The notes under the pieces: model-generated | Seen by the model: only the letters and a program-made list of their open reading frames with translations | Told to the model about the DNA's origin: nothing | Database searches by the model: none | DNA from: an uncultured Thermoguttaceae bacterium | GTDB taxonomy: Bacteria > Planctomycetota > Planctomycetia > Pirellulales > Thermoguttaceae | Direction of reading: 5' to 3' | Assembly (NCBI GenBank): GCA_938084835.1 | Contig: CALKER010000003.1 | Span: 124,001 to 188,000, forward strand | DNA length: 64,000 nucleotides | In this document: piece by piece, positions 1-64,000 of the stretch | Position numbering within the stretch: position 1 is the stretch's first letter | Layout of the letters: each line of letters begins with the position of its first letter | Position numbers and translations under genes: made by a program

Positions 1-744
1 CCTACCGGAAGAGGCAACCGCTCGAATTCAATGTTAAAAAGACAAGCCCAAGCTCAGAGCCGACCGAAGCTGGGCAGAGAGTCGGTGCCGTGAAGTCTCA
101 GATTGCAAGGCCGATTACGACAACCTCTAAAGAAAGCCTTCAAAAAATCAGAGTTATAGGCGAACTATCATTTTATTGATCGCCTTAAGTATATATTCGC
201 GGTTCCGCTAAAATTGTCTTCTTTAGGGCGCTCGAAGATTTTGGCCTCCCGCACTGGTTCGCACCAAATTCGACCGTCACTTGATGCCCGCCAACTTTCG
301 CCCGTCCTCCACAAGAAGGGTGTAGCAATACACCCACAGGTGGGGTTTTTGGCATTATCGGTGACGCATCTCAGGGTTCTTGGCGATGGATATTTTCTGT
401 CGAGCCCTCGGCACACCTTTACCGAAAACGAGCCGTAGAACTTTTACCAACCTGATTGTAAAAGCCCTCGGCAGGTAGCTCTTTTCTAAATTTGCCAGGA
501 AATTCCGCCTGGTCCCTCGGTGGGGCCTGGGGGCGCATAGTTTACTGAATTTCGCAGGCTTTGTCTGACTATTTCAGCTGGCCAGGTAATGTATGATTGT
601 CTTTGGGAGAGCGACGGGTTGCTCAGCCGCCTAGCGGGAATTACGCTGCAGGGAGTATCGCCTTGCGTCAACCGATTTCAACCGTCCCAGCGGTGGGATG
701 GGGGAGTTAGCTGAGCTAGTTCCTCCCTAAGAAGGAGTTGTCCG
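1..744. other. Non-coding stretch upstream of the FlgI-like gene
   Basis: I see no convincing gene here. The open frames between about 168 and 671 overlap on both strands and have no recognisable protein character. The only clear signal is the ribosome-binding site AAGGAG at 732-737, which serves the gene starting at 745. Confidence 0.6.
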
Positions 745-2124
745 ATGAACCGGCTCGCGATTTTTGTAGGCATCATACTCGTGATTGCGGCTAGTGGTTT
801 AGAAAATGGCCGCAATCGCGATTGCTGCCGTTTTCCCGGAGGGAGATCCTCATTCGCTGAGGAAATTTCAGCCGGGGTGGAAGAGGCCGCTGCGGCGGCT
901 GCCGAATCGTCACAGGAAGACTCTTCGGAGCCTCAAGCGTCGGTGACGCAGCCGGAACCCACGGAAAAACCAGCAGTCGTGCCAACTGATCCTGCGGGTA
1001 ATGAATCCCAGGTGCAACCCGAGGTGCCATCGGATCCTGCTGCTCAACCCCAAATGGCTACAGACACGCGTGGTGAGCAAGCTGCATCGGAAGTCGCCAA
1101 GAACTCACACGATCAGCCCGAGGTGGCATCTGTGGCTCAAGAGGTTAGCCAACCCTCAGCTGGTCAATCTTCTCAGCCTGCTGTCGAGGCAGAATCTGAG
1201 ACCCAAAGCTTAAAACCAAGTTTGGCCGAAATTTTGGCAAAGCTCCGGCCGGAGGACCCGGAGAAATATCTAAAAATAGGCGAAATTTGTCAGGTTAAAG
1301 TCCATCGGCTTGAGAGCTTGCACGGTCTGGGACTGGTGGTTGATCTGGCCGAGTTTGCAAAAGCCTTGGGGACGTCAGCCCGAGGGGGATCAGCGATTTC
1401 CTCGCCAATAGGCAGCGCATTAGGGCTGCCGGCAACGGGTGCCGCCACGCCAAGCCCCGGAAGGCCGGGAGTGACTCCCGCCGTTGACGTAAAAGCCATC
1501 CTGCGGCTTTTAGACCAGGCAGAAGCCGACGACCCTACCACGGTTATTCCCGAAATCCTTTGGGAGCGTCGGGCTGTCGCACTTGTGGCGGTCACCGTCA
1601 CACTACCCGCGGAAGGTATCCGCAAGGGCGAAAGGCTTGACTGCCAGATTCGCAGTTTTGAGCCGAGAAACATCGCCGGAGGATACCTTTTGCCTACGAA
1701 GCTTTTCCCACCCGGCCCGCGGGAGGGGGAGCCCCTTGGAATTGCCGCCGGTCCCGTTGTCAGCGAGTCGTCGTTTCGTTCCGCTGGTGACAAAGTTCTA
1801 GGCGGATGTGTGGTTCAAGCAGACATCACCGAGCAATTTCTTCAGGATGGCAAACTACGATTGGTCCTCCGCCCCGAGCACAGCGGCTTTTTGGTGGCGC
1901 AAGAGGTTGCCGACCGGATCAATTTGCACTTGGGGCTGTTGACGGGGAAACCTTTGGCCAAGGCCCTTAGTCCCAGCACCATTGAGGTGGAGCTACCGGC
2001 AGGCTTCGAAGATAATCCCGTGGGGTTTATCAGCCAGTTGCTTCGCCTGCCGAGCAATGTGCCAATAGCCGAGGCTGGTGCCCCAAGCGTGTCCCGGCCG
2101 GTCCTTCCCAAATCTTCGCGTTAG
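745..2124 (+). CDS. Exported protein with FlgI-like (flagellar P-ring) domain
   Basis: This 459-residue protein begins with a hydrophobic signal-like segment (residues 1-18). A linker of about 130 residues rich in Ala, Ser, Glu, Pro and Gln follows. From about residue 165 it resembles flagellar P-ring protein FlgI: a 'HGLGLVVDL' segment like the FlgI 'GYGLVVGL' start, then near 280-330 a 'GIRKGERLDCQIRS...GGYLL' stretch matching the FlgI 'G-x-x-IDV-x-VSS...GG-x-LL' core and a following 'GIAAGPV' like the FlgI 'AVAQGPL'. Near residues 375-390 'KLRLVLR...VADRIN' matches the FlgI repeat. FlgI normally forms the periplasmic P ring. No other flagellar gene lies in the window, so this may be an orphan planctomycete paralogue with another envelope role. 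The start is secure: AAGGAG lies 7 nt upstream of ATG. Confidence 0.75.
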   Translation: MNRLAIFVGIILVIAASGLENGRNRDCCRFPGGRSSFAEEISAGVEEAAAAAAESSQEDSSEPQASVTQPEPTEKPAVVPTDPAGNESQVQPEVPSDPAAQPQMATDTRGEQAASEVAKNSHDQPEVASVAQEVSQPSAGQSSQPAVEAESETQSLKPSLAEILAKLRPEDPEKYLKIGEICQVKVHRLESLHGLGLVVDLAEFAKALGTSARGGSAISSPIGSALGLPATGAATPSPGRPGVTPAVDVKAILRLLDQAEADDPTTVIPEILWERRAVALVAVTVTLPAEGIRKGERLDCQIRSFEPRNIAGGYLLPTKLFPPGPREGEPLGIAAGPVVSESSFRSAGDKVLGGCVVQADITEQFLQDGKLRLVLRPEHSGFLVAQEVADRINLHLGLLTGKPLAKALSPSTIEVELPAGFEDNPVGFISQLLRLPSNVPIAEAGAPSVSRPVLPKSSR

Positions 2125-2452
2125 TTTTGCACGATGAAGCGCTTTGCTACAGGTGGGGTAAAAAGTAACGAGCAGAAGGACCCTAAGCAGTTTAGGCCGA
2201 GTGAAAACCCTCGTCGCTCTGGACGAAAACACGAAAGTACTCGAGTCCACAAGAAGAAGGCAAATTTCCCAAAAATGTCCTGCAGCCGCTTAGTCGGCTC
2301 TTGCCACTCGTTGTACGAGCCGGCCGCATCGCGATAGGGGCAAAATATCTTCCCAGCCACGAGTCCTTTCGCCTGTGGATTGTGTCCAAGACCACTGGCC
2401 TGCGTCCGCGGACCCGAGCTAGAAGTCCCTCCGCCTGGGGGCTGGGTGAGCC
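2125..2452. other. Convergent intergenic region
   Basis: This lies between the ends of two convergent genes. I see no gene, and no hairpin followed by a T run. Confidence 0.5.
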
Positions 2453-3943
2453 TCAAGGGGAAGGCAGAATCGTGATCCGGCTAAGAGGATACCACCCATC
2501 TTCCGCCCGGCCCTCTATGGCCAAGCGAATTACGGGTTGCAGATTCTCGGCAGTAACGATACCTACGGCCAAGGTGTAGTCACCGGGCGGCAATTCTGCA
2601 GGAAGTCGGATTTTATCTACCACACGGACCGGTTTGCCCGGCGGCAAGTCCGGAGGATCTTCCAGAAACCTCGGGTTGCGAATGTCAACAGATCCGGGCA
2701 TCCATGTGCGGATATCAGCTGAGCTCAGAGCTATGTGCTTTCCCCCACCACCCTCCAGCTTGTAGGCCAAGCGGTATGGTCGATAGCAGGGAGCCGAGCC
2801 TATGTTTTGCCACGTGGAGGTAATGATGAGCTGCCCTTGGCGGTAGGTAGCAGAACGATGCTGAAGCTCGCGTAAAACGAAGCGGTAACCTAACCGCCGC
2901 AGAAAGCGTCTCAGCTCGGCTTCCACCTCGGGTCCTGACGGTAAAGGAGCCGATTTGTTATTAATGTAGGAACCATGTAAGGCCAAGGCATAATTGAAGA
3001 TATATCGCAAAGGCCATCCCTCAGCCACCCACTTCCGCATATCCCAGCAGGTCTCCCACGCGACTGGGGCTTTCTGCCACGCGTTGACAGCATCGAACTT
3101 GGACAGCGCCTGAGTGTAGAAAAATCGCATGTGATTCCATCGGGGAGAGAATCCCCCGAGATCGCCCAGGCAGTCAGCCCGCCATCCAGTACCCCGCTTC
3201 ACAGCATACTCCAGCATCTCCTCCCCACCAATGAGCATAACAAGAGGCGTCTTACGAAAAGCAGTCAGATAAGCATCAACAATTTGCCGACGCGTTTCCA
3301 TTTTGGGCATAGGTAGATCACTCGAGTCGCTCATGTGCCACTCGCCCCACCAACCCACAGAGCCCAAGTCCACATGATCAACGACCGGGTGGCCATCATA
3401 CTTTTGCCCTAAACGACGAATGAAATCCAGGTGATACTTCAGCACCACCGGATCATCCAAATCGGGAACTTCCAGCGGGACTCCCGCCTGACGGCGCGTA
3501 AGAACCACTTTACCTCCCACTTCCTTGAGCCACTTAGGATGGTAGGGCTGGTTGGGCGTGGTTGAACAACACATCACACGGAAAGCAAGCGTCTGCCCCG
3601 CCTGCTTTGTCTCTTCCAAAACCCGATCGAGAAAATCCACTGCCAGTTCTCCCGGCTGCGGTTCTAACACCCCCCAACCCCATCGGGCGTAGTGAACAGT
3701 TGATGGGACCCATGGGGGCAAATTTGGGTCCTTGTCCCGCGTGCGATGGAAGGTTTGCCAACCCATGTGAGGATTAGGCAAAAGGTCATCGATTTCCCGG
3801 GGAACGATCCGTACAAGTTGCTGCCCCAACGTGAAGGAGGAAACAACCGTCAAGACCCCCGCAAGTACAACAGTCTGCTTCCAGCGAGCGGCCCGTAAAC
3901 AAAGTCGATCTTTTCTAAACATCCGTCCACTGTACACGAGCAT
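2453..3943 (-). CDS. DUF4832-type secreted glycosidase-like protein
   Basis: The product has about 496 residues. A signal peptide-like N-terminus is visible (basic residues, then a hydrophobic run ending near 'TLGQQ'). The segment with 'NPHMGWQTFHR' and 'YARWGWGVLEPQPGE' is characteristic of the DUF4832/DUF4874 families, predicted TIM-barrel glycosidase relatives. 'HVDLGSVGWWGEWH' holds a Glu at a position that could be catalytic. The C-terminal part ('GSAPCYRPYRLAYKLEGG...LPPGDYTLAVGI') looks like the DUF4832 beta domain. The substrate is unknown. An ATG at 3922 is an alternative start that would put the signal peptide at the very N-terminus; the ATG at 3943 has GGAG about 9 nt upstream. Confidence 0.8.
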   Translation of the reverse strand: MLVYSGRMFRKDRLCLRAARWKQTVVLAGVLTVVSSFTLGQQLVRIVPREIDDLLPNPHMGWQTFHRTRDKDPNLPPWVPSTVHYARWGWGVLEPQPGELAVDFLDRVLEETKQAGQTLAFRVMCCSTTPNQPYHPKWLKEVGGKVVLTRRQAGVPLEVPDLDDPVVLKYHLDFIRRLGQKYDGHPVVDHVDLGSVGWWGEWHMSDSSDLPMPKMETRRQIVDAYLTAFRKTPLVMLIGGEEMLEYAVKRGTGWRADCLGDLGGFSPRWNHMRFFYTQALSKFDAVNAWQKAPVAWETCWDMRKWVAEGWPLRYIFNYALALHGSYINNKSAPLPSGPEVEAELRRFLRRLGYRFVLRELQHRSATYRQGQLIITSTWQNIGSAPCYRPYRLAYKLEGGGGKHIALSSADIRTWMPGSVDIRNPRFLEDPPDLPPGKPVRVVDKIRLPAELPPGDYTLAVGIVTAENLQPVIRLAIEGRAEDGWYPLSRITILPSP

Positions 3944-4276
3944 CTGGTATCACTCCAAAAGTATGGTCTCCAGCAAGACCCGTCACTTTACCGCCTACGA
4001 TTTTGCCTGCTGGCCTCCCGTTGGAAACCAGCTAATCCATGCCTCCGGAGCTTGAAGCAGAAATTGTCTTCTCTTTCACGGACGTGCCATCAACCGAAGA
4101 GGCGGGATGCTTCGGCTCGGCTTCGGCCGATAATACGCCGAAACCAAATTTGGAGATCCAAACCAACTGGGTTTGCCACAGGGCCTCAGCTGCCCCGCAA
4201 GCTTAAAGACGTGCGATTGGGCCCACACCACGTCGCGATTCTTGGTGGCCACGTGCTTGGAATCACGCACCTCCCG
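3944..4276. other. Intergenic region between two minus-strand genes
   Basis: I see no gene in this 333-nt stretch. It contains the promoter side of the DUF4832 gene and the 3' side of the deacetylase/FG-GAP gene. Its short open frames have no protein character. Confidence 0.5.
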
Positions 4277-6256
4277 TCAGTCAGCGCGGTCAGTCAGTAG
4301 CTCCGCATAGGGGATAGAATCGGCTGCGATACGGTAGCGATCTTTTCCCTCACCCACCCAGCGCCCGGTAAACTCGTTCTGAATCCACAACTTGCCGAAC
4401 TTAAACCATGCCCCCAAGTTGGAACCATCGGTGCCCACCACCGGAGGGAGGGGACGGGGGCCATGTCCTTCACCCACCCGCAGTATCTGCCACCCTTCGT
4501 CCAAGCTTTCCAAACGGGCCACAAGCCAGCGGCTAGGATGGGAAACGACTACATCGAGATCGCCATCTCCGTCCAGGTCCACAAGGCGGAGCCCTGCGTC
4601 CTTGCCGCTTTCGTCAACGATAAGACCTGGCAGCTGCTTTGGAAGCTTTCGCCACCGACCCGTTATAACACCAGATCCTTCAGCCCGTTTCGTGCTACCC
4701 ACTCCCTCCTCACGAAAAGAAGGTTCCCAAACGAAGATCGCGTTAAAGGCCGGCATGGCCGCAAGAAGTTCGCAACTTCCATCTGCGTCTACATCTCGAA
4801 GGCGCAAGCCCGAGTCACTGTGCTCCCAGCCTGAAAGGAGCGCAATAAGTTCTTCAAGCCCAACTGTCCCATCAAGGCTTTGCCGCCAGGCTCCATAACT
4901 CCATTGCCAGAAGCTGAGCTTACCGTCCTGACGAACGAGCATCGCACCAGCCTGGCTCTCCCCGATGATGCCAAAGTGTACGCTCACCGTACATCCCGTC
5001 GAGGAGGAGGACCAGCTTGTAAGGACCACCGGGAAGTCGTATTCCCGCCACACTTGCTCCGCGGGATCCCAAAGACGAGTTTTTCTCGCACTTTTGTTGC
5101 CTACTACAACGTCCATCAAGCCATCACCGTCCACATCCATAAGTCGCACCCCGTTATCGGAGCCGTCCGGCGCACGAAGCGATGCCCCCCCCAGGGCATT
5201 TGCCTCCAGGCGGCGCAAAACTTCGGCTAGGGTCAGGAACTTTACTTGCCCACCATACTTTTCCAAAGCGTACTCTACAAGGGCGATGATTTGCTCCGCC
5301 GCTATCCATCCGTGCGGATGAAAACATAAAGCCCCGATACCTTTCTTGATCACAAGAGCATCCACTGCCTTTTGCCAATCTCGCAAGGTATGAGGATGGC
5401 ACCTGCCGTTGACCCGTTGGGCATTCCAATCGCTGGGAATGATCACCGGAATTTCCCAGCAGACGCTTCCTATAACATACGGGTAGGGGTAATCTTCGAT
5501 GTACGCCCCGTATCCTCTGTCAACGGGTACATACTTGGCGAATCTCTCACGCCCCTCTTCGTCCTGGCAAACCTCAGGTGGTAATGCTGGATCGGAGGCG
5601 GTAAAGAGCACAAAGACCGAGCTATCCATCCACAAGAATCGTCCCCCGGGCGTGGCGGTAGGAAAAATCTCCGCAAAAAAGCGGGGACTGGCCGAGCTCA
5701 TCGAGTCACAACAAGGGATACGAATCGCCCGCGGAACGACGCCTGGAGCCCGGGCAAGCAAATCAACGCCACCGTGATAGCTTTCTTGCGCTGCCAAGAA
5801 ATCGCCTTCCTGAAGCAAGGGACACAGGTGTGTCAGGGTATGAGTCTCCAAGCTTAAACCTTCCTCTAACCACTGCTGAACCACAGGATCCTGTGGGTCC
5901 ACCTGATTGGCCATGATGCTGATCGGGGCATGACCAAACAAAGCTTTCAGTCGGTCCACAATAACCCGGAGGAACGCCTCCATGCGTTTTGCGTCCCGTA
6001 AGTCATCGATGGTTAAGACGATTACGGCTTTCACACCTTCTTCCCCTACCCATTGCGGAGTCTCAAGGCGGGCGAAATCTCGATGCGGGTAGAAGGGATT
6101 GCACGGATCATCCAGGTAGGCCAGGCGATTAGCGTCTACGGTGGGGCTTTGCGGCAACGCAACCGGGCCCCAAAGGTCTGAGAACACCACGAAAAGCCAA
6201 GCGGTAAAAATCCACGGGGTCCATTCCTTGTGCCGCGGGGCATACCTTCCTCGCAT
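4277..6256 (-). CDS. Polysaccharide deacetylase-like protein with FG-GAP/VCBS repeats
   Basis: The product has about 659 residues from the ATG at 6256, which leads directly into a basic and hydrophobic signal peptide. A frame extension to a TTG at 6301 is less likely. Residues about 60-320 resemble the NodB deacetylase fold: 'VLTIDDLRD' fits motif 1 (metal Asp), 'LETHTLTHLCP' fits the H-(S/T)-x-x-H motif 2, and 'FHPHGW' supplies a later His. After about residue 340 come three FG-GAP/VCBS-type repeats, each with a calcium-loop signature such as 'DVDGDGLMDVVV', 'DVDADGSCELL' and 'DLDGDGDLDVVV'. This implies a secreted enzyme that removes acyl groups from a polysaccharide, with a propeller-like binding region. 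The exact substrate is unknown. Confidence 0.8.
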   Translation of the reverse strand: MRGRYAPRHKEWTPWIFTAWLFVVFSDLWGPVALPQSPTVDANRLAYLDDPCNPFYPHRDFARLETPQWVGEEGVKAVIVLTIDDLRDAKRMEAFLRVIVDRLKALFGHAPISIMANQVDPQDPVVQQWLEEGLSLETHTLTHLCPLLQEGDFLAAQESYHGGVDLLARAPGVVPRAIRIPCCDSMSSASPRFFAEIFPTATPGGRFLWMDSSVFVLFTASDPALPPEVCQDEEGRERFAKYVPVDRGYGAYIEDYPYPYVIGSVCWEIPVIIPSDWNAQRVNGRCHPHTLRDWQKAVDALVIKKGIGALCFHPHGWIAAEQIIALVEYALEKYGGQVKFLTLAEVLRRLEANALGGASLRAPDGSDNGVRLMDVDGDGLMDVVVGNKSARKTRLWDPAEQVWREYDFPVVLTSWSSSSTGCTVSVHFGIIGESQAGAMLVRQDGKLSFWQWSYGAWRQSLDGTVGLEELIALLSGWEHSDSGLRLRDVDADGSCELLAAMPAFNAIFVWEPSFREEGVGSTKRAEGSGVITGRWRKLPKQLPGLIVDESGKDAGLRLVDLDGDGDLDVVVSHPSRWLVARLESLDEGWQILRVGEGHGPRPLPPVVGTDGSNLGAWFKFGKLWIQNEFTGRWVGEGKDRYRIAADSIPYAELLTDRAD

Positions 6257-6524
6257 GAGGCTCACCCTAAAAGTCAACTTCCCTAAGTCACCAACGATCA
6301 AGTAAGGCTAGTGCTTGTACAACTAAGTGCGATTCACTGGTTGTTCCACCAATAATTTCTTGTTTCCCTAAAGTCGGGAAACATGTTTCAAGCTTAAGAT
6401 CTTCCAGTTTTTCTGAGATGTTTTCCAACGGTCCTCATTTCCCCATGTCCCATGCGTCAACTAGCCCCGTTCACATCCTTTCCCTTGGCCAATTCTTGAT
6501 CTCATTGGCTTTCTCGAGATGTTT

Positions 6525-6884
6525 CTAGAGTTCTTCGAGCGTGGCAACATATGTCTTACAGTTGGGGCAAATTTTCATACCGCCGGGAATGATGGCGTGG
6601 CAGCGAGGGCAAGTCTTGCGAGGGGCAGCAGGACCTTCCGGTGTACGACGAGCTTTGGCCATTTCGGCCAAAGGATCCAGATCGGAGGTATCGGTGGCCC
6701 TCTCAGCCGAGGAATCTTCCCCACTGCTGAGGATTGCCAGGATGGCATCCTCGGTCAGTGCTTCCTTTTGGGTCGCCGGCACCTTTACCTTGGCCTTGCA
6801 CACGGGACATAACCCTGTTTTCCCCGCCATGTCGTCAGAAACTTTCAGGGTGTGCCCATTCGGACATGTAACTTGGATAACCAT
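6525..6884 (-). CDS. Small protein with two zinc ribbons
   Basis: This 119-residue protein starts at the ATG at 6884, with AGGAG about 6 nt upstream; a longer reading to 6920 has no such signal. The N-terminal ribbon has one Cys pair ('C-P-x-G-H' and 'C-P-V-C'). A C-terminal ribbon has two Cys pairs ('CPRCHAIIPGGMKICPNC'). The acidic linker of about 60 residues between them looks disordered. Proteins of this layout are common in planctomycetes and may bind nucleic acid or protein partners. The function is unknown. Confidence 0.75.
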   Translation of the reverse strand: MVIQVTCPNGHTLKVSDDMAGKTGLCPVCKAKVKVPATQKEALTEDAILAILSSGEDSSAERATDTSDLDPLAEMAKARRTPEGPAAPRKTCPRCHAIIPGGMKICPNCKTYVATLEEL

Positions 6885-7330
6885 AAATCTCCTCCCACCC
6901 CATGTTGACAACTGGAACAATCGTCGTTTTTGTTAGCTCCGCAAGTTGGACCGCACCTTTCCCGGTCGCTCCCGAATCACATAACCACACCCGTATGGCA
7001 AGGTCCGGAAAAACATCGGAAGCCCCCAGCCCCATCCCTTGCAAACTGCGGAGACCTTATCAACCCGTGTTCCATCAAAGCTGAACCGATGTGAGCCCTG
7101 TGATCATCATACTCAGTTTTTCGCCGGAGATCAAAACGCGCTTCTTGGAAACCGGTGAAAGCGGGCTTTAGCGAGGCTGGTCCCCTAAGCCATAGCGATT
7201 TGCGTTTTTCCGGAAAAGCTCGCACGATTCCCGACAAGTGTGCGTCTGCCGGGTTCGAACTCAGCCTATCCGCGGCAACTTGAAAAGTCTTACTTCGAGG
7301 GGCGACGGAACTCCGAAAATACCCCCGACT
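6885..7330. other. Intergenic region
   Basis: I see no gene in this 446-nt stretch. A GGTTCGAA sequence near 7251 resembles a tRNA T-loop, but the flanking bases cannot form the T-stem. Confidence 0.5.
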
Positions 7331-8158
7331 TTAGCAAAAATACTCAACTGCATTGCGAAAGACTTTGAGGCCGTCGCCCTCTTTGCCGGCTTCTCCCCGT
7401 GTCCAACGAGGATGTTGGGTGGGATCAATGTAGCGCTCCGGATGTGGCATGAGCCCGAATATCCGCCCCGTGATGTCGCACATGCCAGCCACGTTACCCT
7501 GAGAGCCGTTCGGGTTAAAGGGAAAAGGGAGTTCCCGCTCGCTTCCTTCGTACGATGCTTCGGCTGCGGACAAATCCTCCTGTGATCCGTGTGGGGGAAG
7601 GGCGTATCGCAAGACGAGAAGCCCCGCGGCTTCTAGACGACAAAACCATTCGGCGTGGCGCGTGATAAACTTTCCCTCCGCGTGGGCTATTGGGAGGTAA
7701 AGGCGTTTGATCCCACGCAGAAAGACACATTTTTCGTTTACTACCCGGAGATAAACCCATCTATCCTCGAATCGACCCGAGTCATTCCAAGTCAGGGTTG
7801 CAGGTACCCCAAGCTCGCCTTCCGGCGGAGTCAGCAGACCAGCCTTTAAGAGGACTTGGAAGCCGTTGCAAATTCCCAAGATTAATTTGTCTTTTTGGCA
7901 AAAATCTTGGAGTACCTCCCCTAAGTGAATTCGCAGCTGGGTAGCGAGGATCCGTCCCGCGGCGATGTCATCACCATAACTAAAACCACCGGGGAGGCAC
8001 AAGATCTGGTACTTGTAAAGAAGCCGGGGATTTTCCACAAGTCGCAAGACGTGGACCCTCTCCGGGATGGCCCCGGCCATCTGGAAAGCAAACGCGGTCT
8101 CTACATCACAGTTTGTGCCCGGCGCGCGAAGTACTAACACGCGAGGTTTAGCGTCCAT
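7331..8158 (-). CDS. purQ: Phosphoribosylformylglycinamidine synthase, glutaminase subunit PurQ
   Basis: This is the class I glutamine amidotransferase subunit of FGAM synthase (purine biosynthesis step 4). It hydrolyses glutamine and passes ammonia to PurL. The 275 residues begin 'RVLVLRAPGTNCDVETAFAF', the PurQ signature. 'LPGGFSYGDDIAAGRI' and the nucleophile elbow 'LGICNGFQVLLKAGLL' (Cys near residue 97) are both present. 'PHPERYI' near the C-terminus supplies the His and Glu of the triad. The matching purL lies on the same strand about 3.9 kb upstream, separated by two carbohydrate genes, so the pair is not a simple adjacent operon. The gene starts 69 nt downstream of the end of the epimerase gene and may be co-transcribed with it. 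Confidence 0.95.
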   Translation of the reverse strand: MDAKPRVLVLRAPGTNCDVETAFAFQMAGAIPERVHVLRLVENPRLLYKYQILCLPGGFSYGDDIAAGRILATQLRIHLGEVLQDFCQKDKLILGICNGFQVLLKAGLLTPPEGELGVPATLTWNDSGRFEDRWVYLRVVNEKCVFLRGIKRLYLPIAHAEGKFITRHAEWFCRLEAAGLLVLRYALPPHGSQEDLSAAEASYEGSERELPFPFNPNGSQGNVAGMCDITGRIFGLMPHPERYIDPTQHPRWTRGEAGKEGDGLKVFRNAVEYFC

Positions 8159-8227
8159 GTGTGTCGCGAAATCTCTCCCAAGGGGGACTATCTCTTGCTC
8201 CCAAATGTACCTGCAGAAGCTCGGACG

Positions 8228-9304
8228 CTACGAATCCACAAGTGCTTTACATTTTTTCACTGACTCGGCCACCAAAGCTAGAGCCTGCTCCACGGGCAGA
8301 CGACGCAACTCAGGTTTGAAAGGCTCGACAAAGGCAGGCCCCTCAAAGCCTATTTGCACAAGGGCCGACAGAAATCCACGCATATCGATCACACCTGTCG
8401 CCAAAGGTAGCTCCCGCACCGAATCCACCTGCTCGTGCACGGGAATACCAGCAGGGGCATCGTTCAAGTGCACAATTAGCACATCTTTGCCGGGCAGGCT
8501 CAAGATGTCGTCGATGCTTTCTTCAGCGGTATACCAGTGCCAACTATCGAGCGTATAACCCATAGCGGGGTGGCCCACCTCTGCCACCAGTTCTCGCAGT
8601 TCTTTAAGGGTGTGAATGAAGGGAAATCTCCCCGCCGACCACGAGCGTTTTGGCGCGACATATTCGACACTTAAACGAACCCCGTAGGAGCTCAGCACCT
8701 CGGCCATCGCCCGAAAGCGCCGCACATGCAATCGAAAATTCTCTAAATACGTAAGCTCGTGATGTGTGGGCCGGATGTATGTCCCTACCCGATCGATACC
8801 GGCTCGGGCTAGCAGTTGAGCGTAGCTGGGTAATTGTCGCAAGCCTTGGAGGAACCGCTCTTCCTCTCCGCGGAAATCGACGGGCAAACCGGCCGATGAC
8901 CACGTTAGCCCGGCAGCGTGGAGCTGCTCCCGGAGCCGTTGCATTTCTTCGTCGGCAAGTTGAGAGAGGTAATCAGGTTGCGGCTCGACCGCTTCAAACC
9001 CAAACCGCACTGCAGCCTGGATTGTCTCCTGTTGGCTCAAAGCAATTCCCAAAGCCGAGGGGACCAGGGCCATACGAAAAACGCGCTTTTTTGCAGGTTG
9101 TTGCGAGTGGATCTCGGCCTGTATTTCGCTAGCCTGGGTCGCTGCGGTGTGCTGCGCACGCCCCGCACCAGCGAATTGTTGATCAAGGTTCGCATCCCTC
9201 ACAGCCGCGCCAAAAGCCTTTACCGCCACCCCGGAGGCTGCCAAAGTTCCCACCCCTAAAAACTGCTTGATCCATACCCGACGGTTCACAGAATTACTCG
9301 ACAT
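8228..9304 (-). CDS. Tat-exported xylose isomerase-like TIM barrel (sugar epimerase family)
   Basis: The product has 358 residues from the ATG at 9304, with GGAGG 7 nt upstream. The N-terminus carries a twin-arginine signal ('NRRVWIKQFL' followed by a hydrophobic segment), so it is exported folded. The rest fits the AP_endonuc_2/xylose isomerase-like superfamily: 'FGFEAVEPQPDYLSQL', 'LSVEYVAPKR', 'GYTLDSWHWY' and 'VIVHLNDAPAG' supply the Glu, Asp and His residues usual for metal binding in the barrel. Such planctomycete proteins are usually annotated as sugar phosphate isomerase/epimerase, although export argues for an unphosphorylated sugar or inositol substrate. A second such protein lies at 29634-30533. 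Confidence 0.85.
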   Translation of the reverse strand: MSSNSVNRRVWIKQFLGVGTLAASGVAVKAFGAAVRDANLDQQFAGAGRAQHTAATQASEIQAEIHSQQPAKKRVFRMALVPSALGIALSQQETIQAAVRFGFEAVEPQPDYLSQLADEEMQRLREQLHAAGLTWSSAGLPVDFRGEEERFLQGLRQLPSYAQLLARAGIDRVGTYIRPTHHELTYLENFRLHVRRFRAMAEVLSSYGVRLSVEYVAPKRSWSAGRFPFIHTLKELRELVAEVGHPAMGYTLDSWHWYTAEESIDDILSLPGKDVLIVHLNDAPAGIPVHEQVDSVRELPLATGVIDMRGFLSALVQIGFEGPAFVEPFKPELRRLPVEQALALVAESVKKCKALVDS

Positions 9305-9685
9305 AAGTGAGCCTCCAGCGCAAAACAATTCCTATCCCCGCCTCATACCGCTTGGTCCCAGGGCGCGAGGGGGTGCTTGAGACATTCGCTGGCCTCTTGA
9401 CAGCATCGAACTGTAAACAGCGATTTGTTTGATTTGTTTGAAACACCGCCATAAAGGTGCCCGGTCACCACCCAGTGGAACCGACCTCGTTCCGTGCCTT
9501 AAGGATTTAAGCCGTGTTCGTAAGATTTCTGGAACGCGTACTCGTAAATTCTCAAACCGTCTCTTCGGCCAGTTCCGCTTGCCCTGACGGTGCTGGACGT
9601 TCTTGCTCCGAGGCAGAGGATTCAGTTTGGCGGGAAAGCGCCCATTTCGTCCAAAGTAGGCGACAACACCGGTGCCACCCCCAGT
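9305..9685. other. Intergenic region
   Basis: I see no gene in this 381-nt stretch. Short open frames on the plus strand have no protein character. Confidence 0.5.
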
Positions 9686-11665
9686 TCAAGGCTTGATCAC
9701 AAACTGTTTAGTAATGGTCTTAGTGTGGTCCTCCTTACTCGCAGTGAGTACGATTACGCCCTGGGGTCGGCTCGGAGGCATTCGCGCTATGAAGGAACCA
9801 TCTTCGCCGACCACAACCGTTCGCCCGTTAATCCGAACCTCTGTCCCCGGGTCGGTCAATCCCCAGATTTCCACCACGATTGGCCCATCCCAGAGAGTGC
9901 TTCCTGCCGGCGGCTCCGTTTGCACAAGAAGGAGCGGCGATCTTTCCAAAGCCATGATGGCCTCCGCCACTTGATGCCGCACCGCGAGGATCCGCGCCGG
10001 ATCCCGCTCAAAACTTACGATCGACGGTACCACGTTGCGGGCCAATTCCATCGCCTCTCGGGAAGGATCCAGCCAGGCAGCTTTTTCCCCAAGGTTTTGC
10101 TTTAGCTCGGCAGTTTTGCTTGCCAGGAGGTGCAAATACTCGAAGTCTTCGATACTTTCGCGTTGAATTTCCCAGCGGACCGAGTTGAGGGGACCATCCG
10201 GGCCGGGGTACACGATGTGGGTATCTCCGGGAGGCAAACGATCCGTGGGAGGACCAAAAGGATCCTCCCCCCAATAATTCCACCCCCAGTGGAGGTAGCC
10301 CCTGAGATTCTCCGTAAAATTAATCCAGTGTAACACCCGGATTGCGCTCAGGGGATAATCCAAAAATCGATTGGGATAGATACTCCCGTGTGGATTTACA
10401 CAGATGTAGTACCAAAATTCTCCCTGGCCGCGACGGGCTTCGTAAGCGCTCCTCCACCTTTCAAAGTGGCTCAGTTGAGGCACCCAGACCTCAAGGAAAC
10501 CATCCAAGGCGATGGTTTCGATGGCCTCAATGCGGCGGATGCGTGGGGCTGCTTCCCGTAAAAAAGCCGAAGCCTGCTTCCATGATTGGAGGTTGGTGAG
10601 TATCGGTTCGTCTGCCACATGAATCATGGATTGGTCGAGCCAGCCTCGTTGGGCCAAATGATCTTCCAAGGCAGAAAGTAGAGGCCGCAGCCCTTCTTCC
10701 GGCGACAGCCGAAGTCGCTTCCCACTTAGCCGCTCCGTAGCGGTGACCTCACTTAAGACAAAAGGTGTCCCCCAGCCTTTTTCCCCCCTGCCGATGTGGC
10801 TGATTTCCAACTGCCCTACCACACCTGCATCGATAAAGAGCTGCACATATCGATCGAACCGGGCAAAATCGAAACTGAGGCGACCATCTGCCTCCTTGTA
10901 AATTTCCACCAGAGTCCAGGGCACAAGAACCAAGTTTTGCCGATGCTCGGCCATATTGCGAGCATACCGGGCGAGGATCTCCCAAAAGGCCTCCGACCAC
11001 ATCTCCACTCCGTGGGCCCGGGCGATATTCCCGAGGCTAAACCAGTTGGTCACCCACAGGTGGCGCGCCTCGGGGAGGGTAAAGTCATAGACTTCCAAGG
11101 TTACGGGGATCACGGTTTCCCACTCCAGGGCCTGCAGACGGAGCTCGCCCCGGTACTTACCGGCGGGGACATCTTTTGGCACGTACACTGTTATCCAAAT
11201 GGCCTGCGTCTGGTTGGCCGGCACATCCATGGTCGATTCCGCTAAAAGTGGGTCCGGCACGTCGCACGGCGCCTCGCGAATTCGCATCCCCTCCGACCGA
11301 GGCGTGTTATTCGGCATCGGAATGTACCCCACGAAATTTGTGCGAATGTTCTCCGACGGGATGACGCCATCACCGAGTTCGTGGCGAAGCTCCCCCGCAT
11401 CTACACGGAGCCCTTTTAAATCCCGCGGAGCGCGAAGCGCAATTTGGCCGGGCTCATACTCGTTGCGCGCAGCACGAAGGCGAACTTCAACCGGGGACCC
11501 CGGCTGATCTTCCGTGGGAGGCAGCATATCGCGGAAAACCTTTTCATGGGGATCCACAACCCACACGCTGACCTCCCCATGGGCCTTCAATCCTGCTATA
11601 AGACTGACGCCAAAGGCTATCGACGCAAATAGCCGTATTAGTCGGTATTGGCTAACAGCTTTCAT
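9686..11665 (-). CDS. DUF4091 glycoside hydrolase-like secreted protein
   Basis: The product has 659 residues. I start it at the ATG at 11665 because a GGAGG-type site lies about 7 nt upstream and a signal peptide follows directly ('FASIAFGVSLIAGLKAHGE'). A longer reading to 11827 is unlikely. The N-terminal half ('RAARNEYEPGQIALRAP...') is a beta-sandwich typical of these proteins. The middle is a TIM-barrel-like segment with 'FARFDRYVQLFIDAGVVGQ'. The C-terminal part contains 'SVRWEIQRESIEDFEYLHLL', the DUF4091 signature, and the extreme C-terminus looks like an Ig-like bacterial domain ('EPPAGSTLWDGPIVVEIWGL'). It probably acts on an extracellular polysaccharide; the substrate is unknown. 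Confidence 0.85.
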   Translation of the reverse strand: MKAVSQYRLIRLFASIAFGVSLIAGLKAHGEVSVWVVDPHEKVFRDMLPPTEDQPGSPVEVRLRAARNEYEPGQIALRAPRDLKGLRVDAGELRHELGDGVIPSENIRTNFVGYIPMPNNTPRSEGMRIREAPCDVPDPLLAESTMDVPANQTQAIWITVYVPKDVPAGKYRGELRLQALEWETVIPVTLEVYDFTLPEARHLWVTNWFSLGNIARAHGVEMWSEAFWEILARYARNMAEHRQNLVLVPWTLVEIYKEADGRLSFDFARFDRYVQLFIDAGVVGQLEISHIGRGEKGWGTPFVLSEVTATERLSGKRLRLSPEEGLRPLLSALEDHLAQRGWLDQSMIHVADEPILTNLQSWKQASAFLREAAPRIRRIEAIETIALDGFLEVWVPQLSHFERWRSAYEARRGQGEFWYYICVNPHGSIYPNRFLDYPLSAIRVLHWINFTENLRGYLHWGWNYWGEDPFGPPTDRLPPGDTHIVYPGPDGPLNSVRWEIQRESIEDFEYLHLLASKTAELKQNLGEKAAWLDPSREAMELARNVVPSIVSFERDPARILAVRHQVAEAIMALERSPLLLVQTEPPAGSTLWDGPIVVEIWGLTDPGTEVRINGRTVVVGEDGSFIARMPPSRPQGVIVLTASKEDHTKTITKQFVIKP

Positions 11666-12008
11666 TGGAAATCCCTCCTCTCTTTTAGTCTCAGCGGATC
11701 CTTGTCTCCGAGAGGCCCTCGTCTTCTGCCATCTTCTCCCTATGAGGCTTCCACGATGGCACATGGGGTTAATGTTGATCTCTCGTTGGGGTGATTCTCC
11801 CGCAGGACCTTGCATGAAGACAGGCATCGTCTTTTAGCATCGCGTGTGGGGCAGCTTTTCTGCCGATTATTGTGTTGACCGGCGGTTTTCCGGATAAAGG
11901 GCGTTTGCAAGCAAGTTGTAGTGCCAGTAACTCGGGGGGAGACTCCGGGTAGCACCACTCCGCCAAATGTGACCGAGCGTTCCCTTGGTGACTGAAGGTT
12001 CGAAAGCG
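11666..12008. other. Intergenic region between purL and the DUF4091 gene
   Basis: I see no gene in this 343-nt stretch. It should contain the purL 3' end and the promoter of the DUF4091 gene, but no clear motif stands out. Confidence 0.45.
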
Positions 12009-15000
12009 CTACCAGTCAAGCGGACGTTGCCAAGCGGCTTTGAGCTCTGCTAAGGGGGCTTTAATCACAACTGGTGCTGCGAAATCTGCATCCTCATCAG
12101 GAATGCCCGCCGGCGGGGGCAAAGGCAAGCCCACAATTTCAAGGAATGAGCTTTCTGTTACTTCCCCTACCAAGGCGCAGGGAAGCCCTATGAAAAGCTC
12201 TTCGAATGCCGGAGCATCCGCGGGGCGAACCTCCACGAGGAACCGACTATTCGATTCACTGAACAAAAGGATGGGGATAGCCTCCGGCCAGAGGGCTAAA
12301 GGGTGGACTTTTTCGCGATCGAAGCGCTGCCGTAAACTGTCGACCTGGTGCCGGACCTCATCCGGAGGCGAAAGGTTGTGTGGTACCTGAGACAGGAAAA
12401 GTCGCAAACCGAATCCCCCGGCAAAAGCCATTTCCGCCGCCGCCACTGCCAGGCCTCCTTCGCTCAAATCGTGGCATGCGCGTACTAACCCTTTTCTTAT
12501 GGCCTGGTGAAGGGCATGAAATATCTGGCGGGCACACTGCGGATTCACCCGAGGCACTTGCCCGCACACGCTCCCCCGGACTCTACAGAAGTGGGACCCG
12601 CCCAGCTCATTTTCCGTTGTCCCCAGGACGTAAATAAAATTCCCCGGTTCCTTGACATCCATGGTCACGCAGTTTCGCACATCCGGAACGATACCGATAG
12701 CACTAATCAATAAAGAAGGGGGAATGCATATGGTGGTCTCCGAACCCGCCGGCCGAAATTCGTTGTTCAAGCTGTCTTTTCCACTGATGAAAGGTACCCC
12801 AAAGGCCACAGCCAAATCGTGACAGGCCAAAGCGGCCCGGACAAGGGAACCCAAAGTTTCCGCGCGGGCAGTGTTCCCCCAGCAGAAATTGTCAAGCAAG
12901 GCGATTCGTGCAGGATCAGCACCTACCGCCACGCAATTCCGCAGCGCCTCATCGATCGCGCTTGCAGCCATCCAGTAAGTATCCCAGTCGCCGTAAGCGG
13001 GATTCATACCACAGGCAACGGCAAGGCCACGATAAGAATCAAGCCGTGGGCGAAGCACCGCGGCATCGCTTGGCCCGTCGTTGTCCCGACCTACCAGGGG
13101 CTTGATAACACTGCCGCCTTGCACCTCGTGATCATATTGCCGGATCACCCAATGCTTGCTGGCTATATTGAGCGAACCAAGAATGCGGTAAAGATCGTCG
13201 GTATAATCTGGTGGCCATTTGACTCCGCAAAAGGCATTTTCTGGGCAATAAGGCCGATAGTGGGCCTTTCGCACGATGGTGGGTCGACCCCGGTGTAAAA
13301 ATTTCATGTCCAAATCGGCCACCTGGTCACCGTGGTAGAAGAGCTGCAGCCGCCCTGTAGAGCGAAATTCGCCGATGACGGTCGCCTCCACCCCCTCCGA
13401 ACGGCATAGCGACTCAAGCTCGGGCCAGCAGTGCGGAGGAACTGCCAGGACCATCCGCTCTTGTGCCTCGGAAATCCAAATTTCTGTGTACGAAAGCCCT
13501 TCATACTTCAGCGGAACCCGATCCAGCCAAACCACGGCCCCAATCTCGCGGGCCATTTCTCCCACCGCACTAGAGAAACCACCCGCCCCACAGTCGGTGA
13601 TGCCACGGTAGAGCCCTCGGTTACGCGCTTCCAAAAGGACATCAACCATCATCTTCTCCGTAATAGGATTGCCAATCTGGACGGCTCCCCCGGAGATCTC
13701 CTCACTGTGACTTGTGAGCTCGGCCGAACTGAAGGTGGCGCCGTGGATGCCATCCCGGCCAGTTCGTCCCCCAACCACTACGATGAAATCGCCTGGTTGC
13801 GGACTTTTTCGCACTTTATCTTTGGGTAAAAGTCCGACATTACCACAGTAAACGAGCGGATTGCCGACGTAACGGGGATCGAAATATATCGCTCCGTTAA
13901 CGGTAGGAATTCCCATGCGATTTCCGTAATCGCGCACCCCTGCCACCACCCCGCGCATCACCCGGCGGGGATGGAGCACCCCGGGGGGAAGTGCCTCGTA
14001 AGGAGTATCGGGCGGGGCAAAGCAAAACACATCAGTATTGCAGATCGGTTGAGCCCCTAAACCTGTTCCTAACGGATCCCGGATCACCCCGCCTATACCG
14101 GTGCTTGCCCCCCCATAGGGTTCTAGGGCAGAAGGGTGATTGTGCGTTTCCACCTTGAAGACGACATGGAAGTCATCATCGAAGCGCACCACCCCAGCAT
14201 TGTCCTCGAACACACTCACACACCAATCATGTTCACCCAGGGCGACACGCACCTTTTCCGTGGCGGCAAAAATCGTTTCCCGAAGCATGTTGGAAAAATG
14301 CCGCCGGCCGTTTTCATCTTCGTACTCGATGGCCCCGGCTAGGGTTTTGTGGCTGCAGTGTTCGCTCCAGGTTTGGGCTAAGGTTTCCAGCTCGGCATCG
14401 GTTGGATCGCGATTCAATTGACGGAAGTAGTCCCGGATCGCCCGCATCTCCTCCAGCGATAAATACAGTTGACCCTGCCGGCTAAGCTCCACCAGTTGGT
14501 CGTCATCCATGCAGCGAATCGGCACTTCCACCAGGGAAAATTGGTAGGGTCGACCTATATCCAGCCGTTCCAACCGAAGCGGACCGATCACCGTTTGCTC
14601 CACGGCTTCGTTCGCCAAAAGTTTGGTACATAAAAGGTCAAGCTCCTTTGTTGTTAATGAGGAGACCCAAAATTTGCGAAAGGTACGAACCGCCTCAGCA
14701 GATAGACCAAGGTCCCGAAGTGCCGCCTGCGTGCTTTGCGCCACAGGGTCCATTACCCCCGGACGAGGGAGTACGTACACTAAGTGGGAGTACCCCGGGA
14801 TAAGATCGTTCAAATGGGCTGCCCCAACCACACCGAATATCGCTTGCTCCACTACAGGGTCGCACAAAAGCTCGAGAATGGCTTTTCGAATATCCCCCTC
14901 TCCCAAGCTTCCTTGGATCAAAAACCCCCTTGCTGTTTTGATGCTAAGCCCTTGCGGCAGGCCTAAGTCAACACCATCCACAGCAAGGCTCTGCCCTACT

Positions 15001-15047
15001 AGATCAGGGAGCTGTGGGAGAGGACGAATGTCAACCTGCCAAAGCAT
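12009..15047 (-). CDS. purL: Phosphoribosylformylglycinamidine synthase PurL with N-terminal PurS-like region
   Basis: This is the synthetase subunit of FGAM synthase: FGAR plus ammonia and ATP give FGAM. At 1012 residues it is much longer than the usual 720-760-residue PurL that pairs with PurS and PurQ, but lacks the glutaminase domain of the roughly 1300-residue single-chain enzyme. Residues 1-160 look like two PurS-like halves: the first ends 'LLCDPVVEQAIFG' and the second ends 'LLANEAVEQTVIG'. 'VLPRPGVMDPVAQSTQAAL' in the second half is typical of PurS. The linker and FGAM synthetase core follow, with 'TWSEHCSHKT' and 'KVETHNHPSALEPYGGASTG'. The start overlaps the tyrA stop by 17 nt, which suggests an operon with translational coupling. 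Glutaminase activity must come from PurQ at 7331-8158. Confidence 0.95.
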   Translation of the reverse strand: MLWQVDIRPLPQLPDLVGQSLAVDGVDLGLPQGLSIKTARGFLIQGSLGEGDIRKAILELLCDPVVEQAIFGVVGAAHLNDLIPGYSHLVYVLPRPGVMDPVAQSTQAALRDLGLSAEAVRTFRKFWVSSLTTKELDLLCTKLLANEAVEQTVIGPLRLERLDIGRPYQFSLVEVPIRCMDDDQLVELSRQGQLYLSLEEMRAIRDYFRQLNRDPTDAELETLAQTWSEHCSHKTLAGAIEYEDENGRRHFSNMLRETIFAATEKVRVALGEHDWCVSVFEDNAGVVRFDDDFHVVFKVETHNHPSALEPYGGASTGIGGVIRDPLGTGLGAQPICNTDVFCFAPPDTPYEALPPGVLHPRRVMRGVVAGVRDYGNRMGIPTVNGAIYFDPRYVGNPLVYCGNVGLLPKDKVRKSPQPGDFIVVVGGRTGRDGIHGATFSSAELTSHSEEISGGAVQIGNPITEKMMVDVLLEARNRGLYRGITDCGAGGFSSAVGEMAREIGAVVWLDRVPLKYEGLSYTEIWISEAQERMVLAVPPHCWPELESLCRSEGVEATVIGEFRSTGRLQLFYHGDQVADLDMKFLHRGRPTIVRKAHYRPYCPENAFCGVKWPPDYTDDLYRILGSLNIASKHWVIRQYDHEVQGGSVIKPLVGRDNDGPSDAAVLRPRLDSYRGLAVACGMNPAYGDWDTYWMAASAIDEALRNCVAVGADPARIALLDNFCWGNTARAETLGSLVRAALACHDLAVAFGVPFISGKDSLNNEFRPAGSETTICIPPSLLISAIGIVPDVRNCVTMDVKEPGNFIYVLGTTENELGGSHFCRVRGSVCGQVPRVNPQCARQIFHALHQAIRKGLVRACHDLSEGGLAVAAAEMAFAGGFGLRLFLSQVPHNLSPPDEVRHQVDSLRQRFDREKVHPLALWPEAIPILLFSESNSRFLVEVRPADAPAFEELFIGLPCALVGEVTESSFLEIVGLPLPPPAGIPDEDADFAAPVVIKAPLAELKAAWQRPLDW

Positions 15048-15876
15048 CGCGATGCCTTTTCCCTTCCTCTAGCAGAAACTCCAACGTTTCACCATCCGCG
15101 TGGGCCAAAGCTTGAGAGAATTGTTGTAACTTGGCCTGAAACACTCGGAGCCAGTGCTCGACATTCCGACGATTCTGCAATAGGATATCGCGCCACAGCT
15201 CTGGGGAGCCGGCAGCAATCCGCGTCGAGTCCAGAAAACCAGAACCAACGAAACGGAACAACTCTTCCGGCAGAAGGCCGGCCAAGGCCGAGGCCACCAC
15301 ATGAGGGAGATGACTAGTCATCGCCAGGGCGCGATCATGCTCCTCGGGGCTCATCCGCACCACCACCGCCCCTAATTGCGACCACAGCTGGGAGATGGTA
15401 TCGAAGTCTTCTGCCAATGTGTTTTTGGTGGGCGTAAGCACGGTAACGCGACCGTCGAAGAGGTCTACTCGTGCATGCGCGGGTCCGCTTCGCTCTCCGC
15501 CTGCGATCGGGTGCCCCCCCAAAAAACGACACTGGCGGGGCAATTTTCCGTCCACACTTTCCACAATTACCTGCTTAGTGCTTCCCACATCCGTGATCAG
15601 CACCCCTGGAGGACAATGCTCGGCGACTTGACGAACATGCTCCGGAATTTGACCGACGGGGGTACAAACAAACACAAGCTCGGCGTCGCTTACGCCACGA
15701 GAAAGATTAATCGTCGTGGTGTCGACCGCCCCCATCTGCCGAGCAATGCGTAAGGACGATTGTCGCCGGCCAATCCCCACCACCTTCCGCGCCAGTTTGT
15801 GCGCTCGTAAACCCAGCCCAATGGATCCCCCAATGAGGCCCACACCCACGATGGCAACCGTGTGGAAGACTTTCAT
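15031..15876 (-). CDS. tyrA: Prephenate dehydrogenase (TyrA family)
   Basis: This 281-residue NAD(P)-dependent enzyme converts prephenate or arogenate in tyrosine biosynthesis. The Rossmann start 'VAIVGVGLIGGSIGLGLR' is followed by 'VFVCTPVGQI' and 'ITDVGSTKQVIV'. 'FLGGHPIAGGERSGP' carries the conserved His of the active site. The all-helical C-terminal dimerisation domain follows. There is no ACT or chorismate mutase domain. The ATG lies directly after an AGGAGGA sequence. The 3' end overlaps purL by 17 nt. Whether prephenate or arogenate is preferred cannot be read from the sequence. Confidence 0.92.
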   Translation of the reverse strand: MKVFHTVAIVGVGLIGGSIGLGLRAHKLARKVVGIGRRQSSLRIARQMGAVDTTTINLSRGVSDAELVFVCTPVGQIPEHVRQVAEHCPPGVLITDVGSTKQVIVESVDGKLPRQCRFLGGHPIAGGERSGPAHARVDLFDGRVTVLTPTKNTLAEDFDTISQLWSQLGAVVVRMSPEEHDRALAMTSHLPHVVASALAGLLPEELFRFVGSGFLDSTRIAAGSPELWRDILLQNRRNVEHWLRVFQAKLQQFSQALAHADGETLEFLLEEGKRHRDALAG

Positions 15877-16079
15877 TCCTCCTCGTGTCCCTTCAATTTA
15901 AATCCTCTGACGCCCTGTGTGATTAGAATCTTGGCCGGTAGCACCCCTACCGAAAAGTGCTTACCCGCCTATGCGAATTAGGGGTTAGCTCTGTCGCTGG
16001 TGCAAGCCCCTCTTTGATTCATTTGGCTTCGTTCCGGCAAGCCTCATCCGGCTGAGGGCACCCTTTGCCGCCGCCTCGC

Positions 16080-16658
16080 TTACGCTTCCGGCAGTGGGAA
16101 AGTTTTCCCCAGCGTTTCTAAAAGAAGCTCAAGATAACTGCGCCTTTCACTTAGGCCCAAGCCCAACGCTTGACACAGCGTCAACACACTTTCCCGCGCA
16201 ATATCCAGCTTTTCCTGCGGCACCACCACCTCCAACTCCAAGAAAGATCCGAGCCCTTCCACTCGATCCACGGAAACTTGAACCGTCCAACCACCCCACA
16301 CGAGGATACCCCGCTGACGGTTTTTTCGCACCTCCGCCACGGGTCGAAATCCCAGCTGCTCCAAAATCGCTTGCCATTTTTTTAGGATTTCCGGGCGAAC
16401 ATCGAGCTCAACTTCGAGTTCGGTCCGAGTTTTCGTCGACGAATCAATCTTTGGACCTTTGTAAGTTAGATACGCCCTCGAGTCGGTGCGGCGGATTCGG
16501 AGAGCTTCGTCAGTAGCAGCGAAATTCCGACAGGGATGTTGGAAGTAGATATCCGTTTCCTGCACGGACTCCGTCCAGGAGACAGCAAGTTCCTCGAGCC
16601 GAGCGATTAGCTTAGCGGCGTTCTCAAGCGGAAATTTTACCTCCACTTCATAGTTCAT
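16080..16658 (-). CDS. CYTH domain protein (class IV adenylate cyclase/triphosphatase-like)
   Basis: The 192 residues begin 'NYEVEVKFPL', which holds the E-x-E-x-K motif of the CYTH triphosphate tunnel family. 'EALRIRRTDSRAYLTYKGPK' and 'RTELEVELD' add the basic and acidic residues that line the tunnel. Members hydrolyse thiamine triphosphate or inorganic triphosphate, or make cAMP (CyaB); the sequence does not decide between them. The gene is upstream of tyrA on the same strand, separated by 203 nt. Confidence 0.85.
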   Translation of the reverse strand: MNYEVEVKFPLENAAKLIARLEELAVSWTESVQETDIYFQHPCRNFAATDEALRIRRTDSRAYLTYKGPKIDSSTKTRTELEVELDVRPEILKKWQAILEQLGFRPVAEVRKNRQRGILVWGGWTVQVSVDRVEGLGSFLELEVVVPQEKLDIARESVLTLCQALGLGLSERRSYLELLLETLGKTFPLPEA

Positions 16659-17198
16659 CGTGACAGCCCAGCCAAGTAGCTCAGTGCGGGGACATCTGAC
16701 TTGTCTTCTGAAAGCGCAAATTCTACCCTTGGGGACATTCCAACACGAAGGGGTCGACTTTCGCTTAACAGAAGCACCGGCGGATCGGAAAGCTTGGCCT
16801 CTTCTGCGGATTCCGACCGATTTAGGAGAATCGATTCGCCACTACGAATGATTTGCAAGGGACTGCTTGTTCCTTTAGTATATGGAATGGCTTATTCTGA
16901 GCAGCGTGGAATCGTGACGTTGGTGTGGGAAAGTTTGCTGAGCACTATGGGAGTGTAAAAGGGGAGCTCAAAAAAGAAAGTTCACTCCTAAGGAACTTTG
17001 GGGATATCGGAGGTGCCCACCCGAAAATCAGCGAAGGCGGTAATGGGTCGCGCTCGGGGCTTCACGGTATTTGGTTGGGGAGCATTCCACTTCGCAGCTC
17101 ACGAGCACATTGGCGACAACAGCCTCGGAGCGTGTTAACTCCCTGACCATCGAACCCAAAACCTTAAACCTAACTTTGCACAAAGGTAACCAGATCCA
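16659..17198. other. Divergent intergenic region (CYTH gene and MFS gene)
   Basis: This 540-nt region must carry promoters for two divergent genes. I see no gene and no unambiguous promoter pair. Confidence 0.5.
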
Positions 17199-18482
17199 AT
17201 GACCGACCAACAGCGCATCGGGCAAGCTCAGTGGCTTGTGATAACGGCGGCGTTTCTCGGCTGGATGTGCGCAGGGGTCATCCTCGGGTTATTTCCCTTG
17301 GCCGTTCGCCCGGCGCTGCTTGACCTCCTTGCCAAGCCCGGAGATGAGGTAGTCGGTGCCTGGAATGGATGGATCAATGCCGCTTGGTTGCTCGGGGCGG
17401 CCCTCGGGGGCTTAAGTTTCGGATGGCTGGGAGACCGCATCGGTCGGGTCCGCAGCATGGCGTTGGCGATCGGGTTTTTCGCTATCTTTACCGGCCTTTG
17501 CTATTTCGCCTCTCATCCGTGGCACCTCGTACTCTTTCGCTTCTTGGGAGGAATGGGGATTGGGGGCGAATGGGGCCTCGGGGTCGCTCTCGTGGTGGAG
17601 TATTGGCCCGACAAACTTCGTCCCTACATGGCGGGAGTCATTGGTGCAGCAGCCAATGTGGGTTTCCTGTTAATTGCCCTCTTAGCGACTGTGGTCCACG
17701 TCACGCCAGATTCGTGGCGATGGAGCATGCTGGCTGGCGCGTCCCCCTTGCTGTTAGCGATTTTCGTGTGGTTTTTCGTGCCGGAATCGCGTCGCTGGCA
17801 AGCCGCCGTGCGTCTTAAGGTATCGGATCTACAGCAAGGCGTCGAAAAACACCCTGTGAAACGCTCGCAACCCGTCCGCGAGGTATTAAGTCCCCCTCTG
17901 CTAAAGTTCACCTTACTTGCTATCGCGTTTTCGACCATTCCACTTGTAGCCACCTGGGGCGGGGTGAGTGGTTTCCTGCCGGTTTGGGCCGACCAGCTAG
18001 CCGGCCCGGAACATCCCGAAGCTAAGGGTGTCGTGCAGGTTGTGGTTTCGATTGGGGCCATCGTCGGGTGCCTTGTGGCCCCGGTGGTGGGAGGAAAAGT
18101 GGGCCGGCGACCCGTGTATTTCGCTTTGTGCCTCCTATCGTTGGGTATCTGCCAGTTTCTCTTTAGAGAGTGGTGGTCCTACGGTGCCACCTTCCTGCTC
18201 GTTTGTGGGGTCGCGGGGGCGCTTACCGCCGCATTTTACGGATGGATGCCCCTTTATTTGCCGGAGCTCTTTCCCACCAGAGTCCGCGCCACAGGCCAAG
18301 GGCTTAGTTTTAACTTTGGAAGAATCCTTACCGCTTTTGGCGCGATTAGTACGGGACAGTTAGTAGCTTTTTTCGGAGGAAGTTATCCGAAAGCCTGTGC
18401 AACAATCACCTTGATCTACATAGTCGGCTTGGTGCTGATATGGTTTGCCCCCGAGACGAAGGATCGTCCGCTTCCGGATTGA
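17199..18482 (+). CDS. Major facilitator superfamily transporter
   Basis: This inner-membrane transporter has 427 residues and about 12 hydrophobic segments in two halves of six. The loop between helices 2 and 3 carries the MFS signature 'GWLGDRIGRVRS' (G-x-x-x-D-R-x-G-R). 'RFLGGMGIGGEWGLGVALVVEYWP' is typical of the metabolite:H+ symporter and sugar porter branch (AAHS/SP-like). 'LYLPELFPTRVRATGQGLSFNFGR' is the matching signature in the second half. The substrate is probably an organic acid or sugar, but this is inference. An AAGG sequence lies about 12 nt before the ATG. Confidence 0.88.
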   Translation: MTDQQRIGQAQWLVITAAFLGWMCAGVILGLFPLAVRPALLDLLAKPGDEVVGAWNGWINAAWLLGAALGGLSFGWLGDRIGRVRSMALAIGFFAIFTGLCYFASHPWHLVLFRFLGGMGIGGEWGLGVALVVEYWPDKLRPYMAGVIGAAANVGFLLIALLATVVHVTPDSWRWSMLAGASPLLLAIFVWFFVPESRRWQAAVRLKVSDLQQGVEKHPVKRSQPVREVLSPPLLKFTLLAIAFSTIPLVATWGGVSGFLPVWADQLAGPEHPEAKGVVQVVVSIGAIVGCLVAPVVGGKVGRRPVYFALCLLSLGICQFLFREWWSYGATFLLVCGVAGALTAAFYGWMPLYLPELFPTRVRATGQGLSFNFGRILTAFGAISTGQLVAFFGGSYPKACATITLIYIVGLVLIWFAPETKDRPLPD

Positions 18483-19892
18483 TTAGGTTGGGCCCGATAA
18501 AGTGCCAAAAATTAAGCTTCCTTGGCTTGGCCGGTCGCCGACCTTCGAAAAAATTTCCTGAATTGCCCACCCTTTTTGTACCCAGCTATTTACCCAGTCT
18601 TTGTGTATTTTGATTTCGATGTGTATGTTGATTTCGACCTCGCATCCCTTGTCGTTCATTTTGTGATTATGTTGCTAAATGTAATGATATATCACTCCTT
18701 ATTCGATAATCACCGCTCTCAACCGGGAATTTTTGTTTCGAAGAGCTATTACCTGGAGATACTGGTTGAAAACAGCCGGCTCTGCGAAAGGCTTTCTCGT
18801 AGATTCTTCCAATAATCGTTGGCGAAAACTTCCTAAATCTCTGGAACGCAGGAAAACAAGTCGTTAGGAATCCCAACCCCATCTCGTTAGCCCATCTACA
18901 CCCCAATTCGTGCGGGTAGGAGAAATGCGGACTTTTCCACGCGGCGGGAGAGTCTCCTTATCGCATCTCACTTAAAAAGTACGGCTCTCGCCGGCCAGTT
19001 CCGTCTGCCCAAGCTTGAGATTCGACCTATTTCTGGCGTTACCAACTCGCCCGTTAATATTCAACCATCTTCCAAGTGTGTGTTCCGAACCCCTAAATTT
19101 GATGTTGTGAAGCCATTCCCTCTCGGAAGCTTCCTAAAACGTGCGAACCAATCGGCCCGTTTATGCCTCTTTTTTGTTGTGGTGCGTCCAGACACGACCT
19201 TTCACGGACCAGCTAAGCCCCACCGGAGCCTCAAATGGCAAAATAGCGTCCAAAAATGAGTTAATGGGCCGACATATCGGCGAGGAGAATACCTTAGGGT
19301 CCGAATCTTCAGATGTTACGTCCCGATACAATGGGTTCAATTGATGGCGTGGTATTTTTGTACCACTCCGTCTCCCTTAATGGGGAAGGAATCTATGTTT
19401 AGAAAATTACCATTTGAGTGAATTTTTGACGCAGGAAGTTCCGAGTAGCTTGCAGCGCTTATAACAATTCCATTGTGTTTTTGTGGGTTTCGGTCAATTA
19501 ACCCATGAGGAATTTCGGCCATTTAAGTTGTCTGGAATATCTTGAATTGCCAGTTTGGCATGCGTTCCTGGAATGAGTTGACAGCGGCTTCCTGTTTTAA
19601 GTCGCAGTTAACCTGACAATTAGGTTTGAGAAGAAAACTTGTTAATTCTCGCAATGATCGGCGCTTAGTCACTAAAGTGAAGTAAATTTGTGACCTGACG
19701 ACTCTTAGCGTAGAGACTTATAATCTGAAGGCCAACTTTGCTGACCAAGGGGCGAGTCAGGTTAGCGCCGATTATGATAATTCATCCAAATAAGTGGCTG
19801 AGGAAACCGGTGAGAATGTCGGCGGCCAGTTTAGAAACCCAAGCGACCTAATTCGTCTGAGCTATTTGGAAGAGTATTTGGGAGGGACATCC
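18483..19892. other. Long AT-richer non-coding stretch upstream of ilvB
   Basis: I see no convincing gene in about 1.4 kb. The open frame at 18522-18815 is hydrophobic by base composition only. A TATAAT hexamer is at 19729-19734, but no good -35 box lies 16-18 nt upstream. GGGAGGG at 19880-19886 is the ribosome-binding site for ilvB. Confidence 0.5.
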
Positions 19893-21692
19893 GTGGCGAC
19901 AACCGCAAAGATGGCACCTGAGATTGGTGGGACGCTTCATAGTGAAATCATATCCCCTATCTTAGGGGCCGAAGTGGTGGTGCAATCCCTGATTCGGCAC
20001 GGGGTGGAGGTAGTATTTGCGTACCCCGGAGGGGCTAGTATGCCCCTTCATCAAGCTCTCACTCGGTATCGAGACAAAATTCGCGTAGTGCTCCCCCGCC
20101 ATGAACAAGGCGGTGGCTTTGCGGCGCAGGGTTATGCCCGATCGACGGGGCGAGTCGGGGTATGCATTACCACCAGCGGACCTGGGGCGACCAACCTCGT
20201 GACGGCCCTGGCTGATGCAAAGTTGGACAGTGTGCCCATCATTGCCCTTACTGGTCAGGTTCCTACACCCGTCATTGGGACCGATGCTTTTCAGGAAACA
20301 CCCATTGTTGAAGTCTGCCGCAGCATTACCAAGCACCATTATCTGGTGACGGATCCCAACTCAATCGCCCGCATAATGCGCGAGGCTTTCTATATCGCGA
20401 CCACCGGGCGACCGGGGCCTGTGCTCATTGATTTGCCAAAGAATGTGCAACTTGCGCAGGTCGTTCCAGATTACGAAGCTCCAATGGACCTGCCGGGCTA
20501 TCGAGGGGAGAAACCTAAGGCCAAACCGGAGCAGATCCGTGCCATCGCGGAGGCTATTCGGCATTCGAAGCGACCGGTGATCTGTTGTGGGGGAGGCGTG
20601 ATTTCCTCGGGAGCATCGCCAGAGCTATTAGAATTGGTGGAGAAGACGGGAATCCCGGTGACATCCACATCGATGGGTTTGGGCGGATTCCCAGGAGACC
20701 ACCCTCTCTTTTTAGATATGTTGGGAATGCACGGCAGTGTTTATGCGAATTATGCCGTGGCCGATTGCGATTTGTTTATCGCTTTGGGAATGCGCTTCGA
20801 TGATCGCGTGACAGGGAAAGTGTCCGAGTTTGCTAAAAATGCCCGAGTTGTCCACATCGACATCGACCCCTCGGAAATCAATAAGGTTAAGCCCGCTCAT
20901 ATCGCTGTCGTCAGTGACGTGAAGTATGCGTTGGCGGAACTGAATAAGATTGTGGAGCCTCCCCAGGATCTGTCCGAATGGTACAAACAGATTGAGGCTT
21001 GGAAGAAAGCCGATCCACTGACGTACGACCGGACTCGGCCGGAGATTCTTCCTCAACAAGTCATCGAAGAGCTGTGGAAGTTGACAAAAGATCTTTTCAC
21101 GATTATTACCACGGGTGTAGGCCAGCATCAGATGTGGACAGCTCAGTTTTACAAGTTCCGCCGGCCTCGTACGTGGTTGTCCAGTTCGGGTCTAGGTGCT
21201 ATGGGCTTTGGTTTGCCCGCAGCTATTGGGGCTAAGATCGCGCACCCTGATGCCCTCGTAATAGACATCGACGGCGATGGCAGTCTGCTTATGAACATAC
21301 AGGAGATGGCCACCTGTTATTGCGAGAAGGTGCCGGTAAAAGTCCTCTTACTCAATAATCAGCATCTGGGGATGGTGGTTCAGTGGGAAGACCGTTTCCA
21401 TGCGTCGAATCGGGCGCACACTTATCTCGGCCCCATTGATCGCCCGGAAGCTGTGGGCAGAGGCGGCGGGATGTTGCCTCCCGAAGCCCGATATCCCGAC
21501 TTTGTCACTATTGCCCGAGGCTTCGGGTGGCAAGCCCGCTCTGTGTGGCAAAAAGAAGAGCTCCTGGATGCGCTTAAGGAGCTTATTGAGGCGCCTGGAC
21601 CTTTCCTACTGGATGTCGCCGTTCCTTATCAAGAACATGTACTTCCTATGATTCCTTCTGGAATGACCGTCCGCGACATCATAAGGCAGTAA
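19893..21692 (+). CDS. ilvB: Acetolactate synthase large subunit
   Basis: This thiamine diphosphate enzyme condenses pyruvate (or pyruvate and 2-oxobutyrate) in the first shared step of valine, leucine and isoleucine synthesis. I place the start at the GTG at 19893, because GGGAGGG lies 6 nt upstream and the next residues lead into the conserved '[23 protein letters not shown]' start. An in-frame GTG at 19794 would add 33 residues with no homology. '[17 protein letters not shown]' holds the catalytic Glu. '[16 protein letters not shown]' followed by 'LLNNQHLG' is the GDG-to-NN thiamine diphosphate motif. The length is about 599 residues. The regulatory subunit (ilvN) and ilvC are not nearby, which is unusual for a classical ilvBNC operon. 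Confidence 0.93.
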
Positions 21693-21768
21693 GCTTTTGG
21701 CCTAAAGCAGTACGCGTTGCTGATACCAATAGTTTTGCCCATAACTCAACTCGGCCTTGCCAAAGCGT

Positions 21769-22224
21769 TTAATTCAGCCAACCAAACCGCAAAGGTTTGT
21801 AGCTTTGGATAAGACTTGTGAGAATCGCTTGAAACACAGGAGCGAGTTTTTCAAACTGACGGTCCTCAGCTTGACAGAACACCACAAGCGTGTGGCGATC
21901 GGTACGCAGACATCGCACCTGCGCCGAGACAATGAAATCAAGATAGAAAAAATCCAGGTCGAACCCGATAAGTTCTCGCCCGTCAATCGTCTCTCGGACC
22001 GGCTGAACATCGATCCCCTTGTATTCTTCCTTCATGGCCGCCACGGCGGATTTAGCCAACTCCTCCGGGTCTGCGTGCCGGCTGTGAAAAGAGATGGACC
22101 AAAACCCTCCATCGGGAGGGTAAAGCACAACGGTGTGCTCGCCTCCCCAGCGGACCTCTTCCTCGAGCTGCCAATTATCCGGATAAAAGAAACCTAAGCC
22201 CTCGTAGCGGTATTCTTTTGGCAT
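21769..22224 (-). CDS. Hypothetical protein, 151 residues, possible DcrB/DUF1795-like fold
   Basis: I do not recognise a named family with certainty. The protein begins 'EYRYEGLGFFYPDNWQLEEE', a pattern of small alpha/beta proteins of the PsbP/DcrB type ('...F.YP..W...'). Later segments 'GGFWSISFHSRHADPEELAKSAVAAM' and 'GFDLDFFYLDFIVSAQVRCLRTDRHTLVVFCQAEDRQFE' continue this alternation of strands and helices. There is no signal peptide, so it is probably cytoplasmic. It is convergent with ilvB and separated from it by 76 nt. Confidence 0.65.
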   Translation of the reverse strand: MPKEYRYEGLGFFYPDNWQLEEEVRWGGEHTVVLYPPDGGFWSISFHSRHADPEELAKSAVAAMKEEYKGIDVQPVRETIDGRELIGFDLDFFYLDFIVSAQVRCLRTDRHTLVVFCQAEDRQFEKLAPVFQAILTSLIQSYKPLRFGWLN

Positions 22225-22541
22225 AACTTACTGGTGAACTCCTTGAAAGGGGGTCGATTGCCCAGGGCCAACGTTCACGCTTTCCCTTTTTTTCGATTTA
22301 CCACCGCCTTCGCAAGGCGAGGGAGAAAGGAAAAGCGGAAATCACCCAGTGTATTCCCAATTGCCGGCGCAAAGCGACCAAATTGGGAAATCAGTTACAA
22401 TGTGTTTTGGGTAATTCTATTTAGAGGCAAGATGTGAAGTTATCACGCATGACCAAGGCGGCCGGAAGAGGGGCAAGCCGATAAGCATTCCCCTTTCGCG
22501 AGTAACTGACAATTTGAGGCCTTACATGCGAGAGCTCAGCC
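22225..22541. other. Divergent intergenic region
   Basis: I see no gene in this 317-nt stretch. A 6-bp stem with a 3-nt loop is at 22305-22319 (arms CGCCTT and AAGGCG), but no T run follows on either strand, so it is not a terminator. Confidence 0.45.
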
Positions 22542-23066
22542 ATGGATGATGCCTTCGCCGTGATGCTCACACTGATAACCCGCGGGAATGATTTAAGCGA
22601 CGGTGATTTGGAGTGGATAGACCGCCAAATGATCCTCCCCACCATACCGCCAGAAAGCCACACTCGGAGAGAGGAGCCGCTGCCCGGAAAAGCCCCACTT
22701 GTCTTTCCCAGGGAGCAACTTCACCGAATTGGGGCTGTCATTGGGGCGGCTCTCGTTCGCCACCTGAATCTGAAAATTTTAGCCCTCGCCGTCCAACCTT
22801 GGTACGTCCATCTTGTCTACGCACCGCCGTCGATCCCGGCCGAAAATGTTCGCCGCATCGCTGAGACTGCCCTGCAGAAGTTATTCTCCTCGGAGGACCC
22901 GATTTGGTCCGGAGATTACGCAAAACGCTTTTGTTTTGAAGAGGAAGAGGTGGCAAGCTGGGTGGATTATGTGGAGCGGCACAATACTGCTGCCGGGTGG
23001 GAGTCCAAACTGTGGCCGTTTGTTGCGAGGAGCCCTCAAGCGGAAGATCGGGAAACGACTCTGTAG
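22542..23066 (+). CDS. Hypothetical protein, possible degenerate Y1-transposase-like fold
   Basis: The product has 174 residues. GAGAG lies about 8 nt before the ATG. From about residue 80 the segment 'LALAVQPWYVHLVYAPP' followed by 'IWSGDYAKRFCFEEEEVASWVDYVERHN' and 'AAGW' resembles the order of motifs in Y1 (IS200/REP-associated) transposases: the HUH strand, the 'W...Y...R' segment and the 'YV..N....G' helix. The HUH pair is reduced to a single His, so if related it is probably not an active transposase. This is a weak resemblance; it could be an unrelated conserved protein. No IS ends are visible around it. Confidence 0.5.
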   Translation: MDDAFAVMLTLITRGNDLSDGDLEWIDRQMILPTIPPESHTRREEPLPGKAPLVFPREQLHRIGAVIGAALVRHLNLKILALAVQPWYVHLVYAPPSIPAENVRRIAETALQKLFSSEDPIWSGDYAKRFCFEEEEVASWVDYVERHNTAAGWESKLWPFVARSPQAEDRETTL

Positions 23067-23379
23067 CCGGCCCGGCCGGAATGCTCGAGCCCTAAAAATT
23101 TTGCGGGGCCATTAAGGCCGGTGCCGGATCGAAAAATACACCTCGCTTTGGGTATAATGATTTTCGGAGGGGCTTTGTGCCGGTACTGAATTTTGCGTGA
23201 GGCTTTTTAACCCTCGAAGAGCCGGCAAAAGCCCGTGGAACTTGAGGGAGCGCTTTCGCAACGCGGAGGGAAACATCGTAGCCGGGGGCGACAGAACGGG
23301 CAGGGAAGTTTTTCGTGATGCGATTGCTTCCGGTGCATGCAAACTTCTACTTGTTGACGCCAGCGTCTGGGGTACAGCT
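23067..23379. other. Intergenic region upstream of the DUF151 gene
   Basis: A TATAAT hexamer is at 23153-23158, a possible -10 box for the downstream gene, but without a clear -35 box. The open frame can be read back to 23197, but that extension has no family match. Confidence 0.4.
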
Positions 23380-23790
23380 ATGCCTGTATTAATGAAACTT
23401 TCGCGAATCCTTATTGCGGAAATTAGTGACCAGCAGGTTATCTGGCTTAAGGAAGTGGATGGGGACAGGTCGTTTCCTATCGTGATCGGAGTTTTCGAGG
23501 CGTCGAGCATCGATCAGCGCGTGAAGGGTAAAAAACATTTGCGTCCTTTAACGCATGATTTGGTTCTTAACGTGATCCACGCCTTGGGTGGCGAACCCCA
23601 GGATGTGATCATCACCGAGCTTCGCGACCATACCTATTACGCAAAGTTGAGAATCCGGCATCAGGGGGAATTGGTGGAGGTCGATTCGCGACCCTCAGAC
23701 GCAATTGCCGTGGCTGTGACGTGCCAGCCGCCCTTGCCAATTTACGTCAACGAGGATGTGCTCGAAATGGCTCTTCGCGACCAGATTTAA
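23380..23790 (+). CDS. Bifunctional nuclease family protein (DUF151/BFN domain)
   Basis: The 136 residues from the ATG at 23380 match the BFN/DUF151 family along their length: 'IGVFEASSIDQRVKGK' fits the family's 'IG..EA..I...L.G', 'RPLTHDLVLNVIHALGG' follows, and 'LVEVDSRPSDAIAVAVTCQPPLPIYVNEDVLE' is the diagnostic 'D.RPSDAIALA......PI.V...VL' segment. Some plant and bacterial members have reported DNase and RNase activity; for most the role is unknown. Reading from 23197 would add 61 residues upstream of the conserved domain, so I prefer the internal start. Confidence 0.88.
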   Translation: MPVLMKLSRILIAEISDQQVIWLKEVDGDRSFPIVIGVFEASSIDQRVKGKKHLRPLTHDLVLNVIHALGGEPQDVIITELRDHTYYAKLRIRHQGELVEVDSRPSDAIAVAVTCQPPLPIYVNEDVLEMALRDQI

Positions 23791-24325
23791 CTTGGGGGAG
23801 GAAGATCGGCCGGGGGAAAGAAGTTCCGAAAGTTATCCTAACGGGGGGCGTTGCCAATCATGGCATCCTCATTCTCGGTATTATTATTATAATTCCTGCT
23901 CTTTTTTGGTGAGCTATCGCTTATTGCGAAATTTGACCGGCTAGAAAAAAAAGACTTTTGCCACCGGCGCAGCGGCAAACCAAAAATGTTTGTCGCCACC
24001 ACGAAGTTGTGTGCAAACAGAGGCAAATGGTCTGCCGGAAACTGTACATATGTATGTTTTAACTCCGAAAGGAAAACGGCAAAACCTCGGTCCAAGTGAG
24101 TTCTTCCATACACACATTTAAAAACTGATCACGGGCGAGCTGGTGGCGAAGACGTCCACACAATCCATCGCGCAGTTATCCGTCTTCGCTCACGCACACG
24201 GGTGCCCGGCTGCCACTTTTGTTCGCCGCGTTATGGCATCCCTGCTTCACACTAAAGTTAGCGAGTTTGTCGCCCTTTCCACGACTCATAGGGTGGGATG
24301 CTCTCTCAGAGGCTTCCCGAGGTTA
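23791..24325. other. Convergent intergenic region
   Basis: I see no gene in this 535-nt stretch. A perfect 10-bp palindrome TACATATGTA is at 24045-24054. A run of A residues near 23944 is not preceded by a stable hairpin. Confidence 0.45.
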
Positions 24326-24802
24326 TCATTGGCGCCGAAACTCGGAAGACGACGAACTCTTCGCCAAAAGAACCAATTCCTTACAGAGATTCCCGAATAA
24401 CATTCTGCGAAGCTGCGGTAGAATACTTTCCGAAAGTTCGACACCCAATTTTTCTTCGATCTGCATCACGCAACAAGGCAGTTCGAGAGAGTCTACCCAC
24501 GTTCGCCTCCAGAAACAGAATAAAACATAGCACTCGTCCTCTGGATGGAAGAGTGTGGCTCGAGGCCAAGAATATTCGTGGGCTATGACAGCCGAAACTA
24601 TTTCCACAAGCTCCAAGGGCACGCCCACGGCTAACCATGCTTGACGTACCGCTTCCCCTTGACGAATTGTGAGTGAACGAAGGCACAGTCGTCGGTACCA
24701 AAAATTGTAAACGCAGGGCGTCAGACGGATAATCCATGGAATCGATGCCTCTAACCGACTGTGGTTAAGGATAAAGGGGATCTCCATCTGGAGCGTGTTC
24801 AT
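24326..24802 (-). CDS. Stand-alone acyl carrier protein-like ORF
   Basis: The 158-residue reading starts at the ATG at 24802, with AGGAG (24811-24815) 8 nt upstream. The first 55 residues are not recognisable. Residues about 60-145 follow the acyl carrier protein plan: a helix ('LELVEIVSAVIAHEYSWPRATLFHPEDE'), a loop, then 'DSLELPCCVMQIEEKLGVELSE', in which D-S-L matches the phosphopantetheine attachment motif and the next helix ends in the usual 'LEE.FGVE.'-like sequence. No phosphopantetheinyl transferase or synthase gene is adjacent. It may be a specialised carrier protein or a protein that only keeps the fold; assignment is by pattern only. Confidence 0.55.
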   Translation of the reverse strand: MNTLQMEIPFILNHSRLEASIPWIIRLTPCVYNFWYRRLCLRSLTIRQGEAVRQAWLAVGVPLELVEIVSAVIAHEYSWPRATLFHPEDECYVLFCFWRRTWVDSLELPCCVMQIEEKLGVELSESILPQLRRMLFGNLCKELVLLAKSSSSSEFRRQ

Positions 24803-25996
24803 CAATAAGGCTCCTAACGAGTGATAGTACCGCGTCATTCGTTCGGGGAGTTTATCGGGAGGAGCGAGTCGGTAACCTAGACAATCAGCTCCCCACAGTC
24901 TAGCGGCAACAACCGGCCTTCACGTTTTCTAAAGACGTTCCAAGACCTATCTACAATTTGTGCGGCCCACGTCCGATGCTGCGCAGGATCCATACGCTTG
25001 GCGTGTCTCTTTAGAGATCGTATGGCATGAATTCCAAGTACGTATTGGTAGTAACCAATTGGCCAGGAGAGCCTTTCGTTTAAGCAATCAGTCTACCATA
25101 TGGTCCTGGCCAGTAACCCGCACGATTGATCGAGGGACGAAAGCGCCGCGATGGCTCGCTCGTTTCTTGTTCTTCGTGTCAACGTTTGAGCTGGGCAATG
25201 CTGCTAAGCGTGCCGGGAGAATGCCTTAGCCATCACGGGACTGAATCCGCCGGGCTGTACAGGGCCTTCTCGACCAGGTAAGTTTCACGGAACTTTTTGG
25301 GAGCTGGGGCGCGAAGTTGGCATTTTCATCCGGGCTAACTTTAAGCCATAGCGATCCCAGCTCCAGCTGCCGAAAGTCTCGCTCAGAAGAGTCCCAACCG
25401 AAAGAGGGAAGCAGGGCGAATCGGGATAAGCCCCTGGCAAACGGCGGATCAACGTACCAAGGATCTCACTGAAGTGATTATGGCTTGGTTTTCGCCTCCA
25501 TGTGGCCCGAAGTCCCACCTGTCTCGCGAATCTCAACTTTTCCCGAGATGCGAAGCCAATCAAGCCCAGAAAATTTAAGGGCAAATTCGGCTCCACTTCA
25601 GACCCGCGACGAGGGAAAATCCCCTAGACCAACCCGGGAGGCTATTCCGATTTTTGGTAGAGCGCATCCTGACCCACCAATCAGCCGTGCATTGACGACG
25701 TCTGGGCAAGACGTCCACAGCGCCGAGGCTCAAGGCACAAAGCAACTTCCACGATCCGTACCACACTAACAGCAGCACTTATGAGTTGGCACGCATTTTT
25801 CCCCTTTGTACAACGATGGTAAGAAACTTTTCCTCCGCACGGCAAGGAAAAACGGGAAATGCGACCTTATCCTGGTGGGGTTAATGTGGCTGAGCGTTCA
25901 TGTTTTCCGCTCAGACGCGGATTGGTCTTCGTAGGTTTCGCAAAAAGCTCGCGTTTTTGGGAGAAAGGAAAAGATTCAAATTCGGTAAGCTCTCCC

Positions 25997-26073
25997 CGTA
26001 AAACGGCTGGAGCTCGTGGGGCAGAGTGTTCCTAATCGCGCTCAAGAGGTTTTCCACGTTAAACGGCGGGAGC
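25997..26073. repeat. Imperfect 17-nt direct repeat with 60-nt period
   Basis: Units at 25997-26013 and 26057-26073 agree at 15 of 17 positions (CGTNAAACGGCNGGAGC). They sit exactly 60 nt apart in non-coding DNA. The role is unknown. Confidence 0.55.
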
Positions 26074-26214
26074 AATTTCCAACTTTTTTGTGCTTCCGCA
26101 AAAATGGCTAGGAGAATTATCAGCCCCTGGGCCTGGCCAGACGCTCTTCGTCACCCCCGTCTGGGAAACCGGTAAACTTTTCATGGCCGAAACGAGCGTA
26201 ACGAATTTTTTATG

Positions 26215-26256
26215 TTTTTCCTGAGAATATATCTTTTTTCCTGAGAAAATATCTTT
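26215..26256. repeat. Tandem duplication, 20-nt period
   Basis: Two overlapping 22-nt units (26215-26236 and 26235-26256) differ at one position. Each has the core TTTTTCCTGAGAA followed by ATATCTTT after one variable base. They lie about 250 nt upstream of the UroD-like gene. Confidence 0.7.
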
Positions 26257-26503
26257 CCGGAATGTTCCCGGGATCGTCATCAACCGAGGATTCTGGAAAA
26301 ATACATTCATCTGCCCAAATTAAGGAATTTTGGCAAAGTGTGAGGTGTACTGACCACCGCAGTAGCTACCGCTTCAACGACCGTTCCATGCTAAAATGCT
26401 TTCATTCCTAAGTTGGGCCGTAATGGTTGACTTACCGCCGTTGACTTACCGCCGTTATTCGTGGGTTTGCCGTTATGCGGCCTCTGGTGAAGAGAGGATG
26501 CCT

Positions 26504-27619
26504 ATGACTTCGCGAGAAAGAGTCATCCGTGCTCTGTTACGGCAATCGGTGGACCGAGTACCCCGACAAATCATAACTCCCATGTCTTGGGAAGGGGATT
26601 TCCCCCCGGATGTGGCAGAAATTTGTTGCCGGTATCCAATGGACATCGAGCGAGCTGACTTCGAAATGCCGAAAAGTGATCGCGTGCGGGGGAAGCGAGG
26701 ACAAGTGGGACAGTATGTGGACGACTGGGGCTGCACCTGGGAGATTCGTGATACCTCGCATCGCGCTCGTCTTATCCACAGCCCACTGGCAGACATCGGC
26801 CGACTGGCCAAGTACCAGCCGCCCACAGAAATCCTAAAGCGGTGGAATCTTGCTCCGGTAAGCCGACAATGTGCCGAAAGCTCGCGATTTGTCGTGGCTT
26901 TTTGCGAGGGGAGCGTGTTTCAGCGGATATGTTGGCTCCGCAGTCGGAGTGCCGCTGTGGGTGATCTACGGAAGGACAGCAAGCCCATTCGCAAGCTACT
27001 TTCGATGGTGCACGAGTTCTGTGTCCGAGAAGTGGAACTATGGTGCGCCAGCGATGTCGATGGGATTGTCCTTTCGGACGCCTGGTGGACAGAGCAGCCA
27101 TCCATCGATGTGAGCTTATGGCGGCAGCTGTTCAAACCCATCTATGCACAATTGTGCGATATGATCCGGCAGGCCGATAAATTCGTCTTCTTTGATATTC
27201 AAGGCCCGTGTCAAGAGGTCCTTGCCGATTTGCTCGAGATCGGCGTGGACGCTGTGGGAGCCGACTGGCTTTCCATGCCTTTGGAGAAATTAGCTGCTCA
27301 GTTTAAAGGACAGTTGACCTTTTGGGCCGGATTCACAGATTGCGAGGGGCCGCAAAAGCTTACTCCTGAGCAGACTCGCGAATCCGTTCGCCGACTCCGC
27401 CGCGTGCTGGACGGCTCTCAGGGGGGACTGATCGCCCGGTTTGTCTGGACGCCGGGAACCAACTTTAAAAATATGGTGACTTTTTACGAATATTGGCTGG
27501 AACCCGCCGCAGCTTTAGCTGCAGCCACCACTCAGGAAAGCTCCCAAACGCAGGCTAAAGCTTCGGGAGCTCCAACGGCGGGTGCTTCCGCGGGAAAATC
27601 CGCTCCGACCAAGTCATAG
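26504..27619 (+). CDS. Uroporphyrinogen decarboxylase-like protein (methyltransferase branch)
   Basis: The protein starts 'MTSRERVIRALLRQSVDRVP', the typical opening of UroD-like proteins ('M..RERV..AL.....DR.P'). I use the ATG at 26504 because AGAGG lies 6 nt upstream; an ATG two codons earlier (26498) is also possible. It is a TIM barrel of about 345 residues. It is unlikely to be heme-pathway HemE: it lacks the HemE N-terminal substrate motif and belongs to the broad group that includes corrinoid methyltransferases. The usual H-x-C-G zinc site is not evident; the equivalent region reads 'FFDIQGPCQEVLADLLEIGVDAVG'. The last 30 residues are a low-complexity Ala/Ser/Thr/Gly tail. The substrate is unknown. 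Confidence 0.75.
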   Translation: MTSRERVIRALLRQSVDRVPRQIITPMSWEGDFPPDVAEICCRYPMDIERADFEMPKSDRVRGKRGQVGQYVDDWGCTWEIRDTSHRARLIHSPLADIGRLAKYQPPTEILKRWNLAPVSRQCAESSRFVVAFCEGSVFQRICWLRSRSAAVGDLRKDSKPIRKLLSMVHEFCVREVELWCASDVDGIVLSDAWWTEQPSIDVSLWRQLFKPIYAQLCDMIRQADKFVFFDIQGPCQEVLADLLEIGVDAVGADWLSMPLEKLAAQFKGQLTFWAGFTDCEGPQKLTPEQTRESVRRLRRVLDGSQGGLIARFVWTPGTNFKNMVTFYEYWLEPAAALAAATTQESSQTQAKASGAPTAGASAGKSAPTKS

Positions 27620-27650
27620 CCCCTACGAGAACACGATTTGCCTAAACAAA

Positions 27651-28745
27651 CTAATCCTTGGGCTTCCTGCCTGCAAAAACCCATAGGGTGGCAATTACTA
27701 TGGCAATCGCAATCACTCCGTAGCCGTATACGGCCGTTGTCCACAAAGGTGGCTTAGAGTGCTGTGTGGCCTCGCCTACGAGCACAGCGAGGTAACCAGC
27801 ATAGATGAGAAGAAAGAGGGAGGCCTCGGCGCGGTCAATCCTTCCTCCGCTGTGGAAAACCGGCAAACAAAGGAGCGAACAACCTACCAGCAACGGAAGA
27901 TCCAAAGCTAAAAGCTGGGGGTGTACCGTCCATCCACTTTCGGAAAACAATGCGGCGGGAGCAAGTACCGCCACCACGTTAAGGATATTGCTGCCAACAA
28001 CGTTTCCCACACAAATGTCGGCCTTGCGATGTACCGCGGCCGCAATACTTGTGGCAAGTTCGGGCAGGCCGGTTCCCCCAGCGACCACAGTGAGACCCAC
28101 CATAACCTCCGGCACGCCAGATAACCGGGAAAGATCTACCGCGCCTGACACCGCTAGTTCGGAGCCAATCCAAAGAAAAATCACCCCACCGATGGAGCAA
28201 AGGATTGCTCCCATCGGCCCTGCCAAAAAGCCCGCGACCTTGGGAATGCGTTCCTTTTCCACCGATTCAACGAAATCAGGACCTTCCCCACGCCCCTCCC
28301 AGATAAGCCAGACCACATACATTACAAAAACGATCACAAGAGTGAGACCTTCCCTGGGAAAGATTTGTCCATCTGACGCCAGGTACCATAGGCCCGCAGC
28401 AATAGCGATCATGAGGGGGACTTCGTAGCGGACCAGGCGCGCGGCCACAGTCATCGGTTGGAGCCAGGCAGCGATCCCCAGAATGACCAAAATGTTGAAA
28501 ATACCGCTTCCCACAACGTTTCCCAATCCTACGTCGGGGTTACCACGAAAAAGTGCCTGAAAAGTAACAGCCAGCTCGGGCGTACTGGTGCCAATCGCCA
28601 CGATGGTCAGGCCCACCACAATGGAGGGAACACCGAAGGTAAGTGCTAGGCTTGATGCACCGGTGACCAACATATGGCCCCCAAAGCTCAAAAGTACAAG
28701 TCCAGCGATTAAGGCTAAGGAAGGCCAAAGGTGGTCAACAAACAT
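27651..28745 (-). CDS. Na+/Ca2+ exchanger-type antiporter (CaxA/YrbG family)
   Basis: This 364-residue membrane protein has about 10-11 hydrophobic segments in two homologous halves. The first half carries 'TIVAIGTSTPELAVTF' and 'GNVVGSGIFNILVILG'; the second carries 'TVVAGGTGLPELATSI' and 'GNVVGSNILNVVAVL'. These are the alpha-repeats that bind the cation in the calcium/cation antiporter superfamily. It probably exports Ca2+ in exchange for Na+ or H+. The gene follows the DUF4254 gene after 25 nt and is likely co-transcribed. AAAGGA precedes the ATG. Confidence 0.9.
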   Translation of the reverse strand: MFVDHLWPSLALIAGLVLLSFGGHMLVTGASSLALTFGVPSIVVGLTIVAIGTSTPELAVTFQALFRGNPDVGLGNVVGSGIFNILVILGIAAWLQPMTVAARLVRYEVPLMIAIAAGLWYLASDGQIFPREGLTLVIVFVMYVVWLIWEGRGEGPDFVESVEKERIPKVAGFLAGPMGAILCSIGGVIFLWIGSELAVSGAVDLSRLSGVPEVMVGLTVVAGGTGLPELATSIAAAVHRKADICVGNVVGSNILNVVAVLAPAALFSESGWTVHPQLLALDLPLLVGCSLLCLPVFHSGGRIDRAEASLFLLIYAGYLAVLVGEATQHSKPPLWTTAVYGYGVIAIAIVIATLWVFAGRKPKD

Positions 28746-28770
28746 GTTCCTTTCCCCGCCGGTGAGAAAA

Positions 28771-29457
28771 TCATCCTGCCTTTTTTGCCGCCAGCTTATA
28801 AAGGTAGGGATTAAGACTTGGGTCGTTATACATTTTCATCTGTCGATAAAGCCGATGGCGTTTCCTCCCGGCAAAGATGTCCTCTAGCAGTTCGGCCAAA
28901 GCCTGCGACAAGTCATCATGCTGGACCCGCAAAATCTCCAGCCTCGCAGCCGCCCGAGCTCGGTGGGCCTCATCAGCATCGGGCCGTGCCACCTGTTCAG
29001 CCATGTGATAAATCCGCAGGGCAAGGATCGACAATCGGTCGATGACACTTCCCGGCGTCTCCGTGTTTATGCGAGCCTCCGGTAAAGCACAGACGTTCCG
29101 GAGGCGGAGCTCCTCCGCGATCACCTCATCCAGTTTCTCAATGAGGTCATTTCGGCACTGGTTGAGGCGATCAATTCGCCTTTTGACAGCAGCAATCTCT
29201 TGATCGGTGGCTTCTGGGGATCGGGCCTTGTCCTCCTCGTGCCAGAGGAGGTAATTTTGCAGATGTTGTTCACACACTAAATGCAAAAAGCCCGCATACG
29301 GATTATCCGTACCGGCTTCGTGCCAGCGACGGGTACACCCGAAGTGCAAGGCCGTTATTCCGCCTACTAGTTCCTGCGGATTGTGGAAGCCCAGTTGAGC
29401 AAGGGCATCAACTCGTGGGTCGGAGTTGATCCTGGGGGGCACGTTAGCCTCGGCCAT
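28771..29457 (-). CDS. DUF4254 family protein
   Basis: This 228-residue, mostly helical, soluble protein matches the DUF4254 family. Recognisable parts are 'HFGCTRRWHEAGTDNP' near residue 40, 'HLQNYLLWHEEDKARSPEATDQEIAAVKRRIDRLNQCRNDLIEKLDE' and 'TPGSVIDRLSILALRIYHM'. Members are often found near glycosyltransferase or LPS genes, but the function is unknown. GGAGGG lies about 7 nt before the ATG. It is upstream of the exchanger gene with a 25-nt gap. Confidence 0.8.
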   Translation of the reverse strand: MAEANVPPRINSDPRVDALAQLGFHNPQELVGGITALHFGCTRRWHEAGTDNPYAGFLHLVCEQHLQNYLLWHEEDKARSPEATDQEIAAVKRRIDRLNQCRNDLIEKLDEVIAEELRLRNVCALPEARINTETPGSVIDRLSILALRIYHMAEQVARPDADEAHRARAAARLEILRVQHDDLSQALAELLEDIFAGRKRHRLYRQMKMYNDPSLNPYLYKLAAKKAG

Positions 29458-29633
29458 AAGTCTCCCTCCGTGGAAAAGACAAGTTAGACTTCGTTTTCGG
29501 GCACATGAAGCTAATGTTTCCCTGCAAGCTCTCCCAAAGTTTAAGGAAGTACCATGATGCGAAGGCAGCCCGACTCAATCCATCTCCCCAGGTAGCGGGA
29601 GAGCCAACCGTCTCGTGGGATCAACAGAAAGCT

Positions 29634-30533
29634 TCACGCTTTTTTGAGAAGCTCCGCGGCCACCTGTTCAAAGAAGCGAACACACTCGGCCAGATCCGGC
29701 AAATTGTTTTCCCAATTATGTTCATACTCTGCGGCAAAAAATCCGCGGAACCTCTGGCGATAGAGTTCCTCCAGGATGGCCCGAATGTCAGCCTGGCCGG
29801 TACCCCAAGGTACATCGTGGGCTCCCTGCCTGCCGTATTTATTCAAGTCTTTGAGATGGAAAGAAATAATCCGCCCCTCCAACTTGCGGACAGCTTCCAA
29901 GGGATTGATTCCGGATCGCATCCAATGACCCGTGTCGGCGCAGGCACCGATCCGTTTGCTCCGTCCCTGACAAACCTTGAGCACCGTTTCGGGATTCCAA
30001 TAGCGAGAGGGCTCGGGATGATTATGCAACGCCACGTTGATTTGGTACTCTTCCGCCAGGCGCTCAAGAAGATCGAAAGCCTCGAAGGGCGGCTCGGAAG
30101 TAAGTGTCTCAATGCCCATGTCTTTAGCAAATTCGAAAACGCGACGGCAGGCATTTTCATTATTGGGTAGACCAACCACACCGTAAGCCACCAACTGAAT
30201 GTCGAGCTCCTTCAGCCGCGATTTCACCTCCGCGCGAACCTCCGGCGACATGGAATCGTTTGTAGTGACATCCGGTCGCTGTGGGCTCAACCTTTGCCCT
30301 GGATACATTTCCACATAACGAAGGCCAAGTTGGTGGATCTTCTCCAAGGCCTCGAAAAACGTAAACCGATTAAAGGTATAGGCCTGACACCCCAGACGCC
30401 AGCCGAGTTTTTCCGCACTTGGAGCACCACCCGCTAACGGTGCTCCACCGGCCGACAAAACGGCGGGCATACATGTTACCGCCCCCGCTGTCGTCATTGC
30501 CGCCATAAATTCCCGTCGATTCCATGCTGTCAT
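29634..30533 (-). CDS. Tat-exported xylose isomerase-like TIM barrel (second copy)
   Basis: The 299 residues begin with a twin-arginine signal ('WNRREFMAAMTTAGAVTCMPAV'). The barrel segments 'LGLRYVEMYPGQ', 'EYQINVALHNHPEPSRYW', 'IGACADTGHWMRSGINPLEAVRKLEGRIISFHLKDLN' and 'DVPWGTGQADIRAILEELY' are typical of AP_endonuc_2-type sugar isomerase/epimerase proteins, with metal-ligand His, Asp and Glu residues. It shares the fold and export route of the protein at 8228-9304 but is not a close duplicate by eye. GGGAG lies about 8 nt before the ATG. Confidence 0.87.
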   Translation of the reverse strand: MTAWNRREFMAAMTTAGAVTCMPAVLSAGGAPLAGGAPSAEKLGWRLGCQAYTFNRFTFFEALEKIHQLGLRYVEMYPGQRLSPQRPDVTTNDSMSPEVRAEVKSRLKELDIQLVAYGVVGLPNNENACRRVFEFAKDMGIETLTSEPPFEAFDLLERLAEEYQINVALHNHPEPSRYWNPETVLKVCQGRSKRIGACADTGHWMRSGINPLEAVRKLEGRIISFHLKDLNKYGRQGAHDVPWGTGQADIRAILEELYRQRFRGFFAAEYEHNWENNLPDLAECVRFFEQVAAELLKKA

Positions 30534-31393
30534 GGGCCAATCTCCCTCAGGTCAGGGTCCGGACGTCGCCGATTTAATCCTTCATTGATGAGCATAGAAG
30601 ACCTTCGAAACCTTCCGCCAACCGTCGGCCCGGTGCCGAGCCGGCCGCGATGTCCCTTTGGCTCCTTCGAATAAGTCCCGACTTCGCCCGCCCGGAAAAC
30701 ACGTCGGTCGTCGGGCGCAATTGATAGGGCTTCGTTTACCTTAGTCACGTTCGCCACGCCGAAGATTTCGCCAAGCCCACCACCTCAAAGGTTCCCTGCA
30801 CCCTCGCAAACCCGGGTGAGGAGACTTTCCCCTTTGGGCGAAAAACACGGAGTCTTCGCCCTATCCGACAATCCGAGGGCTACAAAGTCTCGAACTACGT
30901 ATGATGATGAAGGGAGCCCGACGATACAAGACCGCCATTCCGGAACTGCCCGATTCAAAATCCCCTTTCTGGAGGGTTATATATACTGCCTTTTTCGGTA
31001 TCTAAAGAAGAGTCCCGTGGTGTTTTTTGCCCTGGGTCTCAACCGTGCGCCCCATTTCCAACCTCAAGGCGCGACCCCTATTCGAGGTTATTCAATATCC
31101 TCCGCGCTGAGCCCCGGAATAGGTAGGAACCCCCGGACAAGATATCTGGCCGCGGTGAGCCATTCAAACCGACAGGGCATGCGTTGCCCTAAACCGCAGC
31201 TACGGTGCCTGGCCGAAAGTCCGCTAAAAACCCCAGCCTTACTGACAACCGGTCATTTGCAGCCTTATTGACAACCGGAAATTCAACCTTACAGAGATGC
31301 TTAGGAATTTGGCATGCCGGAGGGGTTTCACGCTCCCGCGATTTTTGCTGGTTCGACTCGGCTTGCTTCTGGTGCTTTCAGGGCCGGTAGCCA
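30534..31393. other. Non-coding stretch
   Basis: I see no gene in about 860 nt. Open frames at 30816-31271 and 31297-31563 have no family character; the latter overlaps the glgX 3' end. Confidence 0.5.
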
Positions 31394-33499
31394 TTACGGC
31401 GCCACGTAGGCCACAAACGACCGCGGGGGCAACTGAAGCTGGCCACTTTCCGGGAATGGCGGTCCGTCAAGCTCCGGGTAAATATCGGCCGGTGGTTCTG
31501 CGGCGGTGTTCACGAAAAGTCGCCAGGGTAAGAAGCCAACTGGCTGCGGCAAGACTGCCGTGACAGCCTCCGTCCCCGCATGAAAGATCATCAACAGGTG
31601 ATGATTGGGCTTCGTTTGGTTTGGATCGGGTGGCACTGCCGACAAGAAACACATCAGACTATGAGCATCTGGTCGCCAATTCATGGGACGACCGGAGATA
31701 TCAAACCACATCACATCCGGAAGTCCCCCTGGCTTCCGCGGCAAACCCGTAAGGAATTGCTTTTGCCGGACTGTCGGCTCACAACGGCGGAAGGCAATCA
31801 ACGCCTTGGTGAACCGTACCAAACTCTGGTGTTTTTTGACTAGTGTCCAGTCGAACCAAGAGATCTCGTTGTCCTGGCAGTAAGCGTTGTTATTTCCGCG
31901 CTGAGTCCGCCGACATTCGTCGCCCGCCAAAATCATGGGAACTCCCTGACTAAGAAGGAGTGTAGCCAAGAAGTTACGAATCTGCCGATAACGTATCGCC
32001 TCGATGGCGGGCTTGCGGGTAGGACCCTCTACTCCGTAGTTGCAGCTATAGTTGTTGTTTTCGCCGTCCCGATTCTCTTCTCCGTTGTCTTCATTATGTT
32101 TGTGACTGTAACTGACCAGGTCGTTGAGAGTAAAACCATCGTGACTGGTGACGAAGTTGATGCTGTGATAGGGGCGTCTGCCGCCTGGCTGGTAAAGGTC
32201 ACTGGAGCCGGCGATGCGCGTAGCCAAAGCTCCCACAGTATCGGGATCGCCCCGCCAAAAACGGCGAACATCGTCGCGATATCGCCCGTTCCATTCCGCC
32301 CACCTCGGACCAACAACCGCATCTGGCCATCGGAAGCTGGCAAATGTCCCTACCTGGTAAGCTCCTGCTGCATCCCAAGCCTCCGCAATGATTTTCGTGT
32401 CGGCAAGAAGAGGATCTTCGGCAATTGCCTCCAGAAGGGGCGGATTGGGAATTAAATTTCCGTTGCGATCTCGGCTGAGGATGGAGGCCAAATCAAAGCG
32501 GAATCCGTCGATATGATAATTGTGAACCCAATAGCGAAGGCAGTGAAAGATCATCTCCCTTACGATAGGATGATTCCCGTTGAGCGTGTTACCGCAGCCG
32601 GAATAATTGCGGTAATAACGACCGCCATTACTGAGCATGTAGTACACACGGTTTTCAAGACCTTTGAAGCTCAACGTCGGGCCCCGTTCATTGCCTTCGC
32701 ACGTGTGGTTGAAAACCACATCCAAAATAACCTCGATCCCTGCCTGATGGAAGGCCCTCACAAGGGTTTTAAACTCTCGAACCTGCGCCCCAGGTTCGTT
32801 GCTCACAGCATACCCCCGATGAGGCGAAAAAAACGCCATCGGGTCGTAACCCCAATAGTTGGGCCGGGGAGGCACCTGCCCAAACCAGTCCCGGATAGGA
32901 AACTCAAAGACCGGCATCAACTCCACCGCCGTGATCCCTAAAGATTGTAAATAGGGGATTTTCTCGATAAGGCCCAGATATGTGCCGGCCAGCCGCACTT
33001 TACTTGTGGGCGATCGCGTGAAACCTTTCACATGCAGTTCGTAAATCACCGTCTCCGATAAGGGAATCCTCGGATGGCTGTCGCCCTGCCAATCGAATGT
33101 GTCATCCACGACCACGCACTTTGGCGGGCGAATGATGCCATCTGGAGCGGGGAGAAAATCCCCGGCCAAAGCCTTGGCATACGGATCGATCAGCCGGGCC
33201 CGCCCATCAAAACGATGACCTCGATCGGGATCAAATGGTCCGTCGGCTTGAAAATGATAAAGTAGCCCCGGCTTGGCACCTGCCAAAAACACGCTCCAAA
33301 TGTCACCAAAACGATGATCACGAGGATCCATCTCGATGACGTCCACCGGGTCCGGATCCTCAACTTTTTCATACACTAACAGGCGCATGGCTGTCGCCGA
33401 CCGGCTGAACACCGAAAACTGTACCCCATTCGGGTAAACAATTGCGCCAAAAGGCAGTGCGTATGAAAACTCGGGCCGGGTAGGTCGGGCGTGCATCAT
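31394..33499 (-). CDS. glgX: Glycogen debranching enzyme GlgX (isoamylase type)
   Basis: This GH13 enzyme hydrolyses alpha-1,6 branch points of glycogen or limit dextrin. The 701 residues begin with an early-set (CBM48-like) domain ('PFGAIVYPNGVQFSVFSRSATAMRLLVYE'). The barrel carries 'DVVFNHTCEGN' (region I), 'DGFRFDLASIL' (nucleophile Asp, region II), 'IIAEAWDAAG' (acid/base Glu, region III) and 'NFVTSHDGFTLNDLVSY' (region IV His-Asp). 'ILAGDECRRTQRGNNNAYCQDNEISWFDW' is typical of GlgX/isoamylase. The start could be a TTG at 33535, but that has no ribosome-binding site; the ATG at 33499 has AAGGA about 11 nt upstream. No other glycogen gene is in the window. Confidence 0.93.
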   Translation of the reverse strand: MMHARPTRPEFSYALPFGAIVYPNGVQFSVFSRSATAMRLLVYEKVEDPDPVDVIEMDPRDHRFGDIWSVFLAGAKPGLLYHFQADGPFDPDRGHRFDGRARLIDPYAKALAGDFLPAPDGIIRPPKCVVVDDTFDWQGDSHPRIPLSETVIYELHVKGFTRSPTSKVRLAGTYLGLIEKIPYLQSLGITAVELMPVFEFPIRDWFGQVPPRPNYWGYDPMAFFSPHRGYAVSNEPGAQVREFKTLVRAFHQAGIEVILDVVFNHTCEGNERGPTLSFKGLENRVYYMLSNGGRYYRNYSGCGNTLNGNHPIVREMIFHCLRYWVHNYHIDGFRFDLASILSRDRNGNLIPNPPLLEAIAEDPLLADTKIIAEAWDAAGAYQVGTFASFRWPDAVVGPRWAEWNGRYRDDVRRFWRGDPDTVGALATRIAGSSDLYQPGGRRPYHSINFVTSHDGFTLNDLVSYSHKHNEDNGEENRDGENNNYSCNYGVEGPTRKPAIEAIRYRQIRNFLATLLLSQGVPMILAGDECRRTQRGNNNAYCQDNEISWFDWTLVKKHQSLVRFTKALIAFRRCEPTVRQKQFLTGLPRKPGGLPDVMWFDISGRPMNWRPDAHSLMCFLSAVPPDPNQTKPNHHLLMIFHAGTEAVTAVLPQPVGFLPWRLFVNTAAEPPADIYPELDGPPFPESGQLQLPPRSFVAYVAP

Positions 33500-34889
33500 C
33501 GCTGCCGCTATCCTTAACGAAGCCTCTGATACCAACGCTGCGTGAGATGAACCTGCGGATCGATCACCTCCCCACCGACCGGCTCACCCCGGCACAATCT
33601 TGGCCGGCTTAAAATGCTGCAAAGCTTTACCGATCTGCGGACAACAAATCGCTCGAGCCATTTCGGGCGTCTGCGAAATTAGCGGTTTTGGCTGAGACTC
33701 CGCCCCGCACGGAGGCATCGCCCCCACCCACTTCCGCCCCATTGAATAATCTTCGGGAACGGTGCATTTCTTGACTAAAAGTGATTACAGTCCCGTCGCA
33801 AAATCATCTGTTCAGGACTGCCAGCCTTTGCGCCCCTTCTTGATCCCCGCCCTGTCATTCAACCCACCTTGTTGCCTCGCTTGCTCAGTGCAAACACCAG
33901 CGCAAAGCCTCGCGGAAATCAGCAGCGCCTCCAGGCACCCTTAGGGTGCTCTGGTGCCGCAGGAGAACGGACGGGCACCTGCCGAGCGCCTCCAGGCACC
34001 CTTAGGGTGCTCCTTCGCTTTCAGGCTCCCACATTACTTACCGCCCTCTTGAAGCCCCCCTCCAATCCAGAGCTTCACTCTTACTATCTTTTATGCTTTT
34101 ATAACCTCTCCTCGGATTGCCCCTTTTAACTTCGCCCACTTCCATGGGAAACAACGAATTTTTAGCGAAACAACCTCAGATTTCTCAGATGATACCGCCC
34201 TTCGAGGCAAGAGAGTTGCCTAACATTTACCAAATTCCGGAATTGCGGATTTTATCGGCCGGTCATTTCTCCGGAAAGTAAACGTTTCGGCAGAATGCAG
34301 CTCAATCCAGGAGCTTTAGGTCAATTCGAGAATGTGCGTATTATAGCAGGACTAGATTGAATAGGTAGAATGAATAGCTCTTCGAAATGTAATATGGACA
34401 CCAGAGAAAATTTAACCGCGGCAGAAATACCGCAAACACACAACAAATCCTCCTCATCGGGTGGTGTTTCTCTTTTCCTATTCTGCTGGCATGGCAGGCT
34501 CCCTCACCCAACAACCGCTCGACCGCTTGGACGCCCATTTTTTCGAAACGAAGATATCCGCGATCTTGGAGGCCGGTGAGGTGGCAAATAACGGTGCCAA
34601 CCATCTGCCGATCCCCAAAAAAGGCTCAAGAAAGGCCCGGACACCAGTCGATATTAGGGCCGGCTGAGAAATGTTTCGGATACTTTTCCGTTCGCAAACT
34701 CCTTCCGAGGGTCTCGTTTAGGTCGGCAAAGGAGATTTAGCTCGGCCTCATATTTCTTTGGTTTCTTAGCTTGCCGGGTAGCACGGATTAGCCGTCGATT
34801 CTGTGGCCAGATGAATTCGCGCCGGCGTCTCGGGGGCCGGAAGATTCGAAAGTGATGTGGAGGCTCAGTCTCTTCAAGAAAAGGGTTGT
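33500..34889. other. Long non-coding stretch with a duplicated hairpin repeat
   Basis: I see no gene in about 1.4 kb between glgX and the DUF6666-like gene (divergent). The notable content is the duplicated repeat at 33924-34012, listed separately. Confidence 0.5.
33924..34012. repeat. Two identical 28-nt hairpin repeats separated by 33 nt
   Basis: Copies at 33924-33951 and 33985-34012 are identical. Each holds the inverted repeat GCACCC-TTA-GGGTGC, which can form a 6-bp stem. The 33-nt segment between them has its own potential stem (GGTGCC and GGCACC), so the region may fold as three consecutive hairpins. The repeat length and 61-nt period fit a minimal CRISPR, but only two copies exist, no cas gene is present, and the middle segment shares the GGTGCC/GGCACC theme. 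I do not call it a CRISPR. Confidence 0.75.
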
Positions 34890-36230
34890 ATGGGAATGCG
34901 CCAGGTTCCTTTCACGCCAATCTTCTTGATCTGCTTCTACGCGTGTCTGTCAACGGGACAGCTGCTAGGGCATGCGCAAAATGTCCAATGGTCGCCGGGA
35001 AACCGCTCAGCTGCCATTTGGCGCTGGCAAAATGCGGCAGTAGCATCCGCCCAGGGTGTGGACATGCGACTTTATTCGTCCCCGCAGTCTTTGGCTCAAA
35101 CAAACTCAACCCCTGCTCGCCCGAGGAACCCCCAGCCAAAAGCCCTTCAGTCCTCACCGAGGGATGTGACGGAAGCTCGGCCGGGAGCCAGGCTGACGGG
35201 CGGGGTATCGTCCTCGGACGTCTTACCGACTCTTACTAGCGGCTGGGAATCTAGAATCGCTTCCGAAGAAGTTCACCCAATGCTCGATCCGTTTGGAGAA
35301 GGCTTTGCGGTGACAGAGGAAACAACGCCTTGTACACACTGCCAGGAGGAAGAGTGTGCCATCTGTGGTGTGCCGGAAGTAGCGCCGGAGTGGTTTGGGC
35401 CACCCTGGGCCTGGCCTTGGTGGTATGGGGGACCACTGGCCACTATTCTTTCGCGAACGGAATTCTTCGTGGGCGCTCATGCATTTAAGAGTGCCCCCGA
35501 TCGCGGTCGAAACGGCAACTTTGGGTTCCACGAGGGATTCAACGCCGGCGGGCCCCTCGGCGATCCGTGGGGTATTGGTTGGCAGTTCGGCTTCCGTGCC
35601 GCGCATAGTGCTTTTACCGGCACAAGAATTCTCGACGACTACGATCCCGGGAGCCGCAACCAGTTCTTCCTGACCACAGGATTATTCCACCGCAAGCTCG
35701 GCTGCGGACTTCAATGGGGTGTGGTTTTCGATTATCTCCACGACAACTTTTATGCCAGCGCAGACCTGCAACAGCTGCGGACGGAGATGTCCTGGAAATT
35801 CGGTTGTCAACAGGAGCTTGGCTTTTGGGGCGCCTTCATGACCGGAGATGATCGCTATGACTACGGCATGAGAGGTAATACGGCCTATCGCGACGTTGAA
35901 CCGCGAGACCTCTATGCCTTATTCTACCGCAAAACGTGGGGGTGCGGTGGAGAGAGCCGAATTTACGGCGGATTTAGTGGGTACGGTCACGGTCTCATGG
36001 GTGTGGACTTCCTCTTACCGCTCGGAGAACTTTTCGCCGTGGAAGCCGGCTTCTCGTACATGAGCCCGAAAAGCTCCACCTCGGCCCAGGCACTTGCCGA
36101 GGAAAGTTGGGCCTTAACAGTCACTCTCATTTGGTATCCCGTCCGAGGCAATACCTGTGCGTTTGCAGATCCTTTCCGCCCGCTCCTACCGGTTGCGGAT
36201 AACCGCTTCCTAATCCAGCGGCTCCCGTAA
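34890..36230 (+). CDS. DUF6666-like planctomycete outer-membrane protein
   Basis: The 446 residues start at the ATG at 34890, with AAGGG about 4 nt upstream; ATG at 34896 is an alternative. A signal peptide is visible ('FTPIFLICFYACLSTGQLLGHAQ'). A disordered segment follows, then a short Cys-rich part ('CTHCQEEECAICGVPE') and Trp-rich 'PPWAWPWWYGGP'. From about residue 195 the protein consists of predicted beta strands with aromatic ends ('GNFGFHEGFNAGGPL...GIGWQFGFRAAHS', 'QFFLTTGLFHR', 'LQWGVVFDYLHDNF'), consistent with the DUF6666 family of Pirellulales envelope proteins, likely beta barrels. The function is unknown. It is convergent with the SH3 gene after 69 nt. Confidence 0.72.
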   Translation: MGMRQVPFTPIFLICFYACLSTGQLLGHAQNVQWSPGNRSAAIWRWQNAAVASAQGVDMRLYSSPQSLAQTNSTPARPRNPQPKALQSSPRDVTEARPGARLTGGVSSSDVLPTLTSGWESRIASEEVHPMLDPFGEGFAVTEETTPCTHCQEEECAICGVPEVAPEWFGPPWAWPWWYGGPLATILSRTEFFVGAHAFKSAPDRGRNGNFGFHEGFNAGGPLGDPWGIGWQFGFRAAHSAFTGTRILDDYDPGSRNQFFLTTGLFHRKLGCGLQWGVVFDYLHDNFYASADLQQLRTEMSWKFGCQQELGFWGAFMTGDDRYDYGMRGNTAYRDVEPRDLYALFYRKTWGCGGESRIYGGFSGYGHGLMGVDFLLPLGELFAVEAGFSYMSPKSSTSAQALAEESWALTVTLIWYPVRGNTCAFADPFRPLLPVADNRFLIQRLP

Positions 36231-36299
36231 AGGCCGGTGGCTTCAAAGTCCCCAACATCGAAGGCCCGCGATAAGTGAACGCACAAACTTCAGCTCGCG

Positions 36300-38099
36300 T
36301 CAACGCTTCGACAAAGACTGTAACGGCACCACCGACCTAGCCAGCACATGCGGCACCTGCTCTGCGCCATACACACTGCAGGTGCCGTTAATTCCTACCT
36401 GGGTCCCTAAGTAGTACTCCAGGCTGACACTTGGCGCTGGCGTGACAAAGGCACGAATGTTGCCAGCTTGGTCCACCAGTGCGTACCGCGGCGTACCCCA
36501 GGAAGCAGGAACCACGCGCATCAATCGGCCGACAGCATCAAACCGCTCGTCTCCTATATCCATGGGCTGCCTTGAGTGCGGCCAAGGCGAGCTTGCTGAG
36601 GCGGGTACGGCCCAGTTTCGTTTACCCTCCGACGTCGCACCTATTGCTAGCCCCACGGAACTATCTACACCACGAAATGGTTCGGCTTGTCGCTCGGTAT
36701 CTCCTGGGCCGATCGACCGAGTTATTTCCGCTTTTGACTCCGCAGATAAATCTTTCGCCGCCAAAAATCGTTTACGAATTTCTTCGGCGCGTGTGATACG
36801 AGTGGCTAGAGTCCGAACCTCTGACTGAAGTGTGCCTCCGGGCAACTCCTGCATTAGTCGCTCAACCTGTAGGCGAAGCTCATCAAACTGCCACTCGCCG
36901 GGCGATCGCAAAAGCATTTCGGCAAAGCGGAGGCTAAGCTCATCTACCCTTTCCTGAGGGGATACCCCCCCACTGGACTTTACTATTGATATCTTGCTGG
37001 CCAAGTTCTCCGGCGATGGCTCGGCCCGTGCTATCCATTCGCGCTTCGGCGTCCCCTGACCCCCAGGCGACGCCCCCTGCCGACCGGATGAATCCGCCAA
37101 CGCCTCCGATCCCTTGTCACCGGGCGAAGCTGCCAACAGATTCATTCCCGCCTGTAACAACACCCCCCCCTCCCCACCGATGACTTGCGCCGGCCTTGAC
37201 CCGAGGACACCTTCGCGGGAAAGGCCCTGGCGAGGCGGAAAGCTCATGGGCACATTTAACCGTTGCCATCCCCTTTGCGGCTGAGAATCGGGGCCATTAA
37301 GATCCCTAGCACTTTCGGAATAGCTCGGGAACTCGGAAGCCTCCCGTCCCGTGGGGGTTGCCCCATCAACCTCAGAGACGAACTGCACGGCCCGGGCCTC
37401 GACCCAGCGGAATTCCCCCGAGGGAGGGGATATTTTGCACCATCGCGGCTTTCCACCCGTGGATGCTGAGCCCGCCGCGGAACTCCTTCGAAGAGCCCCT
37501 CCTGGAAGTGGTGCGATGTCCCCCTGAAGATCAACCGGTAGTTCCAAGACTCGTAACAGCTCCCCCCGGCGCAATTTCACGCTTGAGAAGCTTCGTTCAG
37601 AACTAAGGAGACTCCCAATTAAGGAGGGAGCTCCGTCGCGAATCACCTCTGCTAGTCCGTCGTCTCCGATTTCGATATCCTCCGTGCGAACCCACGAAAA
37701 ACTTCCCTCCGGCGGGCGAATGGCAAGCCAGCCATTAGGGTCCTGGCCGTAAATTTCAACCTCCGCTCCCGCGTCAAGGATCTGAGTCGGATAGAATCCG
37801 AGACCAGGCCCCGACCGGACGAATGTTTGTGGCACGGTAACGACTGCTTTCCGGCCATTTGGCCACGATGAGAAGCCTAAGTACGCTTGTGGGGACTCCG
37901 ACACTGCACTCTCCTTTTCCCGACGGGGGTCGTTAAATTTTTGATCTATTCCCCCCGCCGCTCCGAGTTGAGCAAAAACCCACCAAAGTGTGGACGAGAT
38001 CCACACAATAGAAGTAGTAGGCCATCCGACTAGCGCTCCGAGGGGTGTCGTGCGGAGCACCATCCTTGCGGATAAAAGGTATCGAAAGGGGAAGAGCAT
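36300..38099 (-). CDS. Exported SH3-domain protein
   Basis: The 599 residues start at the ATG at 38099, with GGGAG 8 nt upstream; a TTG reading to 38180 has no ribosome-binding site. A signal-like hydrophobic segment lies within the first 50 residues. A bacterial SH3 domain follows ('VTVPQTFVRSGPGLGFYPTQILDAGAEVEIYGQDPNGWLAIRPP' with 'SWVRTEDI'), and a second SH3-like part may lie near residues 160-240 ('KLRRGELLRVLELP...WCKISPPSGEFRWVEA'). The middle is low-complexity, and a helical segment near 400-460 may be a coiled coil. The C-terminus ('YALVDQAGNIRAFVTPAPSVSLEYYLGTQVGINGTCSVYG') looks like an OB-like or SH3-like beta domain. A cell-envelope role is likely. Confidence 0.72.
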   Translation of the reverse strand: MLFPFRYLLSARMVLRTTPLGALVGWPTTSIVWISSTLWWVFAQLGAAGGIDQKFNDPRREKESAVSESPQAYLGFSSWPNGRKAVVTVPQTFVRSGPGLGFYPTQILDAGAEVEIYGQDPNGWLAIRPPEGSFSWVRTEDIEIGDDGLAEVIRDGAPSLIGSLLSSERSFSSVKLRRGELLRVLELPVDLQGDIAPLPGGALRRSSAAGSASTGGKPRWCKISPPSGEFRWVEARAVQFVSEVDGATPTGREASEFPSYSESARDLNGPDSQPQRGWQRLNVPMSFPPRQGLSREGVLGSRPAQVIGGEGGVLLQAGMNLLAASPGDKGSEALADSSGRQGASPGGQGTPKREWIARAEPSPENLASKISIVKSSGGVSPQERVDELSLRFAEMLLRSPGEWQFDELRLQVERLMQELPGGTLQSEVRTLATRITRAEEIRKRFLAAKDLSAESKAEITRSIGPGDTERQAEPFRGVDSSVGLAIGATSEGKRNWAVPASASSPWPHSRQPMDIGDERFDAVGRLMRVVPASWGTPRYALVDQAGNIRAFVTPAPSVSLEYYLGTQVGINGTCSVYGAEQVPHVLARSVVPLQSLSKR

Positions 38100-38719
38100 A
38101 CTGACCGCTCCCAGCTTGATCGGCCACCGTCGAAAGGGAACAAAGCCGAAAGCGTTGAATCTAAACTCCCACGAGATCAAGATTTAGGCGTCAGGAAAGC
38201 TAGCGAATTTAGAGAGAGCTCGCAAGATCACTTACGACTTGACCCTGATCAACCAACTCCCCGTACACACCACTTTCGTACCTACACGAGCAGGTCAAAC
38301 CGGGTGGGAATACCTGTACGCCAATAAGAAGTTATAACCCTCTGGGGGGTATCATTTCACCCTAAATCGCATTTTCCGGTAGGATACTCTTCGGCGACTG
38401 CTGAAAAAAGCGAACCTAGATTCAGGTGTGGCCACGGTAAGCATGCTTCTCAAACCCCTCACTGCTAGCTACAGGAGCACGACACGGGAAAAGCAACTTG
38501 CGCCAGGAAAAAATTCTCTGCGGACAGATGATTGAAAATTGGAGAATTTGGGAGGAAATCAAAGGTGCGGAAAAGCGGAGAAGTGGGGCCACTCAACTAA
38601 TGCGGCTGAGAAAGACCACTTCGAAGGTAAATCGGCACGCAAGCTCACACCAAATCCTCGGTGGCACGCGAAGTCGCTAGTTGGACGAAAGATGAGCCGG
38701 CCCTTAAATGAGAAGTCAG
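38100..38719. other. Intergenic region
   Basis: I see no gene in about 620 nt. The open frames near 38498-38781 run into the tRNA gene and are not coding. Confidence 0.5.
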
Positions 38720-38792
<73 letters not shown>

Positions 38793-40240
38793 CTTCAGAG
38801 CTGCAATACCCCAATTCCTCCTTAATTTAGTGAACCCGCCGCGGGCAGTAGTTGCGAACTTAAAGGACTTTTGGCCAACAGTTGCGGCGATACCTCCAAG
38901 TTCAACGTTGGGGACTTATCCGAGCCCTCCAAACGAACGCTGGGGTCGATACCTCCGACTGCACAGCCTTATCTAAGTCTTTCACTTGATCGTGTGGCCG
39001 CCCCGCGGGAGCTCGCTGACGAATCGCGACGACCGCCAACCGGGAGACAATCCACGTTTCCCACACCGGCAGCTTCCAGACAGGCAGCAAACGCTCTAAG
39101 CGTAATATTCCTCTAGAGGGAATTAATATGCCCTATTTGTACAGGTCAAAATTTACCGAATCCGAAAATTCTTGCTTTCAATTAACAAAAATTGTCGATA
39201 CCCCGATTCTTTCCCCATACTGGGTGAGCCAAAGGCCGGGAGCACACTCGCGTGGGCGGATCCTCACGGAACTCACCGGCTGTGCCATAATTGTATCCGC
39301 CTTACCAGAGGCCCGTATTCTTGCCTGCCAAATTTAAAGTGAACTTTTACTTCACCACGTTGTGTTTCAGAAGGGTACTGATCCCCCAAGGTTTCTATCC
39401 CGTCCTCCTCCGCGAATGGAACCACCCTGAAGTGGCGCGGCCTCGGCCAACTCGCCACGGAAGGAGGAACGCCTGATCATAGCTTTTTGTGAAAGCCAAG
39501 GCAACCGCCGCCGGGCTCCGATGGAGTCCAGCCCCCACCTATTGCTCTTGAGCATTTGCTGTAAAGCGTTTGTCGTGCTTATTATGCAGCTCCCATCTCA
39601 GATTTTACCTATGTTCGGGGGAGCGGTCGAAGGGGCCAACCATCCACCAGGCCTTCCCGGCTTGGACGGTAAACCCCGGCTGCACACGAGCCCCAGTTTA
39701 ACGCTTGAAATGCACTGTTTTATTACAGCCGGCATGTTGGGAACCGTTTTTTCCGGCGACTAAAATTTAGGCGACTAAAATTTAAATGGAAGCGCGTGAT
39801 CATCGTCCGAATCGGCTTCTTAAACGATGTCTGGAAGGAGAGAGACCAGCCAACCCACTAAGGCAAAATGTCAAGGGTTGCCAACCGCCGGCGTTCGTAC
39901 AAGACTTGTAGGGCACATGATTGAGAAAAGCACACATGCGATCATTAGAAAAAAGAAATATATCCAAAAGGAACCTGCGTGAACGATTGGGAGCCATTCG
40001 TATCGCAACCGCGATTGGCGCTTGTGATCGACCATTAAAAGTTTGAAAATGGCAATCAGTTTTCAGACAGGTGGCGCCGCCGTATCAGTTGAACCGAGGC
40101 CCCCCCTTTCTGGCAAACTACGTCGCGGAATACGATTTGTTTAGGCTAGAGCCTACCAACTGTCGCCGAAAAGTTACCAGAGAGTCCGCCACCTCTTACA
40201 CTGGAAAAGATTGCTGTGCATCATCCCGCAGCCACAAATT
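38793..40240. other. Long non-coding stretch between two tRNA genes
   Basis: I see no convincing gene in 1.45 kb. An imperfect palindrome surrounds 39103-39127 (TCTAGA at its centre). An open frame at 39473-39763 follows an AGGAGG at 39462-39467 but would need a CTG or ATC start and has no recognisable protein character. Confidence 0.45.
39756..39784. repeat. 14-nt tandem repeat
   Basis: GCGACTAAAATTTA occurs twice (39756-39769 and 39771-39784) with one base between. It lies in non-coding DNA and its role is unknown. Confidence 0.8.
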
Positions 40241-40313
40241 GGGCCCGTAGCTCAGCGGTGAGAGCAGGGGACTCATAATCCCTTGGTCGGGGGTTCGAAT
40301 CCCTCCGGGCCTA
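40241..40313 (+). tRNA. tRNA with CAU anticodon (Ile2 or elongator Met)
   Basis: The 73-nt sequence folds as a cloverleaf: acceptor GGGCCCG pairs with CGGGCCT (G1-U72 wobble), D-arm GCTCAGCGGTGAGAGC, anticodon loop CTCATAA, T-loop GGTTCGAATCC, discriminator A, no encoded CCA. It is not initiator tRNA, which would have an unpaired C1-A72 and three G-C pairs in the anticodon stem. The variable region 'TTGGTCG' and overall D-arm resemble known tRNA-Ile2 genes, whose C34 is changed to lysidine by TilS. The sequence alone does not separate Ile2 from elongator Met. Confidence 0.9.
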
Positions 40314-41226
40314 TTAGCGCCCAACGATAACCTTATAAAGCCCTTCCTTATATTAAATTGAGTTCGGACACTACCCGCCCAAAGTCGTTCTGGGTCAGCG
40401 TGCCGCGGGTCTCAGTGCGAAGCAAAATTTTGGCGGCCAATCATGTAGGTGCTTAGACTTCCTCTTGGGGAGGCGAGATTCCATCCGGATGCACTTTTCC
40501 CCCGAAGTTCGGATTTAAGCCAGGTTCATTCAGCATATTTTCGAAACTGGTAGCGACTTCAAACTAGTTTTCCTCGATCGGAGTAACCTCTACCCTTTCG
40601 TGAATTTGATTCTTGCCTTTTGAGTATTGCGACCTCCTCCGCAGCCATCACCCGACCTTTGCAGCCTAATTCCCGGTGAAAACCCGCGTATTTCACAAGT
40701 TGCGGGCTTTGCGGAATTTCTTCAAAATAGACCCATGATTTAAACCGCTTACTCCTTTGCGAACGATTAACTCCTCCTCGTGTCCCAACGCACCTAGCCC
40801 CTTCGTTTAAAAGCACCGTGAAGCGGCTCAAGGCTTAAAAAATGCCGAGCCACTTACCCCAGCTACGGTGACCGCCACCCAAAAATCTGCCTCGACAAGC
40901 ATTCCCACACCCTGTTGAGACTCTTATTGGGAGATTGCCAAGGATTTTCACGAGAAGAGTTAACTGGTTCAAAAACTAGCGACAAAATTACGTTTCACCT
41001 GTGCCCTTTCTAATCGCCCTTTTGGGGTATCAAAAAAGAAACCCCTCATTGCCTGGGAGTCAATTTTGTGAACAATTGCCTGTGGTTAAATTCAATTTTG
41101 TGGAAGTAATTTTGTGTCAGCGGCCAGGAATGGGAAAATGTTTAATTCCCGGTCCATAGCAGAATCTATCGGGAAAGACCGTCACAGCAAACAGATTCGC
41201 AGAAATCGTACAACGGAGTCATCACG
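40314..41226. other. Non-coding stretch
   Basis: I see no gene in about 913 nt. GGAG at 41215-41218 is the ribosome-binding site of the next gene. Confidence 0.5.
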
Positions 41227-43446
41227 ATGGGCCTTCCTCTGTCTCATGACTTCTCTTGGAAGCAGTCCCGTGTGAGTGTCAACGGCATGAATTACTTCAC
41301 CACCGATCGGATGTTTCCAAATGAGCCTCTGCACACGCTTGGTAGAATTCCCAGGCCGGCGTTTGTAGCGTTGGGAATCTTCGTGTCTCGGATGTTATTC
41401 GTGCTTCAAATGTTATTTGGTAGTGCGTATCTTGCCGGAGAACTTTTGGCACAAGAATCTCGCGTAGGTCGGGCGGCCAGCGGCGCCAGTTTTCTGCCCC
41501 TAGTAAATGCGGATTTTGAAACGCCGGGTGCAGACAATCCCCCACCTGGCTGGGCCATGTGGGGACCAAGCAAAGATAAGATTCCCGAGCATTTTGTTCG
41601 CGATACCACAGTGGCGCACAGCGGGAAAGCTTCCCTCAGAATTTTTCACCCAAAAGGCTCGCGCGGCTACATCGTGACGGACCCTCAGCATGCGATTCGG
41701 CCCCGAAAGGGCCACATGTACAGAATAACTTTTTGGGCCAAGGCCGACCGGCCGCGGGCGGCCCAATTTCGTATCACGGCCTATCAATCGATTCGCCCGT
41801 TTGTCGACGCCCCTTCGCCTGGTGGTTTCGTAATTCAGGTCGCTCCCGAGTGGCGCGAATACTCCTTTCAGATTGTGGAAGGACTCGATTTCTTTGCCGA
41901 CCAATCGCAGTATTTACTGTTGACGTTTATTGCCACGGCCGACATAGAAGAAGAGGGAACGCTGTGGGTGGATGACATCACAGTCGAGGAAAGGCCGAGC
42001 AGCTATCCGGCCCTAATAAACTTGTCAACGATCGAGTACCAACGGCTGAAGGAGCCCCTCGGACCGGGTGATTATCTTGCGGTGAATGTGGACGGGTCGC
42101 GTTCAGTGGGAGCGACCGTCTTACAGGTTTCCGGAATCTCTTTTCATCGTGTGGCCGGCTGGACGGGTCAGCCCTATTCTCGAGAGGGTACCTACCGTTT
42201 GTTGCCCCCACAGGAAGAGGCCATTCGGGAACTTCGCCTCCCCATGACGCGGTTCTACGCAGTGGCAGACGAACCTTTCCCGGTGGAAACGGCCGTTGAC
42301 CGAATTGCTAGTTTGTGCCGGCGTTTGGGGATCCCGGAGGATTGGACAGTCCTCGAGCTGGAGGACCAATCGGCCGCCAGGAAGGTTCCGCCAAACGAGT
42401 GGGCCAAGGCTGTGGCATATGCTCGGAAGCGAAATTACCGCTTCCGTCACTGGGAGGTAGCCAACGAGCCATATTCCGGCATGTGGGGCAAAGGTGGGGC
42501 TTTTGCCTCAGCAGAGGAGTATGTGGCTCATGTCCGCCAAGTGAGCCAAGCCATTCGCGCTGTCGATACCTCCGCTCAGGTGGGTATCGCCATTCATCCA
42601 CGGAATGTGCGCTGGGGAAACCTCGTTCTGAAGGAGGCAGCAGGCCACTACGATTTTGTCGTGGGCCATTACTACAGCTTTCCTCGGATCTTCAACATGG
42701 CGTTCGAGGATGTGGCCATCACCGAAAACATGCGTATTCTGGACCATATCTTGCGAATCAATGCCTTGATTCGCCTTTATAACCCTGACCGCGAGGTCTA
42801 CCAGCTTGACACGGAATGGGGACTTCACGCTAGTGGTCCTGAGGGGCAGCGCGCCGATTATGTTGACAGAAATGCCAACATCTGGGGAGTAATCCACCGT
42901 GCGGTGCGGATGATTTATTACGCTCGGGGGGGATTGCTCCGCGGCGCAAGTGGGTGGCAGATGCTCAGTCGCAGCAGTGGGCAAGGATTCGCTATTTTAT
43001 TTTCCGATCTCCCCGAGGCAACTAGCATGCTTTACTGGCTATACTATTATGTCAACCGCCACATGGGGCCCGAGCTATTGGCCATGGATGGACAGGCTCC
43101 GTTCCATAAACCACTTCAGGCGGAGGATGCCATGTTCGCTGGCCCTTTGACACCCGTTCTCGCCACACGAAACCCGAATGACAACACTATCTTCCTGATT
43201 ATCGTCAATGCGTCGTGGACGCAACAATTTCCTATGCGTGTGACTCTTCGCGGCTGCCAGCCAAAAGGCGTAACCACTGTGCTTCTTAGTGACGATGTCC
43301 TTGACGGCAAACCCCTTCTCGTTGATAAAGCACAATTCGTTCGTTCGCTCCCGGTGATGTTAGACGGCCAAACCATCCGTGCCGAACTCCCTCCCCATTG
43401 CGTACTTTTTGTAAAGGTTGAGACAGGACCCAGCTTGTGGAGGTAG
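41227..43446 (+). CDS. Secreted clan-A glycoside hydrolase with N-terminal carbohydrate-binding module
   Basis: The 739 residues have an unusually long N-region before a hydrophobic export segment near 45-72; GGAG lies 8 nt before the ATG. Residues about 95-255 are a CBM4/9-like beta sandwich ('NADFETP...PGWAMWG', 'VAHSGKASLRIFHP', 'YRITFWAKADRPRAAQFRI', 'GTLWVDDITVEE'). A TIM barrel follows, in which 'FRHWEVANEPYSGMW' gives the acid/base Glu of an N-E-P motif and 'VYQLDTEWGLHASG' gives the likely nucleophile Glu. The layout resembles GH39/GH51 enzymes (arabinofuranosidase or xylosidase activities), but the exact family is inference. A C-terminal beta domain ('NTIFLIIVNASWTQQFPMRVTL') is consistent. 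Confidence 0.8.
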   Translation: MGLPLSHDFSWKQSRVSVNGMNYFTTDRMFPNEPLHTLGRIPRPAFVALGIFVSRMLFVLQMLFGSAYLAGELLAQESRVGRAASGASFLPLVNADFETPGADNPPPGWAMWGPSKDKIPEHFVRDTTVAHSGKASLRIFHPKGSRGYIVTDPQHAIRPRKGHMYRITFWAKADRPRAAQFRITAYQSIRPFVDAPSPGGFVIQVAPEWREYSFQIVEGLDFFADQSQYLLLTFIATADIEEEGTLWVDDITVEERPSSYPALINLSTIEYQRLKEPLGPGDYLAVNVDGSRSVGATVLQVSGISFHRVAGWTGQPYSREGTYRLLPPQEEAIRELRLPMTRFYAVADEPFPVETAVDRIASLCRRLGIPEDWTVLELEDQSAARKVPPNEWAKAVAYARKRNYRFRHWEVANEPYSGMWGKGGAFASAEEYVAHVRQVSQAIRAVDTSAQVGIAIHPRNVRWGNLVLKEAAGHYDFVVGHYYSFPRIFNMAFEDVAITENMRILDHILRINALIRLYNPDREVYQLDTEWGLHASGPEGQRADYVDRNANIWGVIHRAVRMIYYARGGLLRGASGWQMLSRSSGQGFAILFSDLPEATSMLYWLYYYVNRHMGPELLAMDGQAPFHKPLQAEDAMFAGPLTPVLATRNPNDNTIFLIIVNASWTQQFPMRVTLRGCQPKGVTTVLLSDDVLDGKPLLVDKAQFVRSLPVMLDGQTIRAELPPHCVLFVKVETGPSLWR

Positions 43447-43743
43447 AAGCTTGCCACAGCCGGAGAAAATTGTAAATGCCGGACCGTTTTACCCCACGTG
43501 CATCCTTTAGTCCAAGACGACCCTTTGCGCTCATCCGCCATGGGAGGCCCGCAGTTCCATGACTTGGTCGTGCTAGTTACATAATGTCAGCGGCTTCAAA
43601 CCTCAGCTTGCGTAACGGGAGCACCTCGGGACCAGTCGTAGAAAAGCTTCCAAGTCTCTCTCCCTGAGCGAAAATTGGAGAGATCCTCAACACACTGGTT
43701 TACTTGGGCGAAAGAGCAGAACGGAGGGGCTTTGTTCCCAAGT

Positions 43744-44337
43744 TCAGTGATACTTGAGGGAAGAGTCCTCCGCGCTAAGCCAGGAAGAAATCTCACGGCC
43801 CAATTTCCGAAGGATAAAGTGTAGAAAGGCACTCAATACTAAACTGTGGGTGATTTCACCACGTGCTACCATATCGAGCACGACCTCTATCGGGAAAAAG
43901 CCAAGCTCTAGTTCTTCCGTGGGATCCAAATGCTGCTGGTCCGAAAGATCGCAGTCGCTAGCAAGAAAAACATGACAAGTGTTCATCTGATACGCGGGAT
44001 TGGGATGGATAATGCCGAGAAGTTCTAACCTTTCCGGGACGAAGCCAGTTTCTTCTCGCAATTCCCGCAGAGCGCCGTGCTCCGGAGACTCTCCGGGCTC
44101 AAGTACGCCGCCTGGAATTTCCCAGGTGGGACCGTCTAACCCGTGGCGAAACTGGCGTACCAAAATGACCCTCTTCTCGCGAGTAAAGGCCAAGATGTTG
44201 ACCCAATCAGGACATTCGACCACCACGAATTCGTGGGTCAGTCCGTCCGAATAACGCCGATACAGGTCGTGGCGGACACGAAAGATCATGTGGTCGGCCA
44301 CAACTCGGCCATCAAGCTTTTCCCAACCCGTACGCAT
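43744..44337 (-). CDS. Nudix hydrolase, ADP-ribose pyrophosphatase-like
   Basis: The 197 residues carry a complete Nudix box starting 'GGVLEPGESPEHGALRELRE' and ending 'ETGF', which fits G-x5-E-x7-REL-x-EE-x-GF. The preceding 'ILVRQFRHGLDGPTWEIPGG' and following 'HPNPAYQMNTCHVFLA' are typical of the ADP-ribose/NDP-sugar pyrophosphatase group (NudF-like). It likely hydrolyses ADP-ribose or a related nucleoside diphosphate sugar; the substrate is inferred. A GGGGG tract lies upstream of the ATG. Confidence 0.92.
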   Translation of the reverse strand: MRTGWEKLDGRVVADHMIFRVRHDLYRRYSDGLTHEFVVVECPDWVNILAFTREKRVILVRQFRHGLDGPTWEIPGGVLEPGESPEHGALRELREETGFVPERLELLGIIHPNPAYQMNTCHVFLASDCDLSDQQHLDPTEELELGFFPIEVVLDMVARGEITHSLVLSAFLHFILRKLGREISSWLSAEDSSLKYH

Positions 44338-45046
44338 AGTAGCCCCCGAAAAAGCTCGTCAAGTTATCCCGCAAACGACCTTCGCTCGACCGCAGTTCCC
44401 TTCCGAGGCCAGTCAGCTGCTTCGGTTTCGACTGTAAGCACCTTTGCCCGACGTTCTTTGGCCCACGGCGTGCCTTTTAATGCCATTCGGACTTCCAGGC
44501 CGAGCAAAAGCCAACTCACCACCATGTCTGGAGAGACGCATTTGGCAACAGTCGGTACTTTAGCAGAGATTTCGACATGGGTAATGTGATCGGATGATTT
44601 TCCGCACGAAATCAACTTTCAAAAAAACCCAGCTTCCTGTGATGATGCGGGCCAACCCTTCGTTACTGGCACAAGGCACCCAATTCCTCGACAGACCGCA
44701 TCTTCGTTGCCTGCAGAGCGAAGGGCTAGGTGGTCGGAGGCAGCCCAAGGCGACCATGCAACATCACCCCGACCGCAGTGTACCTTTAGGGTAACCCCCG
44801 GCAGATAATGCCCATTATCTTTGAGCCACCCGAAACGGAGAAGCATCCGCCGTAGTCAAACCCGGGCAAAAAGCCTACGGTGAACCCCAAAATGGCTCCC
44901 AGGACCTGCCGGCCGCATCCTCAACCGGAACAAATAAGGAGCATCCGAGAACGCCAACGGAATCAAAGACGCCAACGGAACCAAAAAGGTATCGGCGTGA
45001 GCCGCAGCAACGCGAGGCCAAAAGATCAACTCGAGGAAAAGCTTTG
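44338..45046. other. Non-coding stretch between the Nudix gene and csrA
   Basis: I see no convincing gene in about 709 nt. Minus-strand open frames at 44364-44615 and 44560-44846 overlap each other and have no family character. A small tandem repeat is at 44951-44986. Confidence 0.45.
44951..44986. repeat. 18-nt tandem repeat
   Basis: Two adjacent 18-nt units (44951-44968 and 44969-44986) share ACGCCAACGGAA and agree at 16 of 18 positions. They lie in non-coding DNA downstream of csrA. Confidence 0.7.
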
Positions 45047-45277
45047 TCAGGCTTGCGAGGGATTTTCGGCGTGTTGTTCGGCCGGCTTAGAAGCCGTTTG
45101 CGCCTTCTTGGCCTCAGACTGCCGCATCATTTCATACACTTCGCGCCGGTGAACGCTCACATTTGGGGGAGCCTCTATTCCCAGTCGTACATGCGTCCCC
45201 CGAATGGCTACCACCGTGACAATAATGTCATCCCCAATTACAATTTGCTCGTTTACTTTCCTTGACAGTACGAGCAT
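45047..45277 (-). CDS. csrA: Carbon storage regulator CsrA
   Basis: This 76-residue RNA-binding translational regulator binds GGA motifs in mRNA leaders as a homodimer. It begins '[18 protein letters not shown]', with '[25 protein letters not shown]' downstream; the Arg in 'VHRREVY' is the conserved RNA contact. The Ala/Lys/Gln-rich tail after residue 55 is longer than in E. coli (61 residues). The start at 45277 is set by the family; an open frame extension to 45358 is not conserved. No AGGAGG-like site precedes the ATG; a perfect palindrome does (see 45279-45292). Confidence 0.96.
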
Positions 45278-46093
45278 CTGTGAGGTCTCACATATTTGCT
45301 GGTCGTCCTGTCCGCGCAAGTTAGCCGACCCGGGTACACTACCCCCCAGGCGGAACATCCCCTTCTAATTAATTGTACATACCTCTTTGGTGCGGAACCA
45401 GGAAAAACAACAAAAATTTCGGCCGGCAAACGTCTTTTGGCCTTAAACTTGCTAATATCGATCATCCTCTTAAGCCGGGAGCGGCCGCTGTAGTTAGCAT
45501 TTCTGGCAAAAGCAAAGAACTCCTTAGTGGAAATGAAGATCTTCAAGAATTCCCACTAAGTTAATAACTTCACCAAATTTTTGATAAATTTTAATTCGTT
45601 ACCATTTTAGGTGTGGTTTCGGCCTCCCACGTAATTGCTGCCAGCTTTTCAAGTTATTAGGGATTGTGGAAATTCCTCAGTACGGAAAAATATTGACAAG
45701 TAAATTTATGATGATTATCCAGAATTGCCATGCCTTGGTTTTCCGGCATCCAGGAGAGCACCAAACTGCCTGAAATTGATCAAGGAGGAGCGATTCCCGC
45801 GCAATCTGTCGAGTCTTGGCTCCGAATTTCTGAAGGGCTTGAATCACGTCGTTCCAATCGCGCGGACTTAAGGTGCCCTGCGACCTGAAGGCCGTGTCAT
45901 GCAAAGCCCTTCCGTCACAATTTCCTAGTGCGAAAATTTTTGACCGGATAGTTGCATTGATTTACTTGGGGGGCTAAATTAAAGGAGATTCATTGGACTC
46001 TGTCGGGGGGTGTGTTGGGCTCATCGTAGGGGACCCATCGGGTTTGTTGAGTTAGCGTCCGTAAAGTTTGCTGTTTTAGCAAGGAGACCACTT
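45278..46093. other. Divergent intergenic region (csrA and DUF1559 gene)
   Basis: I see no secure gene in 816 nt. A 75-residue minus-strand open frame at 45677-45904 has an AAGGG about 8 nt before its ATG but no recognisable family. TTGACA at 45693-45698 has no good -10 box. Confidence 0.45.
45279..45292 (-). promoter_or_regulatory. Palindrome immediately upstream of csrA
   Basis: TGTGAG-AC-CTCACA is a perfect 6+6 inverted repeat on the csrA strand, ending one base before the ATG. It occupies the place of the ribosome-binding site. Further upstream at 45298-45317 the leader holds two GGA motifs (GCGGACAGGACG), which are the core of CsrA-binding sites. Autoregulation is inference. Confidence 0.5.
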
Positions 46094-47113
46094 ATGAAGC
46101 GTAAGGTTTTTGCGAGGATGGGATTCACCCTGGTGGAGCTACTAGTGGTCATCGCCATAATTGGGATTCTTATTGCCCTGTTGCTTCCAGCAGTCCAAGC
46201 CGCACGCGAAGCTGCACGGCGGAGCCAGTGCACCAATAACTTGAAGCAGCTCGCGTTGGCAATGCACAACTACCATGATGTGTACAAATGTTTCCCACGG
46301 TTCGCATATCGGACGGTGGATCCGGCTAATCCGACCGCGCTGAAATCACATTGGCGGGGCTACAGCATCCACGCCATGCTTTTACCCTACTTAGAGCAGA
46401 CAAACCTTTATCGCGTGGTTGACGAATTCGGGGTTAAGGCAGCTCGGGATTGGTACGATGGGAATGCCACGCTGACGGCGGCGCGGCGAACGAAGATTGC
46501 AACCTTCCGTTGCCCCTCGGATACTGACTTTCCGGGGAGTGCCGATACGGGCAATTGTAATTACGTGTTCAGCTTTGGATCCCACTTCGACTGGGGCAGT
46601 GGTGCCCAGAACGGATTTGTAATGCGCGACCGGGAGACCACATTCTCCGACATGCGAGATGGGGCCTCAAATACCATCATGGCAGCAGAAATCCGCATCG
46701 GTGATAATAATAATGCAGTCTACCGCCCGGGCGATGTGGTTCGGGCCCAGGCTTTCTCAGGCACACGACTGTTCCCCACCCAAGCAGAAATGGATGCCTA
46801 TGGGACCCAATGCCAGGGCGGAATTGCCAATCATCATAGTCACTCCGGCCGCGATTGGATCGCCCCAATGCCCACTCAAACCGTCTTCAATACCGTAGCT
46901 CCTCCAAACTGGCGCTGGCCAACCTGCCAGGAATGCGTGGGATGCGGGTGGATGGATAGCAATGGCGCATTTCCAGCACGAAGCTGGCATCCCGGAGGCG
47001 TGCTTCATGCCCTCGGCGATGGTTCGGTTCGATTTATTTCGGAAACCATCAATTTCCAGACCTACCAGTTCTTGGGTGGCCGTGACGAGGGTCAGGCGGC
47101 ACAACCGGAATAG
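46094..47113 (+). CDS. DUF1559 protein with type IV pilin-like N-terminus
   Basis: The 339 residues start at the ATG at 46094, with AAGGAG (46081-46086) 7 nt upstream. The N-terminus has a prepilin cleavage/methylation motif: basic leader, then 'GFTLVELLVVIAIIGILIALLLPAVQAAREAARR', and the diagnostic planctomycete continuation 'CTNNLKQLALAMHNYHD'. The C-terminus ends with 'HPGGVLHALGDGSVRFISETIN', the DUF1559 H-x9-DGS-V-F motif. These pseudopilin-like proteins are strongly expanded in planctomycetes and probably form extracellular or envelope structures after cleavage by a prepilin peptidase. The small lipoprotein gene follows on the same strand. Confidence 0.93.
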   Translation: MKRKVFARMGFTLVELLVVIAIIGILIALLLPAVQAAREAARRSQCTNNLKQLALAMHNYHDVYKCFPRFAYRTVDPANPTALKSHWRGYSIHAMLLPYLEQTNLYRVVDEFGVKAARDWYDGNATLTAARRTKIATFRCPSDTDFPGSADTGNCNYVFSFGSHFDWGSGAQNGFVMRDRETTFSDMRDGASNTIMAAEIRIGDNNNAVYRPGDVVRAQAFSGTRLFPTQAEMDAYGTQCQGGIANHHSHSGRDWIAPMPTQTVFNTVAPPNWRWPTCQECVGCGWMDSNGAFPARSWHPGGVLHALGDGSVRFISETINFQTYQFLGGRDEGQAAQPE

Positions 47114-47622
47114 CTGGGGGGCACTTGGCTGAACACCCACCGCGGCGAAACGGCGGTGACGCCTCAGGCTTAAATTCGAAGAGCCAGCGTAAGGCCGCGG
47201 CCCAACTTTGGGACGGTTCCCTAATCGCCGGGTATTCCAACTCCCAAGATATAACCATTCTGCCGTTGGCCTGACCAGGTGGGTGTCGGCAGGCGCACTT
47301 GCCCCAGCGGGTTAACGGGCCCACTTTCAAAACCTGTAGTCGTCTCGATGCTTGGGGGAGAAAACACTCCCCCATAAGGGCAAAAAGTTCGGCACGAAAA
47401 GTCCGCCTGTCCTCGATCGTCCGGTTTGGGGAAGGAAACCTAGTTTGTCAGTTCGTCAGGAATAACTCGCAATACGGAAGATCCTAATTTCCCGCCAACT
47501 GCGCGAAGCCGTGTAGCCCTCACTGCCGTGCTCCTGCCAACCTGACGATTCCTCAAAATAAGATGTGTCATGGAGGAGGGGACGAAAGCTAACCGCAGCT
47601 AAAAAGTAAAGGAGACAATCGC
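47114..47622. other. Intergenic region between DUF1559 gene and lipoprotein gene
   Basis: I see no gene in 509 nt. A stem-loop is near the DUF1559 stop codon (listed separately). AAAGGAGA precedes the lipoprotein ATG. Confidence 0.5.
47138..47158 (+). terminator. Stem-loop after the DUF1559 gene (possible 3' structure)
   Basis: CACCGC (47138-47143) pairs with GCGGTG (47153-47158) around a 9-nt loop, 25 nt after the stop codon. No T run follows, so an intrinsic terminator is not certain; it may protect the mRNA 3' end. Confidence 0.35.
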
Positions 47623-47940
47623 ATGTATCGGCTTACCATCATCTTGGCTCTAGTGGCCTTACTCCTCGGAGGGTGCGGTGGCTCAAGCGGTCCTGGACCA
47701 CAGCGAGTTCAGCCCGCACAGGTTCAGCCTGCCGATGCAATTCGCTCAGCACTTGAGTCGATTGCCCGGACCGGGGAGGTCGGGAGTGAAGGTTTGACTA
47801 TCCAGGAAAACATCGAAAGGTTACGGGCGAGCGATCCGGCCAAAGCTGATGCTTTGAGTAAAGATTACGAAGAGCTTCAGCGAGCCAGTGACCCAGGAAA
47901 GGTCAAGTCTGTTGCAGCTCAAATGCTCCAGAAGCTATAG
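47623..47940 (+). CDS. Small lipoprotein
   Basis: The 105 residues start with a short signal peptide and lipobox ('ALVALLLGGC', Cys near residue 18), so the mature form is lipid-anchored. The mature part is helical and polar ('IRSALESIARTGEVGSEGLTIQENIERL...'), without a known domain. AAGGAG lies about 8 nt before the ATG. Small lipoproteins downstream of DUF1559 genes are common in planctomycetes, so a shared envelope role is plausible. Confidence 0.85.
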   Translation: MYRLTIILALVALLLGGCGGSSGPGPQRVQPAQVQPADAIRSALESIARTGEVGSEGLTIQENIERLRASDPAKADALSKDYEELQRASDPGKVKSVAAQMLQKL

Positions 47941-48383
47941 CCGAACAATTTTGCCAACGTTGGAAGTCCTCTACAGGACGCATGTTCAGACCTTAAGAAT
48001 GGTCGTGAGGTAAATATTCAACAGCCGGCCCGGTGAGACAAGTTTCCCATCTTCATCCTGGGCTTTTTCGACAAACTCTGACTAGTTGCTAGTATCCCGG
48101 GCAACGGGCTCACACAAGATTTGCCGGCTAATTTTTCAAAGCTGGCTTCATTCAGAGGGAGGTCGGTGTCACCAGTAGGGTGGTAGGCCTCGCAAAATCC
48201 GCGAGTGGCAAGAAGTTTTTTAGGACGGCCTAAGACGGCGCGAAGTCTTGTCAAGACGGTGGGAACTCTTGCGGTGCCCGCCGCTTTTTATTGGCGCAAA
48301 TGCACAAATTCTCCCAAAGCCCAGTACTCCGTTGTCACTCTCCGCGCTGTCTGCCAACTCCGCCCGACTTTCACCGGCGGAAT
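47941..48383. other. Convergent intergenic region
   Basis: I see no gene in 443 nt. A stem with arms TCCGCC (48359-48364) and GGCGGA (48376-48381) lies 3 nt beyond the sulfatase stop on its strand, without a T run. Confidence 0.45.
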
Positions 48384-49853
48384 TTACTCTCGCTCCCATT
48401 TCAGGATCCATGGATCCCGGGTAGCCTTCTGGAACGCTCTCAACTTCTCTTTAAGTCGAGCAAGGATTTCTTGATAGGCGGGATCATCAGCCAAATTGCG
48501 GGTTTCGTCTGGATCCTGCTCCAAGTCGTAAAGCTCGAAGGCCGCCCGGTGAATATATTGGCGAAGCGTACGCTTGCCGTAACTTGCATCCAACCCCTGA
48601 ACCAATCGATCTTGGAAGGTGGCCGATTCCCACAAATCCGACGCGAAAGGATACGGCAAAGGCCACGCAATATTCCAAATTAGCTTATACCGTCTTTCGC
48701 GCACCACCCGCATGGGATAGTACATTGTCACCTCGTGAAAAGTGTGAGAGGCATAAACTTCGTCCCAGCCCGGTGGGTTTTCTTCTTCCAGAATGCCGGC
48801 GAAGGATCGTCCCTGCATCGTCTTCGGGATAGGCAACTGCGCAAGATCAAGGATGGTAGGGGCGATGTCGACCCAACTTATCATGGCCCGACTGACCACA
48901 CCTTTGCGGGAAGCAAAAGGACTTCGAACTATACACGGCAGACGAATTCCCGGCTCGTAAGCGGTAGTCTTTGCACCTGCAAAGGCCGGGCCGTTGTCGG
49001 AAAGATAAATCACCACAGTTCGCTCCCAATGCCCTGTCTCTTTCAGAATCTGCAATAATCGACCGACTCCTTGATCCATTCGGGAGACCGATTGATAGTA
49101 CTGGGCCAACTCCTCACGGCAAGCGCGTGTATCGGGCAACCAAGGGGGAACCACCACCTGGTTCGGGTCGTACACGACTTCGTCAACACCAGGATAAGGT
49201 TGCTCGCGATTGCCGAAGCGGTCAGGCCGGTGAGGAGACTCTTCTACCCGACCACCCCCACGATGCGGATCGGTGGGACAAAAATAAAGGAAGAAGGGGC
49301 GATCCTTGGTCTCCTCTAAAATTGGCCGGCACCGCTCGGCCATTTCCACAGAGCTGCGAGGGTTGACTCTCTGGACAACAGTCTCGAATCTGTACACATC
49401 TTCTGGCGCCACATGAAGTTTGCCGGCCAGGATCGTCCTATAGCCGCCCTCCTGCAGGTAAACAGGCAGGCTCTTCACCCCTTGAAAACTTTGGAAATGG
49501 TGATAGCTGTGCTGTAAACCATACGTGCCGTTTGCATGATTGTGCATTCCCGTCAAGATCACAGAACGACTGGGGCTGCAACTGGCCGTGGTGCAAAATG
49601 CAAACTCAAAGCGAGTTCCCTCCCGGGCAAGATGATCCAAGTTTGGTGTCTGAATTACCGGATGACCATAGCATCCAAGCTCCCGCCCGTGGTCATCTGA
49701 GACAATAAGCACGACGTTGGGTCGGACCTCCGAAGCCCCCCAAACCTTTATACTCCCCCCAAACATCCCGGCCAGTGCGGCGATAAAGAAGAACGCCGAA
49801 GGCAAACACCCCTCTAACCTGCAGAGTAAACGAAAATAACTTCGCACTAACAT
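48384..49853 (-). CDS. Secreted sulfatase
   Basis: The 489 residues start at the ATG at 49853, with AAGGA and GGGAG upstream; the reading to 49949 is less likely. A signal-like hydrophobic region lies near residues 18-40. The mature enzyme begins 'RPNVVLIVSDDHGRELGCYG', whose Asp-Asp pair binds Ca2+. 'CTTASCSPSRSVILTGMHNH' holds the C-x-P-S-R motif, in which Cys is converted to formylglycine. Other conserved parts are 'TILAGKLHV' and 'TVVIYLSDNGPAFAGAKTTAYEPGIRLPCIVRSP'. It removes sulfate esters, probably from a sulfated polysaccharide; the substrate is unknown. No formylglycine-generating enzyme gene is in the window. Confidence 0.94.
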   Translation of the reverse strand: MLVRSYFRLLCRLEGCLPSAFFFIAALAGMFGGSIKVWGASEVRPNVVLIVSDDHGRELGCYGHPVIQTPNLDHLAREGTRFEFAFCTTASCSPSRSVILTGMHNHANGTYGLQHSYHHFQSFQGVKSLPVYLQEGGYRTILAGKLHVAPEDVYRFETVVQRVNPRSSVEMAERCRPILEETKDRPFFLYFCPTDPHRGGGRVEESPHRPDRFGNREQPYPGVDEVVYDPNQVVVPPWLPDTRACREELAQYYQSVSRMDQGVGRLLQILKETGHWERTVVIYLSDNGPAFAGAKTTAYEPGIRLPCIVRSPFASRKGVVSRAMISWVDIAPTILDLAQLPIPKTMQGRSFAGILEEENPPGWDEVYASHTFHEVTMYYPMRVVRERRYKLIWNIAWPLPYPFASDLWESATFQDRLVQGLDASYGKRTLRQYIHRAAFELYDLEQDPDETRNLADDPAYQEILARLKEKLRAFQKATRDPWILKWERE

Positions 49854-50142
49854 GTGTCCTTCTCCCAAATGATGACTACCGACCTGCGATTGGGCTATAT
49901 GTTTATCAACGATCGAAACGCTGAGCCCCCGTTTGACCAAACATGCCAAGGAGAAAAAGTTAGCAGTCGCACCTATTTTAGCCGCGGCTCCCGCGGTGAA
50001 ACCGCCCCGCGCTCACTTCCTTCCGAGCCCCTCTCACAGCGGAAGGCATTTTGTGCCAGGGGCTTTGGTTGTCCTTGAAACACGCCCAGTCAGACTACAG
50101 CTTCTAAGCTCTTTGCATTTTCCTCGGTGGAAATCGTGCGTG

Positions 50143-50649
50143 CTAAAGTTCATCTGGCCGGGAATCCGGTTGCGGCGGCACAGCTATGCCTTTTGAAAGA
50201 TATCGCACTACTGCGAATATTAAAGGTTCATCGCCTGTGTTTACTAAACCGTGGTATACCCACGGCTCCGCATAAAGGATATCTCCCTTCTTGGCCGGAA
50301 ATTGCTTGTCGCCGATTTGCCAGGTGCCTTCGCCGCTGATTAGGAGCAGATATTCTTCCTCTGCATGGCGATGAGCCCGATGGACTGCCTTGCCCGGGCG
50401 AACCACGGCGACGGCCACCAGGGCGTTATTGGTCATTGCCGTTTCACCACGAAAATAGTATCGCATCTGCCCCCACTCGGCTTCAACCACTCGAGCCTGG
50501 TCCCACGAAAGAACCTGAGTGCGCAGAGGGACCTTGTCATCAGCCACACGTCCCCATACTACTCCCAAAATCAGTCCACAAGATGCCGCAAACACGGTGG
50601 TCACTAAGATTAAACCCGTTGACGAAGTCGTCACGCTACCGATTTTCAT
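50143..50649 (-). CDS. Membrane-anchored cupin
   Basis: The 168 residues begin with a hydrophobic export or anchor segment ('GLILVTTVFAASCGLILGVVWG'); the Cys inside it lacks a full lipobox. A cupin_2 barrel follows: 'HRAHRHAEEEYLLLISGEGTWQIG' matches cupin motif 1 (H-x-H-x3-4-E-x6-G), and 'LYAEPWVYHGLVNTGDEPL' matches motif 2 with its His. It probably binds a divalent metal. GGGGAG lies about 5 nt before the ATG. The enzymatic role, if any, is unknown. Confidence 0.85.
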   Translation of the reverse strand: MKIGSVTTSSTGLILVTTVFAASCGLILGVVWGRVADDKVPLRTQVLSWDQARVVEAEWGQMRYYFRGETAMTNNALVAVAVVRPGKAVHRAHRHAEEEYLLLISGEGTWQIGDKQFPAKKGDILYAEPWVYHGLVNTGDEPLIFAVVRYLSKGIAVPPQPDSRPDEL

Positions 50650-50907
50650 GGTGACTCCCCTGCGACTAACCTAAAATTTTTTGTGCGATACCATGCCACT
50701 GTGCACACGTTGGACAAGCTTTGCTGGAGGCAATACCATCGTTTGGCAAGCACTCCACTAATCATAAAGAACTGATGGAGCGGAATCAAAAATTTATGAC
50801 TGGGCCGTTAGGGAGTTGCCACAAAGACAATACTTTACTTTTTAGTGCGAAGTCTGTCAGTTGGCACGAGGTGGCTCCTGCCGGCAAAAACACTAAGGGC
50901 GATCTGA

Positions 50908-52494
50908 ATGGCAAAGCCTGCTGAGCGTGGGGAAGTATCCCCGTCCTCGATCCCTTGTGGAAGTTTTAAGGCCGTTTGGTACCCCGACTTGCTATGGCCG
51001 GTGCTTGTGGGCCTACTCCTGCGGGTGGCAATGGCCGCGGTGTGGGAAGCTTACACAGGAGGGAAATTTGCTTTTGGCGACAGCCACTCTTACTGGGTCC
51101 TCGGGCGGGCCATTGCGCTTGGAGAGGAGTATCTTTATGGTAATGCTCGGATTTTCCGCATGCCAGGATACCCGCTTTTCCTTGCACCACTTTTTTGGAT
51201 TTTTGGTGCCGACTTCCCGCCTGTTGTAGCGCGACTTTTCGGGGCGTTCTTGGGCACACTCACAATTGTGGGCGTGTACCAGTTTGGATCGTGGCTTTTC
51301 GATCGCCACGTAGGGCAGATAGCGGCATGGATCGCGGCAGCATATCCCGGTGCCGTCGTACTTAGCGTCCTTATCCTGAGCGAAGCGCTATTTTGTCCTC
51401 TGATGATCTTTGGCTTAGTCGCCATGGTGAAAGGAGCTCAGGCCAAAAATACTGGCTCTAGGGCTTGGTGGTGGTTGGGGGCCGGCGTGCTTCACGGGTG
51501 GGCAACATTGACCCGTCCCAGCTGGCTTATTTTCCCTCTATTTAGCGCTTTGGTCATCTGTATTCTCAGTAAGCAGCGGCCTCGCGACCTGGGTTATCTG
51601 CTGCTTCTAGCTATCGGAGTCCTAGCTACGCTGAGTCCCTGGTTCTGGCGAAACTGGTGCTTGACTGGCCGATTTGTCCCTACCACGCTTCAGGTTGGGG
51701 CCAGTTTGTTTGACGGCCTTCATGCCGACGCCACAGGCGCAAGCGACCTTACATTCGTTTCAAGAAGAATGGCAGAAATCGCTCAAGAATTTTCGGCCCG
51801 GAGGCCCACAAGCTCCCCTGATCGTACCCCTGCCAATTCTCTTCCCACTTCGAAGGACTCAAGGGAACTGATTAACGGCCAGGGAATCACCGACAAACCT
51901 GCGACCCTCTATGGAAATACAAACTTGGCCCACTCTGCCCCTGCGTCAATGTCAATGGCGACTGATGCTAGCATAAGGCCCGAAAATCCTAAATGGAGCA
52001 CTTACGCGGTATCGGAGGAATGGGCAAGACAGCAAAGATGGAGTATTTGCCCAAAAATAAGCGACAAAGCACGATTCGAGATCGATTTAGAGCTCTTTTT
52101 AGATCAAAGGCTACGACAAGAGGCCCTCGCGTGGGCTTGGGAAAATCCCCGGCAAGTACTCGTCCTGGCCATAAAGAAGCTTGCGCGAATGTGGAATATC
52201 TGGCCCAACGAGCCGAGCTTTCAATCTTGGCAAGTGAAAATTTTGGTCGCAGCTACATTTTTGCCGGTGATAACCCTAGCCATTTTGGGGATAATTCGTT
52301 TCCGACGAGGAGGCTGGTTATATTGGCTTCCTGCACTCCCGGCGATTTACCTTACCGGGATCCATTGCATCTTCGTAAGTTCATTACGATATCGAGAACC
52401 TGCAGTCTTGGCTTTAATTCCCCCAGCCGTCGCAGGGGGGCGCGACCTGGCCAAAATGCTCCGGAGAAGATGGCAAAAGAAGTCCCCGGAGTAG
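50908..52494 (+). CDS. Membrane glycosyltransferase, ArnT/PMT (GT39/GT87-like) type
   Basis: The 528 residues include about 9-11 hydrophobic segments. The first periplasmic loop has 'FAFGDSHSYWVLGRAIALGE' with the conserved acidic residue, and 'FRMPGYPLFLAPLFWIFG' follows, both typical of lipid-phosphate-sugar dependent transferases (PMT_2 superfamily). A polar segment of about 100 residues (near 285-390) is inserted between membrane helices. It likely transfers a sugar from a polyprenyl-phosphate donor to an envelope lipid, glycan or protein. AAGGG lies 8 nt before the ATG. Confidence 0.82.
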   Translation: MAKPAERGEVSPSSIPCGSFKAVWYPDLLWPVLVGLLLRVAMAAVWEAYTGGKFAFGDSHSYWVLGRAIALGEEYLYGNARIFRMPGYPLFLAPLFWIFGADFPPVVARLFGAFLGTLTIVGVYQFGSWLFDRHVGQIAAWIAAAYPGAVVLSVLILSEALFCPLMIFGLVAMVKGAQAKNTGSRAWWWLGAGVLHGWATLTRPSWLIFPLFSALVICILSKQRPRDLGYLLLLAIGVLATLSPWFWRNWCLTGRFVPTTLQVGASLFDGLHADATGASDLTFVSRRMAEIAQEFSARRPTSSPDRTPANSLPTSKDSRELINGQGITDKPATLYGNTNLAHSAPASMSMATDASIRPENPKWSTYAVSEEWARQQRWSICPKISDKARFEIDLELFLDQRLRQEALAWAWENPRQVLVLAIKKLARMWNIWPNEPSFQSWQVKILVAATFLPVITLAILGIIRFRRGGWLYWLPALPAIYLTGIHCIFVSSLRYREPAVLALIPPAVAGGRDLAKMLRRRWQKKSPE

Positions 52495-52958
52495 CTTCCC
52501 CAGAGGTCGGCCCGGGGGACGCACAGGGCTAAAAATCGATCTTGGGGGAGTCGCACTGTCGGCATTTTGGGCTGACACCTCAGCATGAGCAACTCGCCCT
52601 TCCGCTTGGGTCGCCTAAAATTGATTCAACGGCACCGCGGTTTGTCTTGGTGGACGCTAATAGTACGGGAAACGTTGAACCTTGCGGCACGAGGATTTTC
52701 AAGAGGCCAATTTGGCGGGAATAATTTGTTTTGCTTATTCTCGAAAATGCCGTTCTTTAAGCAGAAAATGAAACAGAAGTATGGATATACCCACCTTTGG
52801 TGTGGGTAGCGAGTTTGTAAGCAGTCGCAAATTTTGAGAAACGGCGAGGTTGGTTCGCTTTTCCCTCACAGGCCGTCGAACCGTTACGAGGATCCGATAC
52901 TTCCAGGGAAGGAGGAACGTTCTCGATCAGAAGCCTTTGGGTTTGGTTCGGGCGAATT
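52495..52958. other. Intergenic region upstream of the AsmA-like gene
   Basis: I see no gene in 464 nt apart from the probable 5' end of the next gene. A perfect AGGAGG is at 52910-52915. The first in-frame ATG/GTG/TTG after it is a TTG at 52959, 43 nt away. Confidence 0.5.
52910..52915 (+). promoter_or_regulatory. AGGAGG ribosome-binding site of the AsmA-like gene
   Basis: This perfect Shine-Dalgarno sequence has no ATG, GTG or TTG in frame within the usual 5-12 nt. The in-frame AUC at 52926 is 10 nt downstream, and the first conventional in-frame start (TTG, 52959) is 43 nt downstream. Confidence 0.55.
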
Positions 52959-55900
52959 TTGCTAATAGGCCTTTTGATCACCGCGATTGCTATCGCGGCG
53001 GGGGCGTTTCTTTTTTTCCGCCATTTTGAAGTTCTTCTCGCCAAGCAGGCCGAAATTTTGCTCGAAAAGCTCCTACCCGGCATGCAGGTCTCGATAGCAA
53101 GCGGACGGTGGTGGCCGGGGAGGGAAATAGAGCTTTGCGACATCCACGTCTCTTCGCCTGTCTCCGAGACGCCCTTGCCAGTGCCGGCACTTCTTGCTCG
53201 CGTGAGCCGAATCCGGCTCAAGGTAGCCGGCTCACTCCGCCAATGGATTCGGGACGGCTTACAAGTCGAATTGGTCATTCTTGAAGGGCTTGAATTTCGT
53301 GCCGTTCGCAACAGGGCGGGGCGATGGAATTGGGGTGCCATTTGCCAGGGCGAGCAAGGCCCTGGGAGCGTGCCAAGAATCCAGCTTGAAGCGGCAACTT
53401 TGATCGTCGAAGATCATATGGCACCCCGTTCCACGAAATTTGTGGTTCCTATTCCGCGGGCAACACTAGTGTACGAACTTCAGGAGGGTGCCCTTTCCAG
53501 AGAACAATCCGCAAGCCAATCTTCTCAGAAGCCGCTTGGTCGTTGGCGAGTCCGTGCTTTGTGTGAACCACCGGGTCTCGGTGAAGCCACGGTCGAGGCC
53601 TTCTATGCCCTGGCCACGCACCAATGGCAAATTGTGTTTCAGTTCCATCGAATCAATTTGACGAGAGAGCTCATCTCCCAGCTGCCCCTGGTTGTTCACG
53701 AGGAACTTCCGGACTTTCGTATTTTAGGTGGGGAGCTTCGGCTGAACGCGGAGGTGGGTGGCGCCGCGGAAGAGTGCCCCAACCCACAGTTTCAAGTAAC
53801 AGGGACTGTCGAAGGTGTCCGAGTGGCAATCGCACACTTGGACATGCCAATCACCGACCTGTCAGCCAAGTTTCGAATCACAAGCTCTCAGATTTCCATC
53901 GAAGGACTCCAGGCAGCCTGGGGACCGGCCACCATTTTTCTTCCGAAGCTCGAGCTGTGCCAACAGGAACCGACGGGTATCCTCCAGGGAGAAGTGGCCA
54001 TCGATAATCTGCGAATCAACCAAGAGGTGGTACAGATCCACCCACGTTTGCGGCAGTGGTACGAGACATACAACCCTCAGGGAGTGCTCAGCCTACGGGG
54101 AAATTTCCGGTTCGATGCCCACGGATGGCGGTGGAACCTCCGGATATTTCCCCAGCAAATGAATTTGGTGTATTCTCGGCTTCCCTACCCTGTTCGCGAG
54201 GTAAGTGGGCTCCTTGAGTGGACCAACGAACACCTATGGGCCCAATTATGGGGCAAGGTGGGAAATCGGCCGTTGACTATCCAAGGGCGGACGCTTCTTC
54301 GCGAAGGGGCCTGGCAATGGATCGTGGCAGCTCCCTCTGTGATGTTCGACCGGGAAATGGTGGAAGCCCTTGGGGGAGAAATGAGCCGGCGACTGGCGGA
54401 ACTGCAGCCGGCAGGGGATTTCGGCTTCCGATTTGTCAGTTTTCGCAAGGCCCACGACGCAGCTCCGGAACGGCAGCTCGAGATCGAGCTTCAAGGCACC
54501 CAGGTGCAGTACCAGCGATTCCCCTATCCCCTTCGGAATCTGCAAGGCCGCCTTCGCATGTGGGGAAACGCTCATGGGGAAGTGTGGGAGCTTGAAGAGA
54601 CCCGCGCTTATGAGAACGTCGCTGAGATTTACCTCCGCGGGCGGCTAGAAAGTTGGAGTGGGCGACACTTCCTGCAACTTCATTTCCGGGCCAAGGATCT
54701 TCCGCTCGATGAACAATTACGAGCCTCCCTTCCCACAGCGGCGGCCAGGAAACTGTGGCGCGATTTGGCGCTTCGCGGTTCCCTCGCGGAGTTAACCGGC
54801 CAAGTCCTCTACGACTCCCTTACCAACCGAATCCACCTTCGTTTCTCGGCAGAACCCGCCCCAGAGGAGTGCTCGATTCAGCCTTCGTGGTTTCCCTACC
54901 GGATTGATAATTTGGCGGGGAGGCTGGAATACCATGATGGCCAAGCGATCATTCCTCAACTGCGGGGGCAGCATGGGTCGGCGCGGATCTCGGCCACGGT
55001 GGCGTGTCTGCAAGATGCGGCAGGGACTTGGACGGTAGATCTCGCCGACTTTTTTGCGGAGCAGATTGCTCTGGATCAAGAATTGGCCCAAGCAGCACCC
55101 TTGCCCCTCCGACAGGTTTTGCGCGCGCTGAATCCCATGGGGCGGATCAACGTACGAGGTCAGATTCGCATTCAGGCAGGTTCGGACGACTCTTCCTCCG
55201 CACGCACACAATGGGCCCTTTTTGTGGACACGCACCAAGCGAGACTGGACTGCGGATTACGATTTACCGGGGTTAGCGGCACAACCCAAGTGGTAGGGGC
55301 GACCGAGGGAGACCGCTTCGCGTGTTTGACAATTTTAGATCTTACTGCCGCCAATACTCAGGGGGTGCAACTCACGCAGATCCGCGGGCCGATATGGACC
55401 GATGGCCAAAGAATACTGCTGGGACGCCCAGCGCCGGCTGAAGTACCTTCCGATCTGTGGCGGGCTCATGTACCACTTGGCGGGCACATCTCCCCTGGAC
55501 AGAGCGGTCTTACTCCACCACGAGCCCCGTCCTCTGCACCGGTGACGGCGCGCATGGCCGGAGGGCTTGTTAGTCTGGATGGTGTGATTCAATTGGGGGA
55601 GGCGTCCAGTTTTCGCCTTGGATTTTCTGTAAACCGGGCGGATTTGGGGCAATTGGCGCAGGAGCTTCTGAGGCAACCGGAGGACCTTCGCGGCTTAGTT
55701 TACGCCCAAGGCGAGGTGAGAGGCATCCTTAGTCAACCGGATACCCTCTCCGGCCAAGGTGTCCTCCAGCTACGGGAGGCAGATATCTATGATACGCCGC
55801 TCATGCTCGCCCTGCTTCGGATGGTAACCAATCGCGAGCCAAAGCGAAATGCCTTTAGCTCCGTAGACCTATCCTTTGAGTTCGAGGGTCAACGTATCGT

Positions 55901-56240
55901 CATCCCCTACGTGGTGTTTCAGGGGCCAGCCTTAAATTTCGAGGGTTCTGGGGAAGTTGATTGGCAGGGACGAATCCGGCTTCTACTGCGGGCCAATCTG
56001 GTCCGGGTCGATAGTCCGTTCCCACTCGTCCGCCAAATGGTGGGCGATGCCAGCCAACAACTCGTCCTCCTTCATGTCAGCGGCTGGTTATATGATCCCG
56101 TGGTGACCAGTGAGCCGCTCCCAGGCGTGAACCACATGCTGCGGGGTCTTCAACAAGAAATCGGGCCACAGCCATCGCCCGGTGGTCCGCCCGTGGGACC
56201 CATAAGCCGCCTGCCACGTTTCCGATCGTTGTCGCGATAG
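52959..56240 (+). CDS. AsmA-like envelope protein (AsmA/DUF3971 superfamily)
   Basis: The 1093-residue reading starts at a TTG, but the frame is open further upstream. A single N-terminal membrane helix ('LLITAIAIAAGAFLFFRHF') is followed by a very long region of repeated beta-strand-rich segments. Near residue 100 'LVILEGLEFRAVRNRAGRWNW' resembles AsmA N-terminal domains. Residues about 870-1070 ('FSVNRADLGQLAQ', 'GLVYAQGEVRG', 'LSGQGVLQLREADIYDTPLMLALLRMV', 'GSGEVDWQGRIRLLLRANL') match the AsmA-like C-terminal domain. Such proteins are predicted periplasmic bridges that move or organise outer-membrane lipids. The codon reading before the TTG (an AUC at 52926, 10 nt after AGGAGG) would give a more typical basic N-terminus. 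Confidence 0.85.
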   Translation: MLIGLLITAIAIAAGAFLFFRHFEVLLAKQAEILLEKLLPGMQVSIASGRWWPGREIELCDIHVSSPVSETPLPVPALLARVSRIRLKVAGSLRQWIRDGLQVELVILEGLEFRAVRNRAGRWNWGAICQGEQGPGSVPRIQLEAATLIVEDHMAPRSTKFVVPIPRATLVYELQEGALSREQSASQSSQKPLGRWRVRALCEPPGLGEATVEAFYALATHQWQIVFQFHRINLTRELISQLPLVVHEELPDFRILGGELRLNAEVGGAAEECPNPQFQVTGTVEGVRVAIAHLDMPITDLSAKFRITSSQISIEGLQAAWGPATIFLPKLELCQQEPTGILQGEVAIDNLRINQEVVQIHPRLRQWYETYNPQGVLSLRGNFRFDAHGWRWNLRIFPQQMNLVYSRLPYPVREVSGLLEWTNEHLWAQLWGKVGNRPLTIQGRTLLREGAWQWIVAAPSVMFDREMVEALGGEMSRRLAELQPAGDFGFRFVSFRKAHDAAPERQLEIELQGTQVQYQRFPYPLRNLQGRLRMWGNAHGEVWELEETRAYENVAEIYLRGRLESWSGRHFLQLHFRAKDLPLDEQLRASLPTAAARKLWRDLALRGSLAELTGQVLYDSLTNRIHLRFSAEPAPEECSIQPSWFPYRIDNLAGRLEYHDGQAIIPQLRGQHGSARISATVACLQDAAGTWTVDLADFFAEQIALDQELAQAAPLPLRQVLRALNPMGRINVRGQIRIQAGSDDSSSARTQWALFVDTHQARLDCGLRFTGVSGTTQVVGATEGDRFACLTILDLTAANTQGVQLTQIRGPIWTDGQRILLGRPAPAEVPSDLWRAHVPLGGHISPGQSGLTPPRAPSSAPVTARMAGGLVSLDGVIQLGEASSFRLGFSVNRADLGQLAQELLRQPEDLRGLVYAQGEVRGILSQPDTLSGQGVLQLREADIYDTPLMLALLRMVTNREPKRNAFSSVDLSFEFEGQRIVIPYVVFQGPALNFEGSGEVDWQGRIRLLLRANLVRVDSPFPLVRQMVGDASQQLVLLHVSGWLYDPVVTSEPLPGVNHMLRGLQQEIGPQPSPGGPPVGPISRLPRFRSLSR

Positions 56241-56485
56241 CAACATGTGAAAAAGGATCATTGAATAGCCAGTTTCTAAACTAAGGGACCCAAAAGTGAA
56301 CCCAATTTCTCTCGCCTTCTTCAAATAATTTGTCGTGATCACGTTCGTCATGGTCACACTGCCGGAGGATTTTAGTCCGTGGCCGTAGTCGCAAAACAGA
56401 AATACTCCCTTACTGAGACAAGCCGACGGGCCAGCCGAAGCTCATGCATCTAAGCCTACAAAAACTCGGGCCTGCCAAAACCCTT

Positions 56486-56501
56486 GGCGCCATCAGGCGC
56501 C
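56486..56501 (+). other. GC-rich stem-loop downstream of the AsmA-like gene
   Basis: GGCGCC and GGCGCC pair around an ATCA loop, 245 nt after the AsmA-like stop codon. The downstream sequence is AT-rich but lacks a T run, so terminator status is uncertain. Confidence 0.3.
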
Positions 56502-57503
56502 CCAATTTAATATTAGTAATGCAATTAATATTAATATCATTCGCCTTTTCGTTGACCTAAAGACTTAACCGACAAGGTGGGGGACGCAAGTGCCCGACAT
56601 CCGAAGGGAACGAATCGGCATCCCAAAGCGGTTTACTTTGAGCAAGTGCAGTAACTACTGGCAGAGGTGATAACCTTCACGAAAAACCTGGCCGCTCGTG
56701 TTGTGATAGCGGAGGACAAGTTAGTGGCCTAACAAAACACATCGCGAGACCAGGCGGGAATTTTTGAACGTTGCTAAAAGTAGGGACGTTTAAAATGTTT
56801 GGAACTTATCAAGGAATTAAACCTTAAGCCGGTGATCCTAAGGATGACTTGGCTCGCTCCCACGGTGGCTGACATTGGGGAAAACTCCCCGGAACCATCC
56901 AGTCACTCGTACCGCAGGCGCCGATTCATTAGCCCCGAGCCGAGCGCGAGTAGCAAGCCGGGTCCTATTAGCGAGTTACGTCCTTTTATTTTCCCGGCAC
57001 GTGAATCCCAAAGCTATAAATGCACTATAACCTACAGGTAACTGCATTATAACGAGAGATGTTTCCCATTTACCCTAAATTTGCCCGTGGCTCCTACCCC
57101 CTCCTTGTGGGATTTGTCGCCTTTGGGTTTAACGTTTGTCAGGAGTTGCGGGTCCAGCGGATACACCCGAAACGCCGGGTGGTCTCGAGCTCAACCTTAG
57201 GTCGTAGACGTTACTTTTCCCGCCAAGTCGACGAAACGAGCCTGGGTTTCCGAATCTGGCCCTATGACACTTGCGAGGCTTTGATACCCAAAGTAGATTG
57301 ACACTTGACCGACCTGCGATACGGTCAAGCGTAAAGTTTGGGTGTTCGTTAAGGTTGACTCAGGATATCTGTAGAGACGTTTATGACGAACCGCCGGTCG
57401 GTCCGAATATACCGAATAGGCGAAGACAGCCTTCGGTTCAATCGGAAGACCTTCGATCGGGACAGGTTTCACTGGGTCAGTGACGAAAGTGTTGCAAGCA
57501 GAA

Positions 57504-57509
57504 AGGAGG
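57504..57509 (+). promoter_or_regulatory. AGGAGG ribosome-binding site of infC
   Basis: The perfect AGGAGG is followed after 6 nt by the in-frame codon AUC at 57516. Upstream in-frame starts (GTG at 57480 and 57489, TTG at 57492) lie before this site and cannot use it. Confidence 0.8.
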
Positions 57510-57515
57510 ACGACT

Positions 57516-58187
57516 ATCGAGGTCAAATCGTATCGCGTCAACGAACAAATTCGGCGCTCGCCGGTGCGCGTCATCGGAGTAGAAGGGAAAAACTTGGGGA
57601 TCATGCCACTGCAACAGGCCCTGGCTCTTGCCCGCGAAGCCGAGCTTGATCTCGTTGAGGTGGGGCCAAACGAAACCCCACCTGTGTGCCGGATTTTAGA
57701 TTATGGAAAATTCAAGTACGAACTTCAGAAAAAGCAGCGGGCGCAGGCTCATCACACAAAAGTTAAAGAAATTCACCTCCGGCCAGGGACGGGAAAGCAC
57801 GACTTGGAGGTCAAAATCAACCGCGCTAAAGAGTTCCTCGAAGACCGGAATAAAGTCCTCGTTGTAGTCGAATTTAAAGGGCGCGAAGCCGCTCACGTCG
57901 AGGAAGGGATGCGCGTCATTCAGACGGTAATCGGCTCTTTGGCGGAGCTTGCCAAAGTGGAAAATCCACCGCGAAGTGAAGGCCGGCAGCGGATCGTTTG
58001 TCTCCTCGGACCGCGTGTTGAGGACAAACGCCCAAAAGAAAAGGAGAGGACTCCCGAAAAAGTCCCTCCAGCGGGCATTTCCCGCCAGAGTGTGCAGCTG
58101 GGGACCACGCCGAAGGAGCCTGCTGCGTCGGTTCGCTCCGGCGGCGTTGACGAGCCACACACTGCTACCTTGCAACCTCCCGCGTAA
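57516..58187 (+). CDS. infC: Translation initiation factor IF-3, apparent AUC start
   Basis: IF-3 binds the 30S subunit, keeps it free of 50S and rejects wrong start codons or initiator tRNA. The N-domain holds 'YRVNEQIRRSPVRVIG', 'NLGIMPLQQALALAREAELDLVEVGPNETPPVCRILDYGKFKYE' (the IF-3 signature), and the C-domain holds 'VKEIHLRPGTGKHDLEVKINRAKEFLEDRNKVLVVVEFKGRE'. A Pro/Glu-rich tail of about 50 residues follows the usual end. I start at AUC (57516), because AGGAGG lies 6 nt upstream and homology begins just after. Non-AUG starts (AUU, AUC) are established in infC of several bacteria and allow IF-3 to repress its own translation. rpmI and rplT, often next to infC, are not in the window. Confidence 0.95.
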   Translation: MEVKSYRVNEQIRRSPVRVIGVEGKNLGIMPLQQALALAREAELDLVEVGPNETPPVCRILDYGKFKYELQKKQRAQAHHTKVKEIHLRPGTGKHDLEVKINRAKEFLEDRNKVLVVVEFKGREAAHVEEGMRVIQTVIGSLAELAKVENPPRSEGRQRIVCLLGPRVEDKRPKEKERTPEKVPPAGISRQSVQLGTTPKEPAASVRSGGVDEPHTATLQPPA

Positions 58188-59340
58188 ACGGTTTCACGCA
58201 AGTCGAGGGGAAGGGCCAAAACAAGGCTTCGAGCCGGCACGAAAGAAAAATTCTTGTTGCCCGAAATCGGCCTCGACTTGTGAAAAGCCCACTGCAATCG
58301 ATCTCGTTGGGCTTGTCGGGATCCGTTCTCGGCGATTGCGTAGCTTCGAGTGGGGCCCGCTTCGCCAAAGCACACTGAATCTTCATCCCCAAACCAACCC
58401 GAATCCATATTGCCGAAGTCAGCCTCACTTGGAGCCACATCGCTCCAAAGGCGGCCCTTGTGTCACCTTTTGGTTCCGGGGAGCCCAGTGTTTGCGCTCC
58501 GTTCTCAAAACAACGTAGGAGAAGCGTCACACTAAAAATGTGAGGCTCCAAGCAAAACGCTCCTTGAGAGGATGGAACAAAACTGGGGGATCCACTCACC
58601 TGCCTCTTTCAAGGGAAGCTCGGGCTGCCGAACCTCCACACGTGCATAGTTTCCTAAACACGTGGTTGCGGGATTTGTTTCACACGCTTTGGCGGGCGAC
58701 TCTCTTCAACTGCCTCCCTTTTGAGACAATGCTCTCCCGAGCCAACGGAAATCCACGCAGTTAAGCCTCGGAAAGGCGGTCCGAGAGCCCTCGGTGGTCC
58801 ATTGTCACGAGCTTATCAGTTCCCTTTTCGCAGTCATCGGAGCACACAAAATTTTTGACAAGCATCGCATAAGCGAAGCAGAACGGCTTGTCCTCAATTT
58901 GCAAGATGGAAAATTCGACAGTAGGCACGATGCCCCTACCAAAATCGCAAGTGAATATGGTTGAAATGTGCTCTTGACGTTCGTCCGCGCGTAAACACGT
59001 GGAGAAAAATTTTTCCGCTGCGAGCGTATCCGGAAAACCATTCTTAGGAAGAGGAGAATCCCACGGATGCGGCGACCCTCCACATGAAAAACGTCGTGTA
59101 ATTCCCCACTTTAGCCCCAGATTTCTCACGAAGCCTGACTGCCTAAAATGTTGCCCCGATCCTTCTTCGTGTTAACAGACAGAGTGACACGTCGATCACC
59201 ATCGAAGCCCACGAGCCACTATTATTTAATCCGTTAAGGTTGAAAAGCTGCCCAGGAGGTTTCGACCACTCGTAAGTTTCAGGTGACCGATTTTGGCCGT
59301 GGCTTTCAAGCAGAAACTTAGCTTGACCCGCCACATCAAC
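58188..59340. other. Non-coding stretch downstream of infC
   Basis: I see no gene in about 1.15 kb. The usual infC neighbours rpmI and rplT are absent. Minus-strand open frames at 57920-58599 are shadows of infC or lack protein character. Confidence 0.5.
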
Positions 59341-60750
59341 TTACCTAGTAACCACAAATTTTACGTTGCGGGTGAACGGGTCGGCGTGATATGAAGCTAC
59401 ATCGGCCGGATCGTCGATCAACTGCCCTCCGATACGGAGGTTCTCAAACGTGATATTCCGCGTGAGGTGGCGTTCGGAATGCCCACTTAGCTCAATTGCC
59501 GCGCGGCCTCTTGCCACCGTAATATTGCGAAATATTATGTCCTCAATGTGTCCCCATTGCGGCTGAGTGGAGTGTTTGTTTTTGAACAACCCCACTCGCA
59601 CCACGCGCTCCGCCTCCTCCACGTAGATATTTTCGAAAACCACGTCGCGCACCCGACAAGCATCCACATTCCACACGCCAAGCGCCGCATCGCGGTTGCC
59701 AGCGCTATTCGGGTTTATGCCGGAGAAAATAATATCGGAGTCACGAAATACGATATTCTCAGTCGTTTCGACCGCAAGCTCCCCGCCCACCACAAAACTC
59801 CGCATCCAGTTTTGCCACATGACGCAATTGGAGACGGTGATGTTCCTCAGGCGTTTGCCCAGCTCGATTTTACCTTTGACCGAAATACCGTCATCGTGGT
59901 TCTTGATGAAACAATTCCGGATGATAACATCCTCCGAGCTGACTGGATTGATGCCGTCGGAATTCATCCGCCAGCTAATTATCTTTACGTTGTCCACACA
60001 AACGGATTGGCAGCCGGCAATAAATATGTTCCAGGCAAAGGCATCTAATAGGATAATCCCCTCGATGTGGAGATCTCGGCAATTTCGCAGCGTGACAAAC
60101 CTTTCCCCAGGGGGAACATCCTGCTTTCGGTATTCGCCGCCATAAAGGATGCCCCGTCCTAAGATTCTCACATTTGTTGCCTTTGTGGACCTCACACGCC
60201 CTTTGACGAAAGCGCCCCCAGCCAAATACAGCGTCTGATCACTTTGTAGTTCAATCACTCCCACTGAATGCACCCCGGGACCAAAAAAGAGGACCCCGGG
60301 AGTACCCGGAAGTGGACGGCTGGCTTCCAACGGATTGGCAAACACAAAAAGCGGCTCATCACAGCTGTCATTGAATAAAACGACATAATTGCCAGGCGCC
60401 GTGAGGACAAACCTCACAGTGCGGCCTTGCACATCGGCTTTAACCCCTCGCCTGAGGGGATGGACACGAGCGCTTGACACCTTGGAGGCGGCGGTAATTT
60501 CCACCGTCACCTGACCCTCAAAGTCGAAATAAACCATTGCTGCAGGAGCGGCGACGTCGCGGTAAAGCCCCGTGGGATTGATTGTGACGGGATACACAAA
60601 CAAAGGGGAATTATTCACGCTAACTTGATATAACTGGGATGGTCGCATCCCAGGTGGGCCAGGATAAAGTACGGTCCTTGCCGCACGTACCGAAGAAGTT
60701 TCTCCGGCCCAAAAGGCAACGCATACAGGCAAGATGAGCAATAATCTCAC
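59341..60750 (-). CDS. Secreted right-handed beta-helix protein, GH28-like
   Basis: The 469 residues begin at a GTG (GGGGG about 9 nt upstream) with a signal peptide ('LLLILPVCVAFWAGETSSVRA'). Residues about 30-150 form an N-terminal beta-rich part. The parallel beta helix holds 'DNVKIISWRMNSDGINPVSSEDVIIRNCFIKNHDDGISVKG', which keeps the N-(T/S)-D and D-D aspartates of polygalacturonases. The G-H-G motif of classical GH28 enzymes is not visible ('SFVVGGELAVE' at that place), so the exact family may be GH28-like or dextranase/GH49-like. It probably cleaves a uronic-acid or glucan polymer outside the cell. Confidence 0.82.
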   Translation of the reverse strand: MRLLLILPVCVAFWAGETSSVRAARTVLYPGPPGMRPSQLYQVSVNNSPLFVYPVTINPTGLYRDVAAPAAMVYFDFEGQVTVEITAASKVSSARVHPLRRGVKADVQGRTVRFVLTAPGNYVVLFNDSCDEPLFVFANPLEASRPLPGTPGVLFFGPGVHSVGVIELQSDQTLYLAGGAFVKGRVRSTKATNVRILGRGILYGGEYRKQDVPPGERFVTLRNCRDLHIEGIILLDAFAWNIFIAGCQSVCVDNVKIISWRMNSDGINPVSSEDVIIRNCFIKNHDDGISVKGKIELGKRLRNITVSNCVMWQNWMRSFVVGGELAVETTENIVFRDSDIIFSGINPNSAGNRDAALGVWNVDACRVRDVVFENIYVEEAERVVRVGLFKNKHSTQPQWGHIEDIIFRNITVARGRAAIELSGHSERHLTRNITFENLRIGGQLIDDPADVASYHADPFTRNVKFVVTR

Positions 60751-61147
60751 GGCAACATACCCCCGTTAAAAATTTTTCCTAATAACCGATGGGATCAGTG
60801 GAACTATTTGTCCTGCCAATTACGAAGGTGTCGATGGTTGACCACGTCTTCTGACTTAAAGGTTCACAGGTAAACAACGTAAACTGCTGGTGATCTTTGG
60901 GATCGAGGGCAATTATAGACGGCCTACGTGTTAAAGGAAGAAACCTGCCATGCCCAGCTGCCCGCTTACAGGCGTGACTGATGTGAATTAATAATCGCCC
61001 CCCTCTCTTCCAGATTAGCCGACAAATCACACCAAAGGCACGCCCAAAGCTCGGCAGCTTCTGGCCGACAGTGGCTATCAAAACATGTTGGGAGAGAGGG
61101 CTGCAAGTCAAGATGAAGAATACGTGCTTCCGAAAAGCTGGTCTTTC
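60751..61147. other. Intergenic region
   Basis: I see no gene in 397 nt between the WYL regulator gene and the GH28-like gene, both on the minus strand. It should carry the GH28-like gene promoter. Confidence 0.45.
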
Positions 61148-62299
61148 TCAAGCATCCTTCAACCAAGCTCGACGAAATTTAGGAGACCTGTCGCCGCCTG
61201 AGTCCCACGGTTCGGTGCGGGGATTTACCCCGGGCACACCTTTTGTCCGCTGGTGATCCGAAACCTCCATGATAGCCTTACCGAACGACTTCCGCGAGTA
61301 TATAGCGTTAAGAGCAGAAGCCTCTTCGGCCAGCTCCTGGCGTAGTTCCTCCGGCTCTAAGACCTCTGCCAACCTGCCGAAGGATAAAATCCAGTGTTTA
61401 ATCTCTTTGGTGGTATTTAATCGGAATTCTGCTATTATGCTGCCACCGGCCTGCAGCAGGAGGCGTTGACTATCGTGCCAACGCTTTTCTTGGACATATC
61501 GGCTAACTTCAGGCGCGAATCGTACACGAACAAGGATATTCCCACTCTCACGGAAGATTCCGAAAGAGCCCGCCAAATGGGCCCTTAGATCAAAATCCGC
61601 GGGTCTGCAGAACCCATCCCGGGAGATCTCCACCTGTTCCATTCGGTCCACCTTCCAGTGCCGAATCTCGTGATGCTTGGTGCTAAAGCCTACCAAATAA
61701 AGTGAGCCGCGATGGAACACTATCCCATATGGGTGGACCCGGTAAGTCTCGGGTTGCTTAGCTCGAAGTGAGGTATAAACGATGTCGACAGCCCGCTGGT
61801 CCTCGATTGCGATCATCAACAAATCGATGAGTTGTGATTTGCCCGTGTAGTCGCTGACTCCTATACTCGTGGGGTAGAAGAAGTGTGCGAATTTCTCCAC
61901 ATACTTGAGGGCCTCGCTGCTTAACATGGCGCGAATTTTCCGAAAAGCCCGTTGGGCGGCTTCCCAAAAAGGCGATCCCGCAATCGGATCCAGAAGACGA
62001 CGCGAAAGATAAAGTGCCAGTGCCTCATCGAACGCGAATCCAAGCCACGACTCCGCCGGAGGCTGATTGAGCACCCACTTTTTCCGCCCATGGGCCTGAC
62101 GAATCTCCTGGAGAGGGAACCCCAATTGCTTGAAAAGGGCAAGATCCCGGCGGACAGTCTTCACACTGGTCTCGAGCTCGCGGGCTATCTCTTGCACAGT
62201 CGCACCCGTCCACCGAGCACTAAGCAATCGCAGCAGAATCCACTGCCGAAGCAAGGGAGCCTGCGACTTGTCGCTGAGGTCTGTTCGGTGTCGTGGCAT
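61148..62299 (-). CDS. WYL-domain transcriptional regulator
   Basis: The 383 residues start at the ATG at 62299. Residues about 10-65 form a winged helix-turn-helix ('QWILLRLLSARWTGATVQEIARELETSVKTVRRDLALFKQLGFPL'), of the HTH_11/DeoR-like type. The WYL domain lies near 145-225 ('RAVDIVYTSLRAKQPETYRVHPYGIVFHRGSLYLVGFSTKHHEIRHWKVDRMEQVEIS'); the motif that gives the family its name reads S-L-Y-L here. A WCX extension follows. WYL domains bind nucleotides or oligonucleotides and regulate diverse genes. It lies upstream of the GH28-like gene on the same strand, with 397 nt between; whether it controls that gene is unknown. Confidence 0.88.
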   Translation of the reverse strand: MPRHRTDLSDKSQAPLLRQWILLRLLSARWTGATVQEIARELETSVKTVRRDLALFKQLGFPLQEIRQAHGRKKWVLNQPPAESWLGFAFDEALALYLSRRLLDPIAGSPFWEAAQRAFRKIRAMLSSEALKYVEKFAHFFYPTSIGVSDYTGKSQLIDLLMIAIEDQRAVDIVYTSLRAKQPETYRVHPYGIVFHRGSLYLVGFSTKHHEIRHWKVDRMEQVEISRDGFCRPADFDLRAHLAGSFGIFRESGNILVRVRFAPEVSRYVQEKRWHDSQRLLLQAGGSIIAEFRLNTTKEIKHWILSFGRLAEVLEPEELRQELAEEASALNAIYSRKSFGKAIMEVSDHQRTKGVPGVNPRTEPWDSGGDRSPKFRRAWLKDA

Positions 62300-62746
62300 G
62301 GCTTTGTGCCCCCTTTTCAACAACTGCAAACAAACAACCAAGACTTGACAGGAAATTCCTTGGCCTTCGCTGATGCCTCCCCCAAAACCTCCACAAAATC
62401 CTTAAACCGCTCTCCCCCAAAATCGGCATCCGTCTTAACTTAGTTAAGTGTCCGTCCGCCAACGCTAGGCGGGTGCACCCTCCGCAGTGATACCTCATAC
62501 GAGGGTCGTCTAGGAACCCGTTCCGACCATCCACTTTCTCTAAGATACCCTCGCCGGCACTATGAAAAAACCTCGATCAACCTACGAAGAGCCACTTAGC
62601 CTCTCAGGTGGGTCAAAACCTGTCCAACCTGTCGGAGCGAGTTGAGACCTGACCAGAGGCTCTTATGTATCTGTGCGACTGAAATTGACTTTCCCGCAAA
62701 TCCGGCGATTTCACCCAAAACCTTTGCTAAACCGAATTACCAGTTG
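62300..62746. other. Intergenic region
   Basis: I see no gene in 447 nt between the lipoprotein gene and the WYL gene (both minus strand). It should contain the WYL gene promoter. Confidence 0.45.
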
Positions 62747-63274
62747 CTAACGGTAAAAATCGATCCACTTAAGGCAAAGACGGCCTTCCCGGCTTTGGAA
62801 GAGCTCGGACGGCAAATCAAACTCCCAAAAGCCTCCTGCCGGTGGCAGTCCCGCGACCTCCCTACCGGCAGAATCATACGCGCGAACTTCCAACCAAAAA
62901 CGATCACCCTCTTGTTGTTCGCCAAGTTTCCCCACCCCAGGTGGAGCCTCCTTTAAACGCACCTGGCGTTCATGGGGGGGATGACTTCGCACACAGGCCT
63001 CGAGAATAACCCCGCCGCTTGAAAGCTGGAGATATTCCAGCCCGCGAAGATACAATCGAACTGTGGCTTTCATCGGCCACCCGTTGGCCGCTTCAAACGC
63101 CGCACTTCCTATCCCCCGCGCTGACCAAATCTCGATCAACAGCCGGTCATTAGAGCCGCTTACGCGTGCAAAATCTCCCTCGCGAGCCAAAATCGGTTTT
63201 ATGGCCGGATCCTCCGGGGGGCATGAGAGCATAAGCGACATCGAAAATGCGCCGAAAACTATGCTCCCAGACAT
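62747..63274 (-). CDS. Putative lipoprotein, 175 residues
   Basis: The N-terminus 'SIVFGAFSMSLMLSC' looks like a short signal peptide with a lipobox-like L-S-C, although the positive N-region is weak. The mature part is rich in beta strands ('DRLLIEIWSARGIGSAAFEAANGWPMKATVRLYLRGLEYLQLSSGGVILEACV') and ends 'REGRLCLKWIDFYR'. This is a family seen in planctomycetes without known function. GAGGG lies 6 nt before the ATG. Confidence 0.75.
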   Translation of the reverse strand: MSGSIVFGAFSMSLMLSCPPEDPAIKPILAREGDFARVSGSNDRLLIEIWSARGIGSAAFEAANGWPMKATVRLYLRGLEYLQLSSGGVILEACVRSHPPHERQVRLKEAPPGVGKLGEQQEGDRFWLEVRAYDSAGREVAGLPPAGGFWEFDLPSELFQSREGRLCLKWIDFYR

Positions 63275-64000
63275 GAAAAGCCCTCAAATTTAGCTCACTT
63301 GCTAGCTTCAGAAATCATCCAAAGGACTCGGAACACTTCACATCTCTACTCGTTTAGGCCCTATCTCCACTCGTCTGATCCCTCGAAGAATTTCTTGTTT
63401 CATCCCTGGAAGAATTTCCACGAGCCAATTCGGCCCCGAAAGTCACCTTCATTGGAACTATTCCGAAACCCCCGCCGGGACAACGTCCCGAAAGGTGCCT
63501 CGGCCGCAAGCCACCACCGCACACCAGATTTCCCCGTCCGTGCCAGGCCCATGTCCCGCCCAGATCGCCTCCAGCTCCAGGGGTGGCTAACACGTCCTCC
63601 AGGCCAATTCTGACCAATCGCATCGGGACCAAATTCGGGCTTAAGGCTGAACCTAGCCACGCAACCGGGAAGGCATCCCGAAACATTCGGCGCCCACCCG
63701 ATACCAAATTAGGAATCACCACGGATAGGTATTTCTAATCCCCCAAATGGTCGGATTCACACCGCGGCAGCGAGTAGCTTTCGGGGCCAGCACCGTGCTT
63801 ATTGTCGCCATCAGCCTAAGCCACCCAACCGGGCTTTCGACGGCTTATAAGCCTCTTTTTTCAAATTTCCTATTCAAACCAACAATTTGAGATGTCGACT
63901 TTGCAAACGCTATCACGGAGTGCTCAACTCGCACCGAATGCTTTCACCAAGAGTGCCACGAAAGTTCTGCAGGTTTTATAAGCGTTCGGGCGACGGAAAA
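63275..64000. other. Non-coding end of window
   Basis: I see no convincing gene. The Gly/Arg-rich minus-strand open frame at 63354-63722 has no family character; it contains a short duplicated segment near its C-terminal end. Confidence 0.45.

Follow-up and report, generated by a model that had tools for sequence, protein, structure and literature searches.

The infC gene of the uncultured Thermoguttaceae bacterium studied here, located in a stretch of 64,000 nucleotides (the window), almost certainly starts at an AUC codon (position 57516), as judged from sequence comparison. The explanation that best accounts for the whole of the observations, and that we consider highly probable, is that this start is directed by the Shine-Dalgarno (SD) sequence at 57504-57509 and is subject to a putative feedback by the gene product, IF-3.

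A non-AUG start of infC is already known as a kind, as the preliminary description of this DNA had pointed out. The genes of Escherichia coli and Bacillus subtilis start with AUU (PMC1805508), those of Streptomyces with AUC, misannotated in most species (PMC5472188), and that of Staphylococcus aureus with AUA, which was mapped by retapamulin profiling (Ribo-Ret; PMC13009471). The E. coli gene is autoregulated (PMC1805508, PMC5472188; see also Butler et al., as cited in PMC1780047).

The infC locus and its product

The features of the locus are collected in Table 1. The product of the gene is beyond doubt IF-3 by its sequence: it matches the IF-3 equivalog model TIGR00168 over the full length (179.8 bits versus a cut-off of 60; 3.8e-53), as well as both IF-3 domains (PF05198 and PF00707) and IF-3 chains of the PDB. 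The arrangement originally reported for the start, i.e. AGGAGG, a 6-nt spacer (ACGACT) and an ATC in frame with IF-3, is exact in sequence and coordinates, and IF-3 homology indeed begins right after the AUC, at residue 4 (TIGR00168) or residue 8 (Pfam IF3_N) when residues are counted from this codon. The 16S rRNA of this genome ends in GGATCACCTCCTTT, so that the anti-SD sequence is present; the genome matches the 3' end of 16S rRNA in two places, both with CACCTCCTTT.

Table 1. Features of the infC locus (positions in the window)
Feature	Position	Strand	Basis or remark
Shine-Dalgarno sequence AGGAGG	57504-57509	+	Within AAAGGAGG (57502-57509); anti-SD in own 16S; site almost all purine in the AUC/AUA-start infC genes of the order
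ACT triplet adjoining the start codon on its 5' side	57513-57515	+	Matches the conserved RCN context
Proposed AUC start codon of infC	57516-57518	+	Comparative evidence
infC (IF-3), 223 codons and TAA	57516-58187	+	TIGR00168, PF05198, PF00707, PDB IF-3 chains
C-terminal tail of IF-3, ~56 residues beyond the fold	58017-58184	+	Alignment; sequence not conserved
Rejected start GTG (12 additional residues)	57480-57482	+	No counterpart in G002
Rejected starts GTG 57489 and TTG 57492, both 5' of the SD	57489-57494	+	Sequence; comparison with G002

The motif AGGAGG-N4-9-ATC occurs four times in the window versus 3.25 occurrences expected from shuffled sequences, i.e. without excess; since the motif by itself is not beyond chance, the case for AUC rests on its position at the onset of IF-3 homology and on its conservation. 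No known leader RNA was matched in an Rfam scan of positions 52000-62000, and the predicted folding of 57470-57580 was not more stable than that of shuffles (z +1.66), which gives no indication of a regulatory hairpin. On either side of the gene lies a segment of more than 1 kb (56241-57515 and 58188-59340) in which neither a convincing ORF nor an Rfam match was seen. The 1.5 kb downstream of infC yielded no recognisable L35 gene, while one is found near infC in some relatives (L014, L025 and L030).

The C-terminal tail is also present in a genome of the same genus (G002), with an unlike sequence, and is missing from the other longer loci compared. IF-3 of Myxococcus likewise has a C-terminal tail, of 66 residues, which is needed for development (PMC2129111). 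Four residues of E. coli IF-3 (Y75, R99, K110 and R131) are tied to codon discrimination. In an alignment using this numbering, the first three letters are the same in the window protein, while RFRGRE reads EFKGRE, with K in place of R131.

Comparison within the genus

A start at GTG 57480, or at GTG 57489 or TTG 57492, would make the protein 8-12 residues longer and turn the ATC into an internal isoleucine codon. These conventional codons lie 5' of the SD in the infC frame, which remains open as far upstream as a TAG at 57417, and a start at 57480 would add 36 nt, the 12 residues given in the preliminary description. Furthermore, an ATG 5' of the ancestral site serves as the start in some members of the same family, several other relatives have derived ATGs at different places, and in another genus (G024/L020) an ATG stands 19 codons ahead of the domain, which is the place of 57480 by count. 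However, the last has no sequence in common with the window there and lacks the SD-ATC arrangement, none of the GTG/TTG candidates is preceded by a strong SD (the best one would be wasted within the gene), and in many relatives the upstream stretch contains in-frame stops.

Closer comparison came from G002, whose IF-3 is 80% identical. This genome carries AGGAGGAAGGCTATC, i.e. the SD, the spacer and the ATC are all kept. Its frame is closed upstream by a TGA, and neither ATG nor GTG nor TTG occurs from there to the IF-3 domain. Bases -60 to -13 are only 15% identical between G002 and the window (below chance), versus 80% over the initial 90 bases of the ORF. Because G002 has no such upstream codon and the DNA before the SD is not conserved while the ORF is, initiation at GTG 57480 or its neighbours is very unlikely. 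ATC occupies the site in another genome of the genus (G001) too, but the SD there is weaker and GA-rich. Within the genus we thus found no homologue whose start aligns with 57480, an observation that would have spoken against AUC.

infC starts in the order Pirellulales

The survey comprised the infC leaders of 134 genomes (20 families, 89 genera) of the order Pirellulales, to which the window belongs. Starts were called by SD energy across eight candidate codons, or by homology where ATH-GA sits 5-9 codons before the domain. By these calls, which are ambiguous in some genomes, the start codon is AUC in 92 genomes, AUA in 4, ATG in 18, TTG in 9 and GTG in 8, with three single calls. AUC and AUA together (96/134 genomes) occur in 61 of the 89 genera, and the SD is conserved with them, which strongly supports the AUC start originally proposed. 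The median SD energy at these starts is -7.8 kcal/mol, versus -2.9 for the S12 gene and -5.8 for the IF1 gene, and positions -13 to -10 are nearly all purine in the 96 genes. A conventional NTG start was called by the same rule in 36 of the 134 genomes, so a canonical start of infC is tolerated.

AUU provided no convincing case among the 134 genomes, versus 270 of 781 internal isoleucine codons (35%); the depletion (Fisher 1.5e-16) is indicative only, related genomes not being independent. The one AUU call (L026) is more plausibly the ATG that its relatives share.

Since the calling rule admits non-standard codons by design, a stricter test was applied. In 44 of the 134 genomes, infC offers no ATG, GTG or TTG from the preceding stop codon up to the IF-3 domain; among 60 S12 and IF1 genes taken from the order as controls, not one lacked such a codon. 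Seven of the genomes with an AUC start carry an in-frame stop 1-3 codons upstream of the triplet adjoining that start (e.g. TGA GCC ATC). The idea that the protein instead begins 3' of the AUC, at a conventional codon inside the IF-3 domain, may draw on six of the 44 genomes, in which the first domain residue is itself encoded by GTG or ATG. The other 38 have no such codon there either: a start at the next NTG, 6-53 codons inside the domain, would remove conserved residues, and the SD would be far beyond its usual spacing, making a downstream start a negligible prospect.

Sequence context of the AUC and AUA starts

In the order, the triplet before AUC or AUA has the form RCN, with a purine at -3 in 95% of cases, C at -2 in 91% and any base at -1, and G occupies +4 in 92%. 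C at -2 is found in 40 of the 44 genomes of the strict test, in 47 of the 52 others and in 16 of 18 families; elsewhere it is infrequent (3/36 NTG-start infC genes, 16/60 S12 and IF1 genes, 5/22 long ORFs of the window). It is also strong in f21 and f22, but not in f23 (35%), and is weaker in other classes.

Two other origins of the triplet were considered and rejected. It does not represent an Ala or Thr codon belonging to a longer reading frame, as C at -2 is equally common where no upstream NTG exists and several genomes have RCN directly after a stop. Avoidance of adjacent start codons would explain the absence of U at -2, but not that of A and G. The RCN triplet before non-AUG infC starts is explained neither by coding, nor by the SD, nor by general start context.

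Other start codons in place of AUC

In a group within f1, the family of the window (L017, L019, L021, L023, L145, L149 and others), the gene begins with an ATG followed by GGN-AAR-TGG-AGG or a near variant (MGKWR...); this upstream ATG is derived, and the TGGAGG-like stretch of the former SD seems now to lie in the coding sequence.

Five of the six genomes of family f65 (L205, L220, L464, L465 and L466) have GGAGG, six or seven bases and ACG GCN where other families show AUC; RCN usually precedes the ACG, and several of these genomes have no ATG, GTG or TTG back to the stop. The sixth f65 genome differs, while one genome of f45 (L211) resembles this arrangement. Automatic ACG calls in other families are weaker, as in L207, L195 and L194, an adjacent ATT, ATC or GTG fitting equally well.

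Switches between AUH and the remaining start types number at least 22 when placed on an IF-3 tree covering 205 genomes of the class; this is a quick tree built from a single short protein, in which gain and loss of a start type are indistinguishable.

Start codons in the phylum and beyond

In other orders of the class (n=71) the starts are mainly AUC (46) and AUU (14), and in other classes of the phylum (n=68) AUU (22), AUC (16), ACG (10) and AUA (6). Strict cases lacking any NTG occur in all three sets (44 in the order, 24 in other orders of the class and 32 in other classes). An AUC, AUU or AUA start was indicated by SD position in 52 of 60 named genomes from other phyla. Judging from these sequences, such infC starts extend across Planctomycetota and into other phyla. 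According to the preliminary description, AUC has also been reported as the infC start of Myxococcus (dsg in M. xanthus).

IF-3 genes on large IMG/VR contigs (L061-L080), viral according to IMG/VR, mostly start with ATG, unlike cellular infC, and none showed a clear SD-placed AUC, AUU or AUA. Such a difference would be in keeping with a regulatory cause that concerns the cellular gene.

Discussion

By analogy with E. coli, AUC would pair poorly with the initiator tRNA, and 30S complexes formed on it would be rejected by IF-3, which would limit its own synthesis. AUC is among the codons that IF-3 discriminates against in E. coli. The codon would be used when IF-3 is low and repressed when it is high, with the basal rate set by the strong SD together with the RCN-AUC-G context, which is conserved. 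By this analogy infC is probably autoregulated through its AUC: feedback is the likeliest reason for the codon, since IF-3 discriminates against AUC in E. coli and such codons recur in infC. The AUC might instead be only a weak start that reduces the level of IF-3 without responding to it, as a weak start can by itself set a low level. We regard this as rather unlikely, considering that E. coli IF-3 represses its own AUU-start gene, that a non-canonical GTC start was repressed in Streptomyces (PMC5472188), and that AUC, AUU, AUA and ACG recur in infC, but not in the S12 or IF1 genes.

Compared with known systems, the window gene shares an AUH start with infC of E. coli and B. subtilis, with AUC in place of AUU, and differs from them in the lack of a recognised L35 gene directly downstream and in its RCN context. 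Streptomyces, of a different phylum, has the same AUC codon, although the actinobacterial records seen typically have CCC or CAC before it, in contrast to the RCN of Pirellulales. The AUA of S. aureus, also an AUH start, is used by a small minority of the order's genomes (4/134). The C-terminal tail is a feature in common with IF-3 of M. xanthus. The window protein and that of G002 have dissimilar tails.

A literature search, with little subscription content, found no paper on planctomycete infC starts, and no earlier description of the RCN triplet before the infC AUC, of the derived-ATG clade of f1 or of ACG replacing AUC in the infC of one planctomycete family was found.

An annotation program limited to ATG, GTG and TTG cannot place the AUC start of infC correctly; applied to the 44 strict genomes of the 134, it would necessarily truncate IF-3, an essential fidelity factor, by 6 to 59 residues (median 17). 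We tentatively suggest, while considering it somewhat doubtful, that the RCN triplet, which during initiation would occupy the E site of the 30S subunit, is functional and tunes IF-3-controlled initiation at AUC and AUA, and that ACG can replace AUC within this context in one planctomycete family; that the effect is exerted in the E site is a guess. The RCN context is a concrete candidate for what non-AUG initiation needs beyond an SD. Moreover, since the order contains both AUC-start lineages and lineages with derived ATG, GTG or TTG starts, the question of whether IF-3 feedback is lost together with the codon becomes testable by comparison.
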